64,000 bases of DNA, from assembly GCA_026417555.1 (NCBI GenBank), contig JAOADA010000002.1:172244-236243 (forward strand), given 5' to 3'. The notes under the pieces were generated by a model. It made no database searches. It was not told the DNA's origin and worked only from the letters and a program-made list of their open reading frames with translations. Each line of letters starts with the position of its first letter. Position 1 is the stretch's first letter. Position numbers and translations under genes: made by a program. Shown piece by piece: positions 1-64,000 of the stretch. The stretch is from Brevinematales bacterium. Its GTDB lineage: Bacteria > Spirochaetota > Brevinematia > Brevinematales > Thermospiraceae.

Positions 1-2652
1 TTCTATGGGAACGTACACACAAAGAACGTCTCGTGCCCTCGTAAAGGCAACATAAAGGATATTGATTTCGTCTAGAAGACTCAGATCCTTCTCCTCTTCG
101 TACGCTTCACATACGCTGGGTACATACTGGAGGCTCTTTTTGACTCGGTAGAGCCAAGCGGTGGGAAGGTTGTTTGAAGTACGAGTAGAGTTGGAAAAAG
201 GATCCAATGGAGGAAACGGGGCGATGATGTCCTTCTCATTTCTGGTTTGTTCTGAAAGAAGGGGAAAAAGGACAATAGGGAACTCAAGTCCTTTGGCCTT
301 GTGAATACTCATGATCTGGACAGCATCTGAGGAAGGATCGGGATCTATGGTGAGGGAGGGAGAGATCTCTTCGTCCCAACTCTTGAGAAAGTCGGCGATA
401 GAACCGCTTTTCTTGAGGGAGAACTCTCGAAGGGTATCAAAAAATTTTGTCAGAAAAACATGATGGGTATCGTTTTGTTCGAGAGAAAGTCGGCGAAAAA
501 TCTCCTCTCCAAGATCAGGAAGGGTGAGGGTGAAAAGAGAAAGCCTCTCCTGGATGAGCTTAGAAAGGAAAGTAAATGCCATGTGCGTATCCTTATGCGT
601 ATCCTCATAAGAGGATATCCCCTGGCTGGACTGGCAAAGAGAGAGTAGTCCTTGGCTTGTTAAGGAGTCAAAGAAATTCATCAGAGTATCTGCACCCAAG
701 GGAAGAGATAATACCTCACTGTAGAGATGGAGAAAAGAGAGGATGGCATTACGATCCGTAGGACGTACCAATACACGAAACGAGGTAACGATAAGCCTGA
801 CGGCTGATGAACTAGCGACAAACAATCCATCCTCAGAGATCACGGGGATGTTCTGCTTAAGAAGGGCGTTTGCCAAAAGGGAGGCGGTTTTGTTTTTTCG
901 GACAAGGATGGCGATATCCCTGTAGGTATATCCTTGAGCCTTAGCTTTCTGGATCTTGTTCACACACCACGAGACAAGGGGTGAGGAATTCTCAGTGTCG
1001 TTTTCGTCTTTACTGGAGGTGTTGTCTGAAGTGTTCTGTAGAATCTCAAAATCAAAAGAGACTAAACCTTCCTCTTGTCGATGAGGATTTTGTTGGACGT
1101 TCTCATAAGAGCGAGTAAAAAGAGAGTTTTTTTCCTGGAAGGATATTTGTTCGGATTGAGAAGGGGACTGCTGACGAGAAGATTCTTGCGAAGAGGAAAG
1201 TCGGTTTTTCAAACAAGAAAAATACGTATGGGTAAATTCTACAATTGTTTTTCGGCTTCGGTAGTTGATGGTAAGAGGAATTTTTGAAAAGTCAAAAGGG
1301 AGCTTTGTTACCTCAGAGAGCATAATTCTTACATCCCCATTACGCCAGCGATAGATAGCCTGTTTGGGATCGCCGACGAGATAGGCTTTGCCTCCATTGG
1401 CGAGGGCTTCCTTTATAAGGGGAGAGAGGTTATTCCATTGAAGACGCGAGGTGTCCTGAAACTCATCAATAAAGAAATAGCGGTACCGCTCCCCAAGACG
1501 AATATAGACGTAAGGGACGTTGTATTCATTGTTCAAGGCGTTATAAAGTCGGCGCCCGAACTCCTCAATAGGGATACGCTGGGTTGTCTGTATCTTTTTT
1601 TCAAGTATTGCTTGGAAGGCATTCATCAAAGCCAAGGGAAAAAGATGCACGATAAGGGCCTCATAGATACGGAAAAAGTATTCGGTATTTTTTGTGTTTT
1701 CTTTCCAACGGAGTTCCGTGAGGGCAGGGTCAATGCATTTTGTTTTCCATTGTTCTATCTTTTGGTGGGTTTCTGAAGAATTGTCCTTTTTTGTCCATTT
1801 GTCTAACCTCTCTGAGGTGTAGTTGAGTGCATCATTGGTGTCGTTAAGGATGGCCTCAAAGAACGAGAGATTCCCACTCCCGTTGTAAAGCAGATCTTCT
1901 TTGCATATGTTTCTGGATTCCATTTCTTTGGTCACTTTTTCGGCGGTGTTTTTTCTCTTTTGAAAGAGAGAAAAATACATATCTTTGATATGGGTATAGA
2001 GTTCTCCTCCGTATTCATATGCTGACTGATGCAAGATATCGTAGAGAGCGAGATAGTTCGTTTCTTTGTAAATGATATGGGCTTTTTTGAGGAGGTCCTT
2101 TTCAAATGAGGAGGTATTTTTGTCAATACTGTAATCCATCACATCCTCTAAAAGGGCTGTGATCTTTTCGTCTTTTCCAAATGTCTCAAGGATTTCTGAG
2201 AGGATTTCCTCAAAGAGGGGTTTCTTGTCCAAAAGAACTTCAAAACGCAAGGGAAGACCTAACTCAAAAGCAACACTCTGTGTGAGCCTGGTGAGAAAAC
2301 TATCAATGGTTGTAATAGTAAAATAGCTATAGTGGTGGAGGATGTACTCGAGAATTGTTTTCGCATGAGAGTCAAGATCGGGGTAGGCCTTCCGGAGGTC
2401 AGGATACAACAACCTATCCCCTTCTGAAAGCCTTCTCAGAGCATGAAGGATACGTTCTTTCATCTCAGCGGCAGCTTTATTGGTGAAGGTGATAGCGAGA
2501 AGAGCACGGAGGGTGTTTTCTATAGAAGCATCGGGAGTCTCAGACCTCGCCGCCTCCAAAAGAAGCCGAAGATACTCTCTCACAATAGTATATGTTTTAC
2601 CGGAACCTGCCGAGGCCTCATAGATGAAAAGATGGGGATTTTCTGATTTCAT
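1..2652 (-). CDS. RecB/UvrD-family ATP-dependent helicase (exonuclease V beta-like), 3' end outside window
   Basis: Superfamily 1 DNA helicase, probably the helicase subunit of a RecBCD/AddAB-like break-repair complex. The open frame runs off the left edge, so about 884 N-terminal residues are visible. Seen in order: Walker A ASAGSGKT near residue 9, Walker B DEFQDTS, motif III GDPKQAIYRWR, motif V SIHKAKGLEF and motif VI YVAFTRARD. Any C-terminal nuclease domain lies outside. The N-terminal ASAGSGKT followed by a YLRLLL helix is closer to RecB-type than to classic AddA proteins; that call is inference. ATG 2652 must be the start: Walker A begins only eight residues later and an in-frame TAG lies just upstream. 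No Shine-Dalgarno sequence is visible (see promoter). Confidence 0.88.
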   Translation of the reverse strand, partial: MKSENPHLFIYEASAGSGKTYTIVREYLRLLLEAARSETPDASIENTLRALLAITFTNKAAAEMKERILHALRRLSEGDRLLYPDLRKAYPDLDSHAKTILEYILHHYSYFTITTIDSFLTRLTQSVAFELGLPLRFEVLLDKKPLFEEILSEILETFGKDEKITALLEDVMDYSIDKNTSSFEKDLLKKAHIIYKETNYLALYDILHQSAYEYGGELYTHIKDMYFSLFQKRKNTAEKVTKEMESRNICKEDLLYNGSGNLSFFEAILNDTNDALNYTSERLDKWTKKDNSSETHQKIEQWKTKCIDPALTELRWKENTKNTEYFFRIYEALIVHLFPLALMNAFQAILEKKIQTTQRIPIEEFGRRLYNALNNEYNVPYVYIRLGERYRYFFIDEFQDTSRLQWNNLSPLIKEALANGGKAYLVGDPKQAIYRWRNGDVRIMLSEVTKLPFDFSKIPLTINYRSRKTIVEFTHTYFSCLKNRLSSSQESSRQQSPSQSEQISFQEKNSLFTRSYENVQQNPHRQEEGLVSFDFEILQNTSDNTSSKDENDTENSSPLVSWCVNKIQKAKAQGYTYRDIAILVRKNKTASLLANALLKQNIPVISEDGLFVASSSAVRLIVTSFRVLVRPTDRNAILSFLHLYSEVLSLPLGADTLMNFFDSLTSQGLLSLCQSSQGISSYEDTHKDTHMAFTFLSKLIQERLSLFTLTLPDLGEEIFRRLSLEQNDTHHVFLTKFFDTLREFSLKKSGSIADFLKSWDEEISPSLTIDPDPSSDAVQIMSIHKAKGLEFPIVLFPLLSEQTRNEKDIIAPFPPLDPFSNSTRTSNNLPTAWLYRVKKSLQYVPSVCEAYEEEKDLSLLDEINILYVAFTRARDVLCVYVPIE

Positions 2653-2658
2653 AACACA

Positions 2659-2687
2659 ATGATACTATAAAAAATGCTTTTTGTCAA
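2659..2687 (-). promoter_or_regulatory. Sigma-70 promoter for the RecB-like helicase gene
   Basis: TTGACA (2682-2687), 17-nt spacer, TATCAT (2659-2664) on the minus strand. The expected transcription start falls at about the ATG at 2652, so the mRNA may be leaderless. Confidence 0.6.
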
Positions 2688-2755
2688 GAAAAAACAAAAA
2701 ATTTTTTTATGCTTTTTTTCAAAAAGCGAAGGGAGAAGCCCCCCTTCTTGTGGGT

Positions 2756-2791
2756 AGAAAAAAGCTTGGCCGTCGTGATAACGACGGCCAA
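2756..2791 (-). terminator. Rho-independent terminator after tRNA-Ser(GGA)
   Basis: A perfect 11-bp stem (arms 2766-2776 and 2781-2791, loop GATA) is followed on the minus strand by a T-rich tract at 2756-2765, directly after the tRNA 3' end. Confidence 0.85.
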
Positions 2792-2794
2792 AAA

Positions 2795-2881
2795 CGGAGA
2801 GGGAGGGATTTGAACCCTCGGTACATTGCTGTACACACGCCTTCCAAGCGTGCTCCTTAAGCCAGACTCGGACACCTCTCC
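2795..2881 (-). tRNA. tRNA-Ser (GGA anticodon)
   Basis: An 87-nt cloverleaf with a long class II variable arm. The acceptor stem pairs GGAGAGG with CCUCUCC, discriminator base G at 2795. The anticodon loop TTGGAAG gives anticodon GGA (2843-2845), which reads UCC/UCU serine codons. The T-loop GGTTCAAATCC is standard. CCA is not encoded. Confidence 0.95.
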
Positions 2882-2895
2882 ACGATGAGGACAAT

Positions 2896-2924
2896 AGTAT
2901 AACGGAAGAAAAAGAAAAACGCAA
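2896..2924 (-). promoter_or_regulatory. Promoter of tRNA-Ser(GGA)
   Basis: TTGCGT (2919-2924), 17-nt spacer, TATACT (2896-2901) on the minus strand, about 15 nt ahead of the tRNA 5' end. Confidence 0.7.
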
Positions 2925-2940
2925 GTTTTTCCTTATCTTT

Positions 2941-2970
2941 GTGGAGAGGGTATCAGGGAACCCTCTCCAC
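2941..2970. repeat. Perfect inverted repeat downstream of pullulanase
   Basis: Ten-base arms GTGGAGAGGG and CCCTCTCCAC enclose a 10-nt loop. It sits about 30 nt after the pullulanase stop and may end that transcript, but the flank on the minus strand is not T-rich, so it is not a canonical intrinsic terminator. Confidence 0.5.
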
Positions 2971-2999
2971 AAACACCAGGGTGTGGGAGAGAGGGGGGC

Positions 3000-5474
3000 T
3001 CATTCCTTTTTTAGGACAAGAACCTCGTATTTTTTCACCAGCACACTGGTGGTTTGTCCGGGAAGGCTTGTGGCACCGTTTCGGCTTGCAATGATGGTCC
3101 ACGAACCAGCTGGAAGGGCCACGGTGAAGTCCTCTCCTGCATTGTATACCACAAAGAGGTCTTTCTGTCCCAAGGGAGAGCCTATGATGAGGTTGGTTGT
3201 CACCTTCCAGTCGTTGGTAAGTCCTGCCTTGACATAGGCATCAACATCATCCCAGGTGGTATATCGGAAATGAGGATACGTTCTTCGGAGCCATATCATA
3301 TTGGTGTAGTAGGAGAAAACCGAGATATTGGCAGCTTTGAGATTCCAGCGTATTTTGTTCACCTCATCACCAGCGTTGTAGGAGTTCTTGGCCTTGTCCC
3401 AGTCAGAGGAACTGCTCTCATTCACCACCTTGGAGCGAAGGAATTCATCACCCGCATGGAGGAATGGTATCCCCTGAGAGGTGAGGATAATGCCAATACC
3501 AAACTTGTTGATATTGGTGCCTTGGTCTCCATTCGTAGCTCCTGTATAGCGGATCTTGTCCCACCAGCAAAGGTTATCATGGGCAGAGATATAATTGATA
3601 GACTGCTCGGGGTCGTAGGCAAACATCGAGTCCCAATTATCTGCAAGAGCATATATTCCTTTGGCGTACATGATAGATCCTCTCACCCCGGCGGGAATAC
3701 CCCCTGTCCAATCGGGCTTTGTTCCAAAAGCGTAGGCCATACCCTTGCCATCATTATCCCCTTTGAGTCTCTCTCTGTACTTGGGGTTAAATGCTCCTAC
3801 ATGGGCGGAGGCAAGGAGGGGCATCTTGCCAAGGCGAACCTTGCTGTTTTCAGCAGGGTCAGAGGCATATCCATTCCACGGTTCTCCGTAGAGGAGAAGC
3901 TTCCTGTCAGGATATTTGCTGGTAAGGTACTCTCCCCATTTTCTTACTTCATCATATGGGAAGACACCAATCAAGTCAAATCGGAACCCATCCACATTCA
4001 TATTGCTGACCCAATACTCCAGTGAATCTCGAATCATTCGGCTTACCATGGGTTGGCTGGCATCAATGGAGTTTCCACACCCAGAGAGGTCTTGGAGGGT
4101 GTAGTACAAGGGAGTGATAGACTCAAAAACACTCTTGTTATAGGTATGGTTGTATACCACATCCATGACTACTCGAATGCCATGTTTGTGAAATTCATTG
4201 ATCATGGTTTTGAACTCTTTTATGCGATTGGTGGGATCACTTGGCCATTGGGAGTACTGCTCTTCAGGTATATTGTAGTTCCATGGATCGTATCCCCAGT
4301 TATACTGGGCGGTATAAAAATCATACACTGGCAACAGCTGGACATGGGTGATGCCCATTTCTTTGAGATGATCAAGTCCTGTTTTGTAACCGCTGTAGGT
4401 TGTGCCTGTCTCCACCATACCAAGAAACTTGCCACGTTTTTCATTTGGACCATTCCAGGTGCTATCTATCGTGAAATCTCGGACATGGACCTCGTAGATG
4501 ATAGCGTCCTCACGATTGAGAAGAGAAGGACGAGGGGCCCAACCACCATCGGGATCGGTGAGGTTAGTATAGGGATCAATGACAAGATTTTGACCACTTC
4601 CATTGACCATCTTGCCATAAGGATCCCGAACCACGAATCCATTGATCACAAAATTGTAGGGTTTTAACCAGTGGTCTCCGGGAACGTACACATAAAAAAT
4701 TGTAGAAGGATCAGCCTCTGGATAACGGGGAAGATTGGTTTTTGTCATATCGTAATCAACACCATTGAGACGAAGTTTGACAGTTTTATTACCGGGTACC
4801 CAGATCGCAAAAGTACTTCCTTGGGGGGTATACACCACCCCAAGCTCTGTACGGTATTCTATTGTGCTTTTGCTCAAGGTATAGGTGTTGGAGTTGGTGA
4901 TGGTGGAATTGTATCCCCTCACCACAAGGGTGCATGTCTCTCCCACATTTATCCCCTCCCCTACCTCAATGGTTGTACCATCACTGTAGGTTTGGAAATC
5001 GGAGCCATTGGTAGAGTAGGCCCCACTCGCAGAGATACCACTGACCCGGAGAGTGACGGTAACCTTGTTGGTGAAGGTATACGTCTCACATTCTATCCAG
5101 GCGTAGGGCTCTTCAGGGTTATAATCATACCAAAGTCCATTTGTCCAGTACCATCCTGTCCGGTTTCGGTAGAGGTCAGGGGTTTTGGTGGTGGTGTCCC
5201 CTGTCTTGTCCTTAAAAAGGAGCCAGCTTTCACTTCTTCCCGATATGGTGTATCGGTACCATCCGTTGCCCGTATCCTCCATAGCCGGTGAGCTTGTCCA
5301 GGCCGGACCGGCAGGCCAGTAGTAGATATAGGCCCCTGCCCAACTGTCTGGTTTTTTGAAGTAGACGGTGAGGGAACGCGAAGGCGACTCTCCTGAACTC
5401 TGATTTTCTCCTCCTTGAGAGACACTGCATCCTATGAGGCTTACGATGAGTATTCCTCTCCAGAGTCGTTGCAT
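3000..5474 (-). CDS. pulA: Type I pullulanase, lipoprotein (GH13)
   Basis: Cleaves alpha-1,6 branches of pullulan, amylopectin or glycogen, probably at the cell surface. The 824-residue protein starts at ATG 5474 behind AAAGGAGG; an in-frame ATG at 5549 lacks a good ribosome site. A lipoprotein signal ends in LIGC (Cys16). A starch-binding-like module spans roughly residues 34-118, then a chitobiase-like beta domain at 130-200, a CBM48-like region from about 210, and the GH13 barrel. Seen: the type I signature YNWGYDP (391-397), DVVYNHT, nucleophile Asp500 in GFRFDL, acid Glu531 in YGEPW, and Asp633 in SAHDN. It is monocistronic with its own strong promoter and a long leader. With the CBM21 lipoprotein near 41 kb it suggests use of extracellular starch or glycogen. 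Confidence 0.95.
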   Translation of the reverse strand: MQRLWRGILIVSLIGCSVSQGGENQSSGESPSRSLTVYFKKPDSWAGAYIYYWPAGPAWTSSPAMEDTGNGWYRYTISGRSESWLLFKDKTGDTTTKTPDLYRNRTGWYWTNGLWYDYNPEEPYAWIECETYTFTNKVTVTLRVSGISASGAYSTNGSDFQTYSDGTTIEVGEGINVGETCTLVVRGYNSTITNSNTYTLSKSTIEYRTELGVVYTPQGSTFAIWVPGNKTVKLRLNGVDYDMTKTNLPRYPEADPSTIFYVYVPGDHWLKPYNFVINGFVVRDPYGKMVNGSGQNLVIDPYTNLTDPDGGWAPRPSLLNREDAIIYEVHVRDFTIDSTWNGPNEKRGKFLGMVETGTTYSGYKTGLDHLKEMGITHVQLLPVYDFYTAQYNWGYDPWNYNIPEEQYSQWPSDPTNRIKEFKTMINEFHKHGIRVVMDVVYNHTYNKSVFESITPLYYTLQDLSGCGNSIDASQPMVSRMIRDSLEYWVSNMNVDGFRFDLIGVFPYDEVRKWGEYLTSKYPDRKLLLYGEPWNGYASDPAENSKVRLGKMPLLASAHVGAFNPKYRERLKGDNDGKGMAYAFGTKPDWTGGIPAGVRGSIMYAKGIYALADNWDSMFAYDPEQSINYISAHDNLCWWDKIRYTGATNGDQGTNINKFGIGIILTSQGIPFLHAGDEFLRSKVVNESSSSDWDKAKNSYNAGDEVNKIRWNLKAANISVFSYYTNMIWLRRTYPHFRYTTWDDVDAYVKAGLTNDWKVTTNLIIGSPLGQKDLFVVYNAGEDFTVALPAGSWTIIASRNGATSLPGQTTSVLVKKYEVLVLKKE

Positions 5475-5667
5475 TGTTTTCCTCCTTTTTGGTTCTGTGA
5501 AAACTTCCTGTGAGAGATTAGCGTGAATCCTCTCTTTCAGATCTTTCATGAGGTTATAACTTTTTTGGGAAGCACGCTGGTGCGTTTGCCTTTTGTTGTG
5601 AAGGATTTTCAGTCCCTAGTTTCCTCTGATAAAAAGATAGAGAGAGGGTTCATTTTCTTTTCCTAGT

Positions 5668-5695
5668 ATTATACCATAAACGTATCATTTGTCAA
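5668..5695 (-). promoter_or_regulatory. Strong promoter of pulA with a long leader
   Basis: TTGACA (5690-5695), 16-nt spacer, TATAAT (5668-5673) on the minus strand. Transcription would start near 5661, giving a leader of about 185 nt before ATG 5474. No known riboswitch was recognised in it. The remaining 150 bases to the next gene (5696-5845) show no further gene or terminator. Confidence 0.8.
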
Positions 5696-5845
5696 CTACT
5701 TGGTGTGTTGTATTCTCTCTTTTTCTCAATATACATGACCTTGTTTTTTTTCCACAAGATATCCTTTGTTTTTCTTTTTGGTACGAAGAAGGCGTCATAC
5801 GGAGGGAGTGTTTTCATTTTTTGTGGGGATTTCGTTAACCCTGAA

Positions 5846-6916
5846 TCAGAAACATTCTGCACAACGGTCTTTGGGAAGGGAAAGGTTTTCCCAGAGAAAC
5901 TGTTTTTCCATACACAAGTATATCGGTGCCCCAGGGAAAATCTTTTCAATAGTGGCCAGCATGGAATGATAAAACTGACGCCTCAAGGGACGAAAGTAGC
6001 GAAACTTGTGGTCGTCTTCTGAGGGGAACATCTCCCCTGCGAGTAAAAGGGATCGAGGAAATCGTTTTTCAATAATAGGGGCGAGACTCAGTGTGTGGCG
6101 GTATCCCCCTAAACTTATCCATCGTATGAGGCGATGATCAAGTGTTGAAAAAAGCATTTGAGCAAGCCGTTGGTACTCTGAAAGAAGATCAGGCAGCATA
6201 ATCAGAGGATCAAAATGAAGAGCAAGGGGAATACCGTGTTTTTGCAGGGTTTGCATGGCCAAAAGACGTTTTTCGAGGGGGGCTGTATTTCCTTCTTCTT
6301 TCTCCGTAAAGGAGGGAAGATTGACCGAAAATCCCACCACAACATCTACTTCTGGATAGTGCTTGTGGGCTTCGAGGAGGGTTTCTATTTCTGATGATTT
6401 GGTTTTGAACTCAATAGTGATGTTTTTGTGCCAGTGATGATCATGAATCATAGCAAGAAAGAAAAGACTCTCCTCTAAAATCTTGTCAAGGGCAAGAGAA
6501 TCTGCAAGTTCTCCTGTTCCCACTCGAAGATGGGAATGGGTGTGAAGGTGGCTTGCTATTTCCGGGATCAGGTCTTCTCTGTTAAGAAAGGCAGTGATAA
6601 AGGGGTTATTTTCAATGTAATTTTGGAGGATACAGTAGGTGCAATCAAAAGGGCATCCTGTTACCGTGTTCACTGTATAATAATTGCAACATACTACCCC
6701 TGGCGAGCCTGGGCATTTTTTGAGAAAACGCCCCTTTTGTCGGCTAAGAAAAAGAGTAGATTTTCCCCAGCGGAACTTTTCCTCCAAGGGAAGACTTTTG
6801 ACATAGGCGATAAGCTCGTCTTTGGTGGCCTTGTGTGGAAAAAGCCCTAATCGGGAGGCTATGTTTTCTATTTGGGGGCTTTGTATATCAGGATCATAAA
6901 ACAAGCGTTCAATCAT
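5846..6916 (-). CDS. Radical SAM protein of the spore photoproduct lyase-like family
   Basis: A 356-residue radical SAM enzyme. The cluster motif CPFDCTYC (CxxxCxxC) is present, followed by segments typical of the SPL/COG1533 family: RVGTGELADSLAL, EFKTKS and the histidine-rich ISLGGYRH. Bacillus SplB needs an extra hydrogen-donor Cys (Cys141) in the segment after the cluster. Here no Cys occurs between the cluster motif and IYLCMEK near the C-terminus, so classical thymine-dimer lyase chemistry is doubtful. The start ATG 6916 overlaps the upstream stop by 8 nt, so translation is coupled; longer in-frame starts would sit inside the preceding gene. It is the last gene of the five-gene operon. 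Confidence 0.75.
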   Translation of the reverse strand: MIERLFYDPDIQSPQIENIASRLGLFPHKATKDELIAYVKSLPLEEKFRWGKSTLFLSRQKGRFLKKCPGSPGVVCCNYYTVNTVTGCPFDCTYCILQNYIENNPFITAFLNREDLIPEIASHLHTHSHLRVGTGELADSLALDKILEESLFFLAMIHDHHWHKNITIEFKTKSSEIETLLEAHKHYPEVDVVVGFSVNLPSFTEKEEGNTAPLEKRLLAMQTLQKHGIPLALHFDPLIMLPDLLSEYQRLAQMLFSTLDHRLIRWISLGGYRHTLSLAPIIEKRFPRSLLLAGEMFPSEDDHKFRYFRPLRRQFYHSMLATIEKIFPGAPIYLCMEKQFLWENLSLPKDRCAECF

Positions 6917-7802
6917 AGTTCTCTCCCAACAAGATGGAGAGGGCATCTTTAATTTCTTGGGAGATACGAAGGCATTTCTTGCTGAGAGAGGCAAGATCTT
7001 TGGGGCTTTGAAGCAACACGTGGAGAGTGAGGGCATCCCCTTCAAGAAAAGGCGGCCAGGTTATTTTCCAACCGGTTTTTTGTTTGATGCAGGTAGCGAG
7101 GGCCTGAAGCTTTCCTTCACTTGCCACAAGGAGTGGATAGCGCAGGTTTTTGAGTCTTTGGAGGAGAATCTCGAGACGTTTGGAGGGAGGCTCGTGGAGA
7201 GATTGTATCTCCTCCCATCTCACTTCTTCAAGAATGTTTTCGTGTGACCAGTTTCTGCCGTTTTCAACACTCAAGAAAAGTTGTCGGATCAGCCTGAGTT
7301 GATTGCCGTGAGGGCGAAGAACATCAAGAGCATGGGGAAGCCAGAGAAGCCAAGGGAGATCGTTTCTCCAGTCCCAGAGAAGACGGAGGGAGATGCCATA
7401 CAGAGCAGCTTTTGTGATCAGAGGGTGATGGGATTGAAGCCATAACCAAAAGTTTGGTTCTTTCGCAAGGGGTATCCAAGGAGAAAAAAATGAGAAAAGA
7501 AGGGACTCTTCTACTCCCATCTTGTGAGCACAGAGGAAAAGTCCTGCCCATTCGATCTCTTCTTTGCCCCCCTGGAAAAGAAGGGCTTCTTGCAAACAGA
7601 GAAGAAGTTCGTGAGGGGTTTGGGGAACAAAAAGAAGGAGATTTTTTTGTTCACAAGATGGTTCCCCCTCGTAGGGATAGATCTCTCCCTCCCACAGAAT
7701 GGCTCGAATCCATTGGGGAGAGGAGATTCTTTGCATTGTCCAACGGGTGAGCAAGAGCCAATTTTCTGGTTTGAGAGCGTGGGCTTCTGTACAGACAATC
7801 AT
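6909..7802 (-). CDS. Unknown 297-residue protein in the lipid-kinase operon
   Basis: Not recognised. It is a soluble-looking, Trp- and Leu-rich, largely helical protein without signal peptide or membrane segment. The last about 85 residues form a separate module after a Lys/Leu-rich helix. The start ATG 7802 follows GGAG and overlaps the lipid-kinase stop (ATGA). Its own stop overlaps the radical SAM start. This tight coupling argues that it is real and works with its neighbours. Confidence 0.7.
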   Translation of the reverse strand: MIVCTEAHALKPENWLLLTRWTMQRISSPQWIRAILWEGEIYPYEGEPSCEQKNLLLFVPQTPHELLLCLQEALLFQGGKEEIEWAGLFLCAHKMGVEESLLFSFFSPWIPLAKEPNFWLWLQSHHPLITKAALYGISLRLLWDWRNDLPWLLWLPHALDVLRPHGNQLRLIRQLFLSVENGRNWSHENILEEVRWEEIQSLHEPPSKRLEILLQRLKNLRYPLLVASEGKLQALATCIKQKTGWKITWPPFLEGDALTLHVLLQSPKDLASLSKKCLRISQEIKDALSILLGENYD

Positions 7803-8755
7803 GAGAAACTCCTGGTTTCTGGGAAGAGAGATTTGTATTTGTGGAGGACATTTTTTGGCAAGATCATACGTATAGCCTGGGGATGGATAGTGACTTCGAG
7901 TGGAAGGGTCTCAAAGGGTTCCCCATCCACTTGTGAAAATACCCTTTCTTCTGAGTTGAGCACAAGAGAACGACAACGAATGAGATCTTTCCTCTGGAAA
8001 AGCGTTCCACCCCCGTAGGGTTGCCATAAGGTAGTTACTACTCTCCAGACAAGACGGAGGAGATTCCAGGTTCCCACTTCTCGGTAAAGAAACACATCCA
8101 GATACCCATCAAGAGGACTCGCTTGGGGGGTAATCTTGAAGTATCGTCCATATCGCTGGATGTTGGAGATCAAGACAAAAGAAGCACAATGCCTCTCATT
8201 GTCAACATCTACCGTAATGAGAGGAAAACGGTATTTTCCAAGGGCTTGAAATCCTCCCACCACATACGCAAGCTTGCCAAAAAGTCTTCGGAGTCCCCTT
8301 TCCCGGTTTTTTCCTTCCATGACAGAAAGCGTACGGATGGCATAGGCATCAAAACCTGCGCTGAGCATCAGGAGGAAAAAACGGTTATTGGCTTTTCCTA
8401 CATCAAGAGAAAGCGTATGTCCTTCTGCCAGCATCCTGGCAATGGATTTCCAGGAGGTGGGAAGACGCATCTCACGGGCAAAAACATTGCCTGTTCCCAT
8501 GGGGTAGAGGGCAAGGATAGCCTGGCTTCCTATGATGCCATTGAGGACTTCGTGGAGTGTCCCATCTCCCCCTGCCCCCACGATGCATTCCCACCCTTCC
8601 ATCGCCGCCTGGTGGGCAAGTTCTTTCGCGTGTCCGGGGTAACGGGTATAACTCACTCCAACGGTATGCCCAAGAGCGTGAAGAAAAGCAAGACATCGTC
8701 GCAAAGATCTTTCATGACGACGGTGAAGTGCATTGGCCACAAAGAAGTATCGCAT
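7799..8755 (-). CDS. Diacylglycerol kinase / YegS-like lipid kinase
   Basis: A 318-residue member of the DAGK catalytic superfamily, which phosphorylates diacylglycerol or a similar lipid with ATP. The nucleotide-binding GAGGDGTLHEV sits at about residues 61-71 and MGTGNVFA follows. The C-terminal beta domain has IDVGKA-like LDVGKANN and a late QVDGEPFE segment, the usual VDGE motif. It begins three bases after the HypF-like stop behind GGGGAGG. A second paralogue lies two genes upstream in the same operon. Confidence 0.85.
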   Translation of the reverse strand: MRYFFVANALHRRHERSLRRCLAFLHALGHTVGVSYTRYPGHAKELAHQAAMEGWECIVGAGGDGTLHEVLNGIIGSQAILALYPMGTGNVFAREMRLPTSWKSIARMLAEGHTLSLDVGKANNRFFLLMLSAGFDAYAIRTLSVMEGKNRERGLRRLFGKLAYVVGGFQALGKYRFPLITVDVDNERHCASFVLISNIQRYGRYFKITPQASPLDGYLDVFLYREVGTWNLLRLVWRVVTTLWQPYGGGTLFQRKDLIRCRSLVLNSEERVFSQVDGEPFETLPLEVTIHPQAIRMILPKNVLHKYKSLFPETRSFS

Positions 8756-8758
8756 CTG

Positions 8759-10297
8759 TTATTCCTCCCCGATACTCTTTGCCTCTTTTTTTGCCAGAAT
8801 ATGGAGAAGAGCCCCTAAAGCGACACTACTATCCCCTGTGGGAATAGTTTTGTGAATTAACGTGGTGAGCCCGTGTTTCTGGAGATGGTATTCCATGAGC
8901 TGGAGAAGGTGGGGGTGAATGAAAAGGTTGCCTGAAAGAGCCACCCGTTTTTCTTGATACTGATCAGCATAGGTTTTGACAAGTTTTGCGGTATTGCCAA
9001 AAAGAGAATGGATGGCCTGGTGGAGAATGGAGAGAGAATTCTTTCCTGAGGAAATGTCTGCGAGCACCTGCTTAAAAAGATCATACGTGTCCAGGTAGGT
9101 ATGAGTGTCCTCTTGAATGAGCCCCACATCATACAGAGGCTCCTCGTGAGAGAGGAAAAGCTCATCCAGACGCTTGTTGACCATGTCATACTCTTCTACC
9201 AGAGAACGATAATCCAAAAGCTCAAACAGAGCGATGAGAATATGTGTCATGCTTGAAGAGGAGATCACATTAATGATACGTTTATTGATAGCATTGATCA
9301 CATAACGAATCTCTTCTTTTTGACGCAATTGTTCCATGAAAGGAATATCCAGTTCATCAAGGTCTTTGGTAATCTCTCGGAGGACGGCAAGTGTGATACG
9401 CCATGGTTCAAGATAGGTTGAGGCATTTCCCGGTACAGGAATAGGCCGCCACGAAGCAAGGATGTTCACCTGTGACATGGTACCGTACACAATATCGCTT
9501 CCCTCGATGGTTCCGTGACTGGTGTGATCTTCCTCATCAAAGATGATACCCAAAAGAGGGGTACTTGAAAAGTGGTTGTCAAAAAGAACATTGGCAAAAT
9601 GGGCTTCGGTGTGGGTATAAGCACTTTTTTGTCCGTATTTTGAGAGATACGTATGGAGAAGAGATTCATGATAATACTCATGAAAGATAACCCCTTTGGT
9701 GATAAAGGCTTTTTTTTGATTTTCCATCCATTGGTGAGAGGCTTCAAGTTGTTGCCAATCGAGGAGTCGCCCAAAAACAGGGGAAAGATGGATGGCATCC
9801 CCTTCCAATACCGCCACACTGAGATTACTCTCACTTCCAAAGGCAATAAAGTCATAATTGTATTCTCCCTCAAGCTCAACAATTGTACCCTGAAAAGGCG
9901 TATAGGAGACGGGGTACCATCGATCCTGATAGAGGGTATAGTAACACGAGAGGTGATCATTCTCAAGTACTTCATCATATCCCTTTTTCGTACTTGGTGT
10001 CAGAAAAAGGAAAGAGCTATTTTGAGGAAGCTCCGGATAGTTAGCCAAAAGCTTTTGTGCTTTTTCTCTGTTGCTCCCGGAGAGAAGGATAACAGGAAGC
10101 AATTCTCCCTTTTTTCCCCAGGGCTCAGTTTTGGGGAGGGGAAGAAGAAGGCAAGGGGGAGGATCCTTTTTCTCAAAAGCAAAATATGAGAAAAGTTTTT
10201 CCTTGTCCAAAAAGAAAAGGCAAAAGTCTTTTGAAGAAGGGCTTGTTTCTACTTTGAAATTCCTTCCGGACGGGAATCGTAAGACAGGGGAAATCAT
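8759..10297 (-). CDS. HypF C-terminal (Kae1-like) carbamoyltransferase homologue
   Basis: A 512-residue protein whose residues from about 148 follow the C-terminal domain of HypF, the carbamoyltransferase that transfers carbamoyl from carbamoyl-AMP to HypE. Matching blocks: IAFGSESNLS with LSPVFGRL; metal-site HTEAH (His229, His233); GIIFDEEDHTSHGTIEGSD; VPGNAS with EPWR; and near the end VALSGNLF with GDSSVALGALLH. The acylphosphatase and zinc-finger parts of HypF are missing, and the N-terminal 145 residues are not recognisable as YrdC. No hydrogenase or hyp gene is nearby, so the acceptor is probably not HypE. ATG 10297 lies behind GGAGG and overlaps the upstream stop (ATGA). Confidence 0.75.
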   Translation of the reverse strand: MISPVLRFPSGRNFKVETSPSSKDFCLFFLDKEKLFSYFAFEKKDPPPCLLLPLPKTEPWGKKGELLPVILLSGSNREKAQKLLANYPELPQNSSFLFLTPSTKKGYDEVLENDHLSCYYTLYQDRWYPVSYTPFQGTIVELEGEYNYDFIAFGSESNLSVAVLEGDAIHLSPVFGRLLDWQQLEASHQWMENQKKAFITKGVIFHEYYHESLLHTYLSKYGQKSAYTHTEAHFANVLFDNHFSSTPLLGIIFDEEDHTSHGTIEGSDIVYGTMSQVNILASWRPIPVPGNASTYLEPWRITLAVLREITKDLDELDIPFMEQLRQKEEIRYVINAINKRIINVISSSSMTHILIALFELLDYRSLVEEYDMVNKRLDELFLSHEEPLYDVGLIQEDTHTYLDTYDLFKQVLADISSGKNSLSILHQAIHSLFGNTAKLVKTYADQYQEKRVALSGNLFIHPHLLQLMEYHLQKHGLTTLIHKTIPTGDSSVALGALLHILAKKEAKSIGEE

Positions 10298-11199
10298 AGA
10301 CTACCTCCTATGAGTGTGGCGCGCTCTTGATTGATGTACATGAGAAGCGAGGAAGGTTGAAGAGACACATGCCAAGTATTGAGATAAAAAATCTCTCCAT
10401 CAATATGGGTAACACATGGCTGGGAAGAGGACAAGGTGAGAGTGGAAAATCGTGTTTCATGAACAAAGGGAAGGGTAGTATGTCTGCCTTTGAGAGTGAG
10501 AAAAAGGTTTTTGATCCTTTTTGGAATGCCGACATTTTCTATCCAGCAAAGGTCAAGGAGACCATCAGTGATGATGGCGGATGGGGTGAGAGCAATGCCT
10601 CCTCCTGAGCTTTTGCCATTCCCTATAGAAAGGAGAAAGATTTTTTGAGGTGTTTTGTCAAGAATAATGTCATATCCGTGGTAAAAGAGGAGGTTTTTAA
10701 AAATGGGAGGGTAGTATCTCCATTTTCGAGGGACCCATTTCCATACTCGAAACTCTGATGCGACCAGGGCATCAAAACCAATTCCCATCGTATTAAAAAA
10801 ATATCGTTCATTACATTGTCCTACGTCGATAGCCACGCTCTCGTCTCGGAAGAAGTTTTCCCACTCTTTGGGATGAAACGTATGAGAAAAACCCAAACCG
10901 ATAGCCAGATCATTCCCCGTTCCAGAAGGTACCAGAGAAACACGGATATTTTTCCTTCCAACAAGGGGTTGGCACATCTCATTGAATGTTCCATCCCCTC
11001 CTATACAGACAAATTCTCGGTGTCCCTGGGTGTACGCTCTTTCGGCTAACACGGTAGCATGATTTTTTCCCTCCGTGGTTTGGAGAGTAATTTCATGGGG
11101 CTGGTATTTCTGTGATAGAAACTCAAGAAAACGAGTGAGAACACGTTGTGTTTTTCCCTCTCCAGCCACTGGGTTATAGATGACGCAGAGACGAGGCAC
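10294..11199 (-). CDS. Diacylglycerol kinase-like lipid kinase, first gene of operon
   Basis: A 301-residue DAGK-family lipid kinase. VIYNPVAGEGK opens the protein, IGGDGTFNEM is the nucleotide loop, PSGTGNDLA follows, then VAIDVG, and a late THIDGEIF matches the family's DGE motif. The start is taken as GTG 11199: it lies 5 nt behind AAGGAGG and about 20 nt after the predicted transcription start. The longer frame back to 11358 would begin upstream of the promoter. It resembles DagK/YegS more closely than the paralogue at 7799-8755 does. Confidence 0.87.
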   Translation of the reverse strand: MPRLCVIYNPVAGEGKTQRVLTRFLEFLSQKYQPHEITLQTTEGKNHATVLAERAYTQGHREFVCIGGDGTFNEMCQPLVGRKNIRVSLVPSGTGNDLAIGLGFSHTFHPKEWENFFRDESVAIDVGQCNERYFFNTMGIGFDALVASEFRVWKWVPRKWRYYPPIFKNLLFYHGYDIILDKTPQKIFLLSIGNGKSSGGGIALTPSAIITDGLLDLCWIENVGIPKRIKNLFLTLKGRHTTLPFVHETRFSTLTLSSSQPCVTHIDGEIFYLNTWHVSLQPSSLLMYINQERATLIGGSL

Positions 11200-11226
11200 A
11201 TCCCCCTCCTTTCTTTCGATGCTATC

Positions 11227-11254
11227 ATTGTAAAGCATTTTTTGAAAATCGCAA
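11227..11254 (-). promoter_or_regulatory. Promoter of the lipid-kinase/carbamoyltransferase operon
   Basis: TTGCGA (11249-11254), 16-nt spacer, TACAAT (11227-11232) on the minus strand. It shares the 142-bp divergent region with the promoter of the gene at 11342. Confidence 0.65.
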
Positions 11255-11288
11255 GTCCATGATGGTTTTTTCTCCACAGGAGAGGGAT

Positions 11289-11317
11289 TTGCAAAATATC
11301 CTGTTCTTCCGTACACT
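11289..11317 (+). promoter_or_regulatory. Promoter of the radical SAM/DUF2344 gene
   Basis: TTGCAA (11289-11294), 17-nt spacer, TACACT (11312-11317). Confidence 0.55.
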
Positions 11318-11341
11318 ATACTACCCTTTTCAGGAAGGCAC

Positions 11342-13843
11342 ATGAGAGAAACAGACATTCTTGAGGATAAGATTTTGCCCTTTGTGGAGAAACCCGCCCG
11401 TTATATAGGAGGGGAAATCCACAGTATCCAGAAATCTCACAGAGGAAAAACAACCCTTGCCCTGGTGTACCCTGATGTGTACGAAATTGGGATCTCTAAT
11501 CTTGGTATCCGTCTTCTTTATGATCTTGTAAACCGAGATGAAAGGTTTGTCTGTGAGAGGGCATACACTCCTTGGTTAGATATGGAAGAGAAACTTCGTT
11601 CTTATGGAGTGCCTCTCTATAGTCTAGAGAGCAAGACCCCTTTGCGAGATTTTGATGTGGTGGGGTTTAGTTTCCAGTATGAACTCCTCTATACAAATTT
11701 TTTGACGGTTCTTGACCTTAGCGGAATACCTTTCCTCTCATGTGAACGAACTGAAAAGGATCCACTTATTCTTGCTGGAGGGCCTATCACTGGGAATATT
11801 GAGCCTATCGCAGATTTTGTGGATGCAGTTTGTGTGGGGGATGGAGAATCGGTATTGCGAGAGATTCTTGCCGTGATTCATACCTCTCGCTCTCTCCCAA
11901 GAAAAAAACTTGTTGAGAGGCTTGCAGAGATTCCTGGTGTTTATGTGCCTTCTTTATATCCAGTCCAGATGGTGGGAGGGTATGCTATACCTGAGGGAAA
12001 GCCTGTTTACCTTCGTACGGAAGAAGATCTTGAGGGACTTCCCTTTGTGACTAAGCAAATTATTCCCCATTGTGAGGCTGTTCAGGATAGGGCTGTGGTA
12101 GAGGTGTCAAGGGGATGTACCCGGGGATGCCGTTTTTGCCAAGCGGGGATCCATTATCGACCTGTGAGGGAACGGGGTGTGGGAACGATCCTGAAACTGG
12201 CAAGAGAGGCGGTGCAGAATACAGGCTATCGTGAGTTTTCGTTGATCAGTCTTTCCATCAGCGATTATTCTCGTCTTTCACACCTTCTTCCTTTGCTTCA
12301 ACGGCAATTCTCTCCCCATGGGATTTCGTTCTCTCTTCCCAGCCTTCGTTTGGATAGTTTTACGCTTGATTTGGCTCAAAGTGTGCAAGAGATTCGAAAG
12401 TCTGGACTCACTTTTGCTGTAGAAGGAGCGACAGACGATATTCGAAAAGCTCTCAATAAGAATGTCACGGAAGAAGATCTCTGCGAGGTTATTGAGATCG
12501 CCCAGCGGTTTGGGTGGAGATCAGTGAAACTTTACTTCATGATAGGGCTTCCCTATACCACGCCAGAAGAAGAAGTGGAGGGTATACGACTTCTCCTTGA
12601 AAGACTGTCTCGAAGATTTCCGAAAATCACGTTGACAGCGAGTGTGGCTGTATTTATTCCAAAGCCTCATACTCCTTTTCAATGGGCAGGACAGATGAAC
12701 CCAGAAGAGGCCATGGGATACTTTCAGAGGTTGATAGCATACTTTCGACGAAACCCTCGTGTTCAGATCCGTTACAACCATCCCTCTCTGAGTTTTTTGG
12801 AGGGGGTGTTTTCTCGGGGAGATCGTCAGTTGGCAGCGGTGATATGGGAAGCCTGGAAGATGGGGGCACGTTTTGATAGTTGGAATGATCACCTGCGTCT
12901 TGATGTGTGGAAGACGGCTTTTGCTAAAGTGGGCATTGATCCCTGGCACTATCTCAAAGCTAAAAAAGAGACAGATGCCTTACCATGGCAGGTGATTCAC
13001 ACGGTGAGTTACGATTTTCTCCAAAGGGAGAATGCAAAAGCTGGCAAAAAAGAGGCTTCTGAAGATTGTAGGTCAAGATGTGCGAACCAGTGTGGCATAT
13101 GTGATTTTTCTGTTGTGAGACCACGAGAAGCAAAGGATTCCTCTGGAGATATTGATCCCTTTTTTCTCTCGAATGTCCAGATTGATAAAGATCCTGTGGG
13201 GATTCTTCGTTTTCGCTTGAGCAAGACAAAAGCCATGCGATACCTTTCCCCCACTGATCTGGAGGAGGTTTTGTCCCGTGCCGTGATACGTTCTAATCTT
13301 CCCGTCTCTTACACACGGGGCTTCAATCCCCATTTTCGTTTTGCGTTTCTTTGGGCATTGCCACTGGGGTTTGAGAGTCTTGATGAGGTGGGAGAAGTTC
13401 CGGTGTGGAAGCTTCTCTCCCCTCAAGAGTGGATGGAGGGATTCAATGCAAGCCTTCCGCAAGGGCTGTGTTTCACCTCTGTGAGACTTCTTCCTTTAGG
13501 AAAGAGATCCCTCAGTCGGGAGGCAAAGACACATCTCTGTGAGATAGGGATAGAGGCTTTTTCGCGTTTTGCCTCGGTGGGGGATATTCCTCCAGAGGCC
13601 ACCTTTGTCAAATCGACAAAATCTGGGGGAAAAACCCTTCTCTTGAGAGAGTATATTCATCATATAGAGACAGGGCCTTTCACAAAGGTTCAATGTGTCC
13701 TCACGGAGGGAGGGCTTCGGGTCCAGGATGTTCTCGAGGCAGTTACAGGAATAACAATGCCAGAACTCCTTCGGTACCATCCTTGTGTCTTGAGAAGGTT
13801 TGTGAAGCAAGGAGAAAAAGAGATCACCTTATTGGATGTGTAG
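11342..13843 (+). CDS. TIGR03960-type radical SAM protein fused to DUF2344
   Basis: An 833-residue fusion. Residues 1-200 resemble a B12-binding-like region (VYPDVYEIGISNLG). The radical SAM core has Cys259, Cys263 and Cys266 in GCTRGCRFC. From about residue 620 a DUF2344 (TIGR03936) domain begins with RFRLSKTKAMRYLSPTD. Such fusions occur in clostridia and spirochaetes, often near ribosomal or RNase genes; the substrate is unknown, and tRNA or rRNA modification is a common guess. A CxxxCxxC-rich stretch, CRSRCANQCGIC, just before DUF2344 could hold a second metal centre. ATG 11342 follows AGGAAGG. Confidence 0.88.
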   Translation: MRETDILEDKILPFVEKPARYIGGEIHSIQKSHRGKTTLALVYPDVYEIGISNLGIRLLYDLVNRDERFVCERAYTPWLDMEEKLRSYGVPLYSLESKTPLRDFDVVGFSFQYELLYTNFLTVLDLSGIPFLSCERTEKDPLILAGGPITGNIEPIADFVDAVCVGDGESVLREILAVIHTSRSLPRKKLVERLAEIPGVYVPSLYPVQMVGGYAIPEGKPVYLRTEEDLEGLPFVTKQIIPHCEAVQDRAVVEVSRGCTRGCRFCQAGIHYRPVRERGVGTILKLAREAVQNTGYREFSLISLSISDYSRLSHLLPLLQRQFSPHGISFSLPSLRLDSFTLDLAQSVQEIRKSGLTFAVEGATDDIRKALNKNVTEEDLCEVIEIAQRFGWRSVKLYFMIGLPYTTPEEEVEGIRLLLERLSRRFPKITLTASVAVFIPKPHTPFQWAGQMNPEEAMGYFQRLIAYFRRNPRVQIRYNHPSLSFLEGVFSRGDRQLAAVIWEAWKMGARFDSWNDHLRLDVWKTAFAKVGIDPWHYLKAKKETDALPWQVIHTVSYDFLQRENAKAGKKEASEDCRSRCANQCGICDFSVVRPREAKDSSGDIDPFFLSNVQIDKDPVGILRFRLSKTKAMRYLSPTDLEEVLSRAVIRSNLPVSYTRGFNPHFRFAFLWALPLGFESLDEVGEVPVWKLLSPQEWMEGFNASLPQGLCFTSVRLLPLGKRSLSREAKTHLCEIGIEAFSRFASVGDIPPEATFVKSTKSGGKTLLLREYIHHIETGPFTKVQCVLTEGGLRVQDVLEAVTGITMPELLRYHPCVLRRFVKQGEKEITLLDV

Positions 13844-13942
13844 GTCTTTGTGGGGAGGGTGGGCACAGGATTGTTTGCCATGAATGAGGAAGTCTCAAGA
13901 TTTTCCTTTTTTCTCCGACAATCAAAAAGATAGGAGGCTTTC

Positions 13943-15460
13943 ATGGCGCGATGGGTGTGGATCATCCTTGTTCCTCTTTTTGGATGGGGGGTGGCATTTC
14001 AACCCATAGAAGAGAAAAAATTTACTCTTGATACGTTGACGTGGTACAGCATAGACAACCTACAACTTGTTACCCAAAAAAATGGAGTAGTTTTCCGTCT
14101 TCTCGAGGAGAGACCTACCGCTGATCTCAGTGAAGATCTTCTCCTTGATTTTGAAAGCCGATCCCCTCTTTTGAAAAACTATCAGATCACCTATGAGAAC
14201 TATATTCCCAATCCCTTCCAAGTGCGCAGTGGAAAAATTAGTGCCAAGTTTTTTACCAAGAACCAGAGTCTTCGCTTGCTTCCCAAGAGTAGTGCCCTTT
14301 TTCGTCCCGGATCTATCCCAGGGAGCTTTACTATCGAGTTTTGGACGTATTTTTATCAGATTTACGAAGGTCAATCTATTGTAGAGTTTATTGGCAACAA
14401 TCTGGGGGATGAGAGTGACGAAAATTCGTATGGTTTTCGTATTGTGGTGAAAAAAAACCGTCTCACCTGTATTTTTGAGAATTTTTTCTGGGATGGGGAG
14501 GAGAGTTATTCTTTTGAGATTACGGAAGATCAGCCGCTTCTGTTGAACCGTTGGGAACATCATGCTGTCTCGTTTAATATCCTTGATGGAAAGCTTGTCA
14601 CCTGGAGAGGAGGGGTGGAACAAAACATTTTATGGGTAACCAAAAGCCGACGGCCTCGTTCCACTATCTTGATTCCCAAGATAAAAGAGGAGATCCATGC
14701 CTCGTTATCAATTGGGCAGGGCGGGTTTTTCTCAATGGATAATTTTGCTATTTTGCCAAGCTTCAAAGAACACTATGCCATTCAAAACTATCGACAAAAG
14801 CCTGCTGAGATGGTAAGCACTGTGTACAAAATGCCTTTCTTATTTGAGATAAAATCTTTGGATCTTTTGGCGAGGGTTCCTTCAGAGCCCTCTCTTGTAA
14901 AGGTGGCGTATCGATTATCCAATCAGCCATTTCCCCCATCGGACAAATCACTTCCGTGGGTGTATCTTCCAGCCAAAGCCCAAGAATTTCCCTCACATAT
15001 GGTCGTAGGGAAGTATATTCAGTTCAAGATTCAGTATTTTCCCTATGAGGAAAATGAAGAGAGTCCTCTCTTTTCTGGGTTGACTCTTCGCTATACGGTG
15101 TATGACAAACCTGTTACCCCTCTTCTTCTTGCTTCTGAAGCAGGCGATGGAAGTATTACTCTTTCATGGCTTCCTTCTCCTGAGGAGAATATCATAGGGT
15201 ATGAAATTTACTATGGGCACCGATCCCAGGAGTATATGGGAGAAGAAAGCAAAAATGGCAAATCCCCCGTTTTTGTTCCTTACAAGCAGGGTGGGAGATT
15301 AGAGGCTATAACCTATACCCTCGAAGGGCTCCAAAATGACCGTGCGTATTTTGTTTCTGTTCGCGCAGTTGATAAATGGGGACAAAAATCTGATTTTTCG
15401 CAAGAAATTGTTCTTTTTCCAAGCGATATCCATACTCGGCCACGTTATAGCGTGAAATAA
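13943..15460 (+). CDS. Exported protein with LamG-like and fibronectin type III-like domains
   Basis: A 505-residue secreted or periplasmic protein. A signal peptide covers residues 1-19 (cut after GVAF or nearby). Residues about 110-270 carry the pattern of a concanavalin A-like/LamG fold (SFTIEFWTYFYQI, LLNRWEHHAVSFN). Residues about 390-490 look like one Fn3 domain (ITLSWLPSPEENIIGYEIYY, ending RAVDKWG). It is preceded by AGGAGG and a 99-nt gap. Function unknown; carbohydrate or surface binding is inference. Confidence 0.75.
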   Translation: MARWVWIILVPLFGWGVAFQPIEEKKFTLDTLTWYSIDNLQLVTQKNGVVFRLLEERPTADLSEDLLLDFESRSPLLKNYQITYENYIPNPFQVRSGKISAKFFTKNQSLRLLPKSSALFRPGSIPGSFTIEFWTYFYQIYEGQSIVEFIGNNLGDESDENSYGFRIVVKKNRLTCIFENFFWDGEESYSFEITEDQPLLLNRWEHHAVSFNILDGKLVTWRGGVEQNILWVTKSRRPRSTILIPKIKEEIHASLSIGQGGFFSMDNFAILPSFKEHYAIQNYRQKPAEMVSTVYKMPFLFEIKSLDLLARVPSEPSLVKVAYRLSNQPFPPSDKSLPWVYLPAKAQEFPSHMVVGKYIQFKIQYFPYEENEESPLFSGLTLRYTVYDKPVTPLLLASEAGDGSITLSWLPSPEENIIGYEIYYGHRSQEYMGEESKNGKSPVFVPYKQGGRLEAITYTLEGLQNDRAYFVSVRAVDKWGQKSDFSQEIVLFPSDIHTRPRYSVK

Positions 15461-15584
15461 CAAAAAAGAAATAGGGCTTGTTTGTCTTGGGTCTTGAAAC
15501 ACCATGGAAGCGGGTTTGTTTCGAAAGAGAAAAAGGGAGAGAAGAGGAGTGGGAGATTTTTCTTCGAGAGAGAGGAAAGAAGGT

Positions 15585-17630
15585 TTATTTTTTCTTTTGT
15601 CGTTGTTCTTGAAGTTTCAAGGCGGTAGTGGCCATCCAGAGGGTAATATAGGCACGAAAAGCATCTTTGTTGTGGATTTTTTCGATGAATTTTTCTGTGC
15701 GCATGATGTTACTTACCTCGTGCTGGACTACATTGGCATCAATGTGTTTGAGAAAGCGCAGTCGGCTTAAGATTTTGCTGTGGACAAGGTCAAAGTTGTC
15801 TGTTTTGGCTTCGGCACTGAGGGTTTTGTTCCACTTGTCTCCAAGGCTTTTGAGTACTTCTTCTACTGGTTCTTTCCCTACCAGAGAATGAATGAGTTCT
15901 GAAAGAGATTCTTCATTCACTTTGGTGTTTTTGGTGGATTTTTCAACATCAGAAAGGGAGACATAACTCTCTTGTTTTTTGTCCTTTTTTTGTCTGTTTG
16001 TGGCAAGCCATTCGCTCATTTCCTTTTTTTCCGCAAGAGCTTTGGTGATCGCTTCATCCATTTTTCTTCCGAAGAGTCCAAAAAACCACTGGAAGGGTTT
16101 GACAAGGGCATTGAGGAAGAATTCTACGAGGTTGAAAGGCATGTTGTACTCTGCCAGTTTGACGAGGTCTTCGTAGGAGATGCGCAGAATTTCATCAAGT
16201 GGACGTCGGATGGGGTGGCTGATATCATCCATGTTTTCAAAAAAGCGGAGAGCCTCAGGTTTGATGGCAGCGTTTTTTTGAACATGATAATAGAGAAACT
16301 GAAAAAGAAGGGGGGTATTGTTGAGAAAATCGGCCAACATGTCGTTTTTCTCTTCGACAAGCTCTTGAAGATAGATCACGAAAAGCTCTTTGGTTTTCAT
16401 GAAGGGCATATGGAGAAAATCCGATGGTCTGTCTTCTGCCTGGCGCTCAAGGTTTTGTTTGATCTCAAGGGAAATACTGTCAAGAAGATCAAGAAAAATC
16501 CTGAGAAAATGGCTTCTATGGATGTATCTCACCTCCCCATTGAGTCGAAAGACAAAAATGGGAGGAGGAAGCCCTTCTTTTTCTGGTACCGTATAGGTGT
16601 CAAGAAATTCTTTGACAAGATCGATATAATCGTTTTCTTTGAAGGCTCTGAGAACAGAGCTTTTCTCTCGAAATCCCAAAACCTGGCGGTGAGAGAAGGG
16701 AACAGCATACCGCTCAAAAATTTGAAGAATGGCATGCAACGCTTGTTTGCGGAAATCCTCTTTTTTCTCAGCCTGTTTCCCCAAAAAGGTGAACGCCTGG
16801 AGAATCCATCCTATCTGAAAGAGAAGATTTTCCTTCTTGGGATCAACGCTTGTTATGAGCTGGTGACAAAAGGCCTGGAGAAGAGAGATATCCTTCTGAA
16901 GCCAGGTGAAAAACTGCTCCACATTCTCAATGGGTGGCATGGTGGCTTTGTGGATTTGACGCATCTTATTCACAAAGAGAGCAAACATATTGGGTTGACT
17001 TTGAAAAATTCTATCCAATCTCTCCCACGCGATTTTGGGTAACGAAGCAAAGTCCTCTGCGGGGACAACCATATCACTTTCATTGGGAAACTTCACTACC
17101 ACAATGAGGTCTGTTTGGTTTTTGAACTCTTCCACAAGGCCGCTTGAAAGGGTCTGGATATCGATCTCCCGTACATATTCAGAAGTTCGGACCTCTGGGG
17201 GAAGATTTTCCCGAGTTGGAAAAGGTTTGGGGTTGGAAACAGCAGGGAGGTAGAGGGAATTTCGAAGGTTGACGATGATCGGAATGATTTTGTTGGCAGG
17301 GTCTCGGGGATCCTGAAGTGTGAAACCTATCACCTTGCCATTTTCTTGAATCGGAGAGAGGTAAAGATTTTTGTAAAGGGTTTTGTATACCTCTTGGAGT
17401 GTGGCAAGCATCTGTTGTTCGTTCTGAAGGTTGCGATTGTTGATTTGTACGGCATAGGTATAAAGTTCTTTGTAAAAAGGTTTGAGAAGAATCTGTGAGG
17501 TGGTGTATTTTTCGGCATAACGGCAGATGCCCACAAAAAGGTCTACCTCATCTTTGCTTGAGATCCCCATACTATGGGCGAGTTCAATTTGTCTGGCTTC
17601 ATCAGCTCGAATCCACTCTGGAAATCGCAT
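15585..17630 (-). CDS. Large conserved-looking cytoplasmic protein of unknown function
   Basis: A 681-residue protein with no signal peptide and no recognised catalytic motif. It is strongly helical and charged. A Lys-rich linker around residues 540-570 precedes a C-terminal helical domain that ends in a Gln/Lys-rich tail. The long frame, its promoter and a ribosome site (AGAGG before ATG 17630) support a real gene. One amphipathic stretch near residues 505-520 (NALVKPFQWFFGLFG) might contact a membrane. I do not recognise the family. Confidence 0.75.
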   Translation of the reverse strand: MRFPEWIRADEARQIELAHSMGISSKDEVDLFVGICRYAEKYTTSQILLKPFYKELYTYAVQINNRNLQNEQQMLATLQEVYKTLYKNLYLSPIQENGKVIGFTLQDPRDPANKIIPIIVNLRNSLYLPAVSNPKPFPTRENLPPEVRTSEYVREIDIQTLSSGLVEEFKNQTDLIVVVKFPNESDMVVPAEDFASLPKIAWERLDRIFQSQPNMFALFVNKMRQIHKATMPPIENVEQFFTWLQKDISLLQAFCHQLITSVDPKKENLLFQIGWILQAFTFLGKQAEKKEDFRKQALHAILQIFERYAVPFSHRQVLGFREKSSVLRAFKENDYIDLVKEFLDTYTVPEKEGLPPPIFVFRLNGEVRYIHRSHFLRIFLDLLDSISLEIKQNLERQAEDRPSDFLHMPFMKTKELFVIYLQELVEEKNDMLADFLNNTPLLFQFLYYHVQKNAAIKPEALRFFENMDDISHPIRRPLDEILRISYEDLVKLAEYNMPFNLVEFFLNALVKPFQWFFGLFGRKMDEAITKALAEKKEMSEWLATNRQKKDKKQESYVSLSDVEKSTKNTKVNEESLSELIHSLVGKEPVEEVLKSLGDKWNKTLSAEAKTDNFDLVHSKILSRLRFLKHIDANVVQHEVSNIMRTEKFIEKIHNKDAFRAYITLWMATTALKLQEQRQKKK

Positions 17631-17656
17631 GTTTTGCCTCTTTTTCTCCTCGTATC

Positions 17657-17685
17657 ATATTACCACAAAAAAACTATTCTGTCAA
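17657..17685 (-). promoter_or_regulatory. Promoter of the 681-residue protein gene
   Basis: TTGACA (17680-17685), 17-nt spacer, TAATAT (17657-17662) on the minus strand. Confidence 0.75.
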
Positions 17686-17707
17686 CCTGACATATTGCAA
17701 GAAAACC

Positions 17708-20011
17708 CTATTCTTCCACTACCAGAATAGTGACACGTCTCTTTTGATGTGAAGAGATGGCTTCTATGGTATGTTTTCCGGGGTGAAGAGGCCAAAAAAT
17801 GCGATTGCCTCTTCCAATCTCTACTCCATCACACACCCAGAGAATGTTGGTTTCACCGGTGGCCTCAAGGGGAATAGCCTGTGATTCTCTGGCTATCTGT
17901 GGATCAACGGCAAACACGGCTCCCTCTGAGGGAAAAAGAATCGTCAGATGAGAGGTGGGGAGCGTTGTGAGACCTTGTTTTTTTGCCCATGATTGATATT
18001 CTGCTGGAATACGGGGAGTTCCTAGAGAGTCATGCCAGGTACATGCGTGAGAGGGAAGATTGTCTGGAGTGTAGAGTTCCTCAAGGGTATGGGTGCATCC
18101 CTCATGGGCAATCATTCCGGAGAGGGAACATACCCTTTGGGTGACGATGGCAAGCCCATCTGTCTTAAAAGAGGGGAAAGCATACCCTCTGTTCCAGAGG
18201 AAGAGTTCAATGTTTCTGAGAATCTTGCCTGCGCCACCTACCGAAGCAAGCTCCTTCATGGGCTCATTGTAGAGATTGCCTACCCAGACAGCTGTTGTGA
18301 AAAGGGGGGTGTAACCGACCACACAATTGTCTCGAAAGTCCTTGGTAGTGCCTGTTTTCACGGCGACAGGGAAAGGAAAATAAATAGGTGAGGCTGTTCC
18401 AAAGGCGGGAAGTTTGTAGGTAGGATCGGAAAGGATATGAGAAATAAGAAAGGCTGTTTCCGGAGACATGACCTGCTGTGGTGTACCCTGAGTCACGGAA
18501 AGACGACGGCCATTTTTGAGGACAATCGAAGAAAGGGTACGTACAGGGGTATAGACTCCCCCTTTCGCAAAGATGGTGTACCCCTGGGCAAGTTCTAAGA
18601 GTGTCATGTCTGCATTGCCAAGCACAAGCCCCAATCCATAAAAAGAGGGCGATCTCACCAAAGAAGTAAATCCAATCTTTTTCAAAAATCGGTACAAAGA
18701 CTCCATCCCCACTTGCGCTGTAAGAAAAACAGCCGAAACATTGTAAGAAGAAGCAAGAGCCACGGCAAAGCGCACAGGTCCATGGTAGGTTCGGGTGAAG
18801 TTTTTGGGGATATATCTTCCGATAGAGGAAGGAAACTCGGTGTAGATATCTGGAAGAATGCTTGAGGCATGAAAGAGGCGTTTTTCTAATGCCAAGGCAT
18901 AGGCAAATGGCTTCATCACAGAACCTACCTGTTTTCGGATGAGGGAAGCGTTGATTTGTCCCTTTTCTTCATCAAAAAAATCAAGCGACCCTATCATGAC
19001 CCGAAGTTCAGAGGAGGGATTGTCAATTATCACCACAGCGGCATGTTTGGCATTGTATTGGGAGAGGCTTTTCATGACATCGGAAACGATGGGAAGGAGG
19101 TTGGTATAAAGCGAAAGATCAAACGTGGTATAGAGTGCGGTAATAGCCTCGAGAGGGGCATAATCTTGGGATTGTTTGAGAGCGTAAAGACAGAAAAGAG
19201 GGGCATACATACGGCTCTCCATGGGAAGGACAGCAAGCATGGTATGAGAATAGAGATTCTTGAGACTTTCTGGGATATCGAGAATCCGAGCTTGTATAGC
19301 CCTGTGAAGAAGATCCTGAGCCCGTTTGGTAAAAAGTATGCCTGAGCGATAGGGTTGGTAACGGGTAGGGGCAGGTATTACCCGGATAAGGGCAGCCATT
19401 TCAAGCTCGTTGAGTTTCTCCAACGACTTTCCAAAATAGATGTTGGCTGCCTTTTCAAATCCGTAGATATTGTTTCCCAGAAAGACGCTATTGATATATG
19501 CTTCGAGAATCTCTTCTTTGGTAAAATGGAGCTCGAGACGATAGGCCTCAAAGATCTCTGTGATTTTTGACCAAAGGTTATTGCGCATCTTGCCTCGACG
19601 AAGACGGACCAGTTGTTGAGTGATGGTAGACCCCCCAGAAACAAGACGCCCTGCCCGCAGATTTTGTATCATGGCTCTGGTGAGGGCAATAGGGCTCCAT
19701 CCCCTGTGTTCGAAAAAGCGCTTATCCTCAGAAAATACAAGCAGAGCAAGAAAATTGCTTGGTACTTTGTGTAATGGCAGAAAACTACAGAATCCACCCT
19801 TGTCTCTGGTTATTTCCATGAGGAGGAGCTCGTTTCTGTCGTATATCTTGATACTTTTTTGAGAGAAGGAGATAAGAGAGTCGGAAGGGTAGGGAAAAAG
19901 AAAATAGATGGTGAGTCCTCCAAGAAAAAAGAGACACACCCAACGCCACAAAAAGAGAACACGCTTCTTTTGGATGGGGAGAAAACGAGAAAAAAGACTC
20001 CGTGTGGACAT
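17708..20011 (-). CDS. pbpC: Penicillin-binding protein 1C, bifunctional
   Basis: A 767-residue class A PBP that polymerises and crosslinks peptidoglycan in the periplasm. One membrane anchor at about residues 19-40; GT51 transglycosylase with Glu95 in SEDKRFFEHRG and SGGSTITQQL; transpeptidase with Ser364-x-x-Lys (SVMK), SYN (422-424) and KTG (552-554). A C-terminal PBP1C domain of about 100 residues follows. The start is ATG 20011 with GGAG in front: the -10 box lies inside the longer frame from 20041, which rules that start out. It is divergent from an alpha-2-macroglobulin gene, as these two genes are often neighbours in bacteria. Confidence 0.93.
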   Translation of the reverse strand: MSTRSLFSRFLPIQKKRVLFLWRWVCLFFLGGLTIYFLFPYPSDSLISFSQKSIKIYDRNELLLMEITRDKGGFCSFLPLHKVPSNFLALLVFSEDKRFFEHRGWSPIALTRAMIQNLRAGRLVSGGSTITQQLVRLRRGKMRNNLWSKITEIFEAYRLELHFTKEEILEAYINSVFLGNNIYGFEKAANIYFGKSLEKLNELEMAALIRVIPAPTRYQPYRSGILFTKRAQDLLHRAIQARILDIPESLKNLYSHTMLAVLPMESRMYAPLFCLYALKQSQDYAPLEAITALYTTFDLSLYTNLLPIVSDVMKSLSQYNAKHAAVVIIDNPSSELRVMIGSLDFFDEEKGQINASLIRKQVGSVMKPFAYALALEKRLFHASSILPDIYTEFPSSIGRYIPKNFTRTYHGPVRFAVALASSYNVSAVFLTAQVGMESLYRFLKKIGFTSLVRSPSFYGLGLVLGNADMTLLELAQGYTIFAKGGVYTPVRTLSSIVLKNGRRLSVTQGTPQQVMSPETAFLISHILSDPTYKLPAFGTASPIYFPFPVAVKTGTTKDFRDNCVVGYTPLFTTAVWVGNLYNEPMKELASVGGAGKILRNIELFLWNRGYAFPSFKTDGLAIVTQRVCSLSGMIAHEGCTHTLEELYTPDNLPSHACTWHDSLGTPRIPAEYQSWAKKQGLTTLPTSHLTILFPSEGAVFAVDPQIARESQAIPLEATGETNILWVCDGVEIGRGNRIFWPLHPGKHTIEAISSHQKRRVTILVVEE

Positions 20012-20029
20012 GATAAACTCCAGAGAAAT

Positions 20030-20058
20030 AGTATACCTCATTCAGATTGAAAAAGCAA
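20030..20058 (-). promoter_or_regulatory. Promoter of pbpC
   Basis: TTGCTT (20053-20058), 17-nt spacer, TATACT (20030-20035) on the minus strand. Confidence 0.75.
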
Positions 20059-20129
20059 GCCACACTTTTGGGGAGAGTTGTGTCCCACAGAACAATGATA
20101 CACCCTTTTTTGAAAACATGTCATACCTT

Positions 20130-20158
20130 TTGACAAATAAAGTTTTTCCGCTTATGAT
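20130..20158 (+). promoter_or_regulatory. Promoter of the alpha-2-macroglobulin gene
   Basis: TTGACA (20130-20135), 17-nt spacer, TATGAT (20153-20158). It lies back to back with the pbpC promoter, 71 bp between the two -35 boxes. Confidence 0.8.
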
Positions 20159-20180
20159 AAAAAGTGCATAGGAGGAGTGT

Positions 20181-23100
20181 ATGAAAAAATGGCTTGGTGT
20201 TTTCTTTCTTCTTTTCTCTTCTTGTCTTTTTGCCAATCAATTTCTTTTTGAGGTGGGATATGACCAACGGAGGTTTTCACAACCGGTGGAGATCATGATG
20301 GTTTTTTATGAACCGGTCGTTTCTATGAAGGATGTTACCTCGATGAAAAAGGAGCTTTCTAAAAAAGTGACGTTTGATTTTACTCCCAAACTGAAATACA
20401 CCCTTCACGTGGTGAATGAAACAACCCTTTCTCTTGTGATCAAGGATACCCTTCTTCCGGCAAGAGAGTACTTTTTTACTGTGAGAACCTCAGAAAAAGC
20501 GATGCAAAAATTTCTTGTGAGAGGGGTAGAGTATCGAGCCAACGTTCCACTTTACTTTAGAACCCCTCTCCAGAGAGTCATCAGTGGGTATAAAGAATCC
20601 AAGTGGCCAGATAGTCGGATAGAGGTATCTTTTCTCCTTCCTGTCAATCTCAAGCAACTTGAGCAAAAAATTCGTATTCAACCAGCGATTGACTTTTCCC
20701 TGGCGTACCGGACCAACGGGGGAAAGATTCTCTCCAATGAGGTGCTCATTTTCCCAAAAGGGGAAAAGAAAAACACCTCTTATACCCTCACTATTCAAAA
20801 GGATGTGATTCCAGAGGGTGGAGAGTTGCCCATGGAAAAGGAGTATCGGCTTTCGTATAAAACCTATGAACCCTTTGTGATAGAGCGCTTCTTTGTGGCA
20901 GGGAAGGAGAAAGAGTACGAATACTATGGAGAGAATACCATTGTGATCAAATTTAATAATGAACTCGCAGATGTGAAGGAAGAGGTGCTCCGAAGTTGGG
21001 TGAAAGTTTCTCCAGAGGTGAGGGGCCTGTCTATTTCAAGGGATAGGGACTACCTTTATATGAGTGGGGTATTTGAGCCTTTCAAGAAGTATATCGTTAC
21101 TGCGCAGCCAACTATCGTTGATCAATTTGGGCAAAGCCTTGAAAAAACGGTTTCGTATTCTTTTGAGGGGAAACCTTCTGCCTCGTATATGTATGTTCCT
21201 ACCGGATATCTTCTCATGGAGAATTATCTTGCCAATTTTCTTCTTCTCAAAACTATCAATGTTGAGAGTATCGTGTTTTCTTATCTTTCTCTTACGAATC
21301 CTGTAGAGATAGCAAGGTTTCTCCTCCAGGAAGATCCGGAGGAGGCGATTAATAAAATGAGAAAGGAAAGAAGGGTTTTCTCACTTCCTGAAAAATGGAA
21401 TACGTTAGAAATATACAAGATTCCCCTTCGTCGATATCACGGGGCAGATGAGGGTTTCCTCATTTATAAAATAGAGGGGAACAGACGTACTCCCCCCTCC
21501 AAATATGCTTGGACTCCTGAGGCATACTATGGATATGTCCAGTTTACGGATATTTCGGCTACTCTCAAAGTTGGTCCCGCTGGTAACCTTCTTCTTGCTC
21601 GTTATCTCAAGAGCAATGCCCCTCTTACCAATGCAAAGGTATACCGATTTGATCCTCAGGGAGAACAATGGAACTTTGTGGGTCGCACAGGCAAGTCGGG
21701 AACGCTCCTTGATGCTTCGGGAAAAACCTCTCTCTACATGATTGAAAGTGAGGGGAGTCGATTTTATATCTCGTCCTCTTTTACTGTGAGTTCAAAAGTA
21801 AACGATGGCTATGATGACAATAGTAAGATGCCGGCGTGTTTGGTGTTTTCTGATCGTTACCTGTATCAGCCAGGGGAAAGGGTTTTTCTGAAGGGAATAT
21901 ACCGTTTTCGTCACAAAGATAACTGGGTAGTGGAAGCCCCCATGAGCGGGTCTTTTTGTGTTGAGGTGTATAATTCTCGTGAAGAATTGCTGATGAAGAC
22001 GAATTTTCCTCCTCGAGAAAGGGGGAGTTTTGACTTTTGGATAGATATTCCTCAGACGGCTCCTACTGGATACTATATGGTGAAAGCGTTTTTTGTGAGC
22101 GAAGATAAGCAAGAAATAGCTCATCACTATGCCTCGTTTCAGGTAGAAGAGTTTCGTCCAGCTCGGGCAGAGATGCGTATTCAGGCAAATAAATCTCTGT
22201 ACCAGATAGGGGAAAAGATGAAACTTGATCTGATAGGATGGTACCTTTTTGGGGCGCCTGTGGGTAAACCCGTGGACTATGATGTGTGGTTTCGTCCCGT
22301 TCCTTATCAGAGCAAAGATTTCCCAGGGTATAATTTTTCTTCTGTGGAATGGGGGGATGAATATGATGAGTATGAGGAATATTCGTCACGCAATCGAGAA
22401 ATTGATGGTGGAACGTTGGAACCTAACAAAGAGGGGGTGGCCTCTACGATGGTGGACTTATCTTCTATTGAAGATGATGGATACCTTATTGTGTCAGCAA
22501 GAACAACGCTCCCAGATGATACCCCTGTGTCAGGGTACAAATCAGACATTGAGGTGAGAAAAAAACTTCACCTTGGAATAAAAATTCCATCCTTCTTTCA
22601 TTCTGTGAATACCCCCTTTTCTATTTCTCTTCTTGCTTTGAATGACAAGGAGGTGATTATTACAAACGAGGCTGTTCTTGTTGTTTCTCTTTATGAGTGG
22701 CGTTCTTTTCAGGTGGCAGGACATGGGGGACGCTTCCAGTGGGAATGGCGAGAGATAGTCACCCCCGTGTATTCTAATCAATTGACTGTTCATCAGACAA
22801 CCGTGCCCGTAACCATTCAAAAACCTGGGTACTATACCGCAACGGTGTATGAGAAGGCCAAAGGGAAACTTATTCCCCATGGCACGGCATGGTTTTATGT
22901 CATTGGGGGTGGGTTTTATGGATGGAGGATTTCTGATGATGATCGAGTACAGGTCACTTCGGATAAATCAGAGTACTCAGTTGGGGAAACGGCAACCCTT
23001 CTGATTCAGAATCCGTATCCCTCCGCTCGTGCTGTGATCACAGTGGAAAGAGAAAAGTTTTACAAATCGTATGAGATTCCTGCTACCAATAGTATGGTAA

Positions 23101-25724
23101 CATTTCGTCTTCCTATTGAAGAGGAGTATATTCCCAATATCTATGTTTCAGTGCTGCTGTATACCGGACGGACAGGGACAAATAGGGTTTCTAACGATGT
23201 AGACTATGCTCGTCCCCAATACCGTTTAGGGTATGCTCATTTTCGTGTGCTTCCCAAAGAAAAGACCCTCTCTGTTGTGGTGACCACGGACAAAGGAACC
23301 TATGCACCACGAAACAATGTGAAGGCGCGCATTCAGGTGAAGGATAGTGCCGGGAAACCTGTGAGCGCAGAGGTAACAGTTTCTGTCGCCGATAGAGGGG
23401 TTTTAAACCTTGTAAATTATACCCTCCCGAATCCCCTTTCGTTTTTTTATGCTCCTCGGCCGTTGGCTATTTCAACCTACGAGAGCCGGAATTTTATCTA
23501 TGGCCAGAGGTATCTGAGTGAAAAGGGAGAGGTGTTAGGAGGGGATGGTGGTATCTCCATGGGAATGATTCTTCCCAGGTCGATCATCAAGTATACGGCT
23601 TTCTATGAGGCCAAGCTGTGGGTCACCAATGGCGACGGTGAGGTTTCTTTCACTCTCCCTGATAATCTCACTAGTTTCAAGGTAATGGCAGTAGCACATA
23701 CCCCTTCTTCAAAATTTGGGTACGGGGAGGCATCTTTCACTGTGAAACGGGATCTGATGGTGCTTGAAAGTTTTCCCACGTTTGTTCGCCCATGGGATAA
23801 ATTTATGGCCGGGGGAATAGTTTTCAATTACACCGGGAAAAAACAAACTTTTGCGGTAGAACTTCTGGTGTCAGAGGGGCTGACACTTGGAGGTACCCGT
23901 TCCATGGTAACAAATATTACCCTTGCTCATAATAGTTCTCGAGAGGTTCTTTTTCCCGTGGCTGTAAAAGGGAAAAGTAAAAACGAGGTTACCTTTACCC
24001 TGAAGGTGATGGGGGAAGGAGTGTCTGATGGGATAACAAGAACCATACCGCTGATAGTGAGGCATTTTCCAGAAACAGTGAGTATGTACGGGGTACTCTC
24101 CAACCGCCAGGACAAGGCTGTCAATACCTTTGCCATCACGAGTAACGTGATTCCTGAACTCTCGTCTCTTGAGGTTATGGTAGCACCGACGGCTTTTGTT
24201 GAACTCAAAGGAAATCTTGATTATCTTGTTGAGTATCCGTATGGATGTCTGGAACAAAAAACCTCTTGTATTTTGCCCCTTATTACAGGGGAGGACGTGA
24301 TTCTCAAGTATGGACTTTTGCATACCAAAACGAAAGAAGAGCTTCGAGCTGTTGTTCAGACAGTTATAAATGAGATTCCAGAGTATCTTAAGGAGAAGGG
24401 GTTTTCCTACTGGAAGGACAGTTCGTATGTCTCTGGCTATCTCACCGTGTACGTCTTTTGGGTTTTGACCTTGGCGAAGCAGGCAGGGTATACGCTTGAT
24501 TCTTCGTTCTACCAGAGAGTTTTTGAGCTAATCAAGGGATATATTCAGACAAGTACCATTCCAGACGAGTTTCTTTCTTCCTACGGAGTTTTAACACTCT
24601 CGTATGCCTTGTATGCCACGTCTCTGAATGGTTATACAGATATCCAAAAACTCGTTGAGATATACCATCAGCTAAAAAAGAAAGAGAGAGAAAACCTTTC
24701 TGCAAGGGTATTTTTCCTCATGGCTTTGGCAAATTACCCCAATTTCAAAGAGAAAGAAACACTCCGAGGAGAGATTGTGGGGTGGCTTGAATCCAAGAAG
24801 CGGATCACCGCTGCTACGATGAGTTTTGAGAGTGACACGGCATGGGGATGGTTTTACTACACGGCGACTATTCAGACAGCTCAGGCTCTCCAGGCCTATC
24901 TGAGTACGGGAGTCACTCTCTCAGAGGCATACAAGATGATCAATTTCCTTCTGATGCAACGAAAGAGACATGCCTGGACTCACACCCACGAAAATGCCTG
25001 GGTTTTTTATGCCTTTTCCACATACCTCAAGATGTTTGAGAAAGAGGAAGTCCAGAGTAGCTATGAGGTGTTGATGAATGCTAAACAAATTTTGACTGGG
25101 GTTTTTGAGAAGAGAAATCAACCAGCACAAAAAAGTGTGGTTACTTTTGATACTGAGGATAGGGGAGAGAAAACACTTCAGGTGGTACGAAAGGGACAAG
25201 GTCCTCTTTACTATACCTATCGTTATCGTTATGTACCAGTATCTCCTGAGAATGTGAGTCAGGGGTTTGTCCTGGAGAAAGCGTATCTTGATCCCACAAC
25301 GGGGAAGAAAGTTGATGGCATGGAAAGGGGAAAGGATTATCTCGTACGTATCACTGTGAGTACGCCTAGCACTCGGTATATGGTGGTGGTGGATGATGCT
25401 CTTCCTGCGGGGCTTGAGGTAGTGAATCTCTCGTTTGCTACAGAGGCTTACCATCCGTATGAGGAGCAGGTCAAACGAACGGAGATGGCTTCCTGGTGGG
25501 GAGGGGGATTCTCTCATAAAGAGATATACAAGGACAGGGTTTTCTATTGTGCGGATGTCCTCTATCCTGGGAAGTATACCATCACGTATCTTGTACGGGC
25601 TACACTCCCAGGAACGTTCTCTCTGTCGCCATGCCATGTAGAAGAGATGTACACTCCTGATTGCTTTGCGACGGTATATTTTCCGGGAAACCTCGTAGTG
25701 GAAAATACGGAAAACGATCAATAA
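20181..25724 (+). CDS. Bacterial alpha-2-macroglobulin with intact thioester
   Basis: An 1847-residue periplasmic or lipid-anchored protease trap. The signal peptide MKKWLGVFFLLFSSC could be cut at Cys15 as a lipoprotein (relaxed FSSC lipobox) or after FA. Repeated macroglobulin beta domains follow, including the central MG2-like LVFSDRYLYQPGERVFLKG. The thioester motif GCLEQ is intact (Cys1356-Gln1359), so covalent capture of attacking proteases is expected. A helical thioester domain and a C-terminal receptor-binding-like domain complete it. In Escherichia coli the homologue YfhM partners PBP1C for wall repair after breach; the divergent pbpC here fits. Ribosome site AGGAGG. Its stop overlaps the convergent cupin gene by 7 nt. 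Confidence 0.93.
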   Translation: MKKWLGVFFLLFSSCLFANQFLFEVGYDQRRFSQPVEIMMVFYEPVVSMKDVTSMKKELSKKVTFDFTPKLKYTLHVVNETTLSLVIKDTLLPAREYFFTVRTSEKAMQKFLVRGVEYRANVPLYFRTPLQRVISGYKESKWPDSRIEVSFLLPVNLKQLEQKIRIQPAIDFSLAYRTNGGKILSNEVLIFPKGEKKNTSYTLTIQKDVIPEGGELPMEKEYRLSYKTYEPFVIERFFVAGKEKEYEYYGENTIVIKFNNELADVKEEVLRSWVKVSPEVRGLSISRDRDYLYMSGVFEPFKKYIVTAQPTIVDQFGQSLEKTVSYSFEGKPSASYMYVPTGYLLMENYLANFLLLKTINVESIVFSYLSLTNPVEIARFLLQEDPEEAINKMRKERRVFSLPEKWNTLEIYKIPLRRYHGADEGFLIYKIEGNRRTPPSKYAWTPEAYYGYVQFTDISATLKVGPAGNLLLARYLKSNAPLTNAKVYRFDPQGEQWNFVGRTGKSGTLLDASGKTSLYMIESEGSRFYISSSFTVSSKVNDGYDDNSKMPACLVFSDRYLYQPGERVFLKGIYRFRHKDNWVVEAPMSGSFCVEVYNSREELLMKTNFPPRERGSFDFWIDIPQTAPTGYYMVKAFFVSEDKQEIAHHYASFQVEEFRPARAEMRIQANKSLYQIGEKMKLDLIGWYLFGAPVGKPVDYDVWFRPVPYQSKDFPGYNFSSVEWGDEYDEYEEYSSRNREIDGGTLEPNKEGVASTMVDLSSIEDDGYLIVSARTTLPDDTPVSGYKSDIEVRKKLHLGIKIPSFFHSVNTPFSISLLALNDKEVIITNEAVLVVSLYEWRSFQVAGHGGRFQWEWREIVTPVYSNQLTVHQTTVPVTIQKPGYYTATVYEKAKGKLIPHGTAWFYVIGGGFYGWRISDDDRVQVTSDKSEYSVGETATLLIQNPYPSARAVITVEREKFYKSYEIPATNSMVTFRLPIEEEYIPNIYVSVLLYTGRTGTNRVSNDVDYARPQYRLGYAHFRVLPKEKTLSVVVTTDKGTYAPRNNVKARIQVKDSAGKPVSAEVTVSVADRGVLNLVNYTLPNPLSFFYAPRPLAISTYESRNFIYGQRYLSEKGEVLGGDGGISMGMILPRSIIKYTAFYEAKLWVTNGDGEVSFTLPDNLTSFKVMAVAHTPSSKFGYGEASFTVKRDLMVLESFPTFVRPWDKFMAGGIVFNYTGKKQTFAVELLVSEGLTLGGTRSMVTNITLAHNSSREVLFPVAVKGKSKNEVTFTLKVMGEGVSDGITRTIPLIVRHFPETVSMYGVLSNRQDKAVNTFAITSNVIPELSSLEVMVAPTAFVELKGNLDYLVEYPYGCLEQKTSCILPLITGEDVILKYGLLHTKTKEELRAVVQTVINEIPEYLKEKGFSYWKDSSYVSGYLTVYVFWVLTLAKQAGYTLDSSFYQRVFELIKGYIQTSTIPDEFLSSYGVLTLSYALYATSLNGYTDIQKLVEIYHQLKKKERENLSARVFFLMALANYPNFKEKETLRGEIVGWLESKKRITAATMSFESDTAWGWFYYTATIQTAQALQAYLSTGVTLSEAYKMINFLLMQRKRHAWTHTHENAWVFYAFSTYLKMFEKEEVQSSYEVLMNAKQILTGVFEKRNQPAQKSVVTFDTEDRGEKTLQVVRKGQGPLYYTYRYRYVPVSPENVSQGFVLEKAYLDPTTGKKVDGMERGKDYLVRITVSTPSTRYMVVVDDALPAGLEVVNLSFATEAYHPYEEQVKRTEMASWWGGGFSHKEIYKDRVFYCADVLYPGKYTITYLVRATLPGTFSLSPCHVEEMYTPDCFATVYFPGNLVVENTENDQ

Positions 25725-26242
25725 GAAGAAGGATCTGTTTGAAAAGAGGACCGGTTTTTGTGATGAGCCATGGTAAGCCAACGGGCAAGAAACTCTCTAT
25801 GAAGGTGGGTCTCTTCTTCTGAGGGTGCCCATGGGGCAAATTCTTTGTCTGTGGCTGGGTCGTAGGGCCCTGGTTTTACCTCAAAAGTGAGGCTTTTGGT
25901 AATGGGGATAAGGGTGTGCCAGCATCCAGGGAGAAGATCAACAATCTGGATTCTTTTTCCTTCCATGAGGATAGCGTCACTCACGTTGCCCTCATTATCA
26001 AAGAGAAGCACCCATACTTTGCCGGAGAGAAGGACAAAGGTTTCCGTCTTTGGAGGGTGAAGATGCCGGTGGGGGCGTACGTACGAAAAGGGCATCATGG
26101 CATTCAAAAACCGTTGGACGGTATCAGGAAGCTCATGGAGGTTATAGTTTTTTCGCTTTCTAGGGGATAACGAGGCCTTTTCAAAAAGACCTTTGACATC
26201 TCTTTTGCCAAAGGTCTGAAAAAAAGTCTTTTTCTCTTCCAT
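25718..26242 (-). CDS. WbuC-like cupin metalloprotein
   Basis: A 174-residue cupin. The metal-binding core RPHRHLHPPKTETFVLLSG is typical of WbuC, a family usually found in O-antigen clusters and of uncertain chemistry. A second conserved His follows in CWHTLIP. Here the gene starts 5 nt after motB, so it appears to be the last gene of the flagellar operon; fliL would be expected in that slot in many spirochaetes. A role in motility or hook/filament glycosylation is speculation. Confidence 0.8.
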   Translation of the reverse strand: MEEKKTFFQTFGKRDVKGLFEKASLSPRKRKNYNLHELPDTVQRFLNAMMPFSYVRPHRHLHPPKTETFVLLSGKVWVLLFDNEGNVSDAILMEGKRIQIVDLLPGCWHTLIPITKSLTFEVKPGPYDPATDKEFAPWAPSEEETHLHREFLARWLTMAHHKNRSSFQTDPSSY

Positions 26243-26247
26243 GGGAT

Positions 26248-26988
26248 CTACTCCGCCACGGAGATGTAGATATCTACCCGCCTGTTGTAGGCCCTTCCCT
26301 CTGGGGTAGCATTACTTTCAATCGGGTCATACTCTCCTCGTCCTGAAGCTTTCATGATGGTGGGATCTACCCCGAAATCTGAGAGAAACCTTACCACAGA
26401 ACTGGCTCTGGCTGTAGAGAGCTCCCAGTTAGAGGGATATACTTTGGCCATTTCTGAGGCTCGTGGAATCTGGGTGTTGTCGGTGTGTCCAATCACATCA
26501 ATCTTGTACCCTTCTTTAATATTTTTGATCATCATGGCAATTTTACGGAGGGTTTCTTTTCCTTCGTCAAAATCTATCTCGGCACTTCCAGGACGGAAAA
26601 AGAGGTCGCTGGAGAGAGAGATTTTGATACCTTTTTGGGTTTCGTCAATCCGGACCTTGCGGGCACGAAGCTCTGGTTTGAGCATCTCCATCATTTCTTT
26701 CATAGAAATGGAGAGTTTTGTTCCGATCTCTCGTGAAGGAAGGGATTCAATGGTGTGTCCTCCCTCGGCAAGTCTCCCGGCAGAAAGGGTTTGTCCTCCC
26801 TCAAGAAAACCAATATTTCCTGTAAAGGCAGAGAGGATGAGCTGAAGATCAGAGGTCTTGGCCTGGGGAGTCATATTGGCGATAAGAAACACAAAAAAGG
26901 TGAGAAGAAGGTTATTCATATCCCCAAATGTTACCATCCATGCGGGGGTCGAGTATCCCCCAGAGGGACATTTTTTTGGTCTTCCCAT
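26248..26988 (-). CDS. motB: Flagellar stator protein MotB
   Basis: A 246-residue stator subunit that anchors MotA to peptidoglycan. A short cytoplasmic tail leads into one membrane helix with the proton-accepting Asp23 (MVTFGDMNNLLLTFFVF), then a plug/linker and a C-terminal OmpA-like peptidoglycan-binding domain (IDVIGHTDN, NWELSTARA, RRVDIYI). The Asp followed by MNN/LLL and no Na-type signature suggests proton drive, as is usual for spirochaetes. It follows motA by 3 nt. Confidence 0.95.
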   Translation of the reverse strand: MGRPKKCPSGGYSTPAWMVTFGDMNNLLLTFFVFLIANMTPQAKTSDLQLILSAFTGNIGFLEGGQTLSAGRLAEGGHTIESLPSREIGTKLSISMKEMMEMLKPELRARKVRIDETQKGIKISLSSDLFFRPGSAEIDFDEGKETLRKIAMMIKNIKEGYKIDVIGHTDNTQIPRASEMAKVYPSNWELSTARASSVVRFLSDFGVDPTIMKASGRGEYDPIESNATPEGRAYNRRVDIYISVAE

Positions 26989-26991
26989 GGA

Positions 26992-27768
26992 TTACTCCTT
27001 GACTTCCTGTTTGGTGCGTTTGTCAGCAGGGATAAACGAGTTGAGACGTTCACGAAGAATAGTAGGGTTATCTCCAGCCTGAATGGAAAGTACACCCTCT
27101 ACCATAATCTCCTTGAGAAGTACCTCATACTGGTTGTAGAGATCAAGTCTCGATGCCCACGGGAGGAAAAGAAAGTTTGCCATTAACGCACCATAGAGGG
27201 TGGTGATAAGGGCTGTAGACATGTTAGCACCAATAGAGGCTACGTCTGTCATGTTTTTGAGCATCGCAATCAAACCCTGGAGTGTTCCAATCATACCAAA
27301 CGCTGGTGCAAAGTATGCCCAGTCATCAAGCATCTTTTTTCCCTGAGCGTGACGTTTTTCCATCTGGTCAAGTTCGTTGTGCATGATGTTTTTGACCACC
27401 TCGGGATCAGTTCCGTCCACCACAAGCTGTATAGCCTTCTTGAGAAAGGGGTCTGGGACCTCGGCAACATCATCCTCAAGAGAGAGAACCCCCTCTCGAC
27501 GAGCCTTTTCGGCGAAGGTAACGAGCGTTTCTACTGTGGCTGCTGGATCTATACTGACCTTTTTTGTGGTGAGGCCAATGATTTTAGGGAGAAGCTTGAA
27601 CCTTTCCATTGGTGTGGCGATCAAAAGGGAACCCAGAGATCCAAAAACGGTGGTAAAAAGAGACATGAGGTCCCAATAGATAAGAAGGTTGCCGCCAGAA
27701 CCAAGGAAAAATGAGAGGATTAGGAAGCTTCCTCCTCCGACAAGACCTATCAGCCATGCTAATTCCAT
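26992..27768 (-). CDS. motA: Flagellar motor stator protein MotA
   Basis: A 258-residue inner-membrane ion-channel subunit with four membrane segments: two at the N-terminus (from residue 3 and about 34) and two in the FAPAFGMIGTLQGLIAML and ALITTLYGALMANFLFLPWA regions. The cytoplasmic loop between them carries charged residues that act on FliG. It is placed between flbD (2-nt gap) and motB (3-nt gap). Confidence 0.95.
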   Translation of the reverse strand: MELAWLIGLVGGGSFLILSFFLGSGGNLLIYWDLMSLFTTVFGSLGSLLIATPMERFKLLPKIIGLTTKKVSIDPAATVETLVTFAEKARREGVLSLEDDVAEVPDPFLKKAIQLVVDGTDPEVVKNIMHNELDQMEKRHAQGKKMLDDWAYFAPAFGMIGTLQGLIAMLKNMTDVASIGANMSTALITTLYGALMANFLFLPWASRLDLYNQYEVLLKEIMVEGVLSIQAGDNPTILRERLNSFIPADKRTKQEVKE

Positions 27769-27770
27769 AG

Positions 27771-27980
27771 TTATCCCTCCTTTGAAAGCCTGATGCCCTC
27801 CGCTACACTTGAAGCAAGAAACCGGCGGAAGGCTCCGATGACTTCCTCCGGTTTCTCACGAATGACATAGCGGGTGCCATTCATAAGTGTGATCACGGTA
27901 TCAGGGTGAGCTTCAATTGTCTCCACCTGAAAGTAATTGATGTACAATGGGGTGTTATTCAGACGTGTTACTTTGACCAT
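27771..27980 (-). CDS. flbD: FlbD family flagellar protein
   Basis: A 69-residue small protein of the FlbD family found between flgE and motA in spirochaetes and clostridia. MVKVTRLNNTPLYIN and LMNGTRYVIREK are typical. It is distinct from the Caulobacter regulator of the same name. Its precise role in motor assembly is unsettled. Gap to flgE is 10 nt. Confidence 0.92.
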   Translation of the reverse strand: MVKVTRLNNTPLYINYFQVETIEAHPDTVITLMNGTRYVIREKPEEVIGAFRRFLASSVAEGIRLSKEG

Positions 27981-27990
27981 ACCCTATACC

Positions 27991-29367
27991 TTACCTCTTG
28001 AGGGTCAGGATCTCACGGAGCATGTCATCAGAGGTAGTTACCACGCGAGAGTTTGCCTGGAAACCTCTCTCTGTGACTATCATATCCGTGAAGGTTTCTG
28101 AGAGATCCACGTTACTCATTTCAAGAGCGCCGGCATAGATTTTGCCTCTTCCTACTGTTCCAGGAGCCCCTACGTTTGGCATCCCGGAGTTGTTGGATTC
28201 AGAGTAGAGGCTTTCTCCTTCTTTGGTGAGACCAGAAGGGTTCACAAAGGCCGCCAAAGCAACCTGGCCAAGGATTCGCCGTTCCCCGTTGGTATAGGCA
28301 CCGGTGATAGTTCCGGAATCATCGATCTTGAAACTTTCAAGGTATCCCATTTCATACCCGTCCTGAAAATAGGCGTACGTGGTTGTAGGAGCGCTAAACT
28401 GGGTGATTGAATCCTTCACACTTCCTGCTTGTCCAAGATGAAGATTTACTTGCTTTTGCTGACCATTGGGAAGGGTAAAACTCAAGATGGCTTCAAGATC
28501 GTTTTCCGTGTCGGTCGTTGGGTTGGCTCCAGCGGCTTCGGCAATAGAGAGGAGGGTACCTTTGTTGTCAAACGTGACAATCAGTTCATTGTTGGTATCC
28601 ACCTTCACCCCTCCTACATTGAGCGTCAGGTTCGTCACAGCATCCTCTGGTGTTTGTGGTTCCAGGGTGGCTGTCATACGCCACTGGTTGAGTCCCTCTT
28701 TGCGAAAATTGAGGATAAGGCGGCGTTTTGTTCCATAATCATCAAAGATATCAATGGCAGTGGAGTGGGTATTCTTTATCCGTTCGGTTTCAGTCGCATT
28801 GGGCCCAAGGATGGGTGTATCAAAGTTGAGGTTACTTTTGAAATTGACAATGGTGGTTGCGCGGGCTTCAAGTTTTTCCATCAAGGGGATACGGATGTCT
28901 TCGAGAGGGGCAGAGTGGTTGATATAACGTTCTCCATTCGCAAGGGTGATGGCATTCCATCCCTGAACCTTAAGCCCATTGGGATTCACAAAGTAACCAT
29001 CCCTGTCAATAAGAAAGTTACCTGCTCTGGTATAAAAAGTTCTGTCTCCCTGATTGAGAATAAAAAATCCTTCTCCCGTAATAGCAAGGTCTGTATTTTT
29101 GCCTGTGGTTTGGATGCTTCCTTGGGTCATCAGGGTATCGATACTGGCAATAGTCATACCAAGCCCTACCTGTTTCGGGTTCATACCTCCTCTCTCATCA
29201 GTAGGTTTGGCTGCCCCTGTGAGGGTCTGAGAGAGGATATCCTGGAAAGTAACACGACCCTTTTTGAAACCCGTCGTATTGACGTTGGCTACGTTGTTAC
29301 CTATCACGTCCATACGTGTTTGGTGATTTTGAAGACCGGAAACCGCAGAATACAATGATCTCATCAT
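27991..29367 (-). CDS. flgE: Flagellar hook protein FlgE, without cysteine
   Basis: A 458-residue hook subunit assembled in the periplasmic flagellum. The N-terminal SLYSAVSGLQNHQTRMDVIG and NVANVNTTGFK and the C-terminal FTDMIVTERGFQANSRVV with TSDDML are standard axial-protein segments. Spirochaete hooks are hardened by a lysinoalanine link, Lys165-Cys178 in Treponema denticola (established knowledge). Here Lys165 (MEKLEA) is kept, but residue 178 is Ser in NFKSNL and the protein has no Cys at all. Ribosome site AAGGAG before two consecutive ATGs; the first is used here. Confidence 0.95.
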   Translation of the reverse strand: MMRSLYSAVSGLQNHQTRMDVIGNNVANVNTTGFKKGRVTFQDILSQTLTGAAKPTDERGGMNPKQVGLGMTIASIDTLMTQGSIQTTGKNTDLAITGEGFFILNQGDRTFYTRAGNFLIDRDGYFVNPNGLKVQGWNAITLANGERYINHSAPLEDIRIPLMEKLEARATTIVNFKSNLNFDTPILGPNATETERIKNTHSTAIDIFDDYGTKRRLILNFRKEGLNQWRMTATLEPQTPEDAVTNLTLNVGGVKVDTNNELIVTFDNKGTLLSIAEAAGANPTTDTENDLEAILSFTLPNGQQKQVNLHLGQAGSVKDSITQFSAPTTTYAYFQDGYEMGYLESFKIDDSGTITGAYTNGERRILGQVALAAFVNPSGLTKEGESLYSESNNSGMPNVGAPGTVGRGKIYAGALEMSNVDLSETFTDMIVTERGFQANSRVVTTSDDMLREILTLKR

Positions 29368-29399
29368 AGGCCTACTCCTTGTGTTTTTTCTCTTTTGTT

Positions 29400-29852
29400 C
29401 TACTTCACCGGGGCAGCTATCTCGCTCACCTGTTCGAGAGCGACTTCCTCATTGTTGACGTTGAGAAACGTCTGACCATTTTTTACCCGGATGCTTTCTA
29501 CCAATCCTTGAGCCATCACTCCGTCTGATTTCTCGTAAACAACCCATTTGTTTACAAGTCCCAAAGTACGGGTAAAGGCCAATTCTTTGCTGAAGGTTTG
29601 CATGGTGGTAATCATCTCGTTGAGTTGTTTAAGGGAGGTGAGCTGAGTCATCTGACTGATGAACTCCTTGTCTTCCAACGGTTTGGTGGGATCCTGGTTG
29701 CGGAGTTGGGTGACCAGAAGCTTCATAAAATCTGCCTCAGAGAGGCTATTTTTGCTTCCCTGATTCAGCGCACGTATCTGGGCATTGAATCCCTCAACCT
29801 TGTAGGTAAGCTCTTGCATTTCTGCAGGGCTCATCTGGGTATTTATCATCAT
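29400..29852 (-). CDS. flgD: Flagellar hook-capping protein FlgD
   Basis: A 150-residue cap protein required for hook polymerisation. The conserved FMKLLVTQLRNQDPTKPLEDKEF block (about residues 42-64) is clear, followed by MTQLTSLKQLNEM. It is shorter than enterobacterial FlgD (about 230 residues): the C-terminal part is only a small beta domain, which is usual in spirochaetes. AGGAGG precedes ATG 29852; gap to fliK is 9 nt. Confidence 0.93.
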   Translation of the reverse strand: MMINTQMSPAEMQELTYKVEGFNAQIRALNQGSKNSLSEADFMKLLVTQLRNQDPTKPLEDKEFISQMTQLTSLKQLNEMITTMQTFSKELAFTRTLGLVNKWVVYEKSDGVMAQGLVESIRVKNGQTFLNVNNEEVALEQVSEIAAPVK

Positions 29853-29861
29853 AGAAACCTC

Positions 29862-31100
29862 CTAAACAATATAATTTACTTGGCTATCAGCCCATAGAGA
29901 GCTTCGTACTTTCTCGAGGGTTTCGAGGGTTCCTTGGGTTTCACCCTTCCCATCGAGGGTATACCGTGTTTCTCCTATGGAGGGCTGGTCACTTTTTTCT
30001 CTCCCGGGTTGTCCCAAACTCACATCCAAGCTTCCTACCTGAACACCAGCCTGCTGGAGTTGTCGTTGGAGTTCTCCAAGGTTTTGGTCAAAAAGGGCTT
30101 TGGCTTCTGGAGTAGAGACAACAATCTTGCCCATCATTTGGCCATCTTCGAGAACAATCTTCATCTCCATTCGGCCAAGATCAGGGGGAGTGAGCTGAAG
30201 TCTCATCTCACTTTGGCCATCCCGAAGAGTAATGAAGGCTTTTCCTGCTACTTGTTGAAGCATGTATTCGACAGAGACGCGAGGAAGAGAGGGAAGTACA
30301 GGACTTGTCTTGATGCCAAAGTCTTGAACAGGTTTGGTGAGGGGAGAGAGTATTCCCTCTGTGAGGTTTTTCTCTTTGAGAAGGGCATCAATCTTCGAAG
30401 AAAAACTCTCTTTGGAAGGGAGAGAATCCATAGGGGGTTTTTCTGATGTTATGGGAGAAAAGCTACGTTTATCCACTACTTTCAGGAGAGGTTTTTCGTG
30501 TGGGGTGTGAGAATTCTCCTTTTCTTTTGGAGAAGAAAGAAAAGTATTCTCAGAGGGGGCTTCTTTGGTTGGGGGAGAAGGCAGATCTGGAGAAGATGTT
30601 CCTTTGTCTTGAGAGAGAGAAAGAGAGACGGAACCTAAGAAAGAGGAAGAAGCCTCGTCTAACCAATTGAGAAGTTGCTTGAGAAAATCTTGAGAGGAAA
30701 GGGAACCTTTTTCCCACATGGCCACCATATTTTGTAAGGAAGTGAGAAGCTGGGAGGCCTCTTGTTTCACTTCTGGCTGGAGAGACTGTACCCCCTGTGT
30801 AAGAAAAGCAAGCAAGGCTTCAAGAATCTGGGTGATATTCTCCTCTGTTTGGGATTCTGGATGTTGGGAGAGATGACGTACCTTTTCTCGAATGGCATGT
30901 ATAGTCTCGTGAGAAGGGGGAAGGGAAGGTGTTTTGTCTTTTTTCTCAGAGGAGACTCTTTTCAATGTCGAGGCAAATTCACTTTTTTCACGGATCTCTC
31001 TTTCAGAAGAAGGAAATAAAACTTCTTTTTTGGGCTCATGGGCCTTCACTTTTTCGGATGAAGGCTTTTCGGCAAGAAAGGGGAATATCATGGTATTCAT
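29862..31100 (-). CDS. fliK: Flagellar hook-length control protein FliK
   Basis: A 412-residue secreted ruler. A long Ser/Glu/Lys/Pro-rich N-terminal region leads to the C-terminal Flg_hook domain (SEMRLQLTPPDLGRMEMKI, then LQRQLQQAGVQVGSLDVS). The start ATG 31100 is chosen for AAAAGGAG 7 nt upstream; the frame extends to 31217 without a ribosome site. It is the first gene of the operon fliK-flgD-flgE-flbD-motA-motB-cupin. A weak promoter candidate upstream is TTGTGG (31304-31309), 17 nt, TATTAG (31281-31286). Confidence 0.9.
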   Translation of the reverse strand: MNTMIFPFLAEKPSSEKVKAHEPKKEVLFPSSEREIREKSEFASTLKRVSSEKKDKTPSLPPSHETIHAIREKVRHLSQHPESQTEENITQILEALLAFLTQGVQSLQPEVKQEASQLLTSLQNMVAMWEKGSLSSQDFLKQLLNWLDEASSSFLGSVSLSLSQDKGTSSPDLPSPPTKEAPSENTFLSSPKEKENSHTPHEKPLLKVVDKRSFSPITSEKPPMDSLPSKESFSSKIDALLKEKNLTEGILSPLTKPVQDFGIKTSPVLPSLPRVSVEYMLQQVAGKAFITLRDGQSEMRLQLTPPDLGRMEMKIVLEDGQMMGKIVVSTPEAKALFDQNLGELQRQLQQAGVQVGSLDVSLGQPGREKSDQPSIGETRYTLDGKGETQGTLETLEKVRSSLWADSQVNYIV

Positions 31101-31321
31101 TGGGACACTCCTTTTGTGTCGTCTCTTATGTTTTCGGTTTTTTTTGGAAAAGTTTAAGGGGATGGAAAGGGGATTTTTTGGACATACACACGAAAAAAAC
31201 CTGGAAAAGACACTCAAACTTCTTTTTTATAACGCTCCCTTCAACTCTCGCTTCGCCAAGAATCCTTTGCATCTATCGTCCTAATATTGCTTCATAAAGT
31301 ATTCCACAAAGAAATGTCTTT

Positions 31322-31350
31322 TTGCTTTTTTTATCTTTTCTTGCTATAAT
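31322..31350 (+). promoter_or_regulatory. Promoter of the GT2-gtrA operon
   Basis: TTGCTT (31322-31327), 17-nt spacer, perfect TATAAT (31345-31350). Confidence 0.8.
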
Positions 31351-31385
31351 ACACGGTACGAGATTATAGAAGAAGAGGAAAAGGT

Positions 31386-32363
31386 ATGTCATCTCCTCGA
31401 ATATGTTTTCTTCTCCCCTGCTACAACGAAGAGCATGCCCTCCCTATTACGATAGAAAAAATCAAAGATAAATTCCAGGCATTGATCCATCAGGGTTTTC
31501 TCTCCTCAAACAGTGCGATTCTCTTTGTAGATGATGGGAGCAAAGACAAAACATGGGAAATCCTTGCTTCACAATCCCAAAACGAGCCTTTTCTTCTCGT
31601 GATAAGACTTTCCAAAAACTCTGGACATCAAAACGCTCTTCTTGCGGGACTCACTGAAGCCTATGTTCTTGGTTTTGAGGCTGTGATTACAATGGATGCT
31701 GATTTGCAAGATGATATTGATGTGTTAGAGGATTTTATTAAAAAATTTAGTGAAGGGTATGATATTGTGTATGGTGTTCGTTCTGACAGAACTACTGACT
31801 CCTTTTTCAAACGTGAAACCGCGCTGGTTTTTTATAAGCTCATGCGACTTTTTGGCGTACCTTTAGTATACAACCATGCCGATTATCGCCTGATGAGTCG
31901 TCGAGCCATTGAAGCCCTTCTTTCCTTTCCGGAGAGAAATCTCTTTCTCCGAGGGTTGGTTCCTCTTCTCGGATTTCCCTCTACAGAAGTCTTTTATAAA
32001 CGTCAGCAACGAGTGGCTGGTGAGACCAAATATCCCTTGAAAAAAATGATCGCCTTTGCTTTGAATGGGATTACCTCTTTTTCTATTCAGCCTATTCGAT
32101 GGGTGACAATCACCGGTTTTGTGGTTTTTAGTATAAGTTTTCTCATCCTTTTGTACGCCCTTGTAAAAAAAATAACAGGCGAAACGGTCAGTGGTTGGAC
32201 CTCCCTTATATTTTCCCTGTGGTTTCTTGGGGGGCTTATCCTTGTTTCTTTAGGGATTATCGGGGAATATATTGGCCGTATCTATGTCGAGGTTAAACAA
32301 CGGCCCCGTTTTTTTGTCGAAAAACGAGAAGGACGTCTTTTTAGGGAAAAGCCACATGTCTAA
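31386..32363 (+). CDS. Polyprenyl-phosphate glycosyltransferase, family 2
   Basis: A 325-residue membrane-linked GT2 enzyme of the DPM1/GtrB/ArnC type, which transfers a sugar from a nucleotide donor to undecaprenyl phosphate on the cytoplasmic face. LLPCYNEEHALP starts the GT-A fold, VDDGSKDKTWE follows, and MDADLQDD is the metal-binding DxD region. Two C-terminal membrane helices lie at about residues 238-258 and 271-296. It overlaps the gtrA-like gene by 8 nt, the classic donor/flippase pairing. Confidence 0.9.
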   Translation: MSSPRICFLLPCYNEEHALPITIEKIKDKFQALIHQGFLSSNSAILFVDDGSKDKTWEILASQSQNEPFLLVIRLSKNSGHQNALLAGLTEAYVLGFEAVITMDADLQDDIDVLEDFIKKFSEGYDIVYGVRSDRTTDSFFKRETALVFYKLMRLFGVPLVYNHADYRLMSRRAIEALLSFPERNLFLRGLVPLLGFPSTEVFYKRQQRVAGETKYPLKKMIAFALNGITSFSIQPIRWVTITGFVVFSISFLILLYALVKKITGETVSGWTSLIFSLWFLGGLILVSLGIIGEYIGRIYVEVKQRPRFFVEKREGRLFREKPHV

Positions 32364-32745
32364 ACAAACCTTGGGAGAGATGATCCGTTTTGGTATCGTG
32401 GGGGGAATCAATACCATGGTGGATATGGGGGTTTTTTTTCTTGTCGTATGGATGGGATCCCCCCCGGAAATAGCCCAAGTGCTTGGGTATAGTATGGGAA
32501 CAGTCAATAGCTTTCTTTGGAACAAAAACTTTACCTTTCGGGATAAGGAAAGCCTCGATATAGGAAAAATTGTCCGCTTTCTGACAGTGAATCTCTTGTC
32601 GCTAGCGCTCTCCGTAGGGGCTCTATACGGACTTCTTCTTGTTGGTATTGCTCTCAAGAGAGCAAAAATCCTTGTTACTGTTCTCACCCTTCTTCTCAAT
32701 TTTCTAGGCTATAGAGTATGGGTATTTTCCCCTAGAAAATCATAA
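32356..32745 (+). CDS. GtrA-family membrane protein (putative lipid-linked sugar flippase)
   Basis: A 129-residue protein with four predicted membrane helices. MIRFGIVGGINTMVDMGVF and NSFLWNKNFTFR are typical of the GtrA/DPMS_2 family, thought to flip undecaprenyl-phosphate sugars outward. The start is ATG 32356, overlapping the end of the glycosyltransferase gene. The pair probably feeds decoration of surface polysaccharide or glycoproteins. Confidence 0.9.
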   Translation: MSKQTLGEMIRFGIVGGINTMVDMGVFFLVVWMGSPPEIAQVLGYSMGTVNSFLWNKNFTFRDKESLDIGKIVRFLTVNLLSLALSVGALYGLLLVGIALKRAKILVTVLTLLLNFLGYRVWVFSPRKS

Positions 32746-32764
32746 GTGACATGGTGTATTTTCT

Positions 32765-32800
32765 CTAAAGAAAAGGCCACCCAGACTCACTGAGTGGCCA
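32765..32800 (-). terminator. Rho-independent terminator after tRNA-Ser(UGA)
   Basis: On the minus strand GGCCACTCAG / CTGGGTGGCC (with one G-T pair) form a 10-bp stem at 32775-32799, followed by TTTTCTTT. It lies just after the tRNA 3' end. Confidence 0.75.
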
Positions 32801-32808
32801 GATACTTT

Positions 32809-32894
32809 CGGAGGGAGAGGGATTCGAACCCCCGGAGCCTCGTCGGCTCAACGGTTTTCAAGACCGCCTCCTTCGACCGCTCGGACATCCCTCC
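32809..32894 (-). tRNA. tRNA-Ser (UGA anticodon)
   Basis: An 86-nt class II tRNA with a long variable arm. The acceptor stem pairs GGAGGGA with TCCCTCC, discriminator G. The anticodon loop CTTGAAA gives UGA, reading UCA (and by wobble other UCN) serine codons. The T-loop GGTTCGAATCC is standard. CCA is not encoded. Confidence 0.95.
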
Positions 32895-32909
32895 ATTTCT
32901 TATGCTAGT

Positions 32910-32938
32910 ATTATACACCAAGGGGAGGAAAAAATCAA
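32910..32938 (-). promoter_or_regulatory. Promoter of tRNA-Ser(UGA)
   Basis: TTGATT (32933-32938), 17-nt spacer, TATAAT (32910-32915) on the minus strand. The -35 box overlaps the last codons of the MFS transporter gene. Confidence 0.7.
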
Positions 32939-34143
32939 GCCCGTGTTTTGTCCCCTTTTACCCCGAAGGCAATCATCAAACAATTCACAAGGGCCATCAC
33001 TCCACCAAACCAAAAAGGCAGTGGTTGCCAGATACTATAGAGAAAACCCGCAATAACGCTTGCCGGCAAGAGTGTCAGTCCCACAATCATATTGTAAAAT
33101 CCAAGCGCGGTAGCTACGGAATTTTTTGGGGCTAGATCCGACACAAAAGCCTTTTCTGTTCCCTCGGTGAGGGCATAGTACACCCCATACAAAAGCCATA
33201 GTCCCCACACCATCCACCATTGCCCCTGCGGTACAAGGCCAAACCCAAGATACACGAGGCCATAAAGGGCATACCCACCTACAAGGATAGTCTTGCGTCC
33301 AATCTTATCCGAGAGGGAACCAAGCGGCATAGCAAGGAGGGTTGTCGTAAGGTTAAAAGCAAGATACATAAGCGTGACCATCCCAAGACTACTCCCCAGA
33401 TCCTGGGAACGAAGGAGAAGAAACTGATTTGAAGAGTTCCCCAGAGTAAAGAAAAACTGGGCTAAAAAGAAAATACGAAGCCCTGGAGTATACTCTTTGA
33501 GAGAAAGTTGTGGTGCTTGCGTGTCTTTTTTCTCCACCGATGGCTCCTGAGTGAAGAAAAGAAAAATTACCCCTAGGAAGGCCGGAACGAGAGAAATAGC
33601 AAAGAGGGGATAGAATGCCGAGGGTTCGGCATAGCGATCAATATCCTTAAAAACAAAGGTAATCAGAAGAAAGCTGAGAAGTGTGCCCAAGAAAGCCCCG
33701 GCAAAATCCATACTTCTCTGAAGTCCAAACGCCTTTCCTTTCACAGAGGGTGCTACCGAATGTGCAATGAGGGCGTCACGAGGGGCCGTACGGATGCCTT
33801 TTCCCACGCGGTCAAGAATACGGGCAGCAAACACGGTGAACCAATAAGGAACAAAAAAGAGGACCTTTGCCAAGGCAGAAAACCCGTACCCCGCAATCGT
33901 GAGAGTTTTTCGTTTACCAAGCTTATCAGAGATATAACCAGAAAAAAGCTTGAGAATGCTTGCTGTAGATTCTGCGATGCCCTCAATAATTCCAAGAACA
34001 GGGCCAATGAGGGAGGCTTGTGTTTTTAATATAGAACTGACAAAAGCTTGAATCAGGGGGTAAATCATCTCGCTTGAAACATCGGTAAAAAAAGAGGTAA
34101 ATCCTGTTAGCCATACATTCTTGTGGAGTCGAGATTGTGCCAT
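32935..34143 (-). CDS. MFS transporter (DHA1/multidrug-like)
   Basis: A 402-residue, roughly 12-helix major facilitator transporter. The N-terminal motif VWLTGFTSFFTDVSSEMIYPL is typical of a bacterial MFS group of unknown substrate. The loop 2-3 signature SGYISDKLGKRK is clear, and a second copy SLSDKIGRKT appears in the C-terminal half. ATG 34143 follows AAGGAG; the frame extends upstream but without a ribosome site and across the promoter. Confidence 0.88.
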   Translation of the reverse strand: MAQSRLHKNVWLTGFTSFFTDVSSEMIYPLIQAFVSSILKTQASLIGPVLGIIEGIAESTASILKLFSGYISDKLGKRKTLTIAGYGFSALAKVLFFVPYWFTVFAARILDRVGKGIRTAPRDALIAHSVAPSVKGKAFGLQRSMDFAGAFLGTLLSFLLITFVFKDIDRYAEPSAFYPLFAISLVPAFLGVIFLFFTQEPSVEKKDTQAPQLSLKEYTPGLRIFFLAQFFFTLGNSSNQFLLLRSQDLGSSLGMVTLMYLAFNLTTTLLAMPLGSLSDKIGRKTILVGGYALYGLVYLGFGLVPQGQWWMVWGLWLLYGVYYALTEGTEKAFVSDLAPKNSVATALGFYNMIVGLTLLPASVIAGFLYSIWQPLPFWFGGVMALVNCLMIAFGVKGDKTRA

Positions 34144-34168
34144 AGCGCGCTCCTTATTTTTTCTCCAT

Positions 34169-34197
34169 AGTATAAGAAAGAGGCATTTTTTTTTCAA
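34169..34197 (-). promoter_or_regulatory. Promoter of the MFS gene
   Basis: TTGAAA (34192-34197), 17-nt spacer, TATACT (34169-34174) on the minus strand. Confidence 0.7.
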
Positions 34198-34242
34198 ACA
34201 AATACCCCTCTGCCTCCCCTCCTTCCTTGCCAAAATAGCCAC

Positions 34243-34270
34243 TTGCGTTTTTTGAAAAATGTGCTATAAT
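34243..34270 (+). promoter_or_regulatory. Promoter of the SPASM radical SAM gene
   Basis: TTGCGT (34243-34248), 16-nt spacer, TATAAT (34265-34270). Confidence 0.7.
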
Positions 34271-34297
34271 AGAACATCTCGGAAGAGGAGTGAAACG

Positions 34298-35488
34298 ATG
34301 AAGAACAATTATTCTGTCGTCAGCCAACTCATGATGAAAAATCCCCGTGCTGCTGCAGATATGGCACTCGCCTTTTTTCTTCAACAAGTTGGGTTTCGTA
34401 CTACCTATCGAAGAAAGGACGGGTATGCTACCGAAATGCCCCTCATCACTTTTCGTATTACCCCTCTTTGTAACCTTCGGTGTATTATGTGTGGCCAACG
34501 GGGGATCACAGGAACCTTTAAAGATGAAATTGCCATAAAAGAAAAAGACAATATTGTTCCCCTTGATGTGTACAAGAAACTCACTGATCAGGTGGCCAAA
34601 AAGACCAAGGTCTTTTATATCTGGGGAGGAGAACCGATGCTTTATCCAAACTTTATGGAGCTGGCTGAGTATATGGCTCGGACTATTCCTCTTTTTACTG
34701 TCAACACCAATGGAACCCTCCTTGCTCCTCATGCGAAAGAAATTGTGCGGGATAAATGGTCTGGTTTTTTTATCTCTCTGGACGGCTTTGAAGAAACAAA
34801 CGATGCTATTCGTGGGAAAGGTTCCTATCAAAGGGTGATAGAGAGCATCCAAGCTATTAATGAGGAGAAAAAACGTCAGAAGGCCACTCTTCCTCATGTG
34901 GGGATTGTTACCACTATTAGCAAAATGAACTACCAATACCTTGATAAACTTGTTGAGGCCACCAAAGATATGGGACTTGCTTGGCACATTGTCAATCTTG
35001 GGACGTACACCAATACTACCATTGGCCAAGAACATGAACGTTACCTTCAGGAAAAGCTTGGGATCACCCCTTATTATTGGCGGGGATTTGCCAATGGCTG
35101 TAATGAAGGTATCAATGGAGAGGAGTTTTCAGAAATCCTTGCACGAGCGCACTCGATCAAGACAGACCATCCTCTCATCACTGTTCCTGTGATTCGACCC
35201 AAGAAAATCGGGGAATACTATGCTCAGCTTGATCACCTTGTTCGTGATAAATGTACTGCCCCATGGTTTTCGGTAAATATTAACTACAATGGAGATGTTC
35301 ATTTCTGTGCAGATTATCCAGACTATATTCTTGGCAATATTCTCCATGAAAACATCTGGGATATCTACAATAATGAACGCTCTCGAACCTTCCGCAAGGC
35401 ATTGCGAGAAAGCCCTCATGGGATTTTCCCAGGCTGTCGTCGGTGTTATCAGCTCATGCTCTGTGGCCATCGTCGCTGGGGATATTGA
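34298..35488 (+). CDS. Radical SAM protein with SPASM domain
   Basis: A 396-residue radical SAM protein. The cluster motif is Cys58, Cys62, Cys65 in CNLRCIMC, followed by WGGEPMLYP. The C-terminal SPASM-like region has Cys residues in KCTAPWFSVNINYNGDV, FCADYPDYILGN and GCRRCYQLMLCG, enough for auxiliary iron-sulfur clusters. Family members modify peptides or act as anaerobic sulfatase maturases, but no short precursor peptide is visible next to it. ATG 34298 follows GAGGAG; it is a single-gene unit. Confidence 0.88.
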   Translation: MKNNYSVVSQLMMKNPRAAADMALAFFLQQVGFRTTYRRKDGYATEMPLITFRITPLCNLRCIMCGQRGITGTFKDEIAIKEKDNIVPLDVYKKLTDQVAKKTKVFYIWGGEPMLYPNFMELAEYMARTIPLFTVNTNGTLLAPHAKEIVRDKWSGFFISLDGFEETNDAIRGKGSYQRVIESIQAINEEKKRQKATLPHVGIVTTISKMNYQYLDKLVEATKDMGLAWHIVNLGTYTNTTIGQEHERYLQEKLGITPYYWRGFANGCNEGINGEEFSEILARAHSIKTDHPLITVPVIRPKKIGEYYAQLDHLVRDKCTAPWFSVNINYNGDVHFCADYPDYILGNILHENIWDIYNNERSRTFRKALRESPHGIFPGCRRCYQLMLCGHRRWGY

Positions 35489-35539
35489 TCCACCTGAAAA
35501 AGTGATAACAATTTCCCAGAACAAGAGTTTTTCAAAAAC

Positions 35540-35568
35540 TTGCAAAGAATTCTTTTTTGTGTTATACT
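35540..35568 (+). promoter_or_regulatory. Promoter of the HIT-rpsU-yqeY transcript
   Basis: TTGCAA (35540-35545), 17-nt spacer, TATACT (35563-35568), about 20 nt before ATG 35589. Confidence 0.75.
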
Positions 35569-35588
35569 ATCCACCTGGAGTGAAGGGA

Positions 35589-35924
35589 ATGCAAGAGTGT
35601 ATCTTTTGCAAAATAGCTCGCGGAGAGATACCCTCAGAGATTGTCTACCAGGATGAGACGGTCCTTGCTTTCAAGGATATTCGTCCCCAGGCACCTGTTC
35701 ATCTTCTTATCATTCCGCGAGAGCATATCCCCACCTGGAATGAGAATACGGATCATGTTGTCGGGGCTATGTGGCAAGTGGTACGAAAAATGGCCCAAAG
35801 CATGGGGATACATGAATCTGGCTATCGAGTGGTAGCTAATTGTAACAAGGATGGTGGACAAGAGGTGTTTCACATCCATCTCCACCTTCTGGGTGGGCGT
35901 CCCCTTCATTGGCCCCCGGGATAA
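35589..35924 (+). CDS. HIT-family nucleotide hydrolase (HinT-like)
   Basis: A 111-residue HIT protein, probably hydrolysing adenosine phosphoramidates. CIFCKIARGEIPS opens it and the histidine triad reads HIHLHLLGG, with GGQEVFHIHLH forming the active site. The frame extends back to 35289, but ATG 35589 lies right after a clear promoter and a GAAGG ribosome site and gives the normal family length. It is followed by rpsU after 41 nt. Confidence 0.95.
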   Translation: MQECIFCKIARGEIPSEIVYQDETVLAFKDIRPQAPVHLLIIPREHIPTWNENTDHVVGAMWQVVRKMAQSMGIHESGYRVVANCNKDGGQEVFHIHLHLLGGRPLHWPPG

Positions 35925-35965
35925 GCCAATACACGAGAAAAACTATCAAAAAGAGGTGATGATAG

Positions 35966-36178
35966 ATGCTGATCGTAGAAGTTAAAGAGAACGAGGCAAT
36001 TGAAACGGCTCTCAAGCGCTTCAAAAAGGAGATCGAGAAAGACGGTATCCTCACAGAAGAGAAGAAGCACCGTTTCTATGAAAAGCCTTCTGAAACTCGC
36101 AAGCGCAAAGCCTCGGCTATTGAGCGCAAGATAGCCAAGAAGGTTCGCAAGATGCAGCAAATGAATCGCTACATCTAA
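35966..36178 (+). CDS. rpsU: 30S ribosomal protein S21
   Basis: A 70-residue basic small-subunit protein that aids start-site selection. [20 protein letters not shown] and the basic C-terminal helices are typical. Ribosome site AAAGAGGTG. In operon with yqeY (10-nt gap), a common pairing. Confidence 0.96.
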
Positions 36179-36188
36179 GGAGAGTGTG

Positions 36189-36641
36189 ATGGGGATGTTT
36201 GAGGATGTGCAGCGTCAATATATTGAGGCTCGCAAAAGTGGCGACAAGTTTGCCTCGCAGGTCTTGAATTTGGTGGTTTCCGATCTCAAGTACGAGAAAA
36301 TCAACAAACAGAAAGATCTCGAGGATGCAGATGTTATCGCCTACCTTCGGAAAACACTCAAAAGTCGCAAGGAAATGCTTGCTGAGGCCGAAGCGGCTGG
36401 CCGAAAGGATATTGCTGAACAGACACAGGCAGAAATAGCTTTTCTTGAGAAACTTCTTCCTCGGATGATGAGTAGAGAGGAACTTATTGCGCTTGTAAAA
36501 AGCGTAAAAGAGTCCCTTGGGGCATCTTCGCCAGCGGATATGGGGCGCATGATGAAAGAGGTTATGAGCAAAGTGGCTGGGAAGGCAGAGGGGAGCGAGG
36601 TCAAGGACGTTGTTAGTGCAGTCCTCAAAGGTGAATTGTAA
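36189..36641 (+). CDS. yqeY: GatB/YqeY domain protein
   Basis: A 150-residue protein related to the tail domain of GatB, which binds tRNA; YqeY itself has no settled role. The typical helical domain (QVLNLVVSDLKYEKINK, VIAYLRKTLKSRKEM) and the C-terminal DMGRMMKEVMSKVAGKAEG are present. ATG 36189 follows AAGGAG; an adjoining GTG at 36186 is a less likely start. The terminator directly after it closes the HIT-rpsU-yqeY unit. Confidence 0.93.
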   Translation: MGMFEDVQRQYIEARKSGDKFASQVLNLVVSDLKYEKINKQKDLEDADVIAYLRKTLKSRKEMLAEAEAAGRKDIAEQTQAEIAFLEKLLPRMMSREELIALVKSVKESLGASSPADMGRMMKEVMSKVAGKAEGSEVKDVVSAVLKGEL

Positions 36642-36647
36642 CACATA

Positions 36648-36685
36648 GGCTGTCCTGATAGGGCAGCCTTCTTTTTCCCGTTTTT
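36648..36685 (+). terminator. Rho-independent terminator after yqeY
   Basis: A 9-bp stem GGCTGTCCT / AGGGCAGCC (one G-T pair; 36648-36668) is followed by TTCTTTTTCCCGTTTTT. Confidence 0.75.
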
Positions 36686-36738
36686 CCCATGAGCAAGGGG
36701 AAAAACGTCTTTCAGTTTCATCCAAAAAAGGAGCGTGT

Positions 36739-37590
36739 ATGCGGATCTGTTTCACAAAGATGCATGCCTTGGGAAATGACTATATTCTCATCGATGGCTT
36801 TCGGTATCCAGAAGCCCTGGCTCGGGGAAGTGAGATTGCTCGATCCTGGAGCGATCGCCATTTTGGAGTAGGGGGAGATGGGGTTATTTTTGCTGCTCCA
36901 TCCGCCTCGGCTGATGTCATGATGCGCATGTTTAACGCCGATGGGAGTGAATCCGAGATGTGTGGGAATGGCATCCGACAATTGGCTCGCTTTGTGTATG
37001 AGAAAAACCTCGTTCGTAAAAACCATCTTTGCATTGAGACCCTCGCAGGCATCAAAGAGATTGATATGGAAATACAAGACAATGATTTCCGTATTACTGT
37101 TGATATGGGAGTTCCTATCTTGGAACCAGAAAAGATTCCGGCACGTGTCACCAAAGGTGGAGATGGAGTGGCACGAATCTCCCTTGAAATTGAGGGAATT
37201 CCTTTTGATTTTACCCTTGTTTCCATGGGAAATCCTCATGCTATCACGTATGTACAAGATGTAAACACTATCGATGTCCATAGGTATGGACCAAAAGTAG
37301 AACATACTACCGATATTTTTCCCAGAAGAACAAACGTTGAATTTATTCAAGTTCTATCGCGAAAAGAACTTCGGATGCGAGTGTGGGAGCGTGGGTCAGG
37401 AGAAACCCTTGCCTGTGGAACAGGAGCGTGTGCGAGTGTTGTGGCTAGTATTCTCAATGGCTTCACAGATCGTCAGGTGCGTGTGCACCTGTTAGGTGGT
37501 CCTCTCGATATTCGCTGGGAGGAAACGACCGGTCATATTGTGATGACGGGAGATGCACACACTGTTTTTGAGGGAGAAAAGGAGATTTAA
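36739..37590 (+). CDS. dapF: Diaminopimelate epimerase
   Basis: A 283-residue PLP-independent epimerase converting LL- to meso-diaminopimelate for lysine and peptidoglycan. Both catalytic cysteines are present: Cys75 in MCGNGIRQ and Cys226 in ACGTGACAS. The opening FTKMHALGNDYI is typical. ATG 36739 follows AAAAAAGGAG. A terminator lies upstream, so it should have its own promoter, which I could not pick out in the 50 bases between them. It is convergent with the next gene, overlapping by 4 nt. Confidence 0.96.
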   Translation: MRICFTKMHALGNDYILIDGFRYPEALARGSEIARSWSDRHFGVGGDGVIFAAPSASADVMMRMFNADGSESEMCGNGIRQLARFVYEKNLVRKNHLCIETLAGIKEIDMEIQDNDFRITVDMGVPILEPEKIPARVTKGGDGVARISLEIEGIPFDFTLVSMGNPHAITYVQDVNTIDVHRYGPKVEHTTDIFPRRTNVEFIQVLSRKELRMRVWERGSGETLACGTGACASVVASILNGFTDRQVRVHLLGGPLDIRWEETTGHIVMTGDAHTVFEGEKEI

Positions 37591-38900
37591 TCTCCTACCT
37601 GACAGAGAATGAGCATCTCATCGAAGATCGTAATCTTGTAGGTTTTCTGGATGAAAAAACGGTTCTCAAGCCCCTCAAGGGCTCGTTTGTCAATCAAGAG
37701 GGGGATTTTTAACCCTTCTGAGGCCCGCCTCACTAACTCTAAGCGTTGAAAAATCTTTCCTTCTGGGATCAACTGACTCCACTCCTCTCCAAATACAGGT
37801 ACAGCCCCTATTCTTACCTTTTCTGCCAAGATGAGAATAGAGCCTTCTACTTTGATGTCTTGCTCATGAGCGATGGCTGTAATTTCCGAAAGCACCCGTT
37901 GAGAAAATTCTATTGCCGCAAGATTTTTATACTCATAAAAATAGGGAAACCCAAAAAACACAAACATCCTATGATGTTCCCAAAAGGGAAAACCATCGTA
38001 CTGATGGACATATTCCATTGTTGTTTTTGCTAGAGTTTCAAGAAAAGCATACTCTTGCAAAGGCGTAAGATCACCTACCTGCCAAAAGAGAGCCACAACC
38101 GTGGCAGGCCTTTCTATCCCAAATCGGATCTCACTATCAGAGACAAGTTTTTCCTGAATTTCTTCTGAGAGGCCAGGGTGTAACCAAAGAAGCTGTTTTT
38201 GCAAACTCTTTATCCTGGATACATATTGTTGCCACGCAAAAAGAAGGGGAGAAAGCATGTTGGTATCGTGAATAGGGGGGAGTTTATGAAAAACGAGTGG
38301 ATTTTGACTCATAAGCCAACGAGACAATTTTTTCACTGCCTTTTGCCATACCCATCCCCCCAGGTAATGGCGGAGGATTACCCACCCTACAAGCCCAACA
38401 CACCAAAAAAGTAACCCTTTAGAACCCTTTTGTATCCCTTCCCATCCCAGAAAACCTACCGAGCCCAAAAAGGGAATCTCAAGCCCATACTCAAACACCC
38501 AGGAAGGCTTTTGGAGATTGGCGAGATATTCCTTATTCCAACGGGAAACCCACAGCCTCATAAGATCAAAAAATAAAAGGTGTAATGGTGCCAGAGAGGC
38601 TATCACCCACAAAACCCTGACGACTGAGGATTCGCGAAAGACATACAGATAAAACCCTACCATCCCCGTAGCAAGCCATTCAAAAACCACAAGCCACCAT
38701 ATTGTCCACCGGGAGAAGCGCGCTACTTTCTTTGCCACAACCCCTTGGAAAAGAAGAAAAATTCCTCCTAACGAAAAAAAACCGTACACCACCCACAGCC
38801 CCATTTCCACACGAAGAGAAAAGTGTTGGAGACCACCAAAAAGCAGAAGGACAATCCCTGTCTTATACAGAAGATAGAACAGCAGAAATACAATTTTCAT
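37587..38900 (-). CDS. Membrane protein with degenerate class III nucleotide-cyclase-like domain
   Basis: A 437-residue protein. The N-terminal 170 residues hold about five hydrophobic helices, and a further hydrophobic stretch comes near residues 175-210. Residues from about 265 follow the plan of class III adenylate/guanylate cyclases (RPATVVALFWQVGDLTPLQ, then HQYDGFPFWEHHRMFVFFGFP). The metal-binding Asp of the usual FxDI and GDAxMAxFG motifs are replaced (FWQV; EHHRMFVFFG), so catalysis is unlikely; it may be a sensor or regulator. ATG 38900 follows GAGGAA; the frame continues upstream but through intergenic sequence. Confidence 0.72.
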   Translation of the reverse strand: MKIVFLLFYLLYKTGIVLLLFGGLQHFSLRVEMGLWVVYGFFSLGGIFLLFQGVVAKKVARFSRWTIWWLVVFEWLATGMVGFYLYVFRESSVVRVLWVIASLAPLHLLFFDLMRLWVSRWNKEYLANLQKPSWVFEYGLEIPFLGSVGFLGWEGIQKGSKGLLFWCVGLVGWVILRHYLGGWVWQKAVKKLSRWLMSQNPLVFHKLPPIHDTNMLSPLLFAWQQYVSRIKSLQKQLLWLHPGLSEEIQEKLVSDSEIRFGIERPATVVALFWQVGDLTPLQEYAFLETLAKTTMEYVHQYDGFPFWEHHRMFVFFGFPYFYEYKNLAAIEFSQRVLSEITAIAHEQDIKVEGSILILAEKVRIGAVPVFGEEWSQLIPEGKIFQRLELVRRASEGLKIPLLIDKRALEGLENRFFIQKTYKITIFDEMLILCQVGD

Positions 38901-39012
38901 TATTCCTCCGGCTATGATGTTTATGTATCGACAAGAAAACAGCCTAAACTTAACCCTTCCTAAAACCACGTAGCCTTTCTCTGGGAACGGCTTTTTTGAG
39001 GAAGAATGTCTT

Positions 39013-40635
39013 TTACCAGGGGTAGCGACTTTGGGGAGATCCACCCCCAAGGGGAAGTTTTTGCATGTTTTTTCTCTCCTCTTGTTGGACAAGGTTAAGA
39101 AGCGACTGGGTATCTCCCTGAAGAGAAGACGAATCCTTAGAGGAGGATGATGTCTTGTCTTTATTTTCCTGTTCTCTCTCAGGGGAAGATGATGCCTGAG
39201 AGTTGGGAGAAGGGGATTTTTGCGATGGTGCTTGTTGAAGGTAGATAAGGTTATCCACAGTCTTTGTATAGAGGGGGTGTTTTGGAGAAAGACGGCGCAA
39301 CAGGGTGTGGTATACAACCGCTGCCGCATTGGTATTTCCTTGGGCAGCCAAGGTGGTTCCAAGATTATAGAGGCTTCGGTATGCCATTTCTTGAGAGGGA
39401 ACATTGGTGAGATTGCGGAACTCCTTGATGGCGTTCTCCCACTCCTGAAGATAATACAGAGTATTGCCGAGATTGTACCGAAGAGGAAGCGATGATGGTT
39501 TTTTTATGAGAGCCTTCTGAAAGGCCTCTTTTGCCTCTTGATATCTTCCCTCTCTATAGAATTGTGTTCCACGAGCACCCTCGTGAGAAAAACCTGGAGA
39601 AGGGAGGACAACAATGCCAAAAAACACAAGAAAAGAGACAAGGATCCCCCGGCCTGTAGGCCACAGTATGGCAAGAAGCCAAAAAAGCAGGGCCAAAACC
39701 AGAAAGTACTGGTATCGTGTCATCATGGTTTCATAACTCACCCTTCCATATGGATTTTTTTTGATTTTCTCCACATACGAGAGGAGACTATCTGCGGCAT
39801 TTTCCCCACCGGAGAGAAAAACACCCCCTGTCCGTTTGGCAATCTCTCGCAATATGTCAGGACGAAGTCTTGTGACCACCTCTTTCCCGTCCGCTGTAAG
39901 AAAAACCTGTTGTTTGGTCTTCTCGTCCCTCAAAGGAATCTTGCCTCCCTTCTCTGTTCCTATTCCTATCGTTACCACACGTATGCCCTTCTGGGCGGCC
40001 TGTGTGGCTGCTCGGAGAGGATGGTGTTCCATATCTTCGCCGTCAGAGAAAACCACAATAAGTTGGTGAGAAAGGGTGTTTTTCTCAAAAAGTTCAATGG
40101 CTTTTCGAAGACCGTCCTCCAGATTGGAACCTTGGTTTTCAATGGCAAGGGGATTGGCTTCCTGAAGCCAAAGAGAAAGAATCTCGTAATCAAAGGTAAG
40201 AGGGACAATAGGATACGCCTGGGCCGAAAAAAAGACAAGTCCCAAGCGATGGTTTCCACCCTTTGACATCAGATCAAACACAATACGACGGAGTCTTTCT
40301 AAGCGGCTTTCTCCCACATCTTCACAGAGCATACTCTGAGAGAGATCTACCACCAACACTATGTCTACTCCCTCAATCCGCTCGCTTCGGTTTACCATCC
40401 CCCATCGCGGATCAAGAAGCACAAAAGAAAAAAGGATGGCAGAAAGAACAAGGAAAAGATTTCGCAAAAAACGGTGCCATACAAAATCTCTCCCAAAGAG
40501 GACAGGGTCTTGTTCAGTTGATGAGAAATGCTTGCGCCATTTCTCCTTGTACCATTCCACGAGGACGAAAGAGCCCACCACAAGACATCCTATGCCCACA
40601 ATCCACCAGGCCTGTGAAAGTGAGCCAAAAACCAT
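39013..40635 (-). CDS. BatA/BatB-like vWA protein with TPR repeats
   Basis: A 540-residue membrane protein. Two N-terminal membrane helices (residues 7-25 and about 47-65) flank a short loop. A von Willebrand A domain follows with an intact MIDAS DLSQS and GSNLEDG and FSDGEDM. Two more membrane helices come at about 320-355. TPR repeats (LRYNLGNTLYYLQEWENAIKEF) and a Ser/Gln/Pro-rich tail complete the protein. This merges the layouts of BatB and BatC from the aerotolerance-type cluster, known in Leptospira and Bacteroides. ATG 40635 follows GGAGGG. No moxR or DUF58 gene lies beside it in the window. Confidence 0.85.
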   Translation of the reverse strand: MVFGSLSQAWWIVGIGCLVVGSFVLVEWYKEKWRKHFSSTEQDPVLFGRDFVWHRFLRNLFLVLSAILFSFVLLDPRWGMVNRSERIEGVDIVLVVDLSQSMLCEDVGESRLERLRRIVFDLMSKGGNHRLGLVFFSAQAYPIVPLTFDYEILSLWLQEANPLAIENQGSNLEDGLRKAIELFEKNTLSHQLIVVFSDGEDMEHHPLRAATQAAQKGIRVVTIGIGTEKGGKIPLRDEKTKQQVFLTADGKEVVTRLRPDILREIAKRTGGVFLSGGENAADSLLSYVEKIKKNPYGRVSYETMMTRYQYFLVLALLFWLLAILWPTGRGILVSFLVFFGIVVLPSPGFSHEGARGTQFYREGRYQEAKEAFQKALIKKPSSLPLRYNLGNTLYYLQEWENAIKEFRNLTNVPSQEMAYRSLYNLGTTLAAQGNTNAAAVVYHTLLRRLSPKHPLYTKTVDNLIYLQQAPSQKSPSPNSQASSSPEREQENKDKTSSSSKDSSSLQGDTQSLLNLVQQEERKNMQKLPLGGGSPQSRYPW

Positions 40636-40955
40636 TGTGTTCCCTCCGATATTTCTCTTCATTGTAGAGAAAAAACGTAGGAAAGTCAAACCAAAAGGGT
40701 TGGTTTTCCATGATGAATGCATGTTTGAAATGCTGAGATAGGGCTTTGGCGCTTAAAAGCTGCTCTGTTTTTGCTTTCAGTGTGGTCCTGTATCCATCCT
40801 CCTCGCCAAGAGAGACCCTCTTTTGGAAAACAGAAAAGCCTGTCTCTCTTCAGGAGAGCAAAATATTTCATTTCCCGTAGTCTCACCGAGAGCTGCATGA
40901 TTTGCATAGCGAGTTCTTCTTTTGAAGAAAGAAGCATAACAGCAGAGAATTTCAT
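40636..40955 (-). pseudogene. Possible frameshifted small gene upstream of the vWA gene (tentative)
   Basis: A minus-strand frame begins at ATG 40955 (MKFSAVMLLSSKEELAMQ) and reads sensibly to about 40805 (FPKEGLSWRG). The adjacent frame then reads DGYRTTLKAKTEQLLSAK and on to FFLYNEEKYRREHN, down to the vWA start. One indel near 40800 would join them into a protein of about 110 residues. The first ATG lacks a ribosome site. The family is not recognised. This may equally be non-coding; the 391-base gap between the vWA and CBM21 genes otherwise holds only the terminator at 40982-41012. Confidence 0.3.
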
Positions 40956-40980
40956 ACCAAAAATCTTTTGCCATATTTTT

Positions 40981-41012
40981 GAAAAAAGCCCCCACCTTGA
41001 GGAGTGGGGGCT
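40981..41012 (-). terminator. Rho-independent terminator after the CBM21 lipoprotein gene
   Basis: A perfect 9-bp stem AGCCCCCAC / GTGGGGGCT with an 8-nt loop, followed by six T on the minus strand, 15 nt after the stop codon. Confidence 0.92.
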
Positions 41013-41026
41013 GAGAGCACTTTCTC

Positions 41027-41854
41027 TTATTGGGCAATGTAATTCGCACCTTCGTTGTTATCCCAGTAGGTTTGGCCATTGACGGTATAGCGTACGGCAT
41101 ACCGAACCGTTTGACCATAAAAACTTGGGATAAAGAAGTACCATCGCTCTACCCCATACATGTTGGGATTGTCAAAGGAGGAGTACCCATAGTATACCTT
41201 GGATCCGGCATAGCTTGCCTTGACAGTCAGGGTGGTTTGCCAGTTATTTGTAGTATAGACAACCGTTACATCCTTGACGTATCCCACATTTCTCACGTCG
41301 ATAGCCCCGTTGCCGGCGGTGTAGAGATAAACGGCTGCTACCATGGTATCCTTCCCAAGAAGAGGACCAGCATTCTTGGAAAGACGATAATTTTGTCCAC
41401 CGTTGTTATCCCAATAGGTTTGGCCACTCACTGTATAGCCAATGACAAACTCATCAGCAATCATCCCCATGAGTGGGTTGTAGATACTGTTGAAACCAAG
41501 CTCCCATGTTTCCCAACCATTTCCTGCTTGGCCACGATACTCAGCCTGAAGGTTTGTCCAGGTACCGTTTGTCAATTTGTGGTGGACAAAAACTTGCTTC
41601 TGATAGGCAATATTCTTTACACGGATAACAAAGCGGCGTTCTCGCATGTAGCCACGATAATAATGCTCATGATCAAACGCCTCGACAAGTTTTACCATAG
41701 CACCAGATGAAGAGGTGTTCATAACCAGGGAAGAAGGTACTGTGTTTTTGTTTTCCTCTTTTGCTACGGAACTGTTTTCTGAAGAAACAGTAGCACATGA
41801 CACCACACCACCAACCACAAAACCCACCAACACCACCTTTTTTACCATCGTCAT
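41027..41854 (-). CDS. Lipoprotein with two tandem CBM21-like starch/glycogen-binding domains
   Basis: A 275-residue exported lipoprotein. The signal MTMVKKVVLVGFVVGGVVSC ends in a lipobox Cys20. A low-complexity linker is followed by two repeats, about residues 71-158 and 170-275. Each ends with the CBM21 hallmark: GQTYWDNNGGQNY and GQTYWDNNEGANY. Other shared positions are the KxVxVxYxxxxW opening and the aromatic-rich F/W centre. CBM21 binds starch or glycogen and is best known from fungal glucoamylase and animal glycogen-targeting subunits. No catalytic domain is present, so it is probably a surface glucan binder serving the pullulanase. ATG 41854 follows GGAGGT. It has its own promoter and terminator. 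Confidence 0.82.
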   Translation of the reverse strand: MTMVKKVVLVGFVVGGVVSCATVSSENSSVAKEENKNTVPSSLVMNTSSSGAMVKLVEAFDHEHYYRGYMRERRFVIRVKNIAYQKQVFVHHKLTNGTWTNLQAEYRGQAGNGWETWELGFNSIYNPLMGMIADEFVIGYTVSGQTYWDNNGGQNYRLSKNAGPLLGKDTMVAAVYLYTAGNGAIDVRNVGYVKDVTVVYTTNNWQTTLTVKASYAGSKVYYGYSSFDNPNMYGVERWYFFIPSFYGQTVRYAVRYTVNGQTYWDNNEGANYIAQ

Positions 41855-41890
41855 TTTGTTACCTCCATACAAGAGATTATTATAGCCAAA

Positions 41891-41919
41891 AGTATACAGC
41901 AAAAAAGTGAAAAATGCAA
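41891..41919 (-). promoter_or_regulatory. Promoter of the CBM21 lipoprotein gene
   Basis: TTGCAT (41914-41919), 17-nt spacer, TATACT (41891-41896) on the minus strand. The -35 hexamer is part of an inverted repeat ATGCAAA (41914-41920) / TTTGCAT (41933-41939). Confidence 0.65.
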
Positions 41920-41946
41920 ATTTTTTATTCATTTTGCATATTTTTT

Positions 41947-41961
41947 TGTGCATAATGCACA
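41947..41961. promoter_or_regulatory. Perfect palindrome between the CBM21 and propeller genes, possible operator
   Basis: TGTGCAT-A-ATGCACA is a 15-bp perfect palindrome, 28 bp upstream of the CBM21 promoter's -35 box. With the ATGCAAA/TTTGCAT repeat at 41914-41939 it makes an array of TGCAT elements in an AT-rich divergent region. No bound regulator is known; operator function is inference. Confidence 0.4.
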
Positions 41962-42126
41962 TTATCTATTTCTATGGAGGAGAGAAACTCAAAAAAGACT
42001 TCCTTTAGCTGTTTCTCTTGTTTCTTGAGAGTGGTGAATTGCTTTTCTTTTTTTCCTGTCCTTTTGCTGGATACTTTACTTTTGAGGGGGCTTGAGCCGA
42101 AAAATACAAAAATCAAGGAGCATCAT

Positions 42127-43452
42127 GTGAGAAGGTTTCTCTTGATTCTGGGACAAGGATGGGTGAGTCTTTCGTTACTTTTTTCCTTTGAATCTTCCCA
42201 ATTCGCTTCTTTTCGTGTCGTTCCCATCCAGGAACTCAAAAAGGCTATCCAATCCGCTGTTCTTGCCAATCGACTTCCTCAACTCAAAGAGTACATCCTC
42301 AAGAACCCCTCCCAATTTGAGGAACTCGATATTGCTGGGGTTTATCTTGAGGTGGCTACAAATTATTATGGGCAAAAAAACTTTTTCCTTGCTCTGATGG
42401 TGGCGACAGAGGGATATTTTATGAGAGGGAAGAATGAGAGTCGTGCTTTGTGTGCTTACTATGCCTCACGGATTCTTTATCAACAAGACAATAGAGAGTC
42501 AGCCCTTTTCTATATCAATCGAGCCTTGGAAAATCTTCCGACTGATCATTCCCTTTACCACTCTGTTAAGCGTCTCAAAAGACAGATCCGCTGGGAGTAC
42601 CTCTCTCGCACTGAGGGTCTTCCTGATGAAAGTGTAAGTGATATTTGCTTTGATGGAGACGATGTCTGGTTTTCTATGTGGACAGGAGGAATAGGGAGAT
42701 TTACACGGAGTTCTCTCTCTGTTGTGCTTTTTTCTCAGAAAAAGGGGGGGCTTAAATCAGATCATACGCGGACCATGGCCCTTGAGGGGGATATCCTTTG
42801 GGTGGGAACCTATGGTGGGCTTTGTTTTTACAACAAAACCACTGGAAAATGGCAAAATGTTCCAGGGGAACTTTCAACCGTTCCTATAAAAAAACTCTTT
42901 CTTCATGAAAATGGTCTTTATGTCGCCACTCTTGGCAAGGGATTGTTTTTGGGAAAAAAGGGGAGTTTTCAGAGAATCTTTTTCTCCTCCCTGTATGTCT
43001 CCGATGTGCTTCATGTTGGAGAATGGATGCTGATTGCTACCATGGATAATGGAGTGTATGTCTTTCGTGGAGAAAAACCCGTGGCAAGGATCCTTCCAGG
43101 AAAAACCGTGAAAAGTCTTGCTTTGTACAAGGGAAAAATCTATGGGGGAACCCATGGGGAGGGGATGTTTGTGGTCACTCCTGGGGAATGGGAGAAGATC
43201 CAATGGATCTCGGGGCTTTCTTCTCCCTATGTAGAAACCCTTCAGGTTTATCGAGAGGTGCTCGTGATAGGTACCTTAGGTGGAGGGGTGAATTTTCTCT
43301 ATCCCAATGGAGAGATTCGGGTACTCACTATCTTGGATGGCCTCTCCAGTAACGATGTGGTTCGTATACGCCCAGAGAAAAACAGGCTCTGGTTTGGTAC
43401 CCTCTCTGGGGGGATTGCTATCCTTCTCGTAGAAACGATGGAGGACATCTGA
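42127..43452 (+). CDS. Exported two-component-regulator-propeller-like beta-propeller protein
   Basis: A 441-residue protein. The start is GTG 42127, 6 nt after AAGGAG, giving a signal peptide (VRRFLLILGQGWVSLSLLFSF); the frame extends upstream to 41974 but without a ribosome site. Residues about 30-150 are TPR-like helices. From about 165 repeated blades of the Reg_prop kind appear: VWFSMWTGGIGRF, ILWVGTYGGLCFY, LYVATLGKGLFL, LVIGTLGGGVNFL, LWFGTLSGGIAIL. No kinase domain is attached. It overlaps the downstream nnr gene by one base (TGATG). Confidence 0.8.
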   Translation: MRRFLLILGQGWVSLSLLFSFESSQFASFRVVPIQELKKAIQSAVLANRLPQLKEYILKNPSQFEELDIAGVYLEVATNYYGQKNFFLALMVATEGYFMRGKNESRALCAYYASRILYQQDNRESALFYINRALENLPTDHSLYHSVKRLKRQIRWEYLSRTEGLPDESVSDICFDGDDVWFSMWTGGIGRFTRSSLSVVLFSQKKGGLKSDHTRTMALEGDILWVGTYGGLCFYNKTTGKWQNVPGELSTVPIKKLFLHENGLYVATLGKGLFLGKKGSFQRIFFSSLYVSDVLHVGEWMLIATMDNGVYVFRGEKPVARILPGKTVKSLALYKGKIYGGTHGEGMFVVTPGEWEKIQWISGLSSPYVETLQVYREVLVIGTLGGGVNFLYPNGEIRVLTILDGLSSNDVVRIRPEKNRLWFGTLSGGIAILLVETMEDI

Positions 43453-44984
43453 TGCAGGTATATTCTTTTCAAGAAAAACAAAAACACGAAGAAAAACTCT
43501 TTGAAAGGGGGATTTCATCCCCCTTTCTTCGTAGTGAGGAAAAGGGCCAAGCTATTGCAAGAGAAATCATAGCGAGGATACCACAAAAACAAAAAATCGT
43601 GTTTGTATGTGCTCCTGATACTCAGGGAATGGCTCTCCTCTCTGCAGCACGCCTTGTTCATGGTTCAAACCATGAGATCGTGGTAGGGGTTGTTGCCTCT
43701 ACGGGTTCTTTTACCCCTTCAGGATGGAAAAACCACCTCGATCTTCTCAAAAAAAGGGGTATCAAAACGGTTTTTTCTCTTTGTACACCGAAAGGATGGA
43801 ATGCTTTTCTCCTTGCCAGTGTGGGTGGGGCTCTGCTAGTGGCTTCTCCCTTTTCTCTTTGGGAGGCCAAGGTGGAAAAACAGTGTTTCGGGGAGTGGGT
43901 TATCAAAAGTTTTGGTTTTGTGGTAGGTATAGAACTTCCTCTTGGCTATCCTAACGCTTTTCCTGTCCATGAGACGTGGTGTTTGGATGCTTTTACTGAG
44001 GAAATCCTAGACTACCCCTTCCGAGGTTTAGCGGGAAAACCAAAGGTTCTTCCCACCTATCTGGGAGAAATCACCGATCATGGCAAAACCTTTATCTCTC
44101 TTCCCGAGGATCTTTCTGGGCTTCTTCGGCTGAGGCGTCGGGAAGGCCACAAAGGTACCTTTGGAAGACTCCTCATCGTTGGGGGAAGTGAAACCTATCC
44201 TGGGGCTCTTGTTCTTGCTGCCAAGGGTGCTCTGTATAGTGGATGTGGGCTCGTAACCATAGCAACCGATATCCCCTCTTTTTTTGCAGATCCCCAGATG
44301 ACCTACCTCCCTCTTTCACCCCAACGAGCACAAGAGACGTTAGAAGCCTATCTTCAGAAACTCCATACCTCCACCATCTTGGTGGGGAATGGCTGGGGCG
44401 AGGATCCAAAGCATCACGAATGGCTTCGCTTTCTTCTTTCCCAACCTTATGCCTCTCATATTGTCGTTGATGCTGATGGTCTCAATCTTCTGGCAAGGTC
44501 CGAAGATCTTTTTGAACTTCTTGAAAAACAAAAACATTTTCCCCGAAAAAGTCTTGTTCTCACTCCCCATAGGGGAGAAGCTGTGCGACTTCTTCGTGTT
44601 ACTCCCGATGTTTTCTCAAGCAAGAGAAAAGAGCTCACCCTTCATCTGGCCCGTCGTCTTTCTGCTACGGTTGTCCAGAAAGACGCTACCACCCTTATCG
44701 TTACTCCTGAGGGGGAAGTGTGGTATTCCTGTTATGGAAACGATGCCCTTGCCAAGGGAGGGAGTGGAGATATCCTTGCCGGACTTTTGGCAGGGCTTCT
44801 GACCTCAGGGTACGACGCAAAAGATGCCTCTCTTGTCGCTACCTTTCTCCTTGGGAAAACCGCTGAGCTTTTCACGCAAACCTTTCCTGCTGAAGCCTCA
44901 ACACCAGAACACCTTCTCAAACTTCTTCCAGAAGCGTGGAAAATCCTTTATAGCCTAAGGGAAAGCTCTTCCTTTGTTTCTTAA
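43452..44984 (+). CDS. nnrD: NAD(P)HX repair protein: ADP-dependent dehydratase with degenerate epimerase half
   Basis: A 510-residue protein with the two-domain layout of bifunctional NnrE-NnrD. The C-terminal half (from about 225) is the ADP-dependent NAD(P)HX dehydratase of the ribokinase-like fold: HKGTFGRLLIVGGSETYPGA, VDADGLNLLA, LTPHRGEAVRL and the catalytic NDALAKGGSGDILAGLL. The N-terminal half follows YjeF_N only loosely: the expected GPGNNGGDG loop reads VCAPDTQGMAL, and the catalytic Asp segment reads VGIELPLGYP. The epimerase is therefore probably inactive. Its stop faces the RecO-like gene 10 nt away. Confidence 0.88.
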   Translation: MQVYSFQEKQKHEEKLFERGISSPFLRSEEKGQAIAREIIARIPQKQKIVFVCAPDTQGMALLSAARLVHGSNHEIVVGVVASTGSFTPSGWKNHLDLLKKRGIKTVFSLCTPKGWNAFLLASVGGALLVASPFSLWEAKVEKQCFGEWVIKSFGFVVGIELPLGYPNAFPVHETWCLDAFTEEILDYPFRGLAGKPKVLPTYLGEITDHGKTFISLPEDLSGLLRLRRREGHKGTFGRLLIVGGSETYPGALVLAAKGALYSGCGLVTIATDIPSFFADPQMTYLPLSPQRAQETLEAYLQKLHTSTILVGNGWGEDPKHHEWLRFLLSQPYASHIVVDADGLNLLARSEDLFELLEKQKHFPRKSLVLTPHRGEAVRLLRVTPDVFSSKRKELTLHLARRLSATVVQKDATTLIVTPEGEVWYSCYGNDALAKGGSGDILAGLLAGLLTSGYDAKDASLVATFLLGKTAELFTQTFPAEASTPEHLLKLLPEAWKILYSLRESSSFVS

Positions 44985-44994
44985 GGGTATTTTT

Positions 44995-45687
44995 TCATCC
45001 CAGATCAAGAGAAAACATTTCTCTCCCTGTATAGCTTTCGTAGGCGGCCTTTATGAGGGCAAGAACCTCTCTCATAACAGCGGGAGAGGGGATCTTGTCT
45101 ACAAAGAATTCTAAGGGATGGTCCATAGCATCGGCAAGAAACCTCTGAGTTCCCGATCCCATTCTCCAGTGAGAAAGTCCTATGGTTGTCAGATACTCAC
45201 TTTTTTCCTCTGGGGGAATTTCCTTCCAGTTTCTTGGGATGATATTCTCCTCTCCCAAGAAATGAAGGAGATGCACCACTACCATGTGGCGTGTGTGGTG
45301 AAGTTTTCTCAAAAAATCTAAAAGAATGGCCACCTCTGGATAGGGTTTCTCTTCGTAGAGGAGGTGATACCAGACATCACAGAGAAGAAAAAACTCTTTT
45401 AATTTTTCTGGATTCTCTTTGATCTCTCTATTCTCTGACACGAGGGTTGCCTCGATAAGAACGTAATGATCCTTTCCCCTGTCTTCTAAGAGGTATTTCA
45501 CCTCATTTCCCAACAGGAGTGTTTGTGATCTTTGGCTTTTCTCACTTCCTGCTCCAAAAGCAATAAAATCTCTTCGTCCATGTTGAGGATCAAGAAGTGT
45601 TCCTGTCATATGTTGACTTTGAATCAGATTGCTTCCTCGGGCAATAAGCCATCCCTGTCCTGAAAGAGATGCCTCTGTCATGATCAC
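44995..45687 (-). CDS. RecO-like DNA repair protein (divergent)
   Basis: A 230-residue protein. An N-terminal OB-fold-like part (SGQGWLIARGSNLIQSQ, ATLVSENREIKE) is followed by a helical domain (FFLLCDVWYHLLYEEKPYP) and a C-terminal AYESYTGREM that matches the RecO ending YLEYHLGREL. RecO loads RecA on single-stranded DNA with RecR. The zinc-binding cysteines of many RecO proteins are absent. Similarity is visible only by pattern, so the call is tentative. GTG 45687 overlaps the upstream stop (GTGA); ATG 45681 is an alternative start. Confidence 0.5.
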   Translation of the reverse strand: MIMTEASLSGQGWLIARGSNLIQSQHMTGTLLDPQHGRRDFIAFGAGSEKSQRSQTLLLGNEVKYLLEDRGKDHYVLIEATLVSENREIKENPEKLKEFFLLCDVWYHLLYEEKPYPEVAILLDFLRKLHHTRHMVVVHLLHFLGEENIIPRNWKEIPPEEKSEYLTTIGLSHWRMGSGTQRFLADAMDHPLEFFVDKIPSPAVMREVLALIKAAYESYTGREMFSLDLG

Positions 45688-46325
45688 TCGTGTTTCTCGT
45701 ATTCGATTTTTTCCACAATCTGGTAGTTTTTGAGATTGCCTCGTTTGTCACGGATTTCCTTTACAATTGCAAAGCGTCCTGCCCCAATATAGTATATCCG
45801 CTGATCACGAGCCAAACGACTTTTGTATTGCTGAAAGATCTCTCTCAAGGCACAATCAAAGTGTACCAAGGTATCATGGGCAGGATGGCGAACGGTAGTG
45901 TAAAACTTCTTGATAGGATAATTGCAAAGGGGGCAGAGGGGTTGGTTTGTCGAAACCTCACCTTCTGTGGTGGTCTCCTCTTCGTTTTCAGACAATTCTC
46001 CCTGGCCAAAAACATACGTGGGCACATCTAAATCCTCGGGAAGTTTATAGTCAGGGGGAAGAATCTCTCGTGCCTGGGAACGTTTTGCATACTCTAATGA
46101 GGGACTTCCCCCTCCAGGAGCCGTTGGAATCTTCTGAGGTTGAGGCTGAGATCGCTGGGACTGGGCCTGGGGTTGGGATGCTCTCTGTTGTCCCTGAGAA
46201 GGGTGCGAGGGTGTATGCTGGGAAACCGATCCAGCTTGAGGGCGATGCTTTTTTCCCCGAAATCGTCGCCAGCGTTTATTGCGCTTGAAGGGGGTGTTTT
46301 GATTAGATTGGGGGGTATCCATCAT
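45684..46325 (-). CDS. Zn-ribbon protein with basic, Gln/Ser-rich N-terminus
   Basis: A 213-residue protein of unknown function. Residues 1-80 are basic and rich in Gln, Ser and Pro (KRNKRWRRFRGKKHRPQ), suggesting nucleic-acid contact. A C-terminal domain from about residue 128 has CPLCNYPIKKF and a later His/Cys pair in VRHPAHDTLVHFDCA, enough for one zinc site. Spirochaetes have similar small zinc proteins; the role is not known to me. ATG 46325 follows GGAG. It is translationally coupled to the RecO-like gene. Confidence 0.75.
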   Translation of the reverse strand: MMDTPQSNQNTPFKRNKRWRRFRGKKHRPQAGSVSQHTPSHPSQGQQRASQPQAQSQRSQPQPQKIPTAPGGGSPSLEYAKRSQAREILPPDYKLPEDLDVPTYVFGQGELSENEEETTTEGEVSTNQPLCPLCNYPIKKFYTTVRHPAHDTLVHFDCALREIFQQYKSRLARDQRIYYIGAGRFAIVKEIRDKRGNLKNYQIVEKIEYEKHE

Positions 46326-46377
46326 GGAGACAACTCCTTACTTAAGCGTGGGCGGGGCCCTATGGCCCCGGCATTAT

Positions 46378-47484
46378 TTATGGTAAATCAAGATGGGTCA
46401 AGGGCTCAAATACCCCTGGCACATCGTTAGGTGTCAAGGCATCCGCTCGTTTGTGGAACTCGGGAAGAATAGCTTGAAACTCCTTGTCCAAACGAAGCTC
46501 TCGGTTTGAGAAATGTGGAGTAAACATCTCCATTGTTTCAAAAGCCAATTGTTTTAGGTTTTTGAATGCTTTTTTCTCGTTCAGGATCACTGTAGTCATA
46601 GCAAACATCAAAAGTCCGCCAGGAATGGCTCCCAAAGCAGTTGTATCCATGGCAGGATAACAGATACGGATAGCCTTTACCCCATACTTTTGGGCAGCTC
46701 TCTCCATGCTTTCTCGTTGAAGGATCTTGGCTCCAGCCAAAGGTCCCATTCCATATACGGGATCATCCTTTTCAAAATCATAATCGGCGAAGGCGACTAC
46801 GCTTACTCCTTTTTGAAGAAGCCCGGCCTCTGCGAGTGGATCTACCCAGAGGGTTGTGGATGTTCCCATGAAAAGGTTGGTCCGCTCAATATCTTTTTCG
46901 GTGGCTACTGCCACATCCACAAGCCCAAGTTGGCGAATGTTTTCCAGTTTGCTGAAATCAGGATATTGAAGCACAGGATGAAAGGCTACATCAATATCTC
47001 TCACCTTGGTCGGACCATACTGTTCATATCGCTTGGTAGCCCCGGCCGCAATACCATTGATGAGATGAACCACTTTGTACTTTTGCTTGAGACTTGCTAC
47101 CACCTCTTGAATCACCTGAGGATCAGTAGCATCGGCATTCCACCACTGGGTATCTACCCCAACCTTCGCTGCCTCTCTTTTGAAAGCCTGGACATGATAG
47201 TGTCCGATCTGCATGGTTTCCCTATCATAGTGCACCGCATAGACAGGAATCTTTTCTCCAAAAAGAAGCTGAATAGCTACAGCCCTCAGAATGCCATTCG
47301 ATCCACCCAAAAGAAGTACCACATGATCCTCAGGAAGTTTGATCCCCATTGGTTTGATAGTCTTGAGCTGTTTTGCCAAAAGCTCATCGGCTGCTTTCTG
47401 ACCCTCTTCCTTCAGGATCTTGGCAAGTTCCCGAATATTGATGCCTCCGAGAGGCTTTTTTTCAAAGGTTTGAAGTTCTGACAT
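46378..47484 (-). CDS. Enoyl-ACP/enoyl-CoA reductase-like SDR protein (FabV/TER-like)
   Basis: A 368-residue Rossmann-fold protein. VVLLLGGSNGILRAVAIQLL (from about residue 55) is the dinucleotide-binding loop. The catalytic pair fits Y-x8-K (Tyr and Lys in VYGMGPLAGAK), the spacing that marks FabV and trans-2-enoyl-CoA reductase rather than FabI (Y-x6-K). The later IRICYPAMDTTALGAIPG fits the following substrate loop. Length is a little below FabV (about 400). Likely role: final reduction in fatty-acid elongation; substrate not certain. ATG 47484 follows GGAGGAA, 24 nt after the thioredoxin gene. Confidence 0.62.
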   Translation of the reverse strand: MSELQTFEKKPLGGINIRELAKILKEEGQKAADELLAKQLKTIKPMGIKLPEDHVVLLLGGSNGILRAVAIQLLFGEKIPVYAVHYDRETMQIGHYHVQAFKREAAKVGVDTQWWNADATDPQVIQEVVASLKQKYKVVHLINGIAAGATKRYEQYGPTKVRDIDVAFHPVLQYPDFSKLENIRQLGLVDVAVATEKDIERTNLFMGTSTTLWVDPLAEAGLLQKGVSVVAFADYDFEKDDPVYGMGPLAGAKILQRESMERAAQKYGVKAIRICYPAMDTTALGAIPGGLLMFAMTTVILNEKKAFKNLKQLAFETMEMFTPHFSNRELRLDKEFQAILPEFHKRADALTPNDVPGVFEPLTHLDLP

Positions 47485-47508
47485 CTCTTCCTCCGCTTTA
47501 TGGTACTT

Positions 47509-47817
47509 TTATCGATGATTTTGTATCCATTCCTTAAGTCTTTCTTTGGAGATAGTTCCCACATGGGTGGCTACTGGTTGTCCCCGATGAAAAAGGATAA
47601 GTGCTGGGATACTGCTGATCCCATAGCGAATAGCAAGATCTCCTTCCTCATCCACATTCACCTTGGCAAAAGTTACCTCTGGCATTTCCTGGGACACCCC
47701 TTCAAAAATAGGGGCAAGCATCAGACAGGGTTTGCACCATTCAGCCCAGAAATCTACAACCACCCATTCATTTTGCTGAAGCACCTTGTCAAAGTTTTCA
47801 GCTTTCAGGACCTCCAT
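47509..47817 (-). CDS. trxA: Thioredoxin
   Basis: A 102-residue protein-disulfide reductase. The active site is WCKPC, Lys replacing the common Gly of WCGPC. The Trx fold is otherwise standard (VVDFWAEWCKPC, FAKVNVDEEGDLAIRYGISSIPALILF). Ribosome site GAGGAGG. Own promoter upstream; likely cotranscribed with the enoyl-reductase-like gene. Confidence 0.95.
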   Translation of the reverse strand: MEVLKAENFDKVLQQNEWVVVDFWAEWCKPCLMLAPIFEGVSQEMPEVTFAKVNVDEEGDLAIRYGISSIPALILFHRGQPVATHVGTISKERLKEWIQNHR

Positions 47818-47846
47818 CTTGTCCTCCTCAGTATTTAGACCTATTT

Positions 47847-47875
47847 AGGATAAGAGAGATTTTGTCTTCTGTCAA
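47847..47875 (-). promoter_or_regulatory. Promoter of the trxA operon
   Basis: TTGACA (47870-47875), 17-nt spacer, TATCCT (47847-47852) on the minus strand. Confidence 0.65.
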
Positions 47876-47945
47876 ATTTCCTTGTTGCACCATGCTTTTC
47901 TTGGGGGAAAAATCTCAAACGTTCTTTGGGAGAGAGGATCTTTTT

Positions 47946-50570
47946 CTATTTTTTTGGGTGTTCTGTTTTCTCCGTGTGAGCTTCCTTGCGTATCTGTTCG
48001 AGCATGGGGACAAGCCAGGGTTCATGGTAGGTTTTCGTAAGTTTTGTCAACTCTTCCTCTGCTTCTCTATATTTTTCCTTGGCAGCAAGGATCAAGGCTT
48101 TTCCTACCCCTACAAAAAGAGGGTCTTGTGGCTCAAGTTTTTCGAGGATAGACCAAGTTTCAGGATATTCGCTACTTACGACTTTTTGCATCCCTTCAGG
48201 GGTTCGCAAAGACAAAAGGAAGAAACGTTCTATTCTTTTTTGCTGGTATTCCCATGCCTCATCTCGAAAGGAGGAAGGCAAACTGTACGCATACCGAAGG
48301 GCCCCTAGATAGTCTTTGGCAAGGAAGTGCTTATGAAGCGTCAGAAGAGAATATGTCTTTTGTCGAAATCTTCCCTTCTCAAGAAGAAAGGAGAGGATCT
48401 CTGTTCTTGTCTCTTTTCCCCAACTCCGTATCTCAGAAAACTGGAGGGGAGAGAGATCCATGGTTGAAAGGGGGGTGTGTTTTTCCCAGAGAGGGGGGTT
48501 CGTGCTTTCCCATACGAGCATATCCTCCATCCCCTGAAGAGTAAGGTGCACAGAGGCGAGATCCTGTGTTACCCCAGGACTTGTGAGGAGTCTTTTCCAC
48601 CCAGACGGATGTGCCACAAGAGGGGCATCTGATCCTATCATCACCAGATACTCATGACAAAAATACACATGAACGGAAGCAAAAACGGAAGCAAAGGTTT
48701 TCACAATCACCTGCATATCCTTGACGGAAAGGTTATGAAGTGGAAGCCATTGTGCCATCGCCCCCCCAGACACAAGCCTCTCCTTTCCCCTCTGATAAAA
48801 CTCCCGCGTATACAAAACCCACGAATCTCCTGAGGCAGGGTGGGTGGCATCTGCAATGAGAAGATCATACCTCCCCCGTGTCCGAAGAAGGTATGCCACC
48901 CCGTCATCAAACACAATATGAGAACGGTAACGCCTCACCACATCATGATTATAATTGGTGAAAAAGAGGGCCCCTCCAACCACATCCGGGCATATTTCCA
49001 CATTGGTTGCTACTACCCCAGGAACCTCCATTACCCCACCAAAGGTGATACCTGCCCCCAAGGCAATCACAAGTACATTGGAAGCGTGGGGTACAAACAC
49101 AAAGGGGGCATACGCCAGAAACCGAAAAACTCGCAATGAATGGTAATCTGTGGGTACCTCTCCTACACCATTGATTTTAAGATGCAAAATACCCTCTGGA
49201 TGGCGGGTAACACTCACTGTCCCATGTACCCCTTCTTTGTAATAAAGGAGTTCACTTCCCTGAAATTCCTGGGCAGCCATCCGTCCAATTTTGTCCTCTA
49301 TAGGCAAGAAAACAAGGGCACATGCCACACCGACAAGTAGCCATCCAAGCCTCACCTCTCGTGCCAAAAGGAAGGCGACACTTCCTACAAAGGCACTGAT
49401 CCACGCAAGAAAGCGGAGGGTTCCAGAGATTCCCATATGATCTACAAGAAAAAAGGCTACCACAATAATTCCTGCCACACTTCCTATGGTATTCATGCCT
49501 GAGGCAAGAGCTGTATCTTGCCCATCCTCTCCGCGGTTTTTTTCGTGAAAGGCCTCAAGAAACATTGGATACAACATTCCAAAAAACATCACGGGGATGC
49601 CAATCAAAAAAAGAGTCGCGAGTACCCTCACAAGAAAAAGAGACCACACCTCATTACCCTTTAAAGGAAGGAGAAGAGTATTTATCCCTAACGAAAAGAG
49701 AGGAAAAGCCGCATGCCAGAGAGCAATACCTCCTTCAAGAACTCCTATCCAAAAAAAGAGGTTGCCAACTATCTTTTCCCTCCAACGAGCATACCCTAAT
49801 GCCCCAATCGCCATTCCCCCAATAAAGACTGCCGTAATGATCCCATAACAAAAAATCGTATTTCCTGTAAAGTAGAGAAGCTGCCTATTATACACAAGTT
49901 GATACCCCAAAGAGGTGAAACCTGACAGAGCGAAAAGCCCTAAAATTATTCCCCCTCCCTGATAGTGGAAATGATAGTGTGCGTTTCTCGTTTGCCGGAT
50001 ACCCTCTTGCTGGGAAACAAACACCAGGAGTCCTAAAAAGATTCCCATTCCTACGGCCAAAGCCGCAAAAAGTGACCCCCGTGCCCCAATCACAGGCAAA
50101 AAAAGAAAATCCATCACCAAAACCGCTCCCGCACTGGCGAGGGTATTCCATCCGTAGAGACGACTTATTGCTGAGATGCCAAATGTCCCACCGAGCAAAG
50201 GCATTCCCATTCCCCACGAAAGCGATGGGAAAAAGACAGAGAAAAACGCACCCACATACACCCATGGCTTGGGAAAGTACTGCATTATCCCAAACCATGG
50301 AACAAAGAGAAGGGCAAGAGCACATACCCCCACCTGTGTCCAAAGAAGAAAAGAAAGTGGCTTACGAAGCCGTGGCAAAAGCCAGAGGGCAAGGAAATTT
50401 CCTCCCCCATATCCTGCCATCCATCCACCCACCACGAGAGATACTCCATAGAGTGTATTGCCTGTAAGAAGGGAGAGTTCTCTCTGCCACAAGGCTTGAA
50501 GAAAAAGAGAAATCACCCCCATTCCTATGGCAACCACCAGTCCTGCCCGATCCCACGATGTCTTTGTCAT
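47946..50570 (-). CDS. Fused MFS-like membrane protein and spermidine-synthase-like domain
   Basis: An 874-residue membrane protein. The first about 410 residues hold twelve or more hydrophobic helices in the pattern of fused MFS/spermidine synthase proteins. A Rossmann-type spermidine-synthase-like domain follows (about 430-680), with LVIALGAGITFGGVMEV, NVEICPDVV and YDLLIADATHPASG. The usual catalytic Asp segment is partly kept (DDG; ADATHP). The last about 190 residues are helical and TPR-like. Whether it makes polyamines is doubtful; these fusions are often of unknown substrate. ATG 50570 follows AAGGAG. Confidence 0.85.
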   Translation of the reverse strand: MTKTSWDRAGLVVAIGMGVISLFLQALWQRELSLLTGNTLYGVSLVVGGWMAGYGGGNFLALWLLPRLRKPLSFLLWTQVGVCALALLFVPWFGIMQYFPKPWVYVGAFFSVFFPSLSWGMGMPLLGGTFGISAISRLYGWNTLASAGAVLVMDFLFLPVIGARGSLFAALAVGMGIFLGLLVFVSQQEGIRQTRNAHYHFHYQGGGIILGLFALSGFTSLGYQLVYNRQLLYFTGNTIFCYGIITAVFIGGMAIGALGYARWREKIVGNLFFWIGVLEGGIALWHAAFPLFSLGINTLLLPLKGNEVWSLFLVRVLATLFLIGIPVMFFGMLYPMFLEAFHEKNRGEDGQDTALASGMNTIGSVAGIIVVAFFLVDHMGISGTLRFLAWISAFVGSVAFLLAREVRLGWLLVGVACALVFLPIEDKIGRMAAQEFQGSELLYYKEGVHGTVSVTRHPEGILHLKINGVGEVPTDYHSLRVFRFLAYAPFVFVPHASNVLVIALGAGITFGGVMEVPGVVATNVEICPDVVGGALFFTNYNHDVVRRYRSHIVFDDGVAYLLRTRGRYDLLIADATHPASGDSWVLYTREFYQRGKERLVSGGAMAQWLPLHNLSVKDMQVIVKTFASVFASVHVYFCHEYLVMIGSDAPLVAHPSGWKRLLTSPGVTQDLASVHLTLQGMEDMLVWESTNPPLWEKHTPLSTMDLSPLQFSEIRSWGKETRTEILSFLLEKGRFRQKTYSLLTLHKHFLAKDYLGALRYAYSLPSSFRDEAWEYQQKRIERFFLLSLRTPEGMQKVVSSEYPETWSILEKLEPQDPLFVGVGKALILAAKEKYREAEEELTKLTKTYHEPWLVPMLEQIRKEAHTEKTEHPKK

Positions 50571-50597
50571 ATCCTCTCCTTGCGTCGTGACCTCTTT

Positions 50598-50626
50598 ATT
50601 ATAGCAAAAATACCCCTATCTTTCAA
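50598..50626 (-). promoter_or_regulatory. Promoter of the MFS/spermidine-synthase-like gene
   Basis: TTGAAA (50621-50626), 17-nt spacer, TATAAT (50598-50603) on the minus strand. Confidence 0.75.
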
Positions 50627-50742
50627 AAAACCGAACAAACCCCTGAGGGAGACTCTTCCCTGTGAGCGTGTTTTTCTCATTTTTTCTTCTTTTTTGTCGA
50701 TAAGAAGAAGGGGAAGAGCAAAATTTATCACGAGGAGTAAGG

Positions 50743-51936
50743 ATGAAAAGGGGTTTTCTTTATCTTTTTTTTGTCACGACGTGTTTTCTCTGGGCACAAA
50801 CCCCAAAAAACGATCAGATCGCTTACACCCTTTATAATCAGGGGAATGAGGCTTATATACGGAAAGAACTTGCTACGGCCAAAAACTACTATCTCCAGGT
50901 TATTCAGGGATATCCGCAATCCCGTTATATGCCGTATGCTCTTTTCATGTATACGTATGTAGAAACAGAGTATCCTCGAATTCTGGATGCCCTTTCGTAT
51001 CTTGTCCAGAACTATCCAGATTTTCCTTATTGGACTAATGCTGTAGAAAGGCTGGGGGACATATACTACGTGATGGAAAACCACGCCGCTGCCATTGAGA
51101 CCTATGGAAAAATTGCTACGGATGAAGCCTTGTATAAACTTGGGCTTCTTTACCTTGCCAACGGTTTTCAAGAAGAATCCATCAAAGCCATCCAAAAACT
51201 CCTCATCCAAACGAGAGACAAGGATCTCATTTATCGAGGTCTTCTTGTGTTGGTGAAAGCCTTTATGACAAAGGGCGATTTTACTACCTGTTATCCGTAT
51301 CTTCAACGGTTGGTTTCCCTTCGCCCGTATGCCTATGACAACGGCCTACGTGCCCTTTATTATGTGGCTATGTATTATGCCCAGGGTACAGAGACCGAAT
51401 CTCAGGCATATGCTTTGTACCTTTTTGGTCTTCTTCGCCAAATGTTTCCCCTCTCTGCTGAGGCAACCCTGGCCAGCCACTATCTTTCCCAATACCAACG
51501 CAAAAACATATCCCCAAAAGAGGTTCCCTGGGTGAGTGTGTATTATACCACTCCTTCACGTGTGACTATCCCCGATCCTCTCCGAGAACTTCCTCTTTCT
51601 ACAGCCAAGGAGGATACAGCTATCACAAACCTTGAAAAGCAAATTGACAAACAGGCTCAGATAGTTCGGAGACACATCCAAGAATATGTGGTGCGTATTG
51701 GAGAGTATAAAGACCTCAGTGTCGCTAACCTCATCGTGACAGACATTGTGAAAGCGGGTATCCGAGAAGCGTTGGGGGTTTACTACCGTGATGACAAGTA
51801 TTTTGTAGAGATTCGAGGTTTTTCCTCTGAAGAAACTGCCAAGACAATGGCAAGCCGTCTTATTGCCCTTGGTTATACCGATACCGTCGTCGTTGAGGTT
51901 GCCAGAGTCGTCAAATATACACCAGAAGCCCAGTAA
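50743..51936 (+). CDS. Exported TPR protein with C-terminal SPOR domain
   Basis: A 397-residue periplasmic protein. The signal peptide MKRGFLYLFFVTTCFLWAQ is cut after WA. TPR-like repeats cover about 25-250 (YTLYNQGNEAYIRKELATAKNYYLQV). A coil leads to a SPOR domain at about 305-395 (VRIGEYKDLSVANLIVTDI, YFVEIRGFSSEETAKTM). SPOR domains bind glycan strands lacking stem peptides at division or turnover sites. Ribosome site GAGGAG 11 nt upstream (AAGG nearer). No clear promoter found. Confidence 0.85.
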   Translation: MKRGFLYLFFVTTCFLWAQTPKNDQIAYTLYNQGNEAYIRKELATAKNYYLQVIQGYPQSRYMPYALFMYTYVETEYPRILDALSYLVQNYPDFPYWTNAVERLGDIYYVMENHAAAIETYGKIATDEALYKLGLLYLANGFQEESIKAIQKLLIQTRDKDLIYRGLLVLVKAFMTKGDFTTCYPYLQRLVSLRPYAYDNGLRALYYVAMYYAQGTETESQAYALYLFGLLRQMFPLSAEATLASHYLSQYQRKNISPKEVPWVSVYYTTPSRVTIPDPLRELPLSTAKEDTAITNLEKQIDKQAQIVRRHIQEYVVRIGEYKDLSVANLIVTDIVKAGIREALGVYYRDDKYFVEIRGFSSEETAKTMASRLIALGYTDTVVVEVARVVKYTPEAQ

Positions 51937-52184
51937 AAGCTTTCGTTCTCAAAAAAGCCCTCGTTTTTTTCTCTTTCAGAGAGTGTCCTTTTTCACCAAA
52001 CTCTTTTCTTTCCACTCAAAGGACATGTCAACACACTCTTTCTCACCCACTCCTTTTCCGTCACCAAACCACAAGATGAAACACTCCAGAACATAAAATT
52101 ATACTTGGAGTATAGGTAGAAAATTTCATAAAAAAGAGATTTTTTCAGTATGTTAATTAAACATTTTTTTATTTAGGAGGTTTT

Positions 52185-53702
52185 ATGAAATCCCTTCTCA
52201 GAAACCTTGTTTTTGGTGCCGTAGGAACCGTGGCTCTTGGTGCTACCCTTGTCTTGGCAGTCCCACAGATTCTCAAAATTATTCCCAACATGATCAACAG
52301 AGCAGTGGAAGAAAAGATCGAACCAGCCAATGACGAAAAACCCTGGAGTCTTTCTCTTGCCACGTTCCGTAATGAAGAAGATGCCCAGATCTCTGTGGAA
52401 AGACTCCGGCAACTCAAACTTCCTGCTTACTATGTGCCACGACTTACCGCCAACAACAACGTCTGGTTTGACGTTCACGTGGGAAGCTACACAAACATTG
52501 AGGACGCCAACGCGCTCAAGTCCAATCTCAACGTTGTCTATCCTAAATTGCCTGTAACGGTAGATCATTACAGTAATTACGTAAGTAACTACATGGACTA
52601 CCAGAACGAAAAAGCCACCAACGAAAATGCCTTGAAGCGTTTCGAGGTGGCTAAAAAACCCTCTTCAGCCGTCTCTACCAACATGCTGCTCACCCTCTAT
52701 CAATTTCCTGTGGACAAACGTTACTCTATTGTTGAACTCATAATGGGAGAATCCTCAAAGTACAACAAACTTTACCCCTACGCTGGTTTCCTTATAAAGA
52801 GTAAATATTTCCCCTCTTCGGATATCTTTTGGTATCTCCTCGGTAACTCGTATGCCTACTCTTATTTCATTTGTGAAGATAAACTCTTCAAAGAACGTAT
52901 TGGGGTGCTTGTCTTTGAGCCAAAAGAAACCAATCTCTATACCAGTTTGCAAGAAAAATATGAGTCGCAACTTGGCGAAAAACTCACCAATGTTGCCTAC
53001 AAAATCCACAAGGATATTGTCCAAGGCGCAATTTACCAAAGTTTCACCAAGGAGAGTAACGCCATTTACACGTTTGTGGGAGAAAATACCTCTTCTCACC
53101 ATATCATCACCCTCAAGACCTATGACCTGAACCTCTCCAACTTCCTGGTACTTTTTAGCGATCAATACAAAAACAAAGAACTCCTCGTCTATCCTGAGAT
53201 GATGCGAGGACTTGCTATACTTCCCGAGAATACGGGGTTTACCCTTCAAATGTTTGATTTCTATGTTTTGCCCTGGGGGTATGCAAAGGAAAAAAATAAT
53301 GCCTGGTGGGCAAGAAGTATGGTCGGTCATTGGACCTATGAGGTTATTTATGGAAATACAAGTGGGGACTTTATAAAGATAAGTCTTTTTGATCTTCTCT
53401 ACCGCAAGAAAGCTGAACAGATCCATAAAAACTTCCGCAAAGAGAAAGAGGAGGTCTCCGCCATTATGAAAGTCTTCTACGGGATAGAAAACTTCCCTGT
53501 GAACTTTGGAAACATCAAGGGATGGTACATGGATAAAACTGATAACAATAATGAAATCAGTTTTGGGTTTGGCTCCTTTGTTGTAGCCGTAAATAGTTTT
53601 TCTCCCTACAAACTCCCCTTCTCTGATCTTCGCTCCATTGCCGAAAAACTGATCTACAAAAACGAAACCCAAACCAATAGCGAAACCCCACAGGCCCAAT
53701 AA
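52185..53702 (+). CDS. Membrane-anchored protein with N-terminal SPOR-like domain
   Basis: A 505-residue protein. One N-terminal membrane helix (residues 8-30) is followed by a SPOR-like domain at about 50-128 (WSLSLATFRNEEDAQISVERL, FDVHVGSYTNIEDANALKSNL). The remaining about 370 residues are unrecognised, with many Tyr/Asn and alternating beta-like segments, and end in a Thr/Gln-rich tail. A strong AGGAGG ribosome site is present. In the 248-base gap upstream the clearest -10 candidate is TATACT near 52103, with no good -35 box. A perfect terminator follows. Confidence 0.78.
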   Translation: MKSLLRNLVFGAVGTVALGATLVLAVPQILKIIPNMINRAVEEKIEPANDEKPWSLSLATFRNEEDAQISVERLRQLKLPAYYVPRLTANNNVWFDVHVGSYTNIEDANALKSNLNVVYPKLPVTVDHYSNYVSNYMDYQNEKATNENALKRFEVAKKPSSAVSTNMLLTLYQFPVDKRYSIVELIMGESSKYNKLYPYAGFLIKSKYFPSSDIFWYLLGNSYAYSYFICEDKLFKERIGVLVFEPKETNLYTSLQEKYESQLGEKLTNVAYKIHKDIVQGAIYQSFTKESNAIYTFVGENTSSHHIITLKTYDLNLSNFLVLFSDQYKNKELLVYPEMMRGLAILPENTGFTLQMFDFYVLPWGYAKEKNNAWWARSMVGHWTYEVIYGNTSGDFIKISLFDLLYRKKAEQIHKNFRKEKEEVSAIMKVFYGIENFPVNFGNIKGWYMDKTDNNNEISFGFGSFVVAVNSFSPYKLPFSDLRSIAEKLIYKNETQTNSETPQAQ

Positions 53703-53708
53703 ATCCAT

Positions 53709-53740
53709 GGGGGTGTCCTGAGACACCCCCTTTTTTCTTT
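53709..53740 (+). terminator. Rho-independent terminator after the SPOR-domain gene
   Basis: A 9-bp stem GGGGGTGTC / GACACCCCC with loop CTGA (53709-53730), then TTTTTTCTTT. Confidence 0.95.
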
Positions 53741-53741
53741 C

Positions 53742-53770
53742 TTGCAAAAAAAACACTTTCTCGCTATATT
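53742..53770 (+). promoter_or_regulatory. Promoter of the gspE-gspF operon
   Basis: TTGCAA (53742-53747), 17-nt spacer, TATATT (53765-53770), directly after the terminator. Confidence 0.75.
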
Positions 53771-53794
53771 CAATACACCCGAAGAGGAGGATGT

Positions 53795-55438
53795 ATGGCC
53801 AAAAATCTGGGAGATATGCTTGTCCAGGAAGGCATCCTTGACCCTGCCGTTATAAAAAAGGCCATTGAACTGCAGAAAAAAAATCACCGTAAACTTGGCC
53901 ATATCCTCATCGAGATGGGTGCCCTTCAACCAGATCAGCTCTACCATATTCTAGAAAAACAATTGGGTATGCCCTTTGTTCGGTCTATTGAGGAGCCTTA
54001 TCGGGAGGAGGCTTTTCATTTGCTGGATATTGGTTTCTGTCGAAAACACGCTATTGCCCCTGTTCTGACCTCGAAAGGGGGGATCAAGGTCTATACCTCC
54101 GAGCCCATGGCCCCGGGGCTTCTCAATCAGATTTCTTTTCGCACAGGCCAAAAGGTGGAAATAGCCTATGCTACAGATGAGGCTATCCAAATTTACCTCT
54201 CTCACTACGAGGGAAAAAGTCCAACCTCTTCCTCGGTTTCAGAAGATTTTGTCTCAGATACGGAGGAAACCCCTTCTTCTTCTCCCGCTGTTCAGCTTCT
54301 CCAACATTATCTTGAAGAGGCTATTCGAAGAAAAGCCTCGGATATTCATCTCGAACACCTTATTCATGGGGTACGGGTCCGTTTTCGTATCGACGGGGTA
54401 CTGTATGAGGTTGACCGTCCCCCTGAAGAACTCTATCCGGCCTTGATCTCTCGTTTGAAGATTTTATCTGATCTTGATATTTCAGAAAAAAGACTCCCCC
54501 AAGATGGGCGAATCACTCTCCCTTTTGAAGAACGGCAGGTAGATATTCGTGTTTCTATTATTCCCACAGTGAATGGGGAAAACGCCGTCCTTCGTATCTT
54601 AGACAAGGGCAAGGATGTTCTTTCCTTGGAGGAGATTGGTATGCCGGATTTCCTTGTACCCATGGTAAAACAAGCTGCTGAACGTCCCTATGGGATGATC
54701 CTTGTGACAGGACCCACTGGAAGTGGAAAAACCACTACTCTCTATGGTATTCTCAAACATATCTCACGTTCCAGTAGAAAGATTCTCACCATTGAAGATC
54801 CTGTTGAATACCAAATGGAAGGCATTTCTCAGGTTCAGGCCCATAGTGAGATTGGGCTTACCTTTGCGGCTGGACTTCGAGCGTTTTTGAGACATGACCC
54901 CGACGTTATCATGGTAGGGGAAATCCGTGATAAAGAAACGGCGGATATTGCCATCCGTGCGGCCCTCACAGGGCATCTTGTGCTTTCTACCATCCATACC
55001 AACGATGCAGCAAGTACCCTCACTCGATTTATTGATATGGAAATCCCCCCCTATCTTTTGACCTCAACTATTCAACTTGTTCTTGCCCAAAGACTTGTGA
55101 GGCGGCTCTGTCCCCACTGTGCTCACAAAACTACCCTCACCACTGTGGAGAAACAAAGCCACCCTTGGTTAGAAGATCTTTCCTTCCATTGGAAACCCCA
55201 AGGGTGCGCAGAATGTCATCACACAGGTTTTTTGGGTCGTATTCCTCTCTTTGAATACATTATTCTCAACGAAAAAATAAAAAAAGCCATCCTTAATGGT
55301 CTCTCCTCTTTTGAGCTCAAAGAGATATCCCGTTCTTTGGGGATGCTTACCCTCCTTGACCATGGTAAAAGCCTCGTGAAAGATGGACTCACCTCCATCG
55401 AGGAAGTGGAAAAAGTCACCATGTGGAGCGAAGCATGA
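53795..55438 (+). CDS. gspE: Type II secretion / type IV pilus assembly ATPase GspE/PilB
   Basis: A 547-residue hexameric cytoplasmic ATPase. The N-terminal GspE-II domain (GDMLVQEGILDPAVIKKA) is followed by N2 and the catalytic core: Walker A GPTGSGKTTTLYGIL, Asp box EDPVEYQMEGISQVQ, Walker B VIMVGEIRDKETA, and the His box STIHTNDAA. A zinc knuckle with two CxxC pairs (CPHC and CAEC) marks GspE/PilB rather than PilT. The partner gspF overlaps by 4 nt. No secretin, pilin or peptidase genes are nearby. Confidence 0.94.
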   Translation: MAKNLGDMLVQEGILDPAVIKKAIELQKKNHRKLGHILIEMGALQPDQLYHILEKQLGMPFVRSIEEPYREEAFHLLDIGFCRKHAIAPVLTSKGGIKVYTSEPMAPGLLNQISFRTGQKVEIAYATDEAIQIYLSHYEGKSPTSSSVSEDFVSDTEETPSSSPAVQLLQHYLEEAIRRKASDIHLEHLIHGVRVRFRIDGVLYEVDRPPEELYPALISRLKILSDLDISEKRLPQDGRITLPFEERQVDIRVSIIPTVNGENAVLRILDKGKDVLSLEEIGMPDFLVPMVKQAAERPYGMILVTGPTGSGKTTTLYGILKHISRSSRKILTIEDPVEYQMEGISQVQAHSEIGLTFAAGLRAFLRHDPDVIMVGEIRDKETADIAIRAALTGHLVLSTIHTNDAASTLTRFIDMEIPPYLLTSTIQLVLAQRLVRRLCPHCAHKTTLTTVEKQSHPWLEDLSFHWKPQGCAECHHTGFLGRIPLFEYIILNEKIKKAILNGLSSFELKEISRSLGMLTLLDHGKSLVKDGLTSIEEVEKVTMWSEA

Positions 55439-56616
55439 TCTTTCAGTATGAAGCCTATACCCCAGAGGGAAATAATCAGAGCGGAATCATTGAGGCGAGA
55501 GACAAACAAGAAGCCGCCCTCAAACTCTATCAACGGGAGTTGGTTGTTCTTCACTTGCGAGAGATGAGTACCAAGAAACAAACTATTGCCCTTAAAGACC
55601 AGATACTCTTTGCTCGCCTCTTGTCCAATGCTTTGAGTGCCCATATTCCCCTCACCAAAGCCTTGGAGATTATTTCCCAGGAGTTTCCAAAGAGGCACCC
55701 TCTCAAAGATGTGACCTTGGACCTCATCAGGCGTATCCAGGGGGGAGAATCTCTCTCTGAGGCTATGGAGTTGCATCCTGAGGCGTTTTCTCCCTTTGCT
55801 ATAAGCATGGTGAAAGCAGGGGAAGAATCGGGAGAACTTTCCAAAACTGTCGAAGCTCTCCTCCACTATCTCACCAAACGCCTCACTATTTCACAAAAAA
55901 TAAGCTCGGCACTTTTGTATCCTCTTTTTATTCTTGTGTTTGCGCTTGGGGTGCTTTTCTTTTTTGCGTTTGTCCTTATCCCCCAATTTGAACAGAACTA
56001 TGCCCAGTTTGGGGCAGAACTTCCGTTTCTCACCCGTTTTCTGATGGGTTTTACTCGTTCTCTTCGAGAGTGGTCATGGCTTTTTGGACTTCTTGTTCTT
56101 TTCTTTGGGGGGATATTCTTTTTCATCAGAGAACGGGCATGGTTTCGAAGAGGGAGAGATAGGCTTTTGTTGTCTCTTCCGATTGTGGGCGAGCTCATCA
56201 ACAAGGATATTTTGACACGATTTTCTCGTACCCTTTCTGTGCTTTTGGGAAGTGATGTGGTTTTGTCTGAAGCCTTGGAACTCTGTCGGGGGGTAGTAGC
56301 GAATGCCCTTTATGAAGATATGATTGCCCAAGCCATTCAGGACATTGCCCAGGGGAAAAAATTCACCGACAGTCTCAGACAGAATCGTTTTCTTCCTCCC
56401 ACGTTTCTCCAGATGATAAGCATGGGAGAGGAAACAAGCAAGATCGACCAATTGAGTGAGTATCTTGCTGACTTCTACGAAAGGGATGTTGATGCTGCTG
56501 TGGAGAAGATAACTACTCTCCTTACCCCTGTTCTCATCATCTTCATTGGTATCATCGTGGGTTTTGTTATAGTGGCTCTTTTCCTTCCTATTTTCCAACT
56601 TAGCCAGGTCCTTTAG
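55435..56616 (+). CDS. gspF: Type II secretion / pilus inner-membrane platform protein GspF/PilC
   Basis: A 393-residue platform protein with two T2SSF domains, about 55-180 and 260-385 (LLSNALSAHIPLTKALEII; FSRTLSVLLGSDVVLSEALEL), each ending in membrane helices (three helices in total). FQYEAYTPEGN at the start is typical. ATG 55435 overlaps the gspE stop (ATGA). Confidence 0.93.
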   Translation: MIFQYEAYTPEGNNQSGIIEARDKQEAALKLYQRELVVLHLREMSTKKQTIALKDQILFARLLSNALSAHIPLTKALEIISQEFPKRHPLKDVTLDLIRRIQGGESLSEAMELHPEAFSPFAISMVKAGEESGELSKTVEALLHYLTKRLTISQKISSALLYPLFILVFALGVLFFFAFVLIPQFEQNYAQFGAELPFLTRFLMGFTRSLREWSWLFGLLVLFFGGIFFFIRERAWFRRGRDRLLLSLPIVGELINKDILTRFSRTLSVLLGSDVVLSEALELCRGVVANALYEDMIAQAIQDIAQGKKFTDSLRQNRFLPPTFLQMISMGEETSKIDQLSEYLADFYERDVDAAVEKITTLLTPVLIIFIGIIVGFVIVALFLPIFQLSQVL

Positions 56617-56690
56617 GGAGTTTGTCATATTTTTGATTTTCTTTGGTTTTTTCTTGTGATACCATGTTTTTTTGAATGTTACTTCGGTAT

Positions 56691-56719
56691 TTGAAAAATT
56701 TGTCTTTTTGCTCTATACT
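56691..56719 (+). promoter_or_regulatory. Promoter of the NtrC-type regulator gene
   Basis: TTGAAA (56691-56696), 17-nt spacer, TATACT (56714-56719), about 30 nt before GTG 56749. Confidence 0.7.
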
Positions 56720-56748
56720 ATGTCAAAATTGCCTATCAAGGAGTTGGC

Positions 56749-58125
56749 GTGCCAGATCCGGTGATCCTTGTCATCGACGACGAGAAAAATATTCGAGAGG
56801 CCTTAAAGCAGGCTCTCAAGATGGAGGGGTACGTTGTCATTACCGCTGAAAATGGTGAGGAAGGGCTTGAGAAGCTTTACACCTTTAGTCCAGATGCGGT
56901 GATTCTCGATCTAAAGATGCCCAAGGTTTCCGGTATGGAGTTTCTTCGTAATCGGCCATCCCAAGATATCCCTGTGATTGTCCTTACAGGGCATGGAGGA
57001 TTAGAGGAGGCTGTCGAAACCATGCGTCTTGGGGCCTATGATTTCATGGTGAAGCCCCCAGATCTTGACAAACTTGCGCTGGTTCTCTCTCGTGCCCTTG
57101 AGGAGAAAAGGCGACACGAACGTCAACAAACCCTTGAATCCCTTGTTGATGAGCGTTACCGATTTGAAAATATTGTTGGAGTGTCTCCCGCTTTTCAAGC
57201 TGTTTTAAATCAGGTACGCCAGGTTGCCTCAACCGATGCCACGGTTCTTCTGACGGGAGAATCCGGAACCGGAAAGGAGATTATTGCCAATGCTATTCAT
57301 ATCAACAGTCCGAGAAGAAACGGGCCTCTTGTGAAAGTCCATTGTGCTGCCCTCCCAGAGACTCTTTTGGAAAGTGAACTCTTTGGGTATGAGAAAGGTG
57401 CCTTTACAGGGGCCACCACCAGAAAGAAGGGACGTTTTGAATTGGCTGACGGAGGGACACTCTTTTTGGATGAGATCGGTGAGATTTCTCCTCTCGTGCA
57501 GGTGAAACTTCTCAGGGTGCTTCAAGAGCAAAGTTTTGAACGTATAGGGGGAGAAGAGACTATCCGTGTCAATGTGAGGCTTGTTGCGGCTACCAACAAA
57601 GATCTCAAAGCCATGGTGGCCAGGAAAGAATTTCGAGAGGATCTCTACTATCGGCTCAATGTTGTTCATATTGAACTTCCACCCTTGAGGGAAAGAAGGG
57701 AGGATATTCCGCTGTTGGTGAACCATTTTCTCAAGCACTATGCTGAAAGACACCACCGTACCCTCGAAGGGATTCATCCTAAGGCTATGAGGCTTTTGGA
57801 GAGTTATCCATGGCCTGGCAATATTCGAGAACTTCAGCATACTATCGAAAAACTTGTTATTTTTTCCAAGGGGCCCCTTATCGAAGAATCAGATCTTCCA
57901 GAAAACATTGTTTCCCAAAAAACCCAGCAAGAGATTATTCTTCCGATTGGTATTTCTTTAGAAGAAGCTGAAAAACGCCTCATTTTTGCTACTTTGGATG
58001 CCACGGCAGGCAACAAATCAAAAACGGCTAGAATCCTTGGCATAGGACGAAAAACGCTTCTTCGAAAACTTGAAAGCTACGGTATCGCTATAGAAGACAA
58101 CGAACAAGGAGAAGAAGGACCATGA
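56749..58125 (+). CDS. Sigma-54-dependent response regulator (NtrC family)
   Basis: A 458-residue transcription activator. Receiver domain with phospho-acceptor Asp in [13 protein letters not shown] (about residue 51); AAA+ domain with Walker A GESGTGKE, the sigma-54 contact GAFTGA and Walker [12 protein letters not shown]-terminal Fis-type helix-turn-helix ([20 protein letters not shown]). Start GTG 56749 lies 5 nt behind AAGGAG. No sensor kinase gene is adjacent, so the cognate signal is unknown. It overlaps hisIE by 4 nt. Confidence 0.93.
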
Positions 58126-58748
58126 CTCTTGATATTTCCTCTCTCATCTTTGATGAAAAGGGGCTTATCCCCGTGGTTGTTCAGGACATTGTCTCAGGCA
58201 AAGTTCTCACTCTTGCCTACATGAACAGAGAATCTCTCCAAAAGTCCTTGGAAACAGGAGAGACCTGGTTCTATAGTCGATCGCGGGGGAAACTCTGGCA
58301 CAAGGGGGAAACCTCTGGTCATACTCAGCGAATTGTAGATATTCTTGCTGACTGTGATGGGGATGCCCTTCTCATCAAAGTAGAACAGAAAGGTGTTGCC
58401 TGTCATACAGGAAAATACTCCTGCTTCTTTCAAAGCCTCAAAGAGGGAGAGATCTCAGAGGAGAACAAAGTTGCTATCCTCAGTGAAGTGTATCAGGTGA
58501 TTATGGACAGAAAGAAAACCCTTCCGGAAAACTCCTACGTTGCCAAGAAACTTCAGGAAGGTATAGACAGAATCCTGAAAAAGATTGGAGAGGAAGCTGG
58601 CGAACTCATTATTGCCGCAAAAAACAAGAATGCGGAAGAAATTGGGTGGGAGATGGCTGATCTTATTTTTCACATGTGGTTGGTTCTGGCCTATTTTGAT
58701 CTCTCTCCTGACATTATCTATGATAAACTCATGGAGCGACGTCGGTAG
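58122..58748 (+). CDS. hisI: Bifunctional phosphoribosyl-AMP cyclohydrolase / phosphoribosyl-ATP pyrophosphatase
   Basis: A 208-residue HisIE enzyme for steps 2 and 3 of histidine synthesis. The cyclohydrolase half has [21 protein letters not shown] and the zinc/magnesium [10 protein letters not shown]. The pyrophosphatase half (from about 112) has [14 protein letters not shown] and the MADLIFH metal-site segment. It stands alone among non-histidine genes, coupled to the regulator upstream (ATGA) and rsmE downstream (2-nt gap). Confidence 0.95.
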
Positions 58749-58750
58749 GT

Positions 58751-59497
58751 ATGCGCCGGTTTTTTGTTCCCCTTTCGGCTATTCACGGTGACAAGGTGTA
58801 TCTCAGGGGAAGTGATATTCATCATCTCCTTCATGTTCTTCGGAAAAAGGTAGGAGATACCTTTGAGGCTACTGATGGGCACAATCGTAAACTTCTTCTC
58901 AAGATCCAAAGCATTACCCAGGAGGGGGTGGTCTGTCTTATCCAGCAAGCTCATTACCATCACGAGCGTTCTCTTTCGTTGCGTCTCTTCCAAGTCCTTC
59001 CTCGAACTCCGGCATGGGAGGACATCCTTACCAGAGCCTGTGAGCTTGGAGTTACAGAGATTGTGCCTCTTCTCTCGGAACGCACTCTTTATCCTGCGGA
59101 GAGTGCAGGTACACGAAAGCCCCGCTGGCAGAGACTTGTCGAAGAAACGACAAAAAAGACAGGTCGTCTCTCCCTGATGACTCTTCACCCTATTCTCCTC
59201 TGGAAAGAGGTTCCTTCTCTTCTCAAGGAACACTCTCTCAAAATTATGCCTTGGGAGGGAGAAAAAACACAAAGCCTTCGATCGTTTCTCGAGCGACAAG
59301 AACATGTGGAAATGGTAGAGCTTCTCATTGGGCCAGAAGGGGGGTTTGCGTGGGGAGAGGTAGAAGAAGCGAGGACGTGGGGATTTCATACTGTGTCTCT
59401 TGGTGAGAGGATCCTCACCACTTCCACGGCTGTGATTGTTACCCTTGCCAATATCTACTACAGTCTTGACCGAGAAGAGAATTCACACCCGCAATAA
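58751..59497 (+). CDS. rsmE: 16S rRNA m3U1498 methyltransferase RsmE
   Basis: A 248-residue SPOUT-fold enzyme that methylates U1498 of 16S rRNA. The PUA-like N-terminal part (RRFFVPLSAIHGDKVYL, HHLLHVLRKKVGD) is followed by the knot segments EIVPLLSERTLY, IGPEGGFAWGEVEEA and SLGERILTTSTAVIV. It converges on queH, overlapping its 3' end by 40 nt. Confidence 0.95.
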   Translation: MRRFFVPLSAIHGDKVYLRGSDIHHLLHVLRKKVGDTFEATDGHNRKLLLKIQSITQEGVVCLIQQAHYHHERSLSLRLFQVLPRTPAWEDILTRACELGVTEIVPLLSERTLYPAESAGTRKPRWQRLVEETTKKTGRLSLMTLHPILLWKEVPSLLKEHSLKIMPWEGEKTQSLRSFLERQEHVEMVELLIGPEGGFAWGEVEEARTWGFHTVSLGERILTTSTAVIVTLANIYYSLDREENSHPQ

Positions 59498-60045
59498 TGT
59501 TGTCGGTATACTCCGTAATACTTGCAGAGTTCTTGAGAGCGTTTCATGCCATTTTGTTTTTTGAAATCGGACACTACATAAAGAAGGCCAAAACGCTTTT
59601 CAAGGACCCGCCCTATGGCATTGATGGCCTCGGTATTTTTGTGGGGACTCAGGGTAAGCGTAGTGGCTACCGCTTCTATTCCACACTGGTGGGCTTTGAT
59701 AAAGGCTCGGTACAATCGATACCCGTAACAAAAAAGACACCGTTTTCCTTTCTCTGGTTCATTTCGAAGAAGAGAGGCTACTGAAAACCAATGCTCTCTG
59801 TGCTTTTCACTCTCGTCCTCGAGCACAGGAATATCCGGATATCGTTGTGCCATCACAGACAATAAAGCCTGTTTTCTCCGTTGAAACTCTTGAGCATCGG
59901 TGATATTCGGATTATAAAACCAGACAAAAATCTCAAAGTCAGGAGGCTCTTCCAACACCCTCTCCCAGGGAACTTTTCCCAACAGCACCTCAACAGAGGG
60001 AAGAAAACAGGGGGCACAACAGGTATGGAGAAGAAGGCTTTTCAT
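59458..60045 (-). CDS. queH: Epoxyqueuosine reductase QueH
   Basis: A 195-residue cobalamin-independent enzyme for the last step of queuosine synthesis in tRNA. The N-terminal LLLHTCCAPC, central RCLFCYGYRL and C-terminal YRQHYCGCEFS supply the cysteine pairs of the DUF208/QueH family for an iron-sulfur cluster and second metal site. It is the last gene of the ptsH-ntrYX operon; its start overlaps the ntrX stop by 4 nt. Confidence 0.94.
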   Translation of the reverse strand: MKSLLLHTCCAPCFLPSVEVLLGKVPWERVLEEPPDFEIFVWFYNPNITDAQEFQRRKQALLSVMAQRYPDIPVLEDESEKHREHWFSVASLLRNEPEKGKRCLFCYGYRLYRAFIKAHQCGIEAVATTLTLSPHKNTEAINAIGRVLEKRFGLLYVVSDFKKQNGMKRSQELCKYYGVYRQHYCGCEFSSRSRL

Positions 60046-61400
60046 TCCTCTGACTCCACAATGCCAAGTTCTTTCATTTTCCGATAGAGATAGGTACGCT
60101 CAATATCTAAAGACTCGGCTGTTTTCGCAATATTCATCTGAAATTGGGCCAATCTATCAAGAATTAACTGTCTCTCAAACTCTCTTTTGGCCTCTTTAAG
60201 AGAGAGCCGTCGCATCTCTTCTTGGAGAAGCTGCTGATTGCCGGGAAAAAGGAGTTGTTGGACCTGCGAAAGGGTGATCTCCGTTCCAGGACAAAGGATC
60301 ACCGCCCGCTGGATGAAATTCTTCAGTTCTCTTACGTTTCCTTTCCACGGTTGGGTAACAAGAAAAGCTACTGCATCTTGGGTGATTGTGATACTTTTGT
60401 GAGTTCGTTCTCTCTCCTCTGCAAGAAAGTACTCTATCAGCTCTGGAATATCCTCTTTTCGTTCCCGAAGGGGGGGGAGATGAAGAGGTACCACGTTCAA
60501 ACGATAATACAGGTCTTCACGAAATTCTCCCTTCTGGATTTTTTCTCTCAGGTTTTGATTTGTGGCCGCCACAATACGGACATCTACCCTCACCAGTTCA
60601 TTGCCTCCCACACGCTCAAATTCACTTTCCTGAAGTACCCGAAGTACCTTCGCCTGAGCGGAGAGGCTGAGATCCCCAACCTCATCGAGAAAAAGGGTAC
60701 CCCGATGCGCCTGTTCGAATTTCCCTTTTTTCTGCTTGTTTGCCCCTGTAAAAGCCCCTTTTTCATAGCCAAAGAGTTCACTCTCTATAAGGGTATCCGG
60801 AATAGCGGCACAATTCACCCCCACAAAAGGAAAATACCGTCTTTTAGAGTGATAGTGGATCAATCGGGCAATAACCTCTTTTCCTGTGCCATTTTCTCCA
60901 GTAATAAGCACCCCTGCATCACTCTGGGCAATCTGTGGAAGGGAGGAGAGAATCTGGGTGATTCCCGCAGATTTCCCTACAAAGGAAGGCGCAATATTGG
61001 CTGTGGACTTGAGGCTCATATTTTCAAGAAGAAGATTTTTGTAGGTGATAGCATTTCGTGTTGTTCCAAGGATTCTTTCAATAGAAAGAGGCTTTTCTAT
61101 GAAATCGTATGCCCCCTTGCGCATTGCTTCTACGGCCATTTTGATATTTCCATGTCCAGAGATTACCACCACAGGAAGAAGAGGAAACTCCTTATGTATA
61201 TATTCAAGCACATCAAGTCCCCCTTTCTTGGGAAGCATAACATCGAGGATGACCGTGTCAAAATCATCCTTGCCTACTACATGGCATGCCTCTTCCCCAT
61301 CTCCTACCATAACGACATCGTACCCTGTATCCTTCAGAATATCCCCAATGGTTTCTCGAATATTGGGTTCGTCATCCACAACAAGGATCTTATGCTTCAT
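60042..61400 (-). CDS. ntrX: Sigma-54-dependent response regulator NtrX-like
   Basis: A 452-residue response regulator. Receiver Asp in TVILDVMLPKKGG (about residue 53); AAA+ with GENGTGKE, GAFTGA and GTLFLDEVGD; C-terminal Fis-type HTH (AKTAESLDIERTYLYRKM). The gene overlaps ntrY by 11 nt. The GAFTGA loop is intact, so sigma-54 activation is expected (some alphaproteobacterial NtrX proteins have lost it). It is an operon partner of the kinase; the NtrX name rests on the kinase type. Confidence 0.92.
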   Translation of the reverse strand: MKHKILVVDDEPNIRETIGDILKDTGYDVVMVGDGEEACHVVGKDDFDTVILDVMLPKKGGLDVLEYIHKEFPLLPVVVISGHGNIKMAVEAMRKGAYDFIEKPLSIERILGTTRNAITYKNLLLENMSLKSTANIAPSFVGKSAGITQILSSLPQIAQSDAGVLITGENGTGKEVIARLIHYHSKRRYFPFVGVNCAAIPDTLIESELFGYEKGAFTGANKQKKGKFEQAHRGTLFLDEVGDLSLSAQAKVLRVLQESEFERVGGNELVRVDVRIVAATNQNLREKIQKGEFREDLYYRLNVVPLHLPPLRERKEDIPELIEYFLAEERERTHKSITITQDAVAFLVTQPWKGNVRELKNFIQRAVILCPGTEITLSQVQQLLFPGNQQLLQEEMRRLSLKEAKREFERQLILDRLAQFQMNIAKTAESLDIERTYLYRKMKELGIVESEE

Positions 61401-63084
61401 CTCCAGCCTCCTGCATCTTTCCCGAAGGAAGCTCTACATAGAAGTGGGTTCCCTCTGAACTACTTTCAAACCAAATATACCCATGATGTTCCGTGACCAA
61501 ACGTTCCACAATGGCAAGCCCCAAACCTGTTCCATGGTTTTTTGTGGTGAAATAGGGCTCAAAGATCTTATCCTGAATCTCTGGAGGAATCCCATGGCCA
61601 TTATCCGCCACCATCAATAACACACTCGAGGGTTTTCGTTCAATACGAAGCGTAACTTTGGGTTTCTCTGGACGTGCTGCCTCACAGGCGTTTTGAACCA
61701 GGTTAATGATCACCTGTTTGATCTGATCGTGGTCATAAGGAATCTCCCACCCCTCTTCTGTTTCCTGTATCTCAAGGGAGAGATCGACATGGGTATATGC
61801 GTTTTTAAAGAAGTGGTAGACCTCTTCGACGGTTTCTTTGAAGTCATGGAGGCCGATAGTGGGATCCGGCAAACGAGCAAATTTGGAGAATTGATTGACA
61901 AGGTTTTCGAGGCGTTTGGTCTCATTGATAATGATGTGAGAAGTCTTCTCCAAAACCTCCTCAAAACCATCAGGATTCATGGTGTAGGCATACAAGAGTC
62001 GCTCCGCAGAAAGCTTGATGGGGGTGAGGGGGTTTTTGATCTCATGGGCAAGTCTTTTTGCCATTTCCTTCCATGCCTCCAAACGCTCCATACGTTTGAT
62101 TTGTCGAGTGGCCACACTGAGTTTTTCGGCCATAGCGTTAAAGTTTTTGGCAAGATCCTCAAGTTCATCTCCAGAATGAATCTCCACACGATAGTCAAGA
62201 TTTCCCAGAGCAAGAATCTTGGTTCCACGCGTGAGGGCTTCAATACTTCCGGTGAGGTTCTTGGCCACACGGATACTGATGACAAAGGCAAGGAAAAAAA
62301 CAGGCACAGAAATCACCACAATCACAAGCAAGGTAATCACACGGATATACTTCTTGAGGAAAAGCATTTGTTTGTATTCATCACGGCTATTGTAAATGGT
62401 CCTGTATGCGGCCTGAATATGCTCTGGAACCCAGACGGCAAAAAACCTTTTGTCTTTTTTCACCAGAAGTGCGGCCTTCTCCTCTCCAAGAAAGAAACTC
62501 TTTTTTTCCGGATTGGCAAACGCCTCCAAAAGACTCTCTCTATTTTCGATCACCAGTTTCACAAGTTCTGTATCATCGCTACGAAGAAAAAAAAGGTTGG
62601 TTTCCCTCCAACCAAATACCACCGGAAATTGCTCCTCCTGATACTTTAAAAGACTCATATTCCAGCGCTCGAATTCGCTCTTGTTGTAGGCGATCAGGTC
62701 TTGATACCCTGCAAGAATCTTTTCCGCGATGGTATATTCCTTGTCAATGAAGTTAACTTCGGTGAGCAAGATGAGGTAAAACATCACACCACCTACAACA
62801 AGGATCGTACCAAAGGTTACCCCCAAAAAGAAAAAGGTAATCTTCCCACGAAGTTTATAACCACGAATACCCCGTCTTTGAAAAAGAAAGGTCACAAAAC
62901 TTCGGTAGATAAGCCATATCCCGAGAAAACTTGTGGAAAAAAGGACGAGGGGAACGAAAAACCTTAAGGTGGCATTCCCCTGAAGACTCACCATCCAGCG
63001 ATACCCCATCCAGGCAAAGAAGAGAGAAACCCCAAGGTCTATGGCAAAGACCACGAGAGCCCAGCGCTTACTTGAGAATACCAT
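61390..63084 (-). CDS. ntrY: NtrY-like sensor histidine kinase
   Basis: A 564-residue membrane sensor. Four hydrophobic helices: two near the N-terminus (6-28, 38-62), one at about 80-102, and one at about 250-275, with a periplasmic or extracytoplasmic sensor part between the last two. HAMP follows (about 275-325). The dimerisation/phosphorylation motif LAHEIKNPLTPIKLSAERL is the NtrY/NtrB-type H-box. The ATPase domain has NLVQNACEAA, ADNGHGIP and GTGLGLAIVERL. No PAS domain is obvious between HAMP and H-box, where NtrY normally has one. Confidence 0.92.
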   Translation of the reverse strand: MVFSSKRWALVVFAIDLGVSLFFAWMGYRWMVSLQGNATLRFFVPLVLFSTSFLGIWLIYRSFVTFLFQRRGIRGYKLRGKITFFFLGVTFGTILVVGGVMFYLILLTEVNFIDKEYTIAEKILAGYQDLIAYNKSEFERWNMSLLKYQEEQFPVVFGWRETNLFFLRSDDTELVKLVIENRESLLEAFANPEKKSFFLGEEKAALLVKKDKRFFAVWVPEHIQAAYRTIYNSRDEYKQMLFLKKYIRVITLLVIVVISVPVFFLAFVISIRVAKNLTGSIEALTRGTKILALGNLDYRVEIHSGDELEDLAKNFNAMAEKLSVATRQIKRMERLEAWKEMAKRLAHEIKNPLTPIKLSAERLLYAYTMNPDGFEEVLEKTSHIIINETKRLENLVNQFSKFARLPDPTIGLHDFKETVEEVYHFFKNAYTHVDLSLEIQETEEGWEIPYDHDQIKQVIINLVQNACEAARPEKPKVTLRIERKPSSVLLMVADNGHGIPPEIQDKIFEPYFTTKNHGTGLGLAIVERLVTEHHGYIWFESSSEGTHFYVELPSGKMQEAGDEA

Positions 63085-63646
63085 TTTTGTTAAACACCCT
63101 GCTTCGGATTGGAGAAAGCTCGTAACGCATGCCTAAGAGAGAACGGAAAAAACGCCCCACTATTTCATTTTCTTGATCTGGATTCGTCTCTGTGTCGAAA
63201 AACTGAGAGACCTCAAGGTAGAAAGCATCCTCTTCTGAGGCTTCAGTAAAGGAAAACGCCCGAAAATTCTCCAGTCGATACAAAAAACGAAGCAGTTTTT
63301 CATCAGTGTCTATCCAACGTCTATAGGCAAATTCACATCCGTACCACACACTGGCAACGTACCCATCGTTGAGATAGTCTTTTTTGATATCGTAGCGTAT
63401 CTTGATATTGGTGAGAAAGAGATCCGACTCGGGAAATACGGCCTTTTTAAAAACCCGAATATCATACCCTACCCGCAAGGAATTCCCCCCCTGAAGAAAC
63501 AGAAAAGGATTGAAATCAGAAGAGGGGAAGGTTCGAAGAGAAAGATAGAAACTTGCGCCCCGAATGGCCATTCTCTCAATCACAAGCTCTGAGAATCCAA
63601 GCGAGATTGTCAAAAACAAGGCAGAAAGAACCACCCTATTCTTCAT
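63068..63646 (-). CDS. DUF4390-like exported protein linked to NtrY
   Basis: A 192-residue protein with a signal peptide (MKNRVVLSALFLTISLGFS) and a beta-rich body with alternating hydrophobic residues (GASFYLSLRTF, LRVGYDIRVFKKA, VASVWYGCEFAYRRW). DUF4390 proteins precede NtrY-type kinases in betaproteobacteria; the same place is kept here. ATG 63646 overlaps the ptsH stop; a TTG at 63664 in frame is not needed. The stop overlaps ntrY by 17 nt. A periplasmic partner of the sensor is inferred. Confidence 0.65.
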   Translation of the reverse strand: MKNRVVLSALFLTISLGFSELVIERMAIRGASFYLSLRTFPSSDFNPFLFLQGGNSLRVGYDIRVFKKAVFPESDLFLTNIKIRYDIKKDYLNDGYVASVWYGCEFAYRRWIDTDEKLLRFLYRLENFRAFSFTEASEEDAFYLEVSQFFDTETNPDQENEIVGRFFRSLLGMRYELSPIRSRVFNKNGILK

Positions 63647-63905
63647 GAAATTTGGCCACCTCAATCAGTTCCCGAAGCTCTCGAAGAGCCTGAGCCTCGT
63701 CTGGTCCATCGGCTGTAATCACAAGTTTTGATCCTTTGCCTGCTGCCAGAAGGAGCACATTCATAACGCTCTTGGCTGTGACCACCCTCTCCCCCATCGT
63801 GATAGTAATATCACTTTGGAACTTGTTCGCAAGCTCTACAAGAAGAGAAGCTGGTCGTGCATGAATCCCGTATTCATTCTTTACTTCTACGGTTATACTT
63901 TGCAT
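63636..63905 (-). CDS. ptsH: Phosphocarrier protein HPr
   Basis: An 89-residue HPr. The phospho-accepting His in EYGIHARPAS and the regulatory Ser segment AKSVMNVLLLAAGKGS are both intact, so it could take phosphate from EI and from HPr kinase. First gene of the operon ptsH-DUF4390-ntrY-ntrX-queH. No EI, EIIA or sugar permease genes lie beside it, which fits a regulatory rather than a transport role (inference). Confidence 0.95.
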   Translation of the reverse strand: MQSITVEVKNEYGIHARPASLLVELANKFQSDITITMGERVVTAKSVMNVLLLAAGKGSKLVITADGPDEAQALRELRELIEVAKFHEE

Positions 63906-63943
63906 GTGCCCCTAGAATCTCCCCATCTTTTTTGTTCCCCTTT

Positions 63944-63972
63944 ATTATACGATAGATGAGAAAAAAAAGCAA
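63944..63972 (-). promoter_or_regulatory. Promoter of the ptsH-ntrYX-queH operon
   Basis: TTGCTT (63967-63972), 17-nt spacer, perfect TATAAT (63944-63949) on the minus strand, about 35 nt ahead of ATG 63905. Confidence 0.82.
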
Positions 63973-64000
63973 TAAAAGCAAATTTCCCAAAAAAAGAGAA

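Follow-up and report, generated by a model that had tools for sequence, protein, structure and literature searches.

In HypF and TobZ, carbamoyl-AMP is made by a fused YrdC domain (PMC9654439), and in GdmN the iron is held by H133, H137, D156 and D333, the loop past D156 lining the acceptor pocket (PMC9633730). TsaB provides a precedent for an ASKHA-fold protein that acts as a non-catalytic partner (PMC9654439). The locus compared here with these systems lies in a 64,000-nucleotide stretch of DNA from a Brevinematales bacterium (contig JAOADA010000002.1), hereafter the window, and combines a HypF-derived protein, which we call HypFC, with lipid kinases. An ORF reading of the window shows five genes tightly packed on the minus strand, running from 11199 to 5846, in the order DAGK1, HypFC, DAGK2, a protein with no Pfam match and an SPL-like radical SAM protein; the junctions, in the order of transcription, are a 4-nt overlap, a 3-nt gap, a 4-nt overlap and an 8-nt overlap, and a purine-rich Shine–Dalgarno sequence stands ahead of every start. 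This agrees with an earlier, sequence-only reading of the same DNA, which described the five genes as overlapping or at most 3 nt apart. The same reading placed them behind one promoter, and a candidate sigma-70-like site, TTGCGA-16-TACAAT, does exist at 11227–11254 on the minus strand, but its match to the consensus is weak (9/12), and 11 promoter-like sites were found where shuffling predicted 6.6.

Downstream of the five genes lies an alpha-amylase-like gene (3000–5549), which has its own perfect (12/12) sigma-70 promoter, TTGACA-16-TATAAT with a TG element, at 5668–5695 on the minus strand; the upstream neighbour is a TIGR03960/DUF2344 radical SAM gene in divergent orientation. The five-gene order is also complete in one congener (G001), with proteins 45–71% identical, and the genes are under purifying selection, which is strong for HypFC (dN/dS 0.05–0.12); we therefore regard the run as a real locus rather than a chance series of ORFs, and HypFC as a functional protein.

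HypFC (8759–10297, minus strand) is a stand-alone, HypF Kae1-like (ASKHA) protein of 512 residues, with a match to Pfam HypF_C_2 at 1.2e-24. Its relationship to HypF is apparent at several levels: the protein matches the HypF of PDB entry 3vth with an E-value of 1.4e-12, hhalign aligns it with HypF at 5e-42 across 358 columns and, when its AF2 model was searched with Foldseek, the best structural match was HypF, with a TM-score of 0.63. The match to Pfam HypF_C (0.006) is below the cut-off, and the score against the NCBIfam hypF equivalog, 87.7 bits, is under the cut-off of 466. No ACP, Zn-finger or YrdC domain was detected in it by Pfam, NCBIfam, hhalign or HMMER, which bears out the initial description of a HypF C-terminal domain standing without the other HypF domains. 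The fold and the ancestry are thus established: HypFC derives from the C-terminal, Kae1-like part of HypF, which it has re-tooled.

We aligned seven HypFC proteins with 20 spirochaetal HypFs and compared the 47 positions of the Kae1-like domain (8804–9853, minus strand) that are invariant in HypF. All seven HypFC proteins retain twelve of these. The twelve include the metal ligands H229, H233 and D254, which are invariant in the family (7/7); the fourth ligand, D489, is variable, being Asp in families f1 and f3 and Asn in f2. Twenty-three of the 47 are gone from all seven, including the G-T-G of the loop past the metal-binding Asp, the second Gly of SGG, and GR..FD at 351–355. The DGTGYG loop of HypF reads D-E/S-E/I/A/S-D/S... 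in HypFC and its SGGxFxN motif reads S/A/G-G-N/H/E; SSSMxH, W283 and EPWR, by contrast, are newly fixed as invariant residues throughout the HypFC family. The pattern reads as a metal site that has been kept and a pocket that has been changed.

The bearing of these changes on catalysis has to be weighed against the earlier view that HypFC is still a carbamoyltransferase, acting on a lipid or on a small molecule attached to one. In the form considered here, the acceptor would be a lipid or else a head-group produced by the DAGKs, and carbamoyl-AMP would come from an unrecognised YrdC-like activity of the N-terminus or from another enzyme. The retention of H,H,D(,D), as in GdmN, and the pairing of HypFC with lipid kinases speak for it, whereas the loss of 23 invariant positions, including the post-Asp loop and the SGG, and the replacement of D489 by Asn in f2 speak against it. 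The only YrdC-domain protein in the window genome, moreover, is of the universal TsaC/Sua5 type and of TsaC/Sua5 size.

The N-terminal 145 or so residues (9863–10297, minus strand) are family-specific and contain no domain recognised by hhalign or HMMER; neither program matched them to the ACP, Zn or YrdC regions of HypF. A local YrdC profile gave a weak signal, with z about 3 against shuffles, whereas the anchored profile alignment did no better than shuffles. Structure prediction of this region, which had been proposed as a check, gave a divided answer: AF2 left the 145 residues unfolded in the window protein, but in the f2 HypFC it modelled residues 1–120 at pLDDT 50–75, and with this second model Foldseek aligned nearly the whole of HypFC to HypF, over about 580 columns, the extension resting on the low-confidence region. 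By eye, and in a MAFFT alignment, the N-terminus could be taken for a degenerate YrdC, but we did not adopt this identification, which is unsupported by hhalign, HMMER or the anchored profile alignment. The profile signal and the long Foldseek alignment are weak hints of a shrunken YrdC, to be set against those failures; with D489 replaced in f2 and no detectable YrdC to supply carbamoyl-AMP, the proposed lipid carbamoylation now looks weak, and we consider true carbamoyl transfer by HypFC possible but unlikely. An accessory or regulatory role is the one we favour.

A second alternative, that HypFC simply serves hydrogenase maturation as its HypF, draws on its homology and on the f2 genomes, whose [NiFe]-hydrogenase large subunit is sulfhydrogenase-like and has every Cys ligand (L132:7645-10837, which is G003:C36; L133, in G006; L095; L098). 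Against it, HypD was found in 0/13 Brevinematales genomes and no HypE above the cut-off in any of the 13, although the sibling family f5 has a clear HypE and a full HypF; from this absence we conclude that HypFC is no hydrogenase maturase. Of the four HypFC-containing genomes outside f2, the window genome (G000), G001 and G007 gave no NiFe-hydrogenase family match and G004 gave only a short one, and HypFC itself lacks the ACP, Zn and detectable YrdC parts of a maturase. The window genome is 98% complete, and in its congener G001, assembled as a single contig, the outcome for hydrogenase maturation is identical. The initial statement that hydrogenase genes are absent holds for NiFe hydrogenases in the window genome, a HypE-type acceptor is excluded within the limits of the assemblies, and the full hyp set that might have been sitting elsewhere in the genome was not found. 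Barring missing sequence, a role in hydrogenase maturation is refuted for the window genome, and we regard it as the least probable of the readings of HypFC.

In two f2 genomes (G003 and G006) the hydrogenase operon also encodes a 431-residue protein that joins a HypC domain with a HydE-like radical SAM domain and, in G003, a HycI protease gene lies between the large-subunit gene and this fusion. The hydrogenase-bearing f2 genomes yielded no HypD, no HypE over the cut-off and no full HypF, and they may use an unusual route for the maturation of their NiFe hydrogenase.

The Kae1-like fold, together with the presence of an encoded TsaC/Sua5, could also place HypFC in the synthesis of tRNA t6A. 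All 13 Brevinematales genomes, however, encode a dedicated TsaD, and 12 of the 13 have a second, TsaB-like match, genomes without HypFC being included in both counts; we therefore rejected HypFC as a replacement for TsaD, and think a part in t6A synthesis fed by TsaC/Sua5 very improbable.

The distribution of HypFC is narrow. A whole-genome search of relatives found homologues that include the N-terminal region in 8/13 Brevinematales genomes, the gene being split across two contigs in G011; among the 393 Spirochaetota genomes sampled, no full-length match was found outside the order, the matches there being full-length HypF or fragments covering the HypF C-terminal domain alone. When 84,980 species genomes were scanned with the HypFC family alignment, five loci were returned, all of them from Brevinematales: three are from genomes named Brevinematales bacterium and two from 'Spirochaetes bacterium' MAGs that match genomes of the order. 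Carriage on mobile elements was considered and rejected, there being no relative on viral contigs and only distant matches on plasmids, where the ones listed and annotated are full HypF genes. One genome placed in the window genus (G002, about 100% complete) lacks HypFC, the protein encoded at 6909–7802, the SPL-like gene and any DAGK1-like kinase.

DAGK1 (10294–11199, minus strand; 301 residues, with a GTG start and a strong Shine–Dalgarno sequence, AGGAGG) is a DgkB/YegS-type lipid kinase matching DAGK_cat at 5.7e-24 and YegS_C at 6.4e-17; it scores 126 bits against TIGR00147, above the cut-off of 118.65, and its GGDGT, GTGND and IDGE motifs are intact. DAGK2 (7799–8755, minus strand; DAGK_cat 4.2e-24) belongs to a different subfamily. 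Both window kinases have the DAGK_cat and YegS_C domains and the GGDGT...GTGN...DGE motifs, and these matches, with that of the SPL-like protein, confirm the assignment of two DAGK-type kinases and an SPL-like radical SAM enzyme. Outside the window, the HypFC-linked kinases of f2 retain GGDGT and IDGE but do not match the GTGND pattern, and the DAGK2 of G001 does not match the IDGE/VDGE pattern.

A DAGK1-type kinase lies directly upstream of HypFC, on the same strand, in six genomes (G000, G001, G003, G006, G009 and G011), namely both HypFC-containing f1 genomes and four of f2. The paired proteins of the two families are only about 30–37% identical, yet their order, orientation and overlapping or near-zero spacing have been kept. 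Among the 13 Brevinematales genomes, 7/8 of those with HypFC encode a strong YegS-type kinase, against 0/5 of those without it (Fisher p 0.005, a value that ignores relatedness). The neighbourhood search called for by the sequence-only reading therefore bore fruit in part, since adjacency extends to six genomes and two families, but two genomes that encode HypFC have no kinase next to it: in f3 (G004 and G007) HypFC is located elsewhere, and G004 is without any strong YegS-type kinase. The kinase is thus not obligatory for HypFC.

These exceptions give some substance to a further explanation, that the function of HypFC has nothing to do with the kinases and that their adjacency is lineage-specific hitchhiking in an operon. 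The window operon also holds an apparently unrelated pair of genes and the kinase tree places DAGK1 and the HypFC-linked kinases of f2 within a single large clade that also holds unlinked copies, where they do not make up a strict clade of their own; DAGK2 groups with f2 kinases unlinked to HypFC. Hitchhiking would have to account for the order, orientation and tight spacing maintained in two families at such low identity, and for the joint absence of HypFC and kinase from G002 and from f4, and we think it possible but on balance rather unlikely, though less so than carbamoyl transfer. In f2 (L027:2683-8219, L028, L029 and L030) the kinase–HypFC pair lies just 3' of a run of lipoprotein-like genes whose products share a YVFDL...I..EWNKLL start; the one lipoprotein-like gene that was scanned (L027:6807-8219) encodes a CotH-family kinase.

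Since the adjacency of DAGK1 and HypFC recurs in two families, it is this pair, and not the five-gene operon, that forms the conserved unit; of the five genes, these two are the only ones shared between the families. The fourth and fifth genes look like a module of their own. The first of them (6909–7802, minus strand) encodes a protein of 297 residues with no Pfam, NCBIfam or PHROG match, profiles of which nevertheless match proteins of eight other spirochaetes with E-values of 1e-3 to 6e-6; its C-terminal 85 or so residues show a weak but repeated likeness to the C-termini of ParB-like spirochaetal proteins, mostly of about 310–350 residues. Three relatives were scanned with Pfam and two matched ParB_N, one above the cut-off; ParB_N is absent from the window protein and its G001 homologue, the likeness to ParB being limited to the C-terminal region. 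The second gene (5846–6916, minus strand) encodes an SPL-like radical SAM protein of 356 residues from its ATG, with a CPFDCTYC motif and a match to Pfam SPL at 5.6e-18; against NCBIfam TIGR04070 it scores 73.1 bits, far under the cut-off of 400. Within Brevinematales the 6909–7802 gene is present in G000 and G001 only (2/13) and the SPL-like gene in the same two, with a distant match in G007, so we rejected the proposal that the five genes serve one pathway. In G159 (L125:3790-5759), a ParB-like homologue overlaps by 4 nt the SPL-like radical SAM gene that comes after it, so that the two are arranged as in the window; this suggests a conserved pair, overlapping by 4–8 nt, in two distant spirochaete lineages. 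Because that order recurs in G159, the operon looks like three parts put together: the kinase–HypFC unit, one further kinase and the ParB-like/SPL-like pair.

This altered fragment of HypF has probably acquired a new function, because it stands alone, is heavily altered, is usually found beside a lipid kinase and occurs in genomes without the hydrogenase-assembly machinery. Our tentative proposal, the likeliest of the readings although we give it a little less than an even chance, is that HypFC is a re-tooled, metal-binding partner of a DgkB-type lipid kinase. The HypF-derived Kae1-like domain would have left hydrogenase maturation to work jointly with the kinase encoded just upstream, its metal site being used without a dedicated supplier of carbamoyl-AMP; it might serve the kinase as a regulator or a scaffold, or might itself act on the lipid that the kinase phosphorylates or on the one it produces, and the ParB-like and SPL-like genes would form a second module, transcribed together with the pair in one genus. 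It seems to us improbable, less likely even than carbamoyl transfer as such, that HypFC and the kinase form a lipid-modifying pathway specific to Brevinematales, in which the HypF-derived metal site transfers a carbamoyl or other group to a phospholipid precursor; if true, that reaction would be without a known counterpart. What calls for explanation is a hydrogenase-maturation domain held under strong selection without HypD or HypE, in a set of genomes half of which have no NiFe hydrogenase to need it. If its coupling to the kinase is functional, this would give the Kae1-like fold, whose other known settings are t6A synthesis, HypF and O-carbamoylation, a new role, and would suggest that the lipid chemistry of a little-studied order of spirochaetes is unusual.

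Among described systems, HypF itself shares with HypFC some 350 collinear residues, the fold, and the metal site of HxxxH and a downstream Asp, but HypFC lacks the ACP, Zn and detectable YrdC domains and the Hyp partners, has changed half of the HypF-invariant residues and has an N-terminal region of 145 residues all its own. The TobZ/GdmN/NodU-type O-carbamoyltransferases also have a Kae1-like domain, theirs with an H,H,D,D metal site and able to act on small molecules (PMC9633730); they differ in carrying YrdC in the same chain, and HypFC has no Pfam match to their family. TsaD/Kae1 and TsaB have the ASKHA fold and are structural matches to HypFC, but there is no match at the level of sequence, and both are encoded separately. 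The SPL-like protein has the Pfam domain and the CxxxCxxC cluster motif of spore photoproduct lyase but falls far below the NCBIfam equivalog cut-offs, and is a relative of that enzyme rather than the enzyme itself. Finally, DAGK1 and DAGK2 have the fold and catalytic motifs of the DgkB/YegS/BmrU lipid kinases, from which the present system differs in the pairing of such a kinase with a protein resembling the C-terminus of HypF.
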